Shown: positions 1 to 33,723 of the stretch, one piece after another
How positions within the stretch are numbered: position 1 is the first letter of the stretch
Layout of the letters: every line of letters begins with the position of its first letter
Assembly (NCBI GenBank): GCA_022768375.1
Contig: JALEMG010000057.1
Location: 1 to 33,723 of the forward strand
Source of the DNA: Lentisphaeria bacterium
Lineage (GTDB): Bacteria > Verrucomicrobiota > Lentisphaeria > Victivallales > Victivallaceae
DNA: 33,723 bases
Direction: 5' to 3'
Notes under the pieces: generated by a model
What the model saw: the letters and a program-made list of their open reading frames with translations, nothing else
What the model was told of the DNA's origin: nothing
Database searches by the model: none
Made by a program: the position numbers and the translations under genes

Positions 1-2403
1 GCCGGTGAAGACCGTGCGCACACTGCCGGAATTGTTTCTCGTGCCGAAGAATGCTGCCGTCACGGTGCCGCCGGTGATCAGATTGCTGGTGCCGCCGACA
101 AAGTTGGTTTCGGTCTGACCGTCGCTCATCGTGTTGGACACCTCGGCGAGAACCATCTTCTCGCCCGCGGTGTAGAGTGTCAGACCGGCGGCGCCGGTCA
201 CGGTGTAACCGCCGATGGCGCTCACGCCGGTAGCCACGACGATCTCACTGCCCGCGTAGGCCGAACCGTCCACCGTGATCGCCACGTCGGAGAGGTCCTG
301 CGCGGTGGTGAAGTCCGCCCGCGCTCCCGCATCGATGACGAGGTTGTCCACTTCGCTCAAGCCGCCGATGACGCTGGTCCCTCCGGTCAGGGTCAAGGTC
401 AGCGCGGAGGTGACGACCGTTTCGCCCGCTTTCTGCTTGCGGACCGCGCCGCCGACGGTGGCCCCGGCCAGCGTCATGGAGATCGTGCCGGTGACCGTGT
501 TTTTACGGGAACCGACAAAGTCGCCGCCGACCGTGGAATCGGTCAAACTCATTGCGACGTCGCCGCCGACCCAGATGTCGCCGCCGCCGCCCGCGCCGAA
601 GACGTCGCCGCCGATCGCCGAATCGGTGATGGTATAGACGAGGCCGGAGCAGTATTGTTCGTTCGCCCCCCACTGTCCGCTGTAAATCGTGCCGGTGACT
701 TCGGAATTGTCCAACGTGAAGTAGATCGTCCCGCCGACGACGCCGGATTCGGCAGTGGTATGGCGCAGCAGATAAAGCGCGTCATAACTCTTTCCCGGAT
801 TGGTCAGCGTCATATCCCGCATCGTAACCTTGAGGTCGCCGCCGACTTCGGAACCGAGGACATACCACCGCCCGTCCGTGCTGGTAAGTTCGGTGTTGTC
901 CAACTCCAGCGAGCAGTCGCCGCCCACGGAACCTCCGTGGATCATGGTAAAACCATTCATCGAACTGTCCACGAGCCGGAGCGAAAGCGAGGATTGGCCC
1001 TCAACCGTGAGAATGTCATAGTCTCCGTCCCTGTTGGTCTCGCTCTCCACCATGATGGTTGCCGTCTCGCCGGGTGTGACCGTCGTTGCCGTCTGGCCGA
1101 CCACGATCAGCGTACCGCCGGCGGTAAGGCAGGTCTTCGCTTCGGCGATGCTGTCGAAAACATCCTCCCGTCCGGCGAACGTGATGGTCTGACCGTCCAG
1201 CACGATCTCCGTCGCACCGTTGAGGACCGCGTACACGGTGTCGTAGGCGCGCCGCTGGACGCCCAGCGCATCGTCCGCGACGGCGAGGCGGTACTGGTGA
1301 TCGCCCACGTCGAACCACTCGTTCAGCGCCCGGGCTTCGCCGTCGACGGTGACCGAAAGATCGTCCGCCGCGGGCACCGCCATGCCGGAGATCAGCGTGT
1401 AGGCGTCCGTCCCGGAGAAAAGCGCACTTGCGACCGAGAGGGTGAAGTTATTCAGCGCTGCCGTGCCGCCGGAAACCGTCAGCGTTTCCGTCAGCGTGAA
1501 ATCCCCGGCCAGCGTCAGCGCGGCGTCGTTGGACACGGTGATCGTGCCGCCGATGCCGGAAACGCCGCCGCCGATCAGCGCGGTATTCGTGCCGACCGCG
1601 ATATCTCCGGACGGAGTGTAGTCGAACAGCAGGATATTTTCCACCCCGGCCGTCTGCGCCGCCTCCAGCGTGGCATAGGCGGTGAAGGGATTGTTGTTCA
1701 CGGCGACCAGGCTGTGCGCGGCGGTGACCATCGCATCGGCGCTGGTGACGTACATGTCGTTGTTGTTGGAATCCGCCAGCACGAAAATCTTATACCCTTC
1801 GCTGGCGCTGATGACGCCGTTGGCATTGTTGATAAACCAATAGCTGAAACCGGCGCTGGCGTCCACCGCCTTGGCCACGCCGTGACCGGTGAAAAACGAA
1901 CTGCCGACCACCTGGAACTGGTTGCGTGAATCATTCGCGTTGCCGTCAAAACGGAAACTCTGTCCGCTTCCCAGCGTTACCAGCCCTTCGACGTAGACCG
2001 CCGCAGCACTGCTGGTGCCGTAGATGTAAAACGAGGCGGTTCCGGAGTTGTTCAGCACCGTAACATCGGCAAGGTGGATCGTACCGCCGCTGTTGAGCCG
2101 GATCACGCCGCCATGAGTGCCGGCAACATTATTCCGGAAGGTGGTCCCGGAGATGTAATATTTCCCCGAATTGAGCGCTCCGCTGGCACCGCTGCTGCGG
2201 TTCCCGTCGAATACGCAATTCTCGATGTAGACCACGCCTCCGGTGCTGATGGCGCCGCCGGCGGAGGTGTTGCCGGAGAATGTGCTTCCGCTCACCTTCA
2301 ACGTTCCGCCGCCAACGGCGATGGCGCCGCCGCCGCCGCCGGTGGCGGTGTTGCCGGAGAAAATGGAATCGCTGATTTCAAGGGAACCGGTTGCCAAATA
2401 GAT
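1..2403 (-). CDS. Giant beta-helix surface protein, continuation after the frameshift (runs off the left edge)
   Basis: Seen: an uninterrupted minus-strand frame of about 800 codons from 2403 to the window edge, with no start codon needed because it continues the gene above. It begins IYLATGSLEISDSIFSGNT, restoring the F-x-GN-x-GGAI repeat rhythm. It then has a second copy of the spacer module (LVTLGSGQSFRFDG at 1948-1989; GYKIFVLADS and MYVTSADAM at 1735-1803). Towards the edge it changes to Gly/Thr/Ser-rich strand repeats such as SLTDSTVGGDF and MTLAGATVGGAV. The C-terminus, including any beta-barrel or sorting domain, lies outside the window, so autotransporter versus other export cannot be decided. 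Total visible length with the N-terminal part is about 1270 residues. Confidence 0.68.
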   Translation of the reverse strand, partial: MYLATGSLEISDSIFSGNTATGGGGGAIAVGGGTLKVSGSTFSGNTSAGGAISTGGVVYIENCVFDGNRSSGASGALNSGKYYISGTTFRNNVAGTHGGVIRLNSGGTIHLADVTVLNNSGTASFYIYGTSSAAAVYVEGLVTLGSGQSFRFDGNANDSRNQFQVVGSSFFTGHGVAKAVDASAGFSYWFINNANGVISASEGYKIFVLADSNNNDMYVTSADAMVTAAHSLVAVNNNPFTAYATLEAAQTAGVENILLFDYTPSGDIAVGTNTALIGGGVSGIGGTITVSNDAALTLAGDFTLTETLTVSGGTAALNNFTLSVASALFSGTDAYTLISGMAVPAADDLSVTVDGEARALNEWFDVGDHQYRLAVADDALGVQRRAYDTVYAVLNGATEIVLDGQTITFAGREDVFDSIAEAKTCLTAGGTLIVVGQTATTVTPGETATIMVESETNRDGDYDILTVEGQSSLSLRLVDSSMNGFTMIHGGSVGGDCSLELDNTELTSTDGRWYVLGSEVGGDLKVTMRDMTLTNPGKSYDALYLLRHTTAESGVVGGTIYFTLDNSEVTGTIYSGQWGANEQYCSGLVYTITDSAIGGDVFGAGGGGDIWVGGDVAMSLTDSTVGGDFVGSRKNTVTGTISMTLAGATVGGAVRKQKAGETVVTSALTLTLTGGTSVIGGLSEVDNLVIDAGARADFTTAQDLSDVAITVDGSAYAGSEIVVATGVSAIGGYTVTGAAGLTLYTAGEKMVLAEVSNTMSDGQTETNFVGGTSNLITGGTVTAAFFGTRNNSGSVRTVFTG

Positions 2404-3815
2404 GCGCCGCCGGAGCCGAGATTGTTGCGGAATGTCGACCCGCTGACCATGCCGCCCCGGGAATGCAGCGCTCCGCCGGTGCTCGCGGAACGGTTGCCGG
2501 TGAAAAGGGAGTTGCTGATGGTGACCCCCTGCACGGCATTGTCATGCATGACGGCGCCGCCGTTTTCCGAGGAGGTGTTGCCGGTAAACGTGCTGCCGGA
2601 GACAGTCAAAATTCCGTCATCCCTGTAGATGGCGCCGCCGAGACCGTTACAGGTGTTGCCGGAGAATACGCAATCCACCACCGCCAGCGTCCCGCCCTCC
2701 AGCACGACCGCGCCGCCGCGCGTACTGGAGTTGTCGATGAACTTCAGGCCCTCGATCCGGTAATTTACATCCGCATATTTGTAGAAGAACAGCGCGCCGC
2801 CCTGTCCGGAAGAATGACTGTCGCGGATACCGGAATCCCCGCTTCCGACGATGGTCCGATCCGCGCCGCTGTAGTTCACAGCCGCCCGACCGGTGTAATA
2901 GAAATCCACCAGCGCGGTATTCTTCCGTCCCAAACCGAAACTCTCGCTTTGCGGACCGTAGTAAAGGGTATCGCCGACCGCGGCGACCGCGGCGGTGCCG
3001 CCGACGGAAACGATGGTGGTATTGGCGACGATGTGATCGGCGTCGGCATCCGTGACGTACAGATCGCCCGCGTATGCCGTGACAAGTTCGTATCCGTCAT
3101 CCGTGATCCACTGGGCGGAACCGCGGTCTTCCCTCCACGATGAACTGACTCCGTCGACCACCAGTGCGCATTGAACGCCTTCCGCACTCGGCGAGATGAA
3201 ACTGTCGGCCTTGATGTAGATGGTGCCCTCGCTTCGGATGGTTTGGCTCGCACCGAGGGTAAGTTTGTCGACGATCGTTATGGTCCCGCCGTTGTAGATG
3301 GCGGCGCCCTGATTGCCGATGTTGCCGACGAATGTCGCGCCGCCGATGGTCATTCTCCACTCATTGCGGATCGCGCCGCCGGCGTTGCCGACGCTGTTGC
3401 CGGAGAAATACACGTCGGTGACGGTCATCGTTCCGCGGTGATTGTATATTGCGCCGCCGTTGCCGGCCCGGTTGTTCAGAAAACTGCCGCCGGAGATGTT
3501 CAGGCTTCCGCTGGACAGGTAAATGCCGCCGGTCGTGTTACCGACAAACGCCATATCGCTGACGACGTTAGTACCGCTGGCGTTGATGACGCTCCCTTCC
3601 GCGATCATGGCTCCGTTGACACCGATCACGGTGACGCCGTTGATCGCAACGCCGGTACAGGTCACACCGTCGATCAGGATGCTTTTGGCTCCGGCGCCGA
3701 CGGCCTCGCTCAGCGACTGGCAACCTTGTTCGGCCTCGTAGGTGATGTCTCCCACGGTGACGGAAGTTTCCGTTCCTGAGACGGATACGATGGCGTTGAC
3801 CTGGATTACAGACAT
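2298..3815 (-). CDS. Giant beta-helix surface protein, N-terminal part (before a frameshift)
   Basis: Seen: the frame opens at ATG 3815 with an AAGGAG Shine-Dalgarno at 3825-3830. It reads about 471 repeat-type residues, then turns into Pro/Ala-rich nonsense and stops at 2298. The sensible part holds many copies of a short repeat of the form F-x-GN-x(5-9)-GGAIY (about residues 89-174 and 380-470), typical of parallel beta-helix or polymorphic-outer-membrane-protein surface proteins. A spacer module (residues 183-262) contains LTLGASQTIR and DLYVTDADAD. No signal peptide is visible; the start MSVIQVNAIVSV goes straight into beta-strand sequence. The same coding continues one frame over from 2403 to position 1, so this and the next entry are one gene. 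Inferred role: extracellular adhesin or surface-layer protein. The substrate and export route are unknown. Confidence 0.7.
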   Translation of the reverse strand: MSVIQVNAIVSVSGTETSVTVGDITYEAEQGCQSLSEAVGAGAKSILIDGVTCTGVAINGVTVIGVNGAMIAEGSVINASGTNVVSDMAFVGNTTGGIYLSSGSLNISGGSFLNNRAGNGGAIYNHRGTMTVTDVYFSGNSVGNAGGAIRNEWRMTIGGATFVGNIGNQGAAIYNGGTITIVDKLTLGASQTIRSEGTIYIKADSFISPSAEGVQCALVVDGVSSSWREDRGSAQWITDDGYELVTAYAGDLYVTDADADHIVANTTIVSVGGTAAVAAVGDTLYYGPQSESFGLGRKNTALVDFYYTGRAAVNYSGADRTIVGSGDSGIRDSHSSGQGGALFFYKYADVNYRIEGLKFIDNSSTRGGAVVLEGGTLAVVDCVFSGNTCNGLGGAIYRDDGILTVSGSTFTGNTSSENGGAVMHDNAVQGVTISNSLFTGNRSASTGGALHSRGGMVSGSTFRNNLGSGGASIWQPVPLKSAIPFSPATPPPAAAAAPSPLAAER

Positions 3816-3871
3816 GACAAAACACTCCTTAAATTCGTTTTAAGGCAGTTGTCGTCGTCTGTATGGACCCT

Positions 3872-3900
3872 AACATAGCACCGGTCCGAAATATTGTCAA
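3872..3900 (-). promoter_or_regulatory. Promoter of the giant surface-protein gene
   Basis: On the minus strand, TTGACA (3895-3900) and TATGTT (3872-3877) are separated by exactly 17 bp. A TGC precedes the -10 box. The predicted start is about 50 nt upstream of ATG 3815. The flank upstream of the -35 is A/T-rich (3901-3930). Together with the pilin promoter this accounts for the 332-bp gene-free stretch 3816-4147, in which I see no other gene. Confidence 0.7.
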
Positions 3901-4071
3901 TATCAAAAAAACGCAATTCATCAAGATTTTTCACCGAATGAGAGTTTTTGTCCGATCGGAAGCGCGCCGGCAGAGGAAAACCGTCGATCCGGGCACGTCG
4001 GGAGAAGCCCCCCGGAGGAAGATCACTTTTCCTTTTCTTTTTCTTTTTCGGTACTTTTTTGACGCGGAGCC

Positions 4072-4100
4072 TTGAAAAAATCCTTTCCGCAGTCTATAGT
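4072..4100 (+). promoter_or_regulatory. Promoter of the pseudopilin-heptosyltransferase operon
   Basis: TTGAAA (4072-4077), a 17-bp spacer and TATAGT (4095-4100) lie about 48 bp upstream of ATG 4148. A pyrimidine-rich tract (4026-4050) sits just upstream of the -35 box. No internal promoter or terminator was noticed through 11986, so this probably drives all six genes. Confidence 0.6.
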
Positions 4101-4147
4101 AACGCCGGGAGTGGAAATTGCGGGGAATTTCACAGAGAATCAAGGAA

Positions 4148-4789
4148 ATGAAACGAAACAACTTCACCCTGATCGAAATGATCGCAGTGGTGGCGATCGC
4201 AAGCATCCTGATCGCGGTGTTCGTGCCGTCGTTCAACCGGATGATGTTCGGCAGCAAGGTGGATCAGGCCGCGTCCAATTTCAAACTCGGTCTGGAAATG
4301 GCGCAGGCGCGCGCGATCGCGGCGCGTAAATATGTGGCCATGGTGATTCCCACGGTCTACGGCGACGCCTCCACTTCACTGAAAGCGTACTGCGACGGCG
4401 GCTACCGGCTGGCCTTTGCGAAAAAGAGCGGCGGCAACTATCATTTCTCCGGCTGGGTGCCGGACAGTTCGTGGCGCAACCCCCGGGACGGCGCGGCGCT
4501 GACGCAGGTTTCCGGGCTAAGCGACCTGCAAGGAAGCGCTTCCTCGTTCACCGGGAATGACGCCGATCAGGAAGACTGGGACCGGCTGGGCGGGAGCACG
4601 AACCGCAAAGCGGTGATCTTCAGCCCCTACGGGGGCGTGGCGGGCAGCAGTCCCTCGTTCACCTTTACCGAAGCAAAATTTACCGGCGACACCAAATCGG
4701 ATGGGACCGCGGTGTACGATATGCCCAACGCGGACAACCGAATTTCCCTGAGCGTCAATCATATCACCGGCCGGGTGACTTATCAGTGA
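4148..4789 (+). CDS. Prepilin-type protein, GspH-like (Verru_Chthon cassette D-like)
   Basis: 213 residues. The N-terminus MKRNN/FTLIEMIAVVAI is a type IV prepilin leader: a short basic peptide, cleavage expected before Phe, Glu at mature position 5, then one hydrophobic helix ending near residue 30. The body (pilin-like globular part with FKLGLEMAQARAIAARKYV) matches the GspH/FimT pattern of minor pseudopilins. I chose ATG 4148 because it gives the short leader. A TTG at 4118 with a better-spaced GGAG would give a 15-residue leader and cannot be excluded. It is first of a six-gene operon. Inferred role: minor pseudopilin of a type II secretion or pilus-like machine. No ATPase, platform or secretin gene is nearby, so the core machine must be elsewhere. 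Confidence 0.82.
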   Translation: MKRNNFTLIEMIAVVAIASILIAVFVPSFNRMMFGSKVDQAASNFKLGLEMAQARAIAARKYVAMVIPTVYGDASTSLKAYCDGGYRLAFAKKSGGNYHFSGWVPDSSWRNPRDGAALTQVSGLSDLQGSASSFTGNDADQEDWDRLGGSTNRKAVIFSPYGGVAGSSPSFTFTEAKFTGDTKSDGTAVYDMPNADNRISLSVNHITGRVTYQ

Positions 4790-4798
4790 GGCAAACGG

Positions 4799-5494
4799 AT
4801 GAAGCGGCGGTATTTCAACATGGTGGAAGTGATGCTGGCGGTGGTGGTCATCTCCGTGGGGCTGGCCAGCGTCTTTGTGCTGTTCCCCACCGGACTGACG
4901 GCCCACCGGAGCGCGGCGGCGGACAACAGCATCGCGGACCTGGCGGAGTATATCTTCTCCAGCGTCAAGGCCCAAATCGACATCGACTGCAGCGGAGAGG
5001 ATGACGAAGACAACAAGAAATTTGAAAAGGGCGAGTGGACCAAATATTCCAACACCCCGTCCGATGCCAGCGTGGAATTGGACGACAACGGCAGCGGCTG
5101 GAATCTGGTGAGCATCCTCAAAAAAGGCGTGACCTCCGAGGACGCGGTGAAAAATGTTTCGCTGCTCCAGAACACCGCGAAGAAAAACGTCTTCTGGGTC
5201 CGGCAGGTCTCCGGCCCGTCCGGCAACCGGTACAGCGATTTCTCCGCCATCGGCCGGGTCTATGTGGACCGCGAGAGCGGCAAGACCGGACTGGAGGACG
5301 AATTTTTCTTCTCCACCGACGGGACGATGAAACAGTACAGCGCCATCAGTTATCCCAACAAGGACGCGAAAAAATTCATCCTGCCGCTGGTGCTGGAGAT
5401 CAGTTATCCGGCGGAGGCGGACTACGATCTGCGGGAGAAAAAATACTTCCGGTTTGAGGTCTTCAACTCCAATTACGAACCCCGGGTGATCTGA
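4799..5494 (+). CDS. Prepilin-type protein, GspI-like (Verru_Chthon cassette B-like)
   Basis: 231 residues. The start MKRRY/FNMVEVMLAVVVISVG has the prepilin layout with Glu at position 5 after the likely cleavage before Phe, followed by LASVFVLFPTGL. The GxASxFxLxPxGL pattern is typical of GspI/PilV-type minor pseudopilins. A GAGG at 4788-4791 precedes ATG 4799 by 7 nt. The rest is a hydrophilic domain with an acidic stretch (residues 63-72) that I do not recognise. The gene lies 9 nt after the first pseudopilin and overlaps the next gene by one base, so translation is probably coupled. Cassette membership is inferred from order, sizes and N-termini. Confidence 0.8.
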   Translation: MKRRYFNMVEVMLAVVVISVGLASVFVLFPTGLTAHRSAAADNSIADLAEYIFSSVKAQIDIDCSGEDDEDNKKFEKGEWTKYSNTPSDASVELDDNGSGWNLVSILKKGVTSEDAVKNVSLLQNTAKKNVFWVRQVSGPSGNRYSDFSAIGRVYVDRESGKTGLEDEFFFSTDGTMKQYSAISYPNKDAKKFILPLVLEISYPAEADYDLREKKYFRFEVFNSNYEPRVI

Positions 5495-6384
5495 TGAAGC
5501 GGTATCGTCATAATTTTACGCTGGTGGAACTGCTGGCCGCCATGGCGGTATTCTGCGTGCTGCTGCTGGTCTCCATGCGGCTCTTTTCCGGTTCCCAGCG
5601 GCTGTGGGTGCGGGCGGAACAGAAGACCAACACCTTCGCCGATGCCCGGACCGCGATGGAATTCATTGCCACGCGGCTGCAGACGCTGGTGTATTTCGAG
5701 GATATGCCGTTCGGCATGAGCGGGGACGAGATCTGGTTCCTCTCCAATTACCCCGACGGGGAACGGAACTCCGCCGGGAAGACGGTGCAGGATTTCTGGT
5801 ACTTCACCAAGTTCGAGCGCAATCCGTACACGGGGTGCCTGACGATGAAAACTTTCAACAACGAGGCGTTCGCCGGGAAAAAGAATTTTCAGCGCCTCCT
5901 GCCGCCGTACCTGAGTGCCAACGCCGCCAAAACCGCGTGGAACAACGTGCTGGCCAAGTGGCGCACGCCGCAGAGTTCCGGCAGTCCAGCGAATCATGAG
6001 GATATCATCGAAAACGTGACCTCGTTCAAAATCTTCGGGTTCTTCGCGAAGCGCGACGGCAACGAGTGGAAGGCGGTCCCGGGAAATTCAAGTCTCACGG
6101 ATGCGGCGTACTGCCGTTCCTCGGTCTCGACGTATGATTTTCCCGCGGAGAATGCCACTTTGGGCACCGGGGCCTCCGCGGACGACGAGAACACCTCCGC
6201 GAGCAAAAAGTTTTTCACCACCCCGCCGTATTTGGTGGAGGTGGAGATTTCCCTGCTGGACAGCAAGGAGCGTTACGACGAATGGAAAGCGGCCGACGCG
6301 GAGGGAAAAAAGGATTTGGAGAGCGAGTACGGTTACACCTTCCGGCGGGCGATCCTGCTGGGGCAGAGGAGTGTGGATGAATGA
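5494..6384 (+). CDS. Prepilin-type protein, GspJ-like (Verru_Chthon cassette C-like)
   Basis: 296 residues. MKRYRHN/FTLVELLAAMAVFCVLLLVS is a clear prepilin leader with Glu at position 5 and a single N-terminal helix, followed by RLFSGSQRLW. This is the GspJ/PilW arrangement, whose members are longer than GspH and GspI. The C-terminal region contains PPYLVEVEISLLDSKERYDEW and ends TFRRAILLG, consistent with the GspJ beta-sheet domain. The start overlaps the preceding stop (TGATG) and the end overlaps the next start by 4 nt. Such tight packing of H-I-J-K-like genes is the usual order of minor pseudopilins that form the tip complex of a pseudopilus. Confidence 0.82.
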   Translation: MKRYRHNFTLVELLAAMAVFCVLLLVSMRLFSGSQRLWVRAEQKTNTFADARTAMEFIATRLQTLVYFEDMPFGMSGDEIWFLSNYPDGERNSAGKTVQDFWYFTKFERNPYTGCLTMKTFNNEAFAGKKNFQRLLPPYLSANAAKTAWNNVLAKWRTPQSSGSPANHEDIIENVTSFKIFGFFAKRDGNEWKAVPGNSSLTDAAYCRSSVSTYDFPAENATLGTGASADDENTSASKKFFTTPPYLVEVEISLLDSKERYDEWKAADAEGKKDLESEYGYTFRRAILLGQRSVDE

Positions 6385-9300
6385 AAAACAGAATGGTTGA
6401 CCCCCGGGAAAGCGGGATGGCGCTGGTTTTCGCCATCGGCCTGCTGGCGCTGATGCTGGCCGTGGGACTGGCGTTCGTCGGCAATGCGCTGATTTTCCGC
6501 AAAGTGGCGCTGAACAACAGTTCCCGGACCCAGTCGCGGATGCTGGCGCTCTCCGCGGCGAACCGGGCGGCGGCCTCGGTCATGATGTACCAGCAGCAGT
6601 TCGCGGAGAACGCCGCCGCGGAGGATTTCCCCGCCAATTTCGACATGATCTACAGTTTCGGCAAGTACGATTCGGATACCGGAGACAATACCGCCGCGGC
6701 GTCCGGCAAAACTTTTTCGGACGCGCTGCTGGATCAAAGCAGTTCGGAATCCGTCATGCGTCTTCCCGAGGATAATTCGGTGATCGCCAAAAGTTTCGCC
6801 GAGTGGTACAATACCCCGTTCAAGGACAAAAACTGGCCCGGCAAGTGGGTGTTTTTTTACGATAAGAGCGGTTCCGGCCGCAAGATCGTCGGCCGGGCGG
6901 CGTGGCAGGTGGTGACGTCCAGCGCCCAAATCCTCGCACCGGTGTTTTTCCGAGGGCATCTCGCGGACGGAAACGTGCTGGAACCGGATACCGCGTTTAT
7001 CCCCAACAATGCCCGCTGGGGCAGGGACATCGACGAAGTTTTCTTCCGCGACAGCGGCACGATCTTTGCGAATGTCCGGGACAACGTGGAGAAGGGTGAC
7101 AAGATCGTCACGGTCGATAATATCGTCCAAGCCGTCTCCTCCTCGGTCACGCCCTCTCAGAAGCAGTGGCTGATGAAGTGGCTTTTTGCCGACCCTGACG
7201 AAAACGCCACGGTGCAGGATCCGACGCTGGGACTTTTTCCGGAGACCTATCTGTACGAGAAAAGCAGTAAGAAAAAGTACCAGTTGATGCGCTTCAACAT
7301 TTCGGAGTTGACCTATGAGGTGGACGGGAAAAAGTGGTATGCCAATTACGGGGTGAGCGCCTCCGCCGATCCGTGGTACGCCCGGTTCGGGATTGATTCG
7401 TCGAACGCCGACAAGATCAACAACGCCGAAGCGATCCGCATACTGACGCTGGACAGCACGGGATACGCCAACGGATACGATTACGACTTCGAGATCACGC
7501 CCGCGTCCGACCGGTCCGGTCTGCCGTTTCTGCGGCGGATCGGGGACTCGTCGGAGAATGCGACCACATTTGTCGCCGGGGTCAGCGAGGCCGCCGACGG
7601 CGCGGCGACCATCACCCGGGATATTGCGGCGTGGCGGCGGCAGATCGCGGCCAATTTCAATGATTACTGCGACGCCGACAGTATTCCGACATCCGATGTC
7701 GGCGCGGACAAGTGGAGCAATGATATCACCGCTTCTTATGAGCATCCCAAGTACACCGGCAATGAGAAGACCCCGTATCTTTACGAACTGGGCTTCAAGG
7801 CGGGGCTGGACAAGGACACCAGTCAAAACGTCGGAGTCGCCGGCACGATCACCAAAGGAAGCGGAAACGACGTGACCATGAAGTTTGCCGCTCAACTGCG
7901 GATCGCTCCGATGCTGAAACTGGCGAATCTCTATGACTTCAAAGGAGACGGTTTTTCCGCCTATGACGGATCGGCATTCATGCGCGCTCTGGTGGATTTC
8001 GGCAGCGTCTATCTCTGGTACAAACTGCAGACTGTGGCCGTCAAGAATATCGTATTCGAGTACACGGACGATAACGGTGACCTCCAGACCCTCAACGTGG
8101 ATGTGGTGCTTACTGTCAATCGTCCCACGACCGGGGAGAGCGAGGCCAATGTCGCGGGGTTGAAAAATCTGGTCTTGCGTACCGGATGCGAGGCCGGAAA
8201 ACTGCAAGATTCCTCCGCCGGCGTATCCGGGGTGGCGTTCCCCGACTCCGGTCTCAAAAATGAAACGGGAGGCAATCCGTATCCGGTCAACACCGACGGC
8301 GCCTGGCAGGATACCGGAGGCAATGCGGAAACGGCGTTGTACCAAGTCTCCGATTTGGAGAATAAGATCGCCGCAGGGGAGATTTCCATGACTTTGGACC
8401 GGGCGTTGCTGACGACCCCCGGCGTCAAGGTTCACAATCACGGAACCACAGCCGCGGCGACCATCCCGGAGCAGGAACTTACCTTGAAAAGCGTCGGCGA
8501 TCTGGAGGTTCACCGGGTGCTGGTGACCGGTCTGTCGTTTCAGCCGCGCCGGATGGTGCTGATGGCCGCCAACTCCACATCCGGCAAGTTCGGTGTGGAT
8601 TATGTCCGGCCGTTTTTCAAACCGCTGGTTTGGAATGCCGCTTCGGAGAACGATTTCATTGAGTTGACCTATGAATCCCGGGGAAGCGGGACCGAATACA
8701 ACGGTGTGGTGACGGGCGGTTTGCGCAACTTCGATCCGCGCCAGAACCTCAACGCCGAGGATTGGTACGGGTTCGACCCGGACGTGTCCTCCAACTGGTA
8801 TCCCGGGAGACAGACGGGGAAGGGAGGATTGCTCAAGGTCGTCGGCGCGGTTTCTTTCACTGCCCCCGCTGATTCGGAGTTGACGGCGGTAATGGACGTC
8901 AAGGAAAATACCGGGGACGCCAACTTCATTCCCGGCAGCGGCAATTCCGCCGCGAACAAGGATGATGAGGGAGATCTCACCGGTCCGGCGTACGACGGAG
9001 CCCACCGTATTTCCACCGCGTTCATCCGCAATGCGCCGATGATGAGCCCGTGGGAGATCGGCGCCGTCCATCGCGGGGTGCGCTGGCAGACCATCAATCT
9101 CAAGGTCGCCGGCAATATCGGCGGCACGGGCGGAGATTTCAGATCGACCGCGTTTGAACCCAACGGCGACGGCAATTCGGACAACGACTGGAAACGCGAC
9201 GGCACCGCTTACCGATACGGCGACGGCGCGATTTTGGACCAGATCAAAATGACCGACCGGCTCGCTTCCTACGGCAAGATCAACGTCAATCTTCTCAATA

Positions 9301-9971
9301 CCGCCCACAGCGAATATGACGCGGCCAACGACAAATTCATCGCCTACGCGTTGTTCGACAATCTCCGCTGCGGGCAAACGCTGGGGGATTTCATCACCGA
9401 GTCCACCCGGGACGGCAGTACCAAGAAATTTCCGGGTGGAAGCACCGAGACGTCGGCCGTTTTCAACGACACGGCGGTGGGAGCGATGGTCGCCAGTTCC
9501 GGCCGTCCCTCCGGCGGGTTCCTCAGCCGGGCGGGATACCTCAACTTCGACGACGGCGGGCTGGGGGATGCCTTCGGCGCCGTCACGGTGGCGAATACGG
9601 ACGCCGCGCAGGAGGAGATCATCGGCAAGACCATCAATCTGCTCACCGCCGGGACGACTTCTCCCGCCGTGGTGCAGGTGGTCGTGGTGGCCCAGAGCAT
9701 CCGGGATTTGGGCGGAACGCAGGTCAAGGTGACTTCCGAGACGGACAAAGACAAATTCACCGATCCCAACGGCGGCACGGTTCCCGAGATCGAGGACGGG
9801 ACGGTGGCGCTGGATTGTCGGGAAGGGCGGTTCGACATGCTGGAGCATGCCGACGACAGCGAAAAGAACGTTTATTTCGACGAAATCACCGGCGAAGTCA
9901 AGATGCTGGTGACCATGGATCGGGACCCGCTGACCGGGAAACTCAAAATCCGGCAGATCGACTATTTGTAA
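6381..9971 (+). CDS. Large GspK-like protein (Verru_Chthon cassette A-like)
   Basis: 1196 residues. The N-terminus has a short polar leader ending SGMALVFAIGLLALMLAVGL, a single hydrophobic helix without the Glu5 of other pilins, then FRKVALNNSSRTQSRMLALS. This is the GspK/PilX style start. The remainder is an enormous exported domain, three to four times the usual GspK length. Near the C-terminus, SPWEIGAVHRGVRWQTINL (about residues 892-910), a GDGAILDQIKMTD segment and GKINVNLLNTA resemble the conserved end of cassette protein A as I recall it. GkINlN is also a GspK signature. It overlaps the GspJ-like gene by 4 nt. Function is unknown; a tip or cell-surface partner of the pseudopilus is an inference. 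Confidence 0.72.
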   Translation: MKNRMVDPRESGMALVFAIGLLALMLAVGLAFVGNALIFRKVALNNSSRTQSRMLALSAANRAAASVMMYQQQFAENAAAEDFPANFDMIYSFGKYDSDTGDNTAAASGKTFSDALLDQSSSESVMRLPEDNSVIAKSFAEWYNTPFKDKNWPGKWVFFYDKSGSGRKIVGRAAWQVVTSSAQILAPVFFRGHLADGNVLEPDTAFIPNNARWGRDIDEVFFRDSGTIFANVRDNVEKGDKIVTVDNIVQAVSSSVTPSQKQWLMKWLFADPDENATVQDPTLGLFPETYLYEKSSKKKYQLMRFNISELTYEVDGKKWYANYGVSASADPWYARFGIDSSNADKINNAEAIRILTLDSTGYANGYDYDFEITPASDRSGLPFLRRIGDSSENATTFVAGVSEAADGAATITRDIAAWRRQIAANFNDYCDADSIPTSDVGADKWSNDITASYEHPKYTGNEKTPYLYELGFKAGLDKDTSQNVGVAGTITKGSGNDVTMKFAAQLRIAPMLKLANLYDFKGDGFSAYDGSAFMRALVDFGSVYLWYKLQTVAVKNIVFEYTDDNGDLQTLNVDVVLTVNRPTTGESEANVAGLKNLVLRTGCEAGKLQDSSAGVSGVAFPDSGLKNETGGNPYPVNTDGAWQDTGGNAETALYQVSDLENKIAAGEISMTLDRALLTTPGVKVHNHGTTAAATIPEQELTLKSVGDLEVHRVLVTGLSFQPRRMVLMAANSTSGKFGVDYVRPFFKPLVWNAASENDFIELTYESRGSGTEYNGVVTGGLRNFDPRQNLNAEDWYGFDPDVSSNWYPGRQTGKGGLLKVVGAVSFTAPADSELTAVMDVKENTGDANFIPGSGNSAANKDDEGDLTGPAYDGAHRISTAFIRNAPMMSPWEIGAVHRGVRWQTINLKVAGNIGGTGGDFRSTAFEPNGDGNSDNDWKRDGTAYRYGDGAILDQIKMTDRLASYGKINVNLLNTAHSEYDAANDKFIAYALFDNLRCGQTLGDFITESTRDGSTKKFPGGSTETSAVFNDTAVGAMVASSGRPSGGFLSRAGYLNFDDGGLGDAFGAVTVANTDAAQEEIIGKTINLLTAGTTSPAVVQVVVVAQSIRDLGGTQVKVTSETDKDKFTDPNGGTVPEIEDGTVALDCREGRFDMLEHADDSEKNVYFDEITGEVKMLVTMDRDPLTGKLKIRQIDYL

Positions 9972-10005
9972 GTGTGAACTTTTTTCAGCATACAGAGGAC
10001 ATAAT

Positions 10006-11361
10006 ATGGGATATTCTTTCAAGGCGCAGCCGCTTTCGCTGAACGGGGTCAATACCCGGCCCCTCTCCGTTTCCATGTCGGTCACCCCCGGCGCGGACAA
10101 TACTCCGATGATCGGACCCGAGATCGGTCCCGACCCCCGCAACGCCCAGTGTACCATCAAACTGGGCGACACCCCCGGCATGGAGGGTCCGAACGGGATC
10201 AAGTACGATTTTATTTTCGGATTCCGCTTCCTGCTCCCGGCGGGGCGCAAGTACCATGTTCTCGTCATGGATATGGACACCGATCTGCCGCTTTACGAGA
10301 GCGACGTGGACGGCGGCGGCATGGTGGTGGGCGACCGCAAATACTTTCTGCGCTACCATGTGACCATCACCGACGCGGTTACGAAGGAACTGCTGTTCGA
10401 GCACAAATTCGACGTGAAGGGCAAAAAAGTCTACGTGGTGGTTCCGGACGGCGGGTTGGGCGAGAATTTCGCGTGGATGCCCTACGCCGAGGAGTTTCGC
10501 CGGGTCCATCACGCCGACGTCACCTGCGTCATCGGGGAATGGTTCATCCGGCTGTGCGGCGACCTTTACCCGAAATTGAAGTTCATTCCGGTCAGCGAAC
10601 GTCCCCCCCTCAACGACGGCTATGCCGCCTACTACTGCGCCGCGTTTCCCAAGGACCGGAGCAGTTGGCGCCCGGTGGCCCACCAGCACTTCGGGATGCA
10701 GAAATCCATTTCCCAGATGATGGGACTGCCCCCGGAATATCTGAAAGTGCGGCTGCATCTGGACGCGCCCCGGCCGTTTCCGGAGCCTTTCGTCTGTATT
10801 TCCAGCATGGCGACGAATCCGTCCAAATACTGGAATTTCCCCGACGGCTGGAACAGCGCCATCCGCTTCCTGAAATCCATCGGCTACCGGGTCATGGACA
10901 TCGACCGGGAGCATGATCTCAATTTTGCGGGCAAGCACTACTCCATCCCCTCCGAAGCGGAGGATTTCACCGGGCGCAAGCCGATTTCCGAGCGTATCGC
11001 GCTGCTGCAGCACGCGGACTTTTTCATCGGTCTGCCCAGCGGGCTATCATGGGTGGCGTGGGATTGCAACATCCCGGTGGTGTTGCTGGCCGGATTCTCC
11101 ATGGACGGCGCGGAGTTTCCGACGCCCTACCGGATCACGAACTTCAACTTCTGCCACGGCTGCTGGAGCGACCCGACGCTGTTTTTCGACGTCAACGCTC
11201 CGGTCTGGTGTCCCCGTCACGGCGGTACGCCGCGGGAGATCGAATGCACCCGGGCCATCACCCCGCTGATGGTGGAAAAAGTCCTGCGGACCATCCCCGC
11301 GGTCCAGCGGCGGTTGGCGCTGACGCCGCCGGAAAAGGTGGTTTCGGTCATCCATGACTGA
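10006..11361 (+). CDS. Autotransporter O-heptosyltransferase (TibC/BAHT family)
   Basis: 451 residues, cytosolic (no signal peptide). Known family members transfer heptose from ADP-heptose to Ser/Thr of strand-loop-strand surface repeats. Seen: a beta-rich N-terminal part to about residue 140; VVVPDGGLGENFAWMPYAEE (145-163) at the start of the GT-B fold; GLPSGLSWVAW (342-352) in the nucleotide-sugar domain; and four cysteines C383, C386, C402 and C414 in CHGCW, CPRHGGTPR and ECTRAI, which match the four-Cys metal (iron) site of TibC-type enzymes. It starts 34 nt after the cassette-A gene and overlaps thiN by 8 nt. The target is not shown by the sequence; candidates are the giant surface protein facing it or the exported pseudopilins. 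Confidence 0.82.
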   Translation: MGYSFKAQPLSLNGVNTRPLSVSMSVTPGADNTPMIGPEIGPDPRNAQCTIKLGDTPGMEGPNGIKYDFIFGFRFLLPAGRKYHVLVMDMDTDLPLYESDVDGGGMVVGDRKYFLRYHVTITDAVTKELLFEHKFDVKGKKVYVVVPDGGLGENFAWMPYAEEFRRVHHADVTCVIGEWFIRLCGDLYPKLKFIPVSERPPLNDGYAAYYCAAFPKDRSSWRPVAHQHFGMQKSISQMMGLPPEYLKVRLHLDAPRPFPEPFVCISSMATNPSKYWNFPDGWNSAIRFLKSIGYRVMDIDREHDLNFAGKHYSIPSEAEDFTGRKPISERIALLQHADFFIGLPSGLSWVAWDCNIPVVLLAGFSMDGAEFPTPYRITNFNFCHGCWSDPTLFFDVNAPVWCPRHGGTPREIECTRAITPLMVEKVLRTIPAVQRRLALTPPEKVVSVIHD

Positions 11362-11986
11362 CCGGACAGTCATTCTGGCCAATGGCGAATTTCCCCGCCG
11401 CTCGGATCTGCTGACGCTCCTGAGGCGCGCCGAATCGGTGGTGTGCTGCGACGGCGCGGCCCGGAAACTGCTGGATTTCGGGCGGGAACCGGACTGGATC
11501 GTCGGGGATATGGACAGTCTTGGGCCGGAGTTGAAGGCGCGCTTTTCGGAGCGGACGGTGCGGTTCGCCGAACAGGAGACCAATGATCTGGCCAAAGCCT
11601 TCCGCTTCTGCCGGAGCAGGGGGATAAAGCCCGTCGCGGTGTTGGGCGCTTCCGGCGGGCGGGAAGATCATCTGCTGGGCAATCTCTCCCGGTTCGCTGA
11701 GTGCGCCGAACCGGATTGCCGACTGTATACGGAGAGCGGATTTTTCGTCGTATTCACCGGGCAGGGGCGGTTCCACGGTCCGGTGGGGCGGGCGGTGTCG
11801 ATTTTCAGTTTCGATCCGGCGCAGAAGATCACCTCCGACGGGTTGAAGTATCCGCTTCGGGAACTGAGCCTCTCCCGGTGGCATGCCGGGACGCTGAACG
11901 AGATCGCCGCGCCGGAGTTTTCCCTGACCGCGTCGACCGATACGCCGGTTTTGCTGTTTTTTTCCGAAACGGCCCCTTGTTTTTGA
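11354..11986 (+). CDS. thiN: Thiamine pyrophosphokinase
   Basis: 210 residues. It makes thiamine diphosphate from thiamine and ATP in the cytosol. Seen: [15 protein letters not shown] and [14 protein letters not shown] (N-terminal nucleotide-binding half, around residues 32-58), then [10 protein letters not shown] (around 75) and [17 protein letters not shown] (around 98-114). These are the three signature blocks of the family. The C-terminal beta-barrel (about 120-205) has the usual [20 protein letters not shown], where the thiamine-binding part lies. Length is normal. It overlaps the heptosyltransferase stop by 8 nt, so this housekeeping gene is carried at the tail of the surface operon. 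The rpsU promoter lies inside its last codons. Confidence 0.93.
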
Positions 11987-12005
11987 CCGATCGGGATGCT
12001 ATATT
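11977..12005 (+). promoter_or_regulatory. rpsU promoter
   Basis: TTGTTT (11977-11982), 17 bp, TATATT (12000-12005), with TGC just before the -10 box. The -35 box lies inside the last codons of thiN, so rpsU can be transcribed independently of the operon upstream. Confidence 0.6.
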
Positions 12006-12054
12006 AAACGACAGTCAACGAAGAAATCGAACGTTCCGAAAGGGGGTGAATTCC

Positions 12055-12222
12055 ATGGATACCGAAGTCCGCGTCAAAAAAGGCGAGATCATCGACCGCG
12101 CTCTGCGTCGTCTGAAAAAGAAACTCGACAAAGAGGGAACCCTCAAGGAACTGCGCAACCGCCGGCATTACGAGAAGCCGAGCGAAATCAAGCGCCGCGA
12201 GGCCAAGCAGCGCCGCCACTGA
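12055..12222 (+). CDS. rpsU: 30S ribosomal protein S21
   Basis: 55 residues, too short for many gene finders. [20 protein letters not shown] and the Arg/Lys-rich C-terminus with [18 protein letters not shown] are characteristic of S21, a small protein of the 30S platform involved in initiation of translation. ATG 12055 is preceded by a strong AGGGGGTG at 12041-12048. It has its own promoter and a strong terminator (12241-12269), so it is monocistronic. Confidence 0.93.
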
Positions 12223-12240
12223 GCGACCGTGCGATCCGGG

Positions 12241-12269
12241 AAGCACCCATTGCGGGTGCTTCTTTTTTT
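12241..12269 (+). terminator. Rho-independent terminator of rpsU
   Basis: Perfect 8-bp stem AAGCACCC (12241-12248) / GGGTGCTT (12254-12261) with a 5-nt loop, followed by CTTTTTTT. Confidence 0.92.
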
Positions 12270-12320
12270 GCCGCATGTTGCGGAACAACGAAAAGGGTGT
12301 TGTTTAAAAATCCATTTTAT

Positions 12321-12349
12321 TTGCAAAAAAGTCCATTCTGTGCTATATT
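12321..12349 (+). promoter_or_regulatory. glmS promoter
   Basis: TTGCAA (12321-12326), 17 bp, TATATT (12344-12349) preceded by TGC. The leader to ATG 12387 is only about 30 nt, which leaves no room for a glmS ribozyme. Confidence 0.7.
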
Positions 12350-12386
12350 AAGGACCATACATTTGGATCGGACAGGAGAAACATCA

Positions 12387-14210
12387 ATGTGTGGGATCGT
12401 TGGGTACACCGGGGACGCGGATGCGACCCGGATTCTGGTGGACGGATTGCTGCGTCTGGAGTATCGGGGGTATGATTCAGCGGGAATTTGCGTGGCCGGC
12501 GCGGACGGAGGCCTCCAGACGGTCAAATCCGCCGGCAAAGTGGCGCGGCTGCTGCCGCTGACGACGGAGGTTCACGGTCGATGCGGGATCGCCCATACCC
12601 GCTGGGCGACTCACGGCGCGCCAAGTGAGGTCAACGCGCATCCGCATCTGGATGGAGCGGGAAATATCGCGGTGGTTCACAACGGGATCATTGAAAACTA
12701 CCGCGAACTGAAGGCATCTCTGCTTCGGGATGGCGTGGAGTTCCGTTCCGAGACCGACAGCGAAGTCATCGCTCATCTGATCGCCCGGTATTATGAAGGC
12801 GATCTGGTGCGGGCCGTGGTGCGGACGATCGGCCGACTGCGGGGCGCGTACGGGATCGCGGTGATTTCCCGGCATCACCCCGGCGAGATCGTGTGTGCCC
12901 GCAACGGCAGCCCGGTGGTCGTGGGGCTGGGCAAACGGGGCAACATGGTGGCCAGCGATGTCACCGCGCTGGCCGCGTATGCCGGGGAAGTGATCTATCT
13001 GCGGGACGGGGAGATCGCGGACATCACGCCGGATAAAGTGGAGGTCCGCAATTCGGTGAATATTCCGGTGGTGCCGGATGTGACGGAGATTCCGGCGGAG
13101 ACGGTGAATTCCGGTAAGGGCGAGTATGCGCATTATATGCTCAAGGAGATTTTTGAACAACCCGACGCCGCGGCGAACACGCTGCGCGGACGGCTGGACC
13201 GCGAACTCGGCACCGCGCTGCTCTCCGGTTTGAATATGACCCCGGCGGCCATGGCGCAGGTCCGGCAGGTGGTTATCGCCGGATGCGGCAGCAGCATGCA
13301 TGCCGGGATGGTGGGCGAATACTATTTCGAGGACATCGCCGGGATCCCGACTTCGGTGGAGCAGGCGGCGGAGTTCCGTTATCGCAATCCGATCATTGCT
13401 CCGAATACGCTGGTTATTCCCATCAGTCAGTCGGGCGAGACCGCGGACACGCTGGCCGCGGTGCGCGAAGCGGTCAACAAAGGTGCGACGGTGGCGGCGA
13501 TCTCCAATGTGGTCGGTTCCACCATCGCCCGGGAGTGCGGACGGGGGGTGTATCTGCACGCCGGGCCGGAGATCAGCGTGGCCTCCACCAAAGCGTTCAT
13601 CTGTCAGGTGATTACGCTGCTGATGCTGGCGCTGGCCTTCGGGCGCAACCGCCGGATGAACCGGGAACAGGGGGCGGAACTGGTCCGGGAACTGGAATCG
13701 GTGCCGGAACTGATCCGCGCGGTGCTGGATCAGGCCGAAGTCATTCGGCGCATCGCGGAGAAATTCGCCGCGGGGGAACACGCGTTCTACATCGGGCGGG
13801 GGCCGCTCTATCCGGCCGCGCTGGAGGGTGCGCTGAAACTCAAGGAGATCAGTTACGTTCACGCCGAGGGATATCACGCCGCGGAATTGAAGCACGGCCC
13901 GATCGCGCTGCTCGGCGAAAACGTTCCGGTGGTGGCGCTGGCCAACGATATTCCCGGCAGGGAAAAGATGTTCAGCAACATCGAGGAATGTCTGGCCCGG
14001 CACGCCCCGGTCATCGCGGTGGTGACCGGAGACGACCGGACCGCGGAACGCTATACGGAGGATATCATCCGGGTCCCGCCGTGTTCGCGTTTCATCGCTC
14101 CGGTGGTTACGGTGGCGGCGCTGCAGTTATTCGCCTACTATCTGGCTTCGGCCCGGAATTGTCCCATCGACCAGCCTCGCAATCTGGCCAAGAGCGTTAC
14201 GGTGGAATGA
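12387..14210 (+). CDS. glmS: Glutamine-fructose-6-phosphate aminotransferase (isomerizing)
   Basis: 607 residues, close to the 609 of E. coli. It makes glucosamine-6-phosphate from fructose-6-phosphate and glutamine, the first step to UDP-GlcNAc for peptidoglycan and LPS. Seen: MCGIVGYTGD with Cys2, the N-terminal nucleophile of the glutaminase domain; LEYRGYDSAGI; HTRWATHG; HNGIIENY; then two SIS sugar-isomerase domains with GCGSSMHAG, ISQSGETADT and the C-terminal PRNLAKSVTVE. I chose ATG 12387 rather than upstream starts because Cys2 must follow Met, and AGGAGA at 12374-12379 is well placed. The stop lies 4 bp from the stop of the convergent mscS gene with no terminator visible between them. 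Confidence 0.97.
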   Translation: MCGIVGYTGDADATRILVDGLLRLEYRGYDSAGICVAGADGGLQTVKSAGKVARLLPLTTEVHGRCGIAHTRWATHGAPSEVNAHPHLDGAGNIAVVHNGIIENYRELKASLLRDGVEFRSETDSEVIAHLIARYYEGDLVRAVVRTIGRLRGAYGIAVISRHHPGEIVCARNGSPVVVGLGKRGNMVASDVTALAAYAGEVIYLRDGEIADITPDKVEVRNSVNIPVVPDVTEIPAETVNSGKGEYAHYMLKEIFEQPDAAANTLRGRLDRELGTALLSGLNMTPAAMAQVRQVVIAGCGSSMHAGMVGEYYFEDIAGIPTSVEQAAEFRYRNPIIAPNTLVIPISQSGETADTLAAVREAVNKGATVAAISNVVGSTIARECGRGVYLHAGPEISVASTKAFICQVITLLMLALAFGRNRRMNREQGAELVRELESVPELIRAVLDQAEVIRRIAEKFAAGEHAFYIGRGPLYPAALEGALKLKEISYVHAEGYHAAELKHGPIALLGENVPVVALANDIPGREKMFSNIEECLARHAPVIAVVTGDDRTAERYTEDIIRVPPCSRFIAPVVTVAALQLFAYYLASARNCPIDQPRNLAKSVTVE

Positions 14211-14214
14211 ATTA

Positions 14215-15126
14215 TTATTTCTCGCGGTCCTGTAGTACCAGCGGCGTGGCGAATGTGACGACCCGCTGGGGGAAGGGGATGTTGAGACCGGCGGATTCGA
14301 TGGTCGATTTCAGGTCCTGCTTGACCGACCAGAAAACCTTCCAGAAGTTTTCCGTACTGACCCAGAAACGGAGGGTGAGATTCACCGAACTGTCCGCCAG
14401 TTCGGACACCAGCACTTCCGGTGCCGGGTCCCGGGCGATCAGTTCGTTTTGCATCAACAACTCCCGCAGGATCTCCACCCCCTGCGCCAGCGAATCGCCA
14501 TAGGCGATGCCCACGGTGATGTCCGCCCGGCGCATCGGATTGCGGGAGTAGTTCTTGACCGGGTTGCCGAAAATGACGCTGTTGGGGGCGGAAATGAATA
14601 CCCCGTCCACCGTCATCAGTACGGTGGAAAAAAGCCCCATTTCCTTGATGGTGCCGCTGACCGTGCCGCAGTCCACATAATCTCCGACTTTGTAGGGGCG
14701 CAGAAAGAACAGCATCAGCCCGGCGGCGATATTGCTCAGTGAATCCTTTACGGCCAGACCGACGGTCAGTCCCACCGCCCCGAGCACGGTCAGAATGCTG
14801 GCGGTATTGATGCCGAACAGGTCGAGAACGATGAGAAATGCGAAAAGCCAGATGACGGTTCGGACGACGCCGTGGATCACTTTGGCCGCCGAATCGTCCA
14901 GTGTGGCGATTTTGCCGGCGGATTTGCGGATCACCGTCCGGAGCATACGGGAGATCACCCATGCGAGGACGAGGACGACGATCGTGAGCAGCAGAATTTT
15001 TCCGAAGCGGATAATCTCGCCTTGATGATCGGCCCAGAGGTTTTGCAGAAAATTTCGGGCTTCCCCGGATTTTACGATGGTGATGACGTTGTCGACGACG
15101 GCTTCGGTTTGGGTCGGCTGCGGCAT
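14215..15126 (-). CDS. mscS: Small-conductance mechanosensitive channel
   Basis: 303 residues. MscS forms a heptameric inner-membrane channel that releases solutes on hypo-osmotic shock. Seen: transmembrane helices at about 42-62, 90-106 and the pore-lining third helix 110-135 (ILTVLGAVGLTVGLAVKDSL, NIAAGLMLFFLRPYKVGDYV). The beta-domain contains GTVSGTIKEMGLFSTVLMT and SAPNSVIFGNPVKNYSRNP, the classic MscS core, and the C-terminal alpha/beta domain follows. GAGGAG lies 8 nt before the ATG. Monocistronic, from a near-perfect promoter at 15174-15202. Assignment to the MscS family is firm; the exact paralogue is less certain. Confidence 0.93.
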   Translation of the reverse strand: MPQPTQTEAVVDNVITIVKSGEARNFLQNLWADHQGEIIRFGKILLLTIVVLVLAWVISRMLRTVIRKSAGKIATLDDSAAKVIHGVVRTVIWLFAFLIVLDLFGINTASILTVLGAVGLTVGLAVKDSLSNIAAGLMLFFLRPYKVGDYVDCGTVSGTIKEMGLFSTVLMTVDGVFISAPNSVIFGNPVKNYSRNPMRRADITVGIAYGDSLAQGVEILRELLMQNELIARDPAPEVLVSELADSSVNLTLRFWVSTENFWKVFWSVKQDLKSTIESAGLNIPFPQRVVTFATPLVLQDREK

Positions 15127-15173
15127 GGCGGTATCTCCTCAAGTTTTGCGGTTCAGTGTGCAAATCGACGGTT

Positions 15174-15202
15174 AATATACCGCCGGAAAGACGGCTTGTC
15201 AA
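15174..15202 (-). promoter_or_regulatory. mscS promoter
   Basis: Minus strand TTGACA (15197-15202), exactly 17 bp, TATATT (15174-15179). The -35 box overlaps the stop codon of the nagA fragment. Confidence 0.8.
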
Positions 15203-15597
15203 GCCCGGGCGATCCGGCAATCCTTCACTGTCATCAGGTCCGGTCCCAGCACCGTGATATCGGCCGCGTAACCGATTCTCAGCATACCGGTGCGGTCGGC
15301 CAACCCCAGAATGGCGGCGGGATTGGCTGATGTTGCAAGCGATGCTTCCACGGGGGTGAATCCGAAATCCCTGACCATGTTGCGGAAGGCCCGGTTCATG
15401 GTCAGGGAGGAACCGACGATGGCATTGTCCCTCTCCCACCGGGCCAGTTCTCCGGCCCGGATGGTGTACCATTCTCCGGTATCCTGAAAGCGGCCGGAGG
15501 CCAGTCCGGCGCCCTGCATGGCGTCGGTGATCGCCACGATGCCGGCGGCTCCGGCGGCGGTGCTTTCCCCGGAAATCGGCGGTCGGGACCTTGACAA
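15199..15597 (-). pseudogene. nagA: 3' remnant of N-acetylglucosamine-6-phosphate deacetylase
   Basis: About 130 codons encode only the last third of NagA. IVAITDAMQGAG (metal-ligand Asp region), VGSSLTMNRAFRNMV, SANPAAILGLADRTG and GYAADITVLGPD are all recognisable and in order. The remaining 240 or so N-terminal residues, including the other metal ligands and the substrate loop, are absent. The open frame begins at a TTG that is actually part of the -35 box of the neighbouring glycoside hydrolase promoter, and no Shine-Dalgarno or promoter of its own is visible. The intact NagA would deacetylate GlcNAc-6-P in the cytosol; this fragment cannot. The reading frame of the surviving part is undamaged, suggesting recent truncation. 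I infer a deletion or rearrangement that brought the hydrolase gene next to it. Confidence 0.85.
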
Positions 15598-15619
15598 AAC
15601 GTGCCGGAGGGGATATATT
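15591..15619 (+). promoter_or_regulatory. Promoter of the glycoside hydrolase gene
   Basis: TTGACA (15591-15596), exactly 17 bp, TATATT (15614-15619), about 34 bp before ATG 15653. Confidence 0.78.
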
Positions 15620-15652
15620 GACGAACCATAGAAACGGAGATTGCCTGCAGTG

Positions 15653-18600
15653 ATGGACAGAATTGATTTTTCCGCGATCCCGGCTGCTTATCGGCCGGTG
15701 CCGTTTTGGAGTTGGAACGACCTTTTGGACCCGGCGGAGTTGCGCCGTCAGATCCGGCTGATGCGTCAGGCCGGGATCGGCGGTTTTTTCATGCATGCCC
15801 GGGGCGGGTTGCGGACCGCGTATCTGAGCGAAGCGTGGATGGAGTGTGTCAACGCCTGTCTGGACGAAGCGGGAAAACAGGGGATGGAGGCGTGGCTGTA
15901 CGACGAGAACGGCTGGCCCTCCGGATTCGGCGGCGGTCTGGTCAGCGGCAAAGGCGAGCGTTTTCAGCAGAAGTCGCTGAAACTTGAGGAAATGGCGGCG
16001 AATTCCGTCCGTGCCGCCGCCGGGGTGCTGGCGGTTTACCGGTGTGACGGGCGCTTCCTCGGCCGCAGTTTGCCGGACGGGGTCCGGGGGAGGGTCCTTG
16101 TCTGCCGTTACGAGGTCAATCCCTACTATGTGGACAATCTGGATGCCGAAGTGGTCGGAGAATTCATCCGCGTCACCCACGAGTTCTATTATCGTGCAAT
16201 TCCGGAGGCGTTGCGCACGCGTCTGCGGGGAATTTTTACCGACGAACCGCAACTGATGCGGGACGGCATCCCCTGGTCTTTCGTGCTGGAGGCGGAATAC
16301 CGCAACGCCTATGCGCGGGAACTGCTGCCGGAACTTCCGGCGCTGTTTCGGAATTTCTCCGGCTGTGCCGCGGTCCGGGTGCGTTTCTGGAAACTGGTCA
16401 CCCGGCTGTTCGGCGAGAATTTTCTCCGGCAGATTCATGACTGGTGCGCCGCGCACCGCTGGCTGCTGACCGGGCATCATCTGCTGGAGGAGACGTGCCA
16501 GCACCAACTGCCGTGCAACGGCGCGATCATGCCGCAGTACCGGTACTACGACATGCCGGGCGTGGATCATCTCGGACGCGGCGAGCCCTCCGCGGTGAGC
16601 CAGACGCAGGTCGTCTCCAGTGCCGTGCAGTGCGGGAAGCAACAGGTTTTGACCGAAAGTTTTGCTCTGACCGGATGGAATTTCAACTTCTCCGGCATGC
16701 GGTGGCTGTTTCAGACCCAGTTGGTCCGTGGCGTCAACCGGCTGTGTCAGCATTTGCAGGGATATACGCTGCGCGGTTTGCGCAAACGGGATTATCCGGG
16801 GTCGTTTTTCTACCATCAGCCGTGGTGGGAGGATTACGCGAGGATCAACGATTATTTCGCCTTTGCCGGTATGGTCCTGGCGGAGAATCCGGCGGAGGTC
16901 CGGGTGCTGGTGGTGCATCCGATCTCCTCCGCATGGACTCACTACACCGGTGACTGGACGGCGAAGGAACTGGATTTCTACACGCAGACGCTTGCCCGCA
17001 CCACCGGGCGTCTGGACGAACTGCTGGTCGCCCACCATTATGCGGACGAGCAGTTGGCCGAAGATTGCGGCCGGGTGGAGAAGGGGCGTCTGATCATCGG
17101 CCGCGGGGAGTATTCCTGTGTGATCATCCCGATGATCGCCAACATCTCCGCGCCGCTGGCCGTTCTGCTGCGGAAATTCGCGGCGGCCGGCGGCCGGGTG
17201 CTGATGGTCCGCAACCGACTGGAACCGGAAACGCTGCAACTGGACGGCGAACCGATGCCGCCTGATCTGGCGGAGTTTTTCCGCGGCCTGCCGCAGTTCG
17301 ATTCGGAAGCGGCGGCGGCGGAAGCGGCGGCGGCTTTTGCCCCGGAACGGGTGAAGATCACCGAAGGCGGGGTGCCGACGACCCGGATGCTGGCCGCGTC
17401 GCGGCCGGTCGCGGATTGTGCCGGGCGGCGGGGGCATTTCCATCTGATCGTCTCCCGGCAGTACCGCAATTCGGCCTTTGTTCGCATTTCGCTTCCGGCG
17501 ACGGGGCGCGCGGTGGAATTCATCGACGCCGTCTCCGGGGATATCCGGCCGGTGGCGGGGGCCGAGCGGCGGGACGGCCGCTGGGAATTCGACTGGTACT
17601 TCGCCGCCGGGGACGGTGCGATGTTTCTGGTCTCCGACACGCCGGGGCGGGGAGCGGCGGTCTGCCGCCCCGATTTTGAACGGATGCCGACGGTCGGAAA
17701 ACTCTCCGACCGCTTCACGGTCGCCGGAATGGATGCCAACATCCTGACGCTGGACCGGTGTCGCTTCCGGGTGGACGGCGGCGCGTGGCGGCGCGATGAC
17801 GTCATTCAACTGCAGACCCATCTGACCCGATTGCGCCGGGAGTGCGAAGTGGAGGTGGAGTACCGCTTCTTTCTGGCGGCGGATTTTCCTCTGGGCACAC
17901 CGTTGACGCTGGTGACGGAGACGCCGGAGCAGTATGCCTTTGTCCTCAACGGGCACGGGTTTTCCGGCGCGGATGCGGGCGCGTTTTTCGATTCGGCGTT
18001 TCGGCGGATCGTTCTGCCTCCGGTGCTGCGGACCGGGGAAAACCGCCTCGTCATGCGGATGCATTACGCCCAGCATCCCGGATTCTACGAGCAGTTGGAG
18101 CGAGCGAAGAAATTTGAGACCGAATACAACAAACTGACCTTTGATACGGAGATCGAGAGCGTGTACCTGATCGGGGATTTCTCCGTGAGACACGACGGCC
18201 GTCGGGAAGCCCTGCCGCGTCTGGCGGTGCGGTATCACGGGGATTTCTCCCTCGGCCCGTCGCCGGTGCGGACGGAGGTGGACGGCTCGGACCTGACGGG
18301 TTCCGGCATGCCGTTTTTCGCCGGAAAAACACGACTGATCCAGCGGTTCCGTCTTTCAGCGGCGGAAGTCGCCGCCGCCGCCTTTCTGCGTTTTACGCCG
18401 CTGGGCGCGAACTCCTGCCGTGTTGCGCTCAACGGTCGGGAACTCGGTCCGTTTTTCTGGGGACCGTATGCCGCGCCGGTCGCGGGAATCCTGAGGGAAG
18501 GGGAGAACGTCCTTGAGGTCGAGTTGACCACTTCGCTGCGGAACATGCTGGGGCCGCATCATTTGGCCGAGGGTGAATCCTATGCAGTCCACACGATGAG

Positions 18601-18715
18601 TTTCAACCGGGACGTGAGCGCGGTGGGATACCGTCCTCCGCCCTACGATCCGGGATATTGCTTCGTCCGCTTCGGTTTCGCGGACGCGGAACTGATCGGA
18701 CCGTCCCGGCGCTGA
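15653..18715 (+). CDS. Large glycoside hydrolase (GH106-like, possible alpha-L-rhamnosidase)
   Basis: 1020 residues from ATG 15653; GTG 15650 with GGAG at 15636-15639 is an equally possible start. No signal peptide, so probably cytosolic. Seen: RPVPFWSWNDLLDPAELRRQ (about residues 14-33), GIGGFFMHARGG, AWLYDENGWPSGFGGG (about 80-95), GIFTDEPQ (about 194-201) and LTESFALTGWNFNFSGMRW (about 334-352). Together these look like a (beta/alpha)8 barrel with acidic residues on strand ends. A middle region resembles an amidotransferase-like fold, and two beta-sandwich, galactose-binding-like domains follow at the C-terminus (about 680-790 and 890-990). This architecture is common in Lentisphaerota and Bacteroidota proteins annotated as glycosyl hydrolase or alpha-L-rhamnosidase. 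The substrate cannot be told from sequence. Its own strong promoter and the absence of linked sugar genes suggest a stand-alone catabolic gene. Confidence 0.68.
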   Translation: MDRIDFSAIPAAYRPVPFWSWNDLLDPAELRRQIRLMRQAGIGGFFMHARGGLRTAYLSEAWMECVNACLDEAGKQGMEAWLYDENGWPSGFGGGLVSGKGERFQQKSLKLEEMAANSVRAAAGVLAVYRCDGRFLGRSLPDGVRGRVLVCRYEVNPYYVDNLDAEVVGEFIRVTHEFYYRAIPEALRTRLRGIFTDEPQLMRDGIPWSFVLEAEYRNAYARELLPELPALFRNFSGCAAVRVRFWKLVTRLFGENFLRQIHDWCAAHRWLLTGHHLLEETCQHQLPCNGAIMPQYRYYDMPGVDHLGRGEPSAVSQTQVVSSAVQCGKQQVLTESFALTGWNFNFSGMRWLFQTQLVRGVNRLCQHLQGYTLRGLRKRDYPGSFFYHQPWWEDYARINDYFAFAGMVLAENPAEVRVLVVHPISSAWTHYTGDWTAKELDFYTQTLARTTGRLDELLVAHHYADEQLAEDCGRVEKGRLIIGRGEYSCVIIPMIANISAPLAVLLRKFAAAGGRVLMVRNRLEPETLQLDGEPMPPDLAEFFRGLPQFDSEAAAAEAAAAFAPERVKITEGGVPTTRMLAASRPVADCAGRRGHFHLIVSRQYRNSAFVRISLPATGRAVEFIDAVSGDIRPVAGAERRDGRWEFDWYFAAGDGAMFLVSDTPGRGAAVCRPDFERMPTVGKLSDRFTVAGMDANILTLDRCRFRVDGGAWRRDDVIQLQTHLTRLRRECEVEVEYRFFLAADFPLGTPLTLVTETPEQYAFVLNGHGFSGADAGAFFDSAFRRIVLPPVLRTGENRLVMRMHYAQHPGFYEQLERAKKFETEYNKLTFDTEIESVYLIGDFSVRHDGRREALPRLAVRYHGDFSLGPSPVRTEVDGSDLTGSGMPFFAGKTRLIQRFRLSAAEVAAAAFLRFTPLGANSCRVALNGRELGPFFWGPYAAPVAGILREGENVLEVELTTSLRNMLGPHHLAEGESYAVHTMSFNRDVSAVGYRPPPYDPGYCFVRFGFADAELIGPSRR

Positions 18716-18737
18716 CCGGAACGGTCGACGCTTCGGT

Positions 18738-19055
18738 TTACAGGCCCAGCGCGGCCGCCAGATCCTCTTTTCGCCGGTAACCGGTCAACTGCTTGACCAA
18801 TTTGCCGTCGCGGTAGAAGAACAGGGCCGGGATGACGTTGACGCCCAGCGAGGATGCCAGTTGGACGTTTCCGGGGTCGTCAACGTTGACTTTGCCGACG
18901 ATGAGGTCTTCGTGTTCGGCCGCCAGCATTTCGAGTTCCGGGGTGAGTTTCTGACACGGGCCGCACCAGGTGGCCCAGAAGTCGACCAGCACCGCTTTTT
19001 CGCTCTGCGCGGTGAGTTTTTTGAAGGATTCGGCGTTAAGATGCAGTACTTCCAT
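18738..19055 (-). CDS. trxA: Thioredoxin
   Basis: 105 residues. Cytosolic dithiol reductant. Seen: VDFWATWCGPCQKLTPE with the C31-G-P-C34 active site, VNVDDPGNVQLASSLGVNVIPALFFY with the cis-proline, and GKLVKQLTGYRRKEDL. The residue after the cis-Pro region is Ala rather than the usual Thr (IPA instead of IPT), a mild deviation. It lies 7 nt downstream of the ferredoxin:thioredoxin reductase-like gene, so the two are co-transcribed and probably work together. Convergent with the glycoside hydrolase, 22 nt away. Confidence 0.95.
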   Translation of the reverse strand: MEVLHLNAESFKKLTAQSEKAVLVDFWATWCGPCQKLTPELEMLAAEHEDLIVGKVNVDDPGNVQLASSLGVNVIPALFFYRDGKLVKQLTGYRRKEDLAAALGL

Positions 19056-19062
19056 GATTTCA

Positions 19063-19269
19063 TCAGTCCTTGTAATAGAGTTTGCAATGACAGTAACCGG
19101 AAAAATTCGGGTCCGCCAGTTGCCGCCGAAATTCCTCGCACATGCAGAGGTTTTCCGGCGTGTGCTGGAGACGGCAGGGGCAGTAGCCGCCGTTTTTCGC
19201 CATCACCGCCCGCAATTTTTCGACATATCCGGCATCGGAATTGAGATGCACGCGATTCGGTAAATCCAT
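19063..19269 (-). CDS. Ferredoxin:thioredoxin reductase catalytic subunit-like protein
   Basis: 68 residues with AGGAGGG ending 5 nt before ATG 19269. Six cysteines in three CxC pairs: C30-P-C32, C42-M-C44 and C60-H-C62, in the context NGGYCPCRL, ENLCMCEEF and SGYCHCKLYYK. Catalytic chains of ferredoxin:thioredoxin reductase hold a 4Fe-4S cluster next to a redox disulfide with the pattern CPC-x16-CPC-x8-CHC. Here the spacing is x9 and x15, giving the same 33-residue span. No partner (variable) subunit gene is nearby. Being directly upstream of trxA supports electron transfer from ferredoxin to that thioredoxin; this is an inference. Confidence 0.8.
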   Translation of the reverse strand: MDLPNRVHLNSDAGYVEKLRAVMAKNGGYCPCRLQHTPENLCMCEEFRRQLADPNFSGYCHCKLYYKD

Positions 19270-19326
19270 ATTTTCCCTCCTGAAAATCTGTTAAAAAGGG
19301 GTAAAAAACATGCGGAGACGGGAGAT

Positions 19327-20106
19327 TCAACGCTTCGGCGGTTGCGCCGGTTTCCTTCCGGCCAGCCGGTCGGCCAGGACCGCGTCTACAATAGCGTCGC
19401 GGTTGGTCTCGCGGCGGCGGAGTTCCGCTTCCATGCGTTCCAGCCGTCTGCGGTTGGCGTCAAGATCCCGGCGGCTGTCCTGCAGCCGCTGCTGGAAGTC
19501 CGCCTGCAATCGATTCCGCAGTTCCGCCTTGATCCGGGCTTTTTCCGAATGATCGCCGGTATCGCGGTACTGTTGCGCCAACTTGTCCAGTTCCCGATTC
19601 CATGCCTCCCGCTTTGCGTACAATTGTTCCGCTTTTTCCCGCATGAGCGTCCGGAATTTTTCCGGGTCCTGACGCTGAATTTTCATCAGCGATTGCTGTT
19701 CCTGCGGCGAGAGGCGGGAAAACGCATGCCACATCCACCGGTAGCCGTCCGGGGAGCGCCGGGAAGTCTCGACCGCCGGGGCCGGCGTCCCCGCCGGAGG
19801 CGGAACGGGGGGCCGCGCACCTGCGCTTGAAGGCTTCTTTTCGGGCACGGCGGGAGCCGCCTGGGGCCGCGACTGCGGTTTGACCTCCGCCGGGGCGGGG
19901 ACTTTGGCCGGAGCCTTCTCCGCCGGAGGGGGAACTTGGGGCGAAGGCGCGGTTTTGACCTGACGTGCGGCTTCCGCCGGGTGGTCCGCCGCCGGAGGCA
20001 GGGTGTTGTGCTGCGCCGCCGCGTCGGTATCGACCGCGGAGCCCGCACAGCCGCCGCCGCACAGCAGTGTCGCCAGCGCCAGAGCAGGGAGGGATTTCAT
20101 TCTCAT
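19327..20106 (-). CDS. Putative lipoprotein with Pro/Ala-rich linker and coiled coil (sigma-operon third gene)
   Basis: 259 residues from ATG 20106 (MRMKSLPALALATLLCGGGC); the basic start, hydrophobic stretch and Cys near residue 20 look like a lipoprotein signal, although the GGG before Cys is a poor lipobox. Residues about 45-120 are a Pro/Ala/Lys linker that could span the periplasm. Residues about 125-250 are strongly charged and helical (RLSPQEQQSLMKIQRQDPEK, then Arg/Gln/Glu heptads), a probable coiled coil reminiscent of periplasmic sensor or chaperone proteins of the Spy/CpxP type, though not clearly homologous. Directly follows the anti-sigma gene by 16 nt. Inferred role: envelope sensor or modulator of the sigma/anti-sigma pair. 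No function is recognised with certainty. Confidence 0.6.
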   Translation of the reverse strand: MRMKSLPALALATLLCGGGCAGSAVDTDAAAQHNTLPPAADHPAEAARQVKTAPSPQVPPPAEKAPAKVPAPAEVKPQSRPQAAPAVPEKKPSSAGARPPVPPPAGTPAPAVETSRRSPDGYRWMWHAFSRLSPQEQQSLMKIQRQDPEKFRTLMREKAEQLYAKREAWNRELDKLAQQYRDTGDHSEKARIKAELRNRLQADFQQRLQDSRRDLDANRRRLERMEAELRRRETNRDAIVDAVLADRLAGRKPAQPPKR

Positions 20107-20122
20107 CTCGAGTCCAGAGTTC

Positions 20123-20452
20123 CTATATGGTGAAACAGTCATCAAAAAGTTCAAATTCCGACATGGAGGCCAGTGCGAAATTGCCCTGCTCCAGCGCGGT
20201 CATATCGGCCAGCGCCAGCATTTCTCCTTTGGCCGTCGCATCGGACCGCGTGACCGGAACGTCCGGCGACATGGCGAAGAACGTCAGTCCGGTCATCAGC
20301 ATTGCCGCCGTCGCGGGGAGCACGAAACGCAGTACCCGCCGCCGCTGCCGCAATCCGTGCGCACGCAGCGCCGCCGCCGCCAGGATCCGCCGGTCCAGTG
20401 CCGGAGGGATTTCCGGCGCCGCCGGAATCGGAATCCGCAAAAATTTTTTCAT
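20123..20452 (-). CDS. Probable single-pass anti-sigma factor
   Basis: 109 residues. A basic N-terminal segment of about 43 residues (with ALDRRILAAAALRAHGLRQR), one transmembrane helix (about 44-61, FVLPATAAMLMTGLTFFAM), then a short acidic outer tail. Start ATG 20452 overlaps the sigma stop by 4 nt and has GGGAGG about 8 nt upstream. There is no HxxxCxxC zinc motif, so it is not a ZAS-type anti-sigma. The identification rests on gene order (immediately after an ECF sigma factor) and topology, not on sequence homology. Its topology suits cleavage by the site-2 and rhomboid proteases encoded upstream in the same operon. Confidence 0.6.
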   Translation of the reverse strand: MKKFLRIPIPAAPEIPPALDRRILAAAALRAHGLRQRRRVLRFVLPATAAMLMTGLTFFAMSPDVPVTRSDATAKGEMLALADMTALEQGNFALASMSEFELFDDCFTI

Positions 20453-21075
20453 CGTAACAATCCTCCCGTATCAATTCCGGTTAGAAAACTTCGCAAACTT
20501 TTCAATGCATACCGCATCCTGCTCAGCACCGTGCCCAGAGAACACTGCTGGATCTCGGCGATTTCCCGAAAGGACAACTCCTCCTCCTCCCGGAGCAGGA
20601 ACACCTCCCGCTGCTCCGGCGGCAACTTCGCCAGCGCCTGCGCGATCACCCGCTTCAGATCCGTCGCGCCCGCTTCGCGCTCGGGGGAGAACTCCGTGGC
20701 GGCATCTTCCAGCACATGCTCAACCTCCACCTCGACGATCATCTCCGGCCGATTCCGGCGCAGGCGGTCGATGAAAATGTTGCGGGATATCCGAAACAGC
20801 CACGCGCTGAACTTCCCGTCGTCCCGGTAACCCGGCGCCTTATGAATCACCCGCAGCCACGTTTCCTCGAACACCTCGTCCGCTTCCGCCGTATTTCCGC
20901 CGCACAGGTTGTTCAAGTACCCGTACAACAGTTTCCGGTACCGGTGGTACAACGTCTCAAACGCTTTTTCGTCGCCCTGACAGAAGTCCGCCAGCAACTC
21001 CGCATCGCTCGGGCCGCCGACAACGACGCCCCCGTCTGCGGGCTCGGTCACGTTTTTTTTTCTTCTCCCAAACAT
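20449..21075 (-). CDS. ECF RNA polymerase sigma factor (sigma-70 family)
   Basis: 208 residues. Seen: region 2 (about residues 40-110) with AFETLYHRYRKLLYGYL and GKFSAWLFRISRNIFIDRLR, the -10 recognition and core-binding part. Region 4 (about 138-195) has LAKLPPEQREVFLLREEEELS FREIAEI and GTVLSRMRYALKSLR, the helix-turn-helix for the -35. An N-terminal extension of about 25 residues is unremarkable. No Shine-Dalgarno is obvious before ATG 21075; it follows the nudix gene by 21 nt and may rely on read-through translation. It directs RNA polymerase to a dedicated regulon, most likely envelope-related given its partner genes. The typical autoregulatory ECF promoter was not found immediately upstream. 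Confidence 0.93.
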   Translation of the reverse strand: MFGRRKKNVTEPADGGVVVGGPSDAELLADFCQGDEKAFETLYHRYRKLLYGYLNNLCGGNTAEADEVFEETWLRVIHKAPGYRDDGKFSAWLFRISRNIFIDRLRRNRPEMIVEVEVEHVLEDAATEFSPEREAGATDLKRVIAQALAKLPPEQREVFLLREEEELSFREIAEIQQCSLGTVLSRMRYALKSLRSFLTGIDTGGLLR

Positions 21076-21096
21076 ACAACGCAGACGAAACAGGTT

Positions 21097-21468
21097 TTAT
21101 TTTAACGAAATCAGAAAATTCCAGAATTCACGATCATTTTCCAGCAGTCCGTCCGGGCACCCGTCCGCCGGGTCTTCCCACCGGACGCATTGGCCCTCGC
21201 ATGGTCGGGGCACGGCGTCGTCGGAGATCCGGCAGCGGATGAATTCCAGAAGCAATTCCGGTTTGCGGACCCGATGGATGACCTCCCCGGGGACGACTTC
21301 CAGCGCCAGTTCCTCGCGCAGTTCCCGTACCGCCGCCGCCGCCGCGTCCTCCCCCGGCTCCAATTTGCCGCCGGGAAATTCCCAGCCGGCGGGCGGCTTG
21401 TCCGGCGGGCGGCTGGCCAGCAGGACCTGTCCCTTCCGAATGATGACGGCGGCGGCGACATGGATCAT
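21097..21468 (-). CDS. Nudix hydrolase, MutT-like
   Basis: 123 residues. The Nudix box GKLEPGED...RELREEL (about residues 34-55) is complete: G-x5-E-x7-RE-L-x-EE. PPAGWEFPGGK just before it and the length fit the MutT/NudG (CTP/8-oxo-dGTP diphosphatase) group that hydrolyses oxidised nucleotides. ATG 21468 overlaps the stop of the M50 gene by 4 nt (ATGA), which decides the start over longer alternatives. The exact substrate cannot be told from sequence. Confidence 0.9.
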   Translation of the reverse strand: MIHVAAAVIIRKGQVLLASRPPDKPPAGWEFPGGKLEPGEDAAAAAVRELREELALEVVPGEVIHRVRKPELLLEFIRCRISDDAVPRPCEGQCVRWEDPADGCPDGLLENDREFWNFLISLK

Positions 21469-22082
21469 GACAGCGCCCCGCGAAACAGGCGGATCATCGT
21501 TCCGGCTGCGAACGCCGCGCCGCTTTGAATGTGATCGATCCAGAAAAACAGCAGCATCACTACCAGAAAAAATGTTCCATTGACCAGTTCCGAGGAGGTC
21601 CGGGGCCGCCAGAACTCCCGGACGACGTTCCATCCGTCGAATCCCGGGACCGGGAACAAATTGACCGCCAGCAGAACCAGATTGACCGCCGAACCGTAGT
21701 ACAGCACGGAAATCGCAAATTCATATCCGGGCGCGAAGCGGATGACCAGCGCGGCCAGCGCCGCAAAGACCACGGACAGCCCCAGATTGGCTCCCACGCC
21801 GGCCAGCGCCACCGCAAGTCTGGCCCGGCGGGTGCGCAGATTCTCCGGGTTGGTCGGCACCTGTCCCCACGCTATGCCCAGCAGACAGAATACGATCAGC
21901 GACCACCAGCCCATCTGCTTGAATGGACTCATGGTCAGGTGTCCGAGCATGGCGGCGGTGGGGTCCCCGTTTTTCAGCGCCGCCCAGGCGTGCATGAATT
22001 CATGTGCGCAGATGGAAAAGATCACCACCAGCGCGAGCGCCGCGAACAGCCGGGGAGAGGAGAACAGCATTTCGATGAACAT
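21465..22082 (-). CDS. Site-2-type zinc metalloprotease (M50 family)
   Basis: 205 residues, five to six predicted transmembrane helices. Seen: CAHEFMHAW with the zinc-binding HExxH at H27-E28-H31, and NLFPVPGFDGWN with the third ligand Asp149 in the NxxPxxxxDG pattern. It lacks a PDZ domain, so it is the short type that cleaves transmembrane segments after an earlier cut. Lies 14 nt after queA and overlaps nudix by 4 nt. Two genes downstream are an ECF sigma factor and a single-pass anti-sigma candidate, a plausible substrate. The assignment is firm; the substrate is inferred. Confidence 0.9.
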   Translation of the reverse strand: MFIEMLFSSPRLFAALALVVIFSICAHEFMHAWAALKNGDPTAAMLGHLTMSPFKQMGWWSLIVFCLLGIAWGQVPTNPENLRTRRARLAVALAGVGANLGLSVVFAALAALVIRFAPGYEFAISVLYYGSAVNLVLLAVNLFPVPGFDGWNVVREFWRPRTSSELVNGTFFLVVMLLFFWIDHIQSGAAFAAGTMIRLFRGALS

Positions 22083-22096
22083 ATCAGCCTTGCTTC

Positions 22097-23161
22097 CTAT
22101 TTGAGCAGCATGCAGTCGCCGTAACTGTAAAAGCGCATTCCCGCCGACTTAGCCGTTTCGTAGGCGGCCAGCACTTTTTCCCGGGACGCGAAGCAACTGA
22201 CCAGCATGAGCAGCGTACTGCACGGCAAATGAAAGTTGGTCAGCAGCATGTCTTCACCCAGCGGCACGCGGGGCGGATAGAGAAAGATATTGGTGCGGCC
22301 GCGCCGCGGCGTCAGCACACCGTGTTCGTCACAGCAACTCTCCAGCACCCGCACTGTGGTGGTCCCCACCGCCAGTACCTTGTGTCCGGTGCGGCGGGCG
22401 CGGTTGGCCAGTTCCGCCGTTTCCGGCGGCAGAACGAAATCCTCGTAGTGCATTGCGTGTCCTTCGGCAAATTCACTGCTGACCGGTTTGAACGTGCCCG
22501 CGCCGACGTGAAGCGTCAGTTCGCCCACCCCCACGCCCCGGTCCCGGGCCGCCTGAAGGATTTCCGGAGTGAAGTGAAGCCCCGCCGTGGGCGCCGCCAC
22601 CGCGCCGGGAACGGAAGCGTAGACGGTCTGGTAGCGTTCCGCGTCTTCCGGCTCGTCCTCGCGCCGCAGATACGGGGGCAGGGGGATATGTCCGTAGCGC
22701 GCCTCCAGACGCGCGGTGTCCGCGGTGGAGAAGCGGATGCGGAACGTGTCGTCGGGATTGCGGCCGACCACGGTGAAACTCTCCCCTTCGGCGTTGAGTT
22801 TTCCCTCCCGGGTCAGCAGAACGACCGTGACGCCCGCATCGGCCCGTTTGCCCGGTTTCAGCATGACATTCCACTCCGCCGGGTCGCCCGCCGCGGGCTC
22901 CAGGAGCAGAATCTCGAACTTCGCGCCGTCCTCCCGGCCGTCTTTGCGTCCGAACATCCGCCCTCTCAGCACTTTTGTGTTGTTGCAGATCAGCGCGTCC
23001 CCGGGGTTCAGGAAATGGAGGATGTCTCCGAAAGGATGGATTTCCACGACGCCGGTGGCCCGGTCCAGCACCATCATTCGGGAGCCGTCCCGTTTTTCCG
23101 CCGGGTACCGGGCGATCAATTCATCCGGCAGATCGTAATCGAAAAGTCTGGTGGCCAGCAT
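22097..23161 (-). CDS. queA: tRNA preQ1(34) S-adenosylmethionine ribosyltransferase-isomerase
   Basis: 354 residues. It transfers the ribosyl part of SAM to preQ1 at the tRNA wobble base, giving epoxyqueuosine. Seen: FDYDLPDELIARYPAEKRDGSRM at the start, LICNNTKVLRGRMFGRK, PLPPYLRREDEPEDAERYQT, GAVAAPTAGLHFT (the signature), HVGAGTFKPV and TNFHLPCSTLLMLVSCF. I chose ATG 23161 because the preceding codons belong to the rhomboid gene overlap region and GAGGAG lies just upstream. The gap to the rhomboid stop is 4 nt. Confidence 0.97.
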   Translation of the reverse strand: MLATRLFDYDLPDELIARYPAEKRDGSRMMVLDRATGVVEIHPFGDILHFLNPGDALICNNTKVLRGRMFGRKDGREDGAKFEILLLEPAAGDPAEWNVMLKPGKRADAGVTVVLLTREGKLNAEGESFTVVGRNPDDTFRIRFSTADTARLEARYGHIPLPPYLRREDEPEDAERYQTVYASVPGAVAAPTAGLHFTPEILQAARDRGVGVGELTLHVGAGTFKPVSSEFAEGHAMHYEDFVLPPETAELANRARRTGHKVLAVGTTTVRVLESCCDEHGVLTPRRGRTNIFLYPPRVPLGEDMLLTNFHLPCSTLLMLVSCFASREKVLAAYETAKSAGMRFYSYGDCMLLK

Positions 23162-23165
23162 GGGG

Positions 23166-24026
23166 TCACTCCTCGCCGCGCATTTGCCGCCTGGCCTTCC
23201 GAAGCCGTTCCAGTTCATATTCCGACAGGCTGTTCACTCCCGAGGTGGACAGTTTGTCCAGCAGTGCGTCCAGTTCACGCTGGGAGACCCGCGTATCTCC
23301 GCCGCCCGGCGCGGCGGTCCGGTCGGAATGTCCCGGGCGCGGCGCGCTGTGCCGGGAGTACGAGGTCCCGGTGGCGAAAAGTTTTTTCAACGGGTCCCAC
23401 GGCAGTGTACGAAAGTAGATCCGCATCATGATGTAGCCGCCGACGAAGCCGCCCAAATGCGCCAGATGGGCGATGCCGCTGCCGCCGTTGAGACTGAAAA
23501 TGATCTCCAGGATCGTATAGCAGATCACCAGCGTGGTGGTTTTCATCGGCGCGAACGGCAGAAACAGCATCACGAATTTCCGCTCCGGCTCCAGCGTTGC
23601 CGCCGCCGCCATGACGGCGCAGACCGCGCCCGAGGCTCCCACCAGTTGGATCGGAATTTCGGAGGTGAGATGACAGAGCAGAAAGAGCAGATTTCCGGCG
23701 GCCGCGCCCAGCAGATAGAGGAGGATAAATTTTTTCCCATTCAGGTGCGGCGCCACCAGCGAGCCGAAAATGTAGATTCCCCACATGTTGAAAAAGGCAT
23801 GGCCGAATCCGGCATGCAGAAAACCCGCCGTGAAAATCTGCGTAATCACGTCGAGTCCGAACCCGTCTCCTATGGTCAGCGCCAGACGGTCGTACAATGC
23901 CGAGCCTCGCGGCACCAGCAGAAAAATGACGGCGTTGACGACGATCAGGGCGATCATCGCCTGTCTGCCGTTCATTTGCGGGGCTTCCCCGCGGTTGCGC
24001 ATGTAATCCCGGTCATAGAGGCTCAT
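23166..24026 (-). CDS. Rhomboid family intramembrane serine protease
   Basis: 286 residues, about six transmembrane helices. Seen: FTAGFLHAGFGHAFFNMWGI (66-84) with the conserved HxxxxHxxxN, the nucleophile motif GASGAV with Ser132, and the second dyad member His190 in AHLGGFVGGY. All catalytic elements are present, so it should be active against helix-destabilised membrane substrates. The C-terminal 70 residues are a charged cytoplasmic tail. It is the third gene of the nine-gene operon, together with a site-2-type protease. Confidence 0.93.
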   Translation of the reverse strand: MSLYDRDYMRNRGEAPQMNGRQAMIALIVVNAVIFLLVPRGSALYDRLALTIGDGFGLDVITQIFTAGFLHAGFGHAFFNMWGIYIFGSLVAPHLNGKKFILLYLLGAAAGNLLFLLCHLTSEIPIQLVGASGAVCAVMAAAATLEPERKFVMLFLPFAPMKTTTLVICYTILEIIFSLNGGSGIAHLAHLGGFVGGYIMMRIYFRTLPWDPLKKLFATGTSYSRHSAPRPGHSDRTAAPGGGDTRVSQRELDALLDKLSTSGVNSLSEYELERLRKARRQMRGEE

Positions 24027-24050
24027 GGTAACTCGAATCCTTCCATTGTG

Positions 24051-25376
24051 TTACAGCAGTTCTCCGAACAGCGAAACTCCGCCCGCCCGGGTGATGCGCA
24101 CCTGCCGGAGCGCCCCGGGCCGGACGGATGCGTCCGGTTCAAAATGCACGACGAAATTGGTTCCGGTCCGTCCGGTCCAGCGGCCGATGTTGCGGGAACT
24201 TACGCCTTCGCACAGGACTTCCTGCGTCGTTCCGACCAGACCAGCCAGTTTCCGGCCGATCCGCTCCTGCAGGTCCGCCAGCAGAAGATTGTTCCGGCGC
24301 AGTTTTTCCTCCTCGCTCACCGTGTCTTCCAGACTGGCGGATTTCGCTCCCGGACGGGGGGAGTACTTGAAAATATAGGCCTGTTCGAAGCCGACTTCGT
24401 TCATCAGGTCCCGGGTCATGCGGAAATCGTCCTCGCTCTCTCCGGGAAATCCGACGATCACATCGGTGGAAAAGGTGAGTTCCGGGATGGCGCGGCGCAG
24501 TTCCGCCACTTTGTTCCGGTAGTCGGCGGCGGTATACTGCCGGTTCATTGCCTTGAGGATCCGGTCCGACCCCGACTGCAGCGGCAGATGGATGTTGTGA
24601 CAGACCTTGCGGCAGCGGACCAGCGCGGAAATCAGCCGCTCGTTGAAGTAACTGACGTAGGGCGACGTGTAACGGATGCGCTCCAGACCGGGGATTTCAT
24701 TCAGGGCCTCCAGCAACTCCGCGAAAGGCGAATGGTCGGGCGTGGGGGGACGGATGTCGCCGTTCAGCCCGTATGCGGCGACATTCTGTCCCAGCAGCAG
24801 AATTTCTCTGACCCCGGCGGCGGCAAGTTCCCGTGCTTCGGCGAGGATGGATTCCCGCGAACGGGAGACCTCCCGCCCCCGGACGTAGGGAACGATGCAG
24901 TAACTGCAGAACCGGTTGCACCCCCGGGTAATGGCGATCTGGGCGGACCATGAATTCCGTCCGTGCGCGCCCAGCATGTCGATTTCCTCCGGGGCGGCGG
25001 CGGTCTCCGCAAGTCGGACGCGGTCGGCGGCGATTTGCGCGATGATCTCCGGCGCCCGGTGGGTCTGGCCGGTGCCGAGGACGAAATCCAGATGGGGCAA
25101 TTCCGCCAGCAGTCGGTCGCCCAGCCGCTGAGCCATGCAGCCCATCACTCCGATGATGAGATCGGGGCGGTGTTGTTTTAGTTTCCGCATGTACCCGATC
25201 TTACCCTTGGCCTTGCGCTCCGCCGCGTCCCGGACGCTGCAGGTGTTGAAAAGCAGTACATCCGCGGCGTTTTCCTCTGCGACCAGAGTGTGACCGGCCT
25301 CGGTCAGCATCGCTCCGACGGCTTCGGAGTCGCGCTCGTTCATCTGACAGCCGTAAGTCTTGATGTGGATTTTCAT
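24051..25376 (-). CDS. miaB: tRNA-2-methylthio-N6-dimethylallyladenosine synthase
   Basis: 441 residues. Radical SAM enzyme that adds a methylthio group to i6A37 of tRNA. Seen: IKTYGCQMNERDSE with Cys10, and further cluster ligands Cys46 (FNTCSVRD) and Cys80 (VMGCMAQRLG) of the MTTase domain. The radical SAM CxxxCxxC is C153, C157 and C160 in ITRGCNRFCSYCIVPYVRG. The C-terminal TRAM domain is at about 380-441. ATG 25376 overlaps the proB stop by 4 nt (ATGA) and gives the canonical N-terminus. Confidence 0.97.
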   Translation of the reverse strand: MKIHIKTYGCQMNERDSEAVGAMLTEAGHTLVAEENAADVLLFNTCSVRDAAERKAKGKIGYMRKLKQHRPDLIIGVMGCMAQRLGDRLLAELPHLDFVLGTGQTHRAPEIIAQIAADRVRLAETAAAPEEIDMLGAHGRNSWSAQIAITRGCNRFCSYCIVPYVRGREVSRSRESILAEARELAAAGVREILLLGQNVAAYGLNGDIRPPTPDHSPFAELLEALNEIPGLERIRYTSPYVSYFNERLISALVRCRKVCHNIHLPLQSGSDRILKAMNRQYTAADYRNKVAELRRAIPELTFSTDVIVGFPGESEDDFRMTRDLMNEVGFEQAYIFKYSPRPGAKSASLEDTVSEEEKLRRNNLLLADLQERIGRKLAGLVGTTQEVLCEGVSSRNIGRWTGRTGTNFVVHFEPDASVRPGALRQVRITRAGGVSLFGELL

Positions 25377-26500
25377 GATTCGAGCAAAACCAGATTGTCC
25401 CGGTGGACGGCTTCGGTTTCCACCTCCGTGCCCAGCAGCGCCGTGATTTCGGCGGAGTGCTTGCGGCGGACGGCATTCAACTGTCCGGCGTCGAAATTCA
25501 CCAGCCCCCGGGCGATGACTCTGCCGTCCGGGGCGACGATCTCCACCGTGTCGCCCCGGCGGAAGGCGCCGGAAACCGCGGTCACTCCGGACGGAAGCAG
25601 ACTTTTGCCGCCGGAGATCACCGCTTCGGCCGCGCCGGAGTCGATGGCAAGTTGCCCGGACACCCGGCTGAAAAATCCGACCCAGCGCTTGCGCCCGGAC
25701 ACCCGGTGCTGGCGGGGGAGAAAAAGCGTTCCCGTATCGGCGGCGGCGAGCATTTCGCCGATCACGTCGGGACGGCGTCCGTCGGCGATCCACAGATACG
25801 CTCCTGCCGCGGTAGCCAGTTCCGCCGCGCGCAGTTTGGATGCCATGCCGCCGATGGAGAAGTTGCTGTCGTCGGTGCCGCCAGCCAGCGCTTTCAGGCG
25901 TTCCGTGACTTTGTCCACCACGGCGATCCGGTCCCCGAGCGAACCGTCTTCCCTGCGGTCGCGCAGCCCGTCCACCGTGGTCAGCAGAATGGTCAGATCC
26001 GCCCCGGTAACGCTGGTGAGCATACCCGCGAGCGTGTCGTTGTCGCCGAATTTCAGTTCATCCACGGAAACGGAGTCGTTTTCGTTGGCGATCGGCAGGA
26101 TGTCTCTTTCCCACAGGGCGTTGATGCAGTTCATGACGTTGAGGTAGCGGCTGCGGCTGCGCAAATCGGCGGCGGTCAGCAGCAGTTGCGCGACGCGGAA
26201 ACCGTACTTCTCCGCTTCCTCGGCGTAAATCGACATCAGTTTGGTCTGTCCCAGCGCCGCCAGCGCCTGCTTCTGGGCCAGTTCACCGGGACGGCGGGAA
26301 ACCCCGGCCAGTTCCATTCCCATGCCGACGGCGCCGGAGGAAACCAGCAGCACCTGCCGTCCGCTCTTTCGCAGTTCGGCGATGCCGCGAACCAGTTTGG
26401 CCACGGATTCCCGATCGATGAGCAGTCGGGTCCCCGCTTTGACGATGATTTGTCTGGCCGCGGCGATTGCCCCGCGGCGCAAGGTGATGTTGTCAGTCAT
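25373..26500 (-). CDS. proB: Glutamate 5-kinase
   Basis: 375 residues. First step of proline synthesis: glutamate plus ATP to glutamyl-5-phosphate. Seen: kinase domain with VSSGAVGMGMELAG, QALAALGQTKLM, ANENDSVSVDELKFGDNDTL and SIGGMASKLRAA, then a C-terminal PUA domain (about 290-375; LLPSGVTAVSGAFRRGDTVE). ATG 26500 is chosen over GTG 26542 because the promoter at 26559-26588 would leave only a 10-nt leader for the GTG. No proA is adjacent. Heads the nine-gene operon. Confidence 0.96.
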   Translation of the reverse strand: MTDNITLRRGAIAAARQIIVKAGTRLLIDRESVAKLVRGIAELRKSGRQVLLVSSGAVGMGMELAGVSRRPGELAQKQALAALGQTKLMSIYAEEAEKYGFRVAQLLLTAADLRSRSRYLNVMNCINALWERDILPIANENDSVSVDELKFGDNDTLAGMLTSVTGADLTILLTTVDGLRDRREDGSLGDRIAVVDKVTERLKALAGGTDDSNFSIGGMASKLRAAELATAAGAYLWIADGRRPDVIGEMLAAADTGTLFLPRQHRVSGRKRWVGFFSRVSGQLAIDSGAAEAVISGGKSLLPSGVTAVSGAFRRGDTVEIVAPDGRVIARGLVNFDAGQLNAVRRKHSAEITALLGTEVETEAVHRDNLVLLES

Positions 26501-26558
26501 GATCGTTCCGAAATTCCGTTTGAGGTGCAGAAATCTCTCCACAATACCATCGCCGTAT

Positions 26559-26588
26559 AATATACCGCCTTCGGGGGGGCTTTTTCAA
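26559..26588 (-). promoter_or_regulatory. Promoter of the proB operon
   Basis: Minus strand TTGAAA (26583-26588), 18 bp, TATATT (26559-26564), with GG preceding the -10 box as in several other promoters here. It probably drives nine genes down to 19327; I found no convincing internal terminator. Confidence 0.6.
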
Positions 26589-26608
26589 TCCGCTTCAGTG
26601 CGCAGGGC

Positions 26609-26629
26609 AAAAAAAAACCGTTTTTTTTT
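26609..26629. repeat. A9-CCG-T9 perfect hairpin
   Basis: Nine A (26609-26617), CCG, nine T (26621-26629): a perfect 9-bp A:T inverted repeat between the divergent proB and zinc-ribbon promoters, ending 10 bp before the -35 box of the latter. It may act as an UP-type element or a weak bidirectional terminator. Confidence 0.75.
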
Positions 26630-26639
26630 ATAACTTCAT

Positions 26640-26667
26640 TTGAAAAAAACAAAAACCTCAATATAGT
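26640..26667 (+). promoter_or_regulatory. Promoter of the acidic zinc-ribbon gene
   Basis: TTGAAA (26640-26645), 16 bp, TATAGT (26662-26667), about 48 bp upstream of ATG 26715. The same two hexamers occur in the pseudopilin promoter. Confidence 0.62.
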
Positions 26668-26714
26668 ACCTTTTTGATAACTCTGGCGGTCAATGTACGG
26701 AGAAGGAATGATTT

Positions 26715-27074
26715 ATGGCTACGGTTTGTCCCTATTGCAACATGGAGGTCCGCGAAAGCGCGATTGAAGCCGAGGACGGCTGCTGTCCGGAGTGCGGCGC
26801 GCAGATCACCGCGGCGAGTACCCTGCTGGATGATCCGGACGGGGAGTTTTCCGAATACGAAGAAGACACCGAGGATGTGTTCAGTGATTTGGACGACGAG
26901 GATGACGACGGGCACGACTTCTCCCGCCGCGATCTGGATGACGACGATATCTTCGGCGACGACGATTTGGACGGCGAATTCGACGAGGACCTGGACGGCG
27001 AATTTGACGACGAGGAGATGTTTGACGACGAGGACCTGGACGAAGCCGGGGCCGAGGATGACGACGAACGGTGA
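26715..27074 (+). CDS. Small zinc-ribbon protein with hyperacidic tail
   Basis: 119 residues. Seen: CPYC (C5, C8) and CCPEC (C23/C24, C27), a probable zinc ribbon, followed from about residue 39 by a tail made mostly of Asp and Glu with quasi-repeats such as DDLDGEFDEDLDGEFDDEE. AGAAGGA ends 7 nt before ATG 26715. It is monocistronic with its own promoter and strong terminator. I do not recognise the family. The tail would be disordered and strongly negative; DNA mimicry, binding of a basic protein (ribosomal, histone-like) or cation binding are guesses. The low complexity means most of the coding evidence rests on the N-terminal motif and the expression signals. Confidence 0.72.
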   Translation: MATVCPYCNMEVRESAIEAEDGCCPECGAQITAASTLLDDPDGEFSEYEEDTEDVFSDLDDEDDDGHDFSRRDLDDDDIFGDDDLDGEFDEDLDGEFDDEEMFDDEDLDEAGAEDDDER

Positions 27075-27099
27075 TTCCGGTCCTTCGCGGTGAATCCCG

Positions 27100-27131
27100 T
27101 CAGGCGGAACCCTCCGCCTGATTTTTTTTTT
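27100..27131 (+). terminator. Rho-independent terminator of the acidic zinc-ribbon gene
   Basis: Perfect 9-bp stem TCAGGCGGA (27100-27108) / TCCGCCTGA (27113-27121) with a 4-nt loop, followed by ten T. Confidence 0.92.
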
Positions 27132-27348
27132 GCCCGATCCGCGCCGGCACGGCGGTCGGTTACGGTTTCCGGTGAAAACGCCTGTGTTTCGGATACGAAC
27201 AAAGGGGCATATGCGGCGAATGTCGCGGATCAAAGTCGTCCCGCGACTCCCGACCGGGTCAAACATCCGCCGGAGGAACGGCGCTTCGCAGGGCGAAGGC
27301 ACCCTTCGGACGCTCACAGACATGCGGCCGGGGCATTGTTGTGTCGTT

Positions 27349-29250
27349 TCAACGGGCCGGGGTGCGGTCGAGGAACATCGCCAGCACCAGCAGGTCCCAC
27401 AGCAGATATCCGAAGTCGTATCCCTGCTGATGCAGTTCCCAGTATTTGCGGAGGACTTCGGCGCGGATGAAACCGTCTTTCACCAGCCGGGACTGGAAAA
27501 GTCTGTCCTCAACCGGCGTTTTCCAGTTTCCGCGCAGCCATGCCGCGATCGGTACGCCGAAACCGCGTTTCGGACGCTTCAGCAGTTCCGGGGTGATGAA
27601 TTCCGGGAATGCGGCGCACAGAATGTATTTGCGGCGCTTGGCGGAGAGTTTGTACTCCATCGGCAGCCGGGAGGCGAACTCCACCACCGCCCGATCCAGA
27701 AACGGACTGCGCAATTCCAGCGCGTTGGCCATGGATGCCGTGTCCGCTTTGGGCAGGATATCGCAGGGCAAATAGGTGCGCAGGTCCAATTCCCCCAGTT
27801 TCTCCACCTTGTCCCGGGCGATGAGTTCCCAGTTGATGGAGGTGAAGCACTCCGAGGAACTCCTTTCGGCCAGATCCGCCATGGCGGGGCCGTACAACTC
27901 CTTTTTCAGATTCTCCGGGCAACGGTCCAGCAGGTTGAAATATCCCACGTCCTCCGGCGCGGCGAAAAGTTTGAGCAGACGGCGGATCCTGCCGCTTTTA
28001 CTGCGTTCCCCGTGGTTTGGGAAAAGCGCGGCCAGTCCGCCGAACACTACTTTGCGGACACTTTGGGGCAGGACGTAGACTCTCTCCGCATAGCGCATCG
28101 CCAGATATCGCTCGTATCCGGCGAAAATCTCGTCCGCGCCGTCGCCGCTCAGTGCCACCGTGACCTTTTCCCGCGCAAATCGGCTCAACAGAAAAAGCGG
28201 CAGCGCCGACGCGTCCGCAAACGGTTCGCCGAAGTGGGCAAACACCTTCTCCGCCAGAGCGAAATCATCCGGATGGATCTCCCGCTCATGGTGCCGCAGA
28301 TTGCCGCCGGAAACTTTATTGATGATCTCCGCGGACCGCCGGGCAGCGTCCCTTTCGTCGTAGGACGCGGCGTTGAATGCGGCCGTAAAAGCGTCGCACG
28401 GTGCCGGGTACATCAGTTTCGCGGCGATGCCGGTGACGATGCAGGAATCGACTCCGCCGGACAGGAACGTCCCCAGCGGCACGTCCGCCGCCAGCCGCTT
28501 CTCCACGGCTTTTTCCACCAGTTTACGCAGTTCCGCCGTGGCGGAATTCATGGTCAGCGTGGTGTTCTTGATGGAAAAATCCGCCTGCCAGTAACAGCGG
28601 ATGGAGATTTGGGAATGCTCCAGATTCTGTTCCAGCAAATGCCCCGGCGGCAGTTTCCTGACGTGCTTAAACGCGGTATCCGGCTGAGGTATGTACTGGA
28701 GTGAAAGGTAGTTGTGCAGAGACTCCCGGGCCAGTTCCCAGGGAAATGCCGGATGCTGCCGCAGTCCGTCCAGTTCACTGGCAAACACCAGCGTATCGCC
28801 GTCCATGAAATAAAACAGCGGCTTCTGTCCCAGCCGGTCCCGGGCCAGCAGCAGTTTTTTGCGGGCGATGTCGTAGATGGCAAAGGCGAACATGCCGTCC
28901 AGATAGTTGACACACTCGCCGCCGTACATTTCGTAAAGATGGATAAGGGTCTCCGTGTCGGATTCCGTGTGGAAGGTATGCCCGTAATCCGCAAGTTTGG
29001 TCCGCAGCGCCCGGAAATTATAGATCTCGCCATTCAGGACCACCGCCAGCCGCCCGTTTTTGCTGAGCATGGGCTGGTGGCCGCCGGCCAGGTCGATGAC
29101 CGACAGCCGGCAATGTCCCAGCACGGCGTTTTCGCACTCGAAAATCCCTTCATCGTCCGGGCCGCGATGCCGCTGGGCCCGCACCATGTCCCGGACGATA
29201 TCGCTCACCGGTTTTCCGTGAGTGTTGACAATCCCGGAGATCGCACACAT
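27349..29250 (-). CDS. asnB: Asparagine synthase (glutamine-hydrolysing)
   Basis: 633 residues. Makes asparagine from aspartate, glutamine and ATP. Seen: MCAISGIVN with Cys2, the glutaminase nucleophile; QRHRGPDDEGIF; LNGEIYNFRALR; then the synthetase domain with VPLGTFLSGGVDSCIV (PP-loop SGGxDS), ALSGDGADEIFAGYERY and LELRSPFLDRAVVEFA. Length matches the longer AsnB/AsnO class rather than E. coli AsnB. In that class some members modify wall or secreted peptides, or make surface polysaccharide, instead of free asparagine; the sequence alone does not settle this. The start is fixed by Cys2. Monocistronic and divergent from tsaE. Confidence 0.93.
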   Translation of the reverse strand: MCAISGIVNTHGKPVSDIVRDMVRAQRHRGPDDEGIFECENAVLGHCRLSVIDLAGGHQPMLSKNGRLAVVLNGEIYNFRALRTKLADYGHTFHTESDTETLIHLYEMYGGECVNYLDGMFAFAIYDIARKKLLLARDRLGQKPLFYFMDGDTLVFASELDGLRQHPAFPWELARESLHNYLSLQYIPQPDTAFKHVRKLPPGHLLEQNLEHSQISIRCYWQADFSIKNTTLTMNSATAELRKLVEKAVEKRLAADVPLGTFLSGGVDSCIVTGIAAKLMYPAPCDAFTAAFNAASYDERDAARRSAEIINKVSGGNLRHHEREIHPDDFALAEKVFAHFGEPFADASALPLFLLSRFAREKVTVALSGDGADEIFAGYERYLAMRYAERVYVLPQSVRKVVFGGLAALFPNHGERSKSGRIRRLLKLFAAPEDVGYFNLLDRCPENLKKELYGPAMADLAERSSSECFTSINWELIARDKVEKLGELDLRTYLPCDILPKADTASMANALELRSPFLDRAVVEFASRLPMEYKLSAKRRKYILCAAFPEFITPELLKRPKRGFGVPIAAWLRGNWKTPVEDRLFQSRLVKDGFIRAEVLRKYWELHQQGYDFGYLLWDLLVLAMFLDRTPAR

Positions 29251-29295
29251 ACCGCACTGCCGCCTTCCGTGTTGAAAATCAATGTATATGCTCGT

Positions 29296-29324
29296 AAGAT
29301 ACCACGGGAAAACATTTTTTTCAA
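29296..29324 (-). promoter_or_regulatory. asnB promoter
   Basis: Minus strand TTGAAA (29319-29324), 17 bp, TATCTT (29296-29301), leaving a leader of about 40 nt to ATG 29250. Confidence 0.65.
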
Positions 29325-29341
29325 GCGTATTCGCGCTTGAA
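29320..29341. repeat. 8-bp inverted repeat joining the two divergent -35 boxes
   Basis: TTCAAGCG (29320-29327), 6-bp spacer, CGCTTGAA (29334-29341). Each arm contains most of one -35 box, so a dimeric regulator here would block both asnB and tsaE. Two TTGAA boxes facing each other give part of this symmetry by themselves. Confidence 0.6.
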
Positions 29342-29365
29342 TTAACGATTTTGCGGTGGTATATT
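29337..29365 (+). promoter_or_regulatory. tsaE operon promoter
   Basis: TTGAAT (29337-29342), 17 bp, TATATT (29360-29365), about 35 bp before ATG 29400. Confidence 0.66.
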
Positions 29366-29399
29366 CAGACCCCGACAGAAATTTCAACTCGGAGCGGCG

Positions 29400-29834
29400 A
29401 TGAAAAGCACAATACGGAAGATCATTTCCGGATCGGAAGCGGAGACCGAGAAGTTCGCCGGAGAACTGGCCGGAGAGTTGCTTCCCGGTTCCATCGTGAC
29501 GCTGCGGGGGGACCTCGGCGCGGGCAAGACCGTCTTCGCCCGGGGATTCGCCCGGGGACTCGGTATTACGGAGCCGGTTTCCAGTCCCACGTACACGATC
29601 GTGCAGGAATACGCGCTGTGCGGGGGAGGGCGGCTGTACCATTTGGACCTTTACCGGATCGGTTCGCCGGAGGCGGCGCTCGCATTCGGCGTGGACGAGT
29701 TTTTCGACGACGACAACGCCTTCACGCTGGTGGAATGGGCCGAACGGATCGCCGGGATCATCCCTCAAAACGCCGTAGAGGTAACGATCCGGCACCTCGG
29801 CGAGACGGAACGGGAAATTGCGGTACGGCGGTAA
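29400..29834 (+). CDS. tsaE: tRNA t6A biosynthesis ATPase TsaE
   Basis: 144 residues. Cytosolic P-loop ATPase that works with TsaB and TsaD to install threonylcarbamoyl on A37 of ANN-decoding tRNAs. Seen: Walker A GDLGAGKT (37-44), PVSSPTYTIVQEY, LYHLDLYRIGSPE and the FTLVEWAERI motif. Length is normal. GGAG (29391-29394) lies 5 nt before the ATG. No tsaB or tsaD nearby. The last codons overlap the next gene if its TTG start is right. Confidence 0.95.
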   Translation: MKSTIRKIISGSEAETEKFAGELAGELLPGSIVTLRGDLGAGKTVFARGFARGLGITEPVSSPTYTIVQEYALCGGGRLYHLDLYRIGSPEAALAFGVDEFFDDDNAFTLVEWAERIAGIIPQNAVEVTIRHLGETEREIAVRR

Positions 29835-30468
29835 GATTTCTTCCTTGCCGCCCCGTTTCTGGCTGCGGATATGGGTGCTGGCGGCGATCGTGCTGTTTTT
29901 TCCTTCAGTACTGATCGGCGCCGGCTTGTCTCCGGCATGGGCGATGGCGGCAACCGGGATCTGCGGCGTCGCTACGGCGGTGTTTCCGCTTCGATCCAGC
30001 GGCATTCGGCCTCTGTCCCTCCGGACCGCATTTCAATGCGCATGGTATACCGTCTGGCTGATCCTTTTCTCCTCCATTGCGGTGGCGGCCGCCAAACTGC
30101 TGCTGCGGAAATGCGGTGTCCCGTTTCCCGAGAGACAACCGCTGGCGGAGACCATTTCCGGCAGTCCGGTCGCGGACGCGGTCCTGTTGTTCCTCGCCGT
30201 ATGCGTACTCATTCCCTTCGTGGAGGAAGTTTTGTTCCGGCGGCTGATCTTCCGGGCATGGCACAAGGCGCATCCGGGATCGGCATGGCTCGGAACGTCG
30301 CTGCTGTTCGCCGCCGTACACGGATATCTGCCCGGATTGCCCGGTCTGTTCATTCTGGGGTGCGGATTCCAATATCTCTACCTGCGGCATCGGAATCTTG
30401 CCGCGGCGATCCTCGCTCACAGTCTGGTCAATATGTTTGCCTTCGGAATCAGTGTTTTGATAAGGTGA
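29818..30468 (+). CDS. CPBP (CAAX-type) intramembrane metalloprotease
   Basis: About 216 residues. Multi-pass membrane protein with the three family motifs: FVEEVLFRRLIF (EExxxR, E136-E137 and R141), FAAVHGYLPG (His168) and AHSLVNMFAFG (HxxxN, H201 and N205). No ATG is in a suitable place. TTG 29818, overlapping tsaE by 17 nt, or TTG 29845 are the candidate starts, so the N-terminus is uncertain by about 9 residues. Family members cleave membrane substrates, process bacteriocins or give self-immunity; here the role is unknown. Co-transcribed with tsaE and marC. Confidence 0.88.
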   Translation: MRYGGKISSLPPRFWLRIWVLAAIVLFFPSVLIGAGLSPAWAMAATGICGVATAVFPLRSSGIRPLSLRTAFQCAWYTVWLILFSSIAVAAAKLLLRKCGVPFPERQPLAETISGSPVADAVLLFLAVCVLIPFVEEVLFRRLIFRAWHKAHPGSAWLGTSLLFAAVHGYLPGLPGLFILGCGFQYLYLRHRNLAAAILAHSLVNMFAFGISVLIR

Positions 30469-30484
30469 TCAAGTGGAGAATTTC

Positions 30485-31090
30485 ATGACTTTTCTGGAAA
30501 ACGCCATGTATTTCATGGCGCTGATCAATCCCGCCAGCAAAATCTTTTTTCTGTCGGCCCAGCAGCCCTCTCTGTCCCGGGAGGAGATACGGCGCGTTTC
30601 GATGCGGGCCACTCTGTTCGCGCTGGTCATTCTGCTCGGATGCAGTCTGGGCGGCAATTTCGTGCTGGAGCATATTTTCCGGGTCAAGGTTTACGCGCTG
30701 CAGTTGTCGGGCGGTCTGGTCCTCCTCTTTTCCGGTATGGCCGCGGTGCAGAAGGGGGTGTTCTATCACGACCCGGACAGCAGAAAACATCCGTCCTGCG
30801 ACGAGATTTCCGTGGTGCCGCTGGCCGCTCCGCTGATCGCCGGACCGGGAACTATTGCCGCGACCATTTCGTTCTCGATGCAGTTCGGCACCTTGTCCAC
30901 GATGCTGTCGCTGTGCGTCGCGCTGGCGGTCAATTTGCTGCTGATGCTGACGAGCCGGGAGATTTCCCGGGTGCTGGAATTCTTTGTTTTCGTCGGGCCG
31001 GTCATCCGGCTGACCGGCCTGATCGTCATGGCGGTGGCCATGCAGATGATGCTGTCCGGGATCGGAACTTTTATCACCGCGTACCGTTGA
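30485..31090 (+). CDS. marC: MarC family integral membrane protein
   Basis: 201 residues from ATG 30485 with GGAG at 30475-30478; GTG 30473 is an alternative. About six transmembrane helices. Seen: FMALINPASKIFFLSA (family N-terminal N-P motif), LQLSGGLVLLFSGMAAVQ, SVVPLAAPLIAGPGTIAATI (the signature PLA.P.i.GPG) and GLIVMAVAMQMMLSGI. The MarC/YchE/YhgN family is conserved but has no settled function; early links to antibiotic resistance were not upheld. Its last 17 bp overlap the end of the convergent HAD gene. Confidence 0.9.
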   Translation: MTFLENAMYFMALINPASKIFFLSAQQPSLSREEIRRVSMRATLFALVILLGCSLGGNFVLEHIFRVKVYALQLSGGLVLLFSGMAAVQKGVFYHDPDSRKHPSCDEISVVPLAAPLIAGPGTIAATISFSMQFGTLSTMLSLCVALAVNLLLMLTSREISRVLEFFVFVGPVIRLTGLIVMAVAMQMMLSGIGTFITAYR

Positions 31091-31748
31091 GCGGGCGGAG
31101 GCGGCGGAGTTCGTCCGGCGCGTGAATGAGAAAATCCGGCTCGGCCGCGGCCAGTTTTTCCGCGTTGCCGTAGCCCCATGTCACCGCGCAGGTCGTCAGA
31201 CCGTGAACGCGCCCGGAGCGAATGTCGATCTCCGTGTCTCCCACCATCAGGATCCGGGAGGGGAGGGGGGCGCAGGAGACCCGGAGCGCGATGCCGACCA
31301 GTTCCGTCTTGGTCAGCGGCGTCTCCGGAGATACGGCATCCGGCGTGAACAGACCGGAGCACAGTTCCGTAAGACCGAATTTCCGCACCAGTTTCAGCGC
31401 CGGCTTGTACCGCTTGTTGGTGACAATATAGATTTTGCAGCCGTCATGGGCCAATTCGGACATCGCCTCGATCATGCCGGGATAGGGCAGGGCGGAGTAG
31501 TCATCCGCGTCGTCGTAGAACCGCTTGTAAGCCGCCATGATCTCCTGAAGTTGCGTTTCCGATGCCTCCGGAAACAGTTTCTTTGCGGTGTCGGGCAGGG
31601 ACGGGCCGACCCGGAAGATGGAGTCGAACCTCGCGCAACTCAGCCCGAGTTCGGCAAAACCGGACAGCCACGCACCGCGAATATCCCGCTCCGTGTCGCC
31701 GATGGTCCCGTCGAAATCGAAAAAAATGCTGTAAAACTGTCTGTCCAT
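31074..31748 (-). CDS. HAD-superfamily hydrolase, phosphoglycolate phosphatase-like
   Basis: 224 residues. Seen: motif I FFDFDGTIGDTE (nucleophile D11, acid D13), motif II IYIVTNKRY, motif III Lys in PLTKTELV and motif IV LMVGDTEIDIRSG. A helical cap follows motif I (about 17-85), as in Gph/PpaX-type enzymes acting on small phosphate esters; the substrate is unresolved. Lies 3 nt after the SIMPL-domain gene, third in the fabD operon. Its C-terminal 17 bp overlap marC tail-to-tail. Confidence 0.88.
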   Translation of the reverse strand: MDRQFYSIFFDFDGTIGDTERDIRGAWLSGFAELGLSCARFDSIFRVGPSLPDTAKKLFPEASETQLQEIMAAYKRFYDDADDYSALPYPGMIEAMSELAHDGCKIYIVTNKRYKPALKLVRKFGLTELCSGLFTPDAVSPETPLTKTELVGIALRVSCAPLPSRILMVGDTEIDIRSGRVHGLTTCAVTWGYGNAEKLAAAEPDFLIHAPDELRRLRPLNGTR

Positions 31749-31751
31749 GCT

Positions 31752-32519
31752 CTATTCCAATGCAAAATCCATCGTCACGACCAGCCGCATGACCTTGTTG
31801 ATCGTGGAAGTGTCATACACTCCGCCGTCCCGGGTGTCATCGGATGCCGGCTTGGTGATCTGGATCACGCCCTGCCGGGCGGTCAGCAGTTTGCCCAATC
31901 GGGAACCGCACTTGCGGGCGACCACATTGGCCCGCTGGTACGCCGAAGCCGACGCCGCGTCAACCAGTCCCAGTTTGTACTGTTCCAAGTCGCTGATGAA
32001 GTATTCCACATTGGACACGCTGATGTTCACGCCGCCGGCCGCCAGAGAATAAAGCCCGACCGAGGCGTTTTCCAGCACCCGCACCTCCGAAGAACGGACG
32101 CGGCAGTTCCGGCTGAACTGGTAGTGGCTGAATTCCGTCCGGGAAACTTCCCGGTTGTTCTCGCGGGTGCGCACGGTTTTGGTGACCGGAAAGAAACTCA
32201 TCGTCTCATTTTCCACCCAGTCCGCTTTGATCCCGAGTTCCCGGAATTTTGCCGTCAACAGCGTCTGCAGTCGGTTGATTTCCGCGTAACCGGACGCGAT
32301 GTCCGCGGCATTGCAGGTGATGGTGCAACTGAATGCGCCGATATCGGAAACGATTTCCTTCTCCGCAATGCCCTTGACCCGGATGGAGGAGACCGTGGCG
32401 CTGCTTTGGTGAATTTTGACCGCGAAACGGCTCAACAATGCCGCCGAAGCCACCACCCCGCCGGTCAAAACCAACACACTGCAAAGGACGAGCAGGGAAA
32501 CTTTTTTCGCGTCGATCAT
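31752..32519 (-). CDS. SIMPL-domain (DUF541) exported protein
   Basis: 255 residues. The N-terminus MIDAKKVSLLVLCSVLVLTG then GGVVASAALLSRF is an uncleaved anchor or signal peptide. The rest reads SSIRVKGIAEKEIVSDIGAF, ...AEINRLQTLLTAKFRELGIK, ...VNISVSNVEYFISDLEQYKL and AYQRANVVARKCGSRLGKLL, the typical order of SIMPL/YggE proteins. They sit in the periplasm as beta-strand-rich oligomers linked to stress tolerance, function otherwise unclear. AAAGGAGA precedes ATG 32519, which decides the start. Lies 17 nt after fabD. Confidence 0.88.
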   Translation of the reverse strand: MIDAKKVSLLVLCSVLVLTGGVVASAALLSRFAVKIHQSSATVSSIRVKGIAEKEIVSDIGAFSCTITCNAADIASGYAEINRLQTLLTAKFRELGIKADWVENETMSFFPVTKTVRTRENNREVSRTEFSHYQFSRNCRVRSSEVRVLENASVGLYSLAAGGVNISVSNVEYFISDLEQYKLGLVDAASASAYQRANVVARKCGSRLGKLLTARQGVIQITKPASDDTRDGGVYDTSTINKVMRLVVTMDFALE

Positions 32520-32536
32520 GATAAAATCTCCTTTCT

Positions 32537-33460
32537 TTATTCCGCCTGTGCCGCAAAGGATTCCACGGCTTCCCACGTGCCGATATTCACGGTCTTGATT
32601 TCCGGCAGCGTCCGGGAACAGAGTTTGGTCAGCACGTTGCCCGGACCGAATTCGATCATCGTGTCGCCGCCTGCCGCCGCCATGTTGCGGACGCACTCCT
32701 CCCAGCGCACCGAACCGGCGACCTGCCGGGCCAGATTCGCCCTGATTTCCGCCGGGGTTTGCGCGGGCAGGGCGGTGCAGTTGTGATAGACCGGAATCGT
32801 CGGCATGACGATCACGGTCCGATCAATGACCGGCAGCAGCGCGTCTCCGGCGCTTTTCATGAGCCGGGAATGAAAGGCTCCGGCCACGTTCAGGACAATG
32901 ACCTTGCGCAGCCCGGCGGTTTTGAGCGCTTCGACTGCGGCGGCCAGAGCATCCTTTTTTCCGGAAATCACGATCTGACCGGGGCTGTTGTAGTTTGCCA
33001 CGTCGATCCCGGTCCGCTCGCACACTTCGCGGATGATGTTCACATCGCCGTTGAGCACGGAAGCCATGCCTCCGTCGGTGGCGCGGCAGGCCGCGTCCAT
33101 GAATTCCGCTCTCCGGGCGATCAGGCGCAATCCGGTGGCGAAATCAAACGACTGGCCGGCGTAAAGCGCGGCGTATTCACCCAAACTGAGTCCGGCGCAG
33201 GCGAGGGGGCGGATCCCGGAAAATTTCTCCCGGAACGCGGCCAGCGCGGCGCAACTCATGGTATAAATAGCCGGCTGGCAATAGACTGTCCGGGTCAGAG
33301 TTTCCTCCGGGCCGTTGAAAATGATCTCGCTGAGCGCGTAACCGAGAACGGAATCGGCTTCGGCAAAGATCGCCGCCGCCGCCGGGGAATGCGCCGCGAA
33401 GTCCCTGCCCATCCCGGCAAATTGGGCTCCCTGACCGGAAAAAACAAAAAACGCCTTCAT
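32537..33460 (-). CDS. fabD: Malonyl-CoA:ACP transacylase
   Basis: 307 residues. Loads malonyl groups onto acyl carrier protein for fatty acid synthesis. Seen: VFSGQGAQFAGMG (oxyanion part), the nucleophile elbow GLSLGEYAALYAG with Ser92, Arg117 in RRAEFM, His197 in GAFHSRLM and the NYNSPGQIVISG block. The usual GHSLGE has Leu in place of His before the Ser. The start at ATG 33460 gives the canonical N-terminus. No fabH, fabG or acpP follows; instead it heads an operon with a SIMPL protein and a HAD phosphatase. Confidence 0.95.
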   Translation of the reverse strand: MKAFFVFSGQGAQFAGMGRDFAAHSPAAAAIFAEADSVLGYALSEIIFNGPEETLTRTVYCQPAIYTMSCAALAAFREKFSGIRPLACAGLSLGEYAALYAGQSFDFATGLRLIARRAEFMDAACRATDGGMASVLNGDVNIIREVCERTGIDVANYNSPGQIVISGKKDALAAAVEALKTAGLRKVIVLNVAGAFHSRLMKSAGDALLPVIDRTVIVMPTIPVYHNCTALPAQTPAEIRANLARQVAGSVRWEECVRNMAAAGGDTMIEFGPGNVLTKLCSRTLPEIKTVNIGTWEAVESFAAQAE

Positions 33461-33507
33461 CTCGTATGTATCCTTCGGATTTTTTTGATTTCTGATGTCG
33501 ATGAGAG

Positions 33508-33535
33508 AATATAGAACCGGTTGCCGAAAAATCAA
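33508..33535 (-). promoter_or_regulatory. fabD operon promoter
   Basis: Minus strand TTGATT (33530-33535), 16 bp, TATATT (33508-33513), leader about 40 nt to ATG 33460. Confidence 0.6.
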
Positions 33536-33541
33536 ATCCCC

Positions 33542-33584
33542 GCGACAAAAAATAGTAAACATTTTTACTAAGCGACAAAAATAG
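33542..33584. repeat. Direct repeat flanking a palindrome upstream of fabD
   Basis: GCGACAAAAAATAG (33542-33555) and GCGACAAAAATAG (33572-33584) lie 30 bp apart. Between them is the palindrome TAGTAAA (33553-33559), CATT, TTTACTA (33564-33570). The block starts 6 bp upstream of the fabD -35 box, a normal place for an activator or repressor. In 33585-33723, to the window edge, I see no recognisable gene. Confidence 0.65.
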
Positions 33585-33723
33585 GGGTCTTCACGGGAAT
33601 TTGTGGGTAAATCAGAGCGAGATACATCAGAACCCGTCGTCAGTCAAGCGGCAATCCGGCATAACCGCTCCCGTTGGTCGCTTTTATTCCGTTTGCCGTT
33701 TGACAGCCGCCAGAACCTGATGT

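Follow-up and report, generated by a model that had tools for sequence, protein, structure and literature searches.

A putative TibC-like O-heptosyltransferase encoded in a minor-pseudopilin operon of a Lentisphaeria bacterium

Introduction

In the portions of the literature available, protein O-heptosylation by TibC-like enzymes has been described mainly for autotransporters. In a Lentisphaeria bacterium (assembly GCA_022768375.1, contig JALEMG010000057.1), a gene of this type was located next to genes for prepilin-like proteins and divergent from a gene for a large beta-helix surface protein. The first-pass annotation of this stretch of 33,723 nucleotides, referred to below as the window, suggested that these three parts could form one system, with the pseudopilin cassette exporting or displaying a heptosylated protein or being modified itself. 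The question is whether the neighboring genes belong to one machine and which proteins the transferase would modify.

Results

Organization of the operon

One operon was predicted on the plus strand, comprising three prepilin-like genes (D, B and C), the gene of a 1196-aa GspK-like protein (the giant protein), the transferase gene HepT and a gene for thiamine diphosphokinase (TPK). Cassette D, a GspH-like minor pseudopilin, was encoded at 4148..4789 (the open reading frame as listed opens at TTG 4118), followed by B, a GspI/PilV-like minor pseudopilin (4799..5494), C, a GspJ-like minor pseudopilin (5494..6384), and the giant protein, cassette A (6381..9971). HepT, an X-type TibC-like O-heptosyltransferase of 451 aa, occupied 10006..11361, and the housekeeping TPK gene (TIGR01378, E 5e-37) occupied 11354..11986, its start overlapping the end of HepT by 8 nt. 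HepT is probably co-transcribed with the giant gene and TPK. The reading frames thus lay where the first-pass annotation had placed them, but the surface protein was not one intact frame, and TPK had to be added to the operon.

A consensus scan, which gives no proof of function, revealed divergent promoter-like pairs within 3872..4100, namely TTGAAA-17-TATAGT at 4072-4100 on the plus strand and TTGACA-17-TATGTT at 3900-3872 on the minus strand, each with 10/12 consensus matches; 10 promoter-like sites were found in the region against 3.5 expected. A terminator-like hairpin of 11 pairs with a T tail was located on the plus strand at 12238..12264, 3' of the operon and 5' of glmS (open reading frame from 12297, ATG at 12387). 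Because terminator-like sites were no more numerous here than chance predicts (12 found against 11.9 expected in the region), only the quality of this hairpin itself speaks for it.

Proteins of the pseudopilin cassette

The N-terminus of cassette D (..NNFTLIEM) contained Asn rather than Gly at residue -1. Matches below the model cut-offs were obtained for D (TIGR02596, E 1.4e-8; TIGR01708, E 1.9e-6), B (TIGR02523, E 1.3e-6; TIGR02598, E 8e-4) and C (TIGR02599, E 1.3e-10). C also matched PF07963, and all 14 of its 14 homologues matched TIGR02599. A profile built from 17 homologues of D matched pilin N-termini in the PDB (E 3e-8), and a profile of B found no credible relative there. The giant protein, with the N-terminus RESG-MALVF lacking Glu5, had no profile match at E<=0.1, GspK appearing just at E 2.4; a PDB profile search with it likewise gave no credible relative. 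Of 19 homologues scanned, 17 matched GspK (best 8.4e-5) and nine matched TIGR02600, Verru_Chthon_A (best 1.2e-5), at E<=1.

The cassette resembled the Verru_Chthon cassette A-D (TIGR02596-TIGR02600) in having four tandem genes with prepilin-like N-termini of the four types, one of them very long, in a D-B-C-A-like order, and the best NCBIfam matches of D and C, together with those nine giant homologues, fell on the Verru_Chthon models. However, the bit scores in the window were far from the cut-offs (35.1/70 for TIGR02596, 19.6/51.4 for TIGR02598 and 41.1/256.5 for TIGR02599), and TIGR02600 was not matched by the window giant protein. The order D-B-C-A also counts as a difference from the gene order of the Verru_Chthon family itself. 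The gene order and the N-terminal types agreed with GspH-I-J-K of the T2SS as well, and GspK, like the giant protein, lacks Glu5. In contrast, the GspK model (307) was nearly four times shorter than the giant protein, the scores were weak and mostly N-terminal, the equivalog cut-offs were missed (bits 28/80 for H, 17.2/64.85 for J and 7.6/130 for K), and GspI was absent among the matches listed for B.

The divergent surface-protein gene

The surface-protein gene was read on the minus strand in two frames, 3815-2298 (505 codons) and 2397-1 (799 codons), which overlapped near 2300-2400; the second frame had no stop and left the contig at position 1. Its product was a PMP-type right-handed beta-helix protein (PF02415, E 3e-16; also PF13229 and TIGR01376) in which hydropathy revealed no clear N-terminal (Sec-like) signal peptide; the N-terminus of another surface protein, C36, was fairly hydrophobic. 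No strand-loop-strand (SLS) repeat was detected in the sequenced part of the protein, the end of the gene lying beyond the contig, or on the window contig at E<=1. Contig C24 ends in a fragment that carried SLS repeats and was 47% identical to the last 100 residues of the window surface protein; no end sequence of at least 17 bases was shared between contig C53 and the compared parts of eight other contigs, and the two pieces are not taken to be one gene. The surface gene adjoined the cassette in 1/23 loci and was not found by gene calls or tblastn beside the 22 other cassettes. It is a neighbor only and not a conserved part of the locus.

Distribution of the cassette and of HepT

The giant protein profile had matches in 72/78 genomes of the family, and D-B-C-giant is an old, near-universal locus of this family, a minor-pseudopilin operon. 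HepT was found inside this operon in three genomes only, those of the window, G048 and G041 (the trio), and was missing from all 20 further cassette regions retrieved (gene calls; tblastn at E 0.01), eight of which read D-B-C-giant-TPK with a giant-TPK gap of 2-7 nt. Presence was rechecked by tblastn because the simple codon-usage gene calls had overlooked the giant gene of L136 as well as a number of genes for family-2 glycosyltransferases (GT2). No cassette was detected in the 24 regions around the other 24 genes of the HepT clade (X), several of which were on contigs of about 6 kb or shorter; a single generic prepilin N-terminus was seen, in L077. The pairing of a TibC/BAHT transferase with a pseudopilin cassette, proposed in the first-pass annotation, was thus confirmed and is kept in two relatives. 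The further proposal of a single three-part system was not supported: judged by the refuting condition that came with it, the cassette, the transferase and the surface protein occur independently of each other. Because relatives carry the cassette without HepT, the neighbors are probably not one machine.

Catalytic residues of HepT

HepT scored 387 bits against TIGR04414, whose cut-off is 200, and covered positions 3-374 of the 374 in this model. It also matched the TibC N-terminal domain PF21129 (49.4 bits, cut-off 27), PF01075 and, well above chance, the TibC structures PDB 4rap/4rb4 (E about 1e-94). Arg286, Trp305, Thr226 and Lys230, named as sugar-binding residues of TibC in PMC4358343, were kept as R330, W349, T270 and K274. 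Pro344, at the site of TibC P300, where proline is tied to D,D-heptose selectivity according to the same text (PMC4358343), and all four cysteines were intact in the operon-linked enzyme. An iron-bound dodecamer is a further feature of the BAHT enzymes; in HepT the four cysteines are conserved.

At the site of the catalytic base, TibC Asp110, the window HepT had Glu153; Glu was present in 3/3 operon-linked enzymes and Asp in the other 47/50 aligned. For TibC, PMC4358343 states that Asp110Ala abolished or largely diminished heptosylation and terms D110A catalytically inactive. With Glu in this position the enzyme may be inactive or changed in its activity, which would weigh against the reading preferred below.

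Since the catalytic Asp is not there, HepT was regarded as a variant rather than a strict member of the bacterial autotransporter heptosyltransferase (BAHT) family (TibC/AAH; TIGR04414, PF21129), which it resembles in the whole-length match, sugar-binding residues, proline and four cysteines. It differs further in belonging to a separate clade, in lying in a pseudopilin operon with no adjoining autotransporter or SLS protein, and in that its relatives have a GT2 partner or are found in genomes where no SLS repeat was detected. Judging from the sequence, HepT is probably a cytoplasmic TibC-type protein O-heptosyltransferase, and ADP-heptose is its predicted donor.

Age and selection of HepT in the operon

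Within the trio, HepT was 90% identical, whereas the pseudopilins and the giant protein were 42-64% identical to those of the window. Recent horizontal transfer was considered as the source of this identity and rejected: at 4-fold sites, identity was 0.42-0.48 for HepT, 0.35-0.49 for TPK and 0.32-0.33 for the giant gene. Because its synonymous divergence equals that of its neighbors, HepT is not a recent arrival. The dN values were 0.04-0.06 for HepT, 0.22-0.32 for TPK and 0.51-0.60 for the giant gene; HepT was retained under strong purifying selection. The idea that high identity is special to operon-linked genes was weakened, since the enzyme of the other clade, Y, from the window genome was 85-88% identical to those of four congeners.

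Trio monophyly was not rejected (p-AU 0.325), yet it was not the best tree; in the concatenated alignment, the TPK of G048, which the gene calls had dropped, was filled with gaps. HepT may have been gained in the ancestor of the trio, or it may have entered earlier and been lost from the eight TPK-bearing loci. Its operon position has persisted in three species that are well apart from one another, a possible sign of a functional link with the pseudopilins, contrary to the reading preferred below.

Clades X and Y and the SLS repeats

In the tree of TibC-like enzymes, X and Y were supported by 100/99 and 99/99. X comprised 27 genes in 26/197 genomes of the class. The tree holds 22 Y enzymes, while the Y group used for counting includes every non-X match, fragments included; two weak transferase matches, in G074 (E 5e-4) and G077 (E 1e-4), were dropped before the HepT-SLS count. 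SLS repeats were present in 40/40 Y-bearing genomes of the family (34 with Y, six with X and Y) vs 9/34 HepT-free genomes (Fisher p 1.5e-12), and in 1/4 genomes with X only. The distribution of the AIDA stalk (PF16168) agreed with these counts. In the X-only genomes G029, G058 and G059 (94-97% complete), neither SLS nor AIDA repeats were detected by two models. X and other TibC-like genes occurred together with SLS repeats in the trio, G030, G009 and G069 (in G041, the other TibC-like gene is only a fragment). Outside the family, X was fused to, or followed by, GT2 in 14/16 loci.

Beta-helix surface proteins and their export

P0009-like (PMP-type) proteins were found in 7/10 X genomes of the family vs 6/68 others (p 6e-5), in 7/8 vs 4/26 genomes within the genus (p 4e-4) and in 9/26 vs 17/171 in the class (p 0.002), and in just 1/16 X genomes outside the family. 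Because this link lies largely in one genus, shared ancestry may explain the association. The autotransporter barrel PF03797 was found in none of the 15 genomes tested; the window genome had no match at E<=0.001. RTX repeats were detected in two of the seven surface proteins scanned (an SLS protein and a PMP protein, both from the window genome), which favors type I secretion over an export path by way of the periplasm and a pseudopilus. They were absent from the other five, and this, like the fairly hydrophobic N-terminus of C36, weighs against the reading preferred below. The Pmp repeats of the window surface protein and of two others examined are like those of Chlamydia Pmp-type proteins (PF02415), but no autotransporter barrel was found in the window genome, and one of its Pmp-type proteins carries RTX repeats. 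In the literature searched, no paper linked heptosyltransferases to the Lentisphaerota, or heptosylation to RTX proteins.

Discussion

The explanation tentatively preferred is that two unrelated things share the operon and that HepT modifies, in trans, beta-helix surface proteins that are exported, not the pseudopilins. D-B-C-giant would be a GspH-I-J-K-like minor-pseudopilin set of a T2SS or type IV pilus-like machine, and in the trio HepT lies between the giant gene and TPK of this old operon. The enzyme would move heptose from ADP-heptose, its presumed donor, to Ser/Thr of PMP-like right-handed beta-helix proteins, several per genome, encoded around the genome, devoid of a Sec-like signal and probably exported by type I secretion. 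The acceptor is predicted here at the level of a protein class, without a site, a point against this explanation.

It is possible, though doubtful, that the X clade as a whole left the autotransporter and SLS world and, with its GT2 partner elsewhere, builds heptose-based glycans on different acceptors, one lineage having been captured by the pseudopilin operon, having changed Asp to Glu and glycosylating either pseudopilins or beta-helix proteins.

That X is a second copy acting on SLS-repeat proteins alongside Y is rather unlikely. The co-occurrence of X, other TibC-like genes and SLS repeats in the trio, G030, G009 and G069 would fit, as would the retained donor-site residues and the proline shared with TibC, itself an SLS enzyme; however, three X-only genomes had no detected SLS or AIDA repeat, and X is a separate clade whose GT2 fusion or partner outside the family is unlike a plain SLS enzyme.

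Modification of the co-transcribed pseudopilins or giant protein, which would tune a surface-exposed pseudopilus, appears unlikely. Its case is the same operon in three species with synonymous sites near saturation, and a Glu confined to the trio, so that the change goes with operon position. Moreover, the part of PMC5000012 available describes E. coli heptosyltransferases as rather promiscuous and reports O-glycosylation of the ETEC fimbrial subunit CfaB, the sugar not being given there (PMC5000012). Against this, all 20 other cassette regions retrieved lack the enzyme, although TPK is in position in eight of them, no cassette was found in the regions read around the other 24 X genes, the enzyme is far more conserved than its would-be substrates, and nothing found in the analysis calls for pseudopilin modification.

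Still less probable is an operon-linked enzyme that is dead or altered by the Asp-to-Glu exchange and serves as a scaffold or in another transfer: the Glu of all three operon-linked enzymes and the loss of activity in D110A TibC (PMC4358343) would agree with it, but Glu too carries a carboxylate, all four residues that bind the sugar are intact, as are Pro344 and the four cysteines, and dN is very low. Export or display of a heptosylated surface protein by the cassette is highly improbable, the divergent adjacency in the window being met by a single such locus among 23 and by a surface protein without a clear Sec-like N-terminus.

Conclusions

An operon neighbor can mislead, the pseudopilin cassette being near-universal in the family. 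The X clade places enzymes described mainly for autotransporters in genomes where no autotransporter barrel was found (15/15 tested), three of them without a detected SLS repeat, and the X-only genomes make other acceptors of such enzymes a testable question. The trio provides naturally occurring enzymes in which Glu replaces Asp at the presumed catalytic base.

Organization and conservation of the operon

The window represents a complete contig of the genome (2.25 Mb in 64 contigs). On its plus strand, the cassette genes are tightly packed, with gaps or overlaps of only a few bases between them: the minor pseudopilin-like genes D (4148-4789), B (4799-5494) and C (5494-6384) and the GspK-like giant gene (6381-9971). 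The gene of the TibC-like transferase HepT (10006-11361, plus) begins 34 nt after giant and overlaps the thiamine diphosphokinase gene (TPK, 11354-11986, plus) by 8 nt. A promoter-like pair upstream of D and, downstream of TPK, a T-tailed hairpin were recognized by consensus match only. The divergent surface ORF on the minus strand is split over two frames and extends past the contig end. At its frame switch (2298-2397, minus), two long open frames share 100 nt, which reflects either a frameshift in the gene or faulty assembly.

The products of D, B, C and giant resemble the minor pseudopilins H, I, J and K, respectively. In PDB profile searches, pilin N-termini were matched by D (E 3e-8) and C (0.0016), and no credible match was obtained with B or giant. 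Homologues of giant matched GspK (17 of 19) and Verru_Chthon A (9 of 19) weakly. The window's cassette proteins scored under the curated cut-offs of all listed families, save for short N-terminal motifs (PF07963 in C; TIGR02532 in C and D). The cassette is best described as GspHIJK-like and Verru_Chthon-like.

The first-pass annotation had suggested that cassette, transferase and surface protein might form a joint system. At E<=0.001, the transferase was matched in 46 of the 78 family genomes; exclusion of weak matches in G074 and G077 left 44. Identity of 90% to HepT was found only in genomes G048 and G041, and only these repeated the order D-B-C-giant-HepT-TPK. The giant-protein profile matched 72 of the 78 genomes (E<=1e-5), including 35 of the 36 best-quality ones and all 19 genera. 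When 20 of these loci were fetched, tblastn confirmed a giant-like protein in every one and detected no transferase in any; therefore, the cassette stands independently of the transferase. Eight of the 20 regions read D-B-C-giant-TPK, with 2-7 nt between giant and TPK, so the slot behind the cassette accepts unrelated genes. No counterpart of the surface gene was found in G048, G041 or the 20 fetched regions. Considering its absence beside these 22 other cassettes, the surface gene has come to lie next to the cassette either by chance or recently.

Among these three, identity at fourfold-degenerate sites was 0.42-0.48 for HepT, 0.35-0.49 for TPK and 0.32-0.33 for giant, and dN was 0.04-0.06, 0.22-0.32 and 0.51-0.60, respectively. 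Since the fourfold sites of HepT are as diverged as those of its neighbours and its dN is low, HepT is old at this position and strongly conserved. Trees of the giant protein and of concatenated proteins left the three loci unseparated from the eight lacking HepT, and either gain of HepT in the three or its loss in the eight may explain the distribution.

HepT and the two transferase clades

HepT scored 387 bits against TIGR04414, the model of bacterial autotransporter heptosyltransferases (BAHT; cut-off 200), and TibC provided the best solved structures that it matched. HepT is a good TibC homologue. In the alignment, T226, K230, R286, P300 and W305 of TibC correspond to T270, K274, R330, P344 and W349, and D110 corresponds to E153. 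The TibC paper PMC4358343 names Asp110 as the candidate catalytic base, terms D110A catalytically inactive and gives Pro300 as the stereoselectivity determinant (Ser294 in AAH). Asp occupied the D110 site in 47 of 50 aligned enzymes and Glu only in the three operon-linked ones, whose donor site was otherwise intact. The Asp-to-Glu change thus goes with the operon position. Because this tested defining residue is changed, HepT was classed as a BAHT variant rather than a strict member. A third TIGR04414 match in the same genome (contig C26, 64158-64787) is a contig-internal partial transferase (profile 167-374), perhaps a pseudogene.

Across 197 class genomes, 27 genes in 26 genomes, the window's included, encoded enzymes more than 50% identical to HepT. 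A tree of 50 rows (these 27 plus 22 less similar ones and a Selenomonadales enzyme), which covered only part of the non-X genes in the class, contained two clades, X (27, with HepT) and Y (22), with support of 100/99 and 99/99. Y enzymes were conserved to a degree similar to HepT (85-88% in four comparisons).

Of the family genomes, 40 encode a non-X enzyme (34 of them without X, six together with X), and all 40 contain strand-loop-strand (SLS) repeats; such repeats were also present in 9 of 34 genomes without any enzyme and in one of four with X only. A PF16168 search of 15 genomes agreed with this picture. This distribution indicates that Y is the SLS enzyme. The three X-only genomes lacking SLS were 94-97% complete and the one with SLS 71%; therefore, either X has a different acceptor there or the SLS repeats are too divergent for both models. 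In the window's own genome, a number of SLS genes are located at the ends of contigs; near-identical SLS-protein fragments start regions L083 (contig C31) and L067 (C32), one directly behind a Y-type transferase as in a classical pair.

Export and donor sugar

The PF03797 barrel was detected in none of the 15 genomes tested, SLS-rich ones among them; E. coli and Caulobacter controls were positive. RTX repeats were present in an SLS protein (C6) and a PMP protein (C36) of the own genome and absent from the other five surface proteins scanned. Over the first 40 residues (11-residue mean), hydropathy never exceeded 1.38 in six of eight surface proteins; it peaked at 1.73 in the window protein, 2.15 in the C36 protein, and 2.29 and 3.11 in two secreted controls. 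A C-terminus of the type SExxFExKxKGxLA, common to proteins of C6, C26 and region L088, is a candidate type I export signal. Taken together, the missing barrel, the RTX repeats, the N-termini and the common C-terminus point to probable type I export. Large surface proteins in L066, L071 and L088 carry this C-terminal motif.

A heptose-phosphate adenylyltransferase-like gene (TIGR02199) was matched in all 16 genomes searched, enzyme-free ones included, with every score below the curated threshold of 181.5 bits (162.3 at most; G040 gave only a weak match). Donor synthesis is plausible.

Candidate acceptors and partners of X enzymes

Within the family, proteins resembling the N-terminal half of the window surface protein, a PMP-type beta-helix, were found in 7 of 10 genomes with X versus 6 of 68 others (p 6e-5); the counts were 7 of 8 versus 4 of 26 within the genus and 9 of 26 versus 17 of 171 across the class (p 0.002). 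Outside the family, only 1 of 16 X genomes had one; thus, the link is at genus level and may reflect ancestry.

No cassette was seen in the 24 regions around other X genes; L077 alone gave a match, a generic prepilin N-terminus at its end. In four genomes (L076-L078 and L080), a highly conserved protein of 80-81 aa (MADKKEIFADGIGQIHFAGNMVRF..) is encoded upstream of the X transferase at a distance of about 450-520 nt. By eye, an 89-aa PqqD-looking protein adjoins the transferase in L161, and a radical-SAM-looking protein follows it in L082. In the fetched relative L075, the stretch 9534-11150 translates to the letter X for unassigned residues (runs of N).

A homologous family-2 glycosyltransferase (GT2) was fused to X or directly downstream of it in 14 of 16 loci outside the family; its Pfam domain was checked in four. 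It is a separate gene in ten loci and is fused in L151 and L152, where transferase and GT2 domain form a single protein of 1040-1055 aa. In L154 and L155, it lies within a protein of 671-677 aa, which overlaps the X-type transferase and has a weak HepT-like and a clear GT2 domain. No GT2 partner was found in L164, and L166 ends within the transferase. Inside the family, none was found in 11 regions (eight X loci, the window, G048 and G041). The GT2 beside X outside the family suggests that those lineages make a heptose-containing glycan with more than one sugar.
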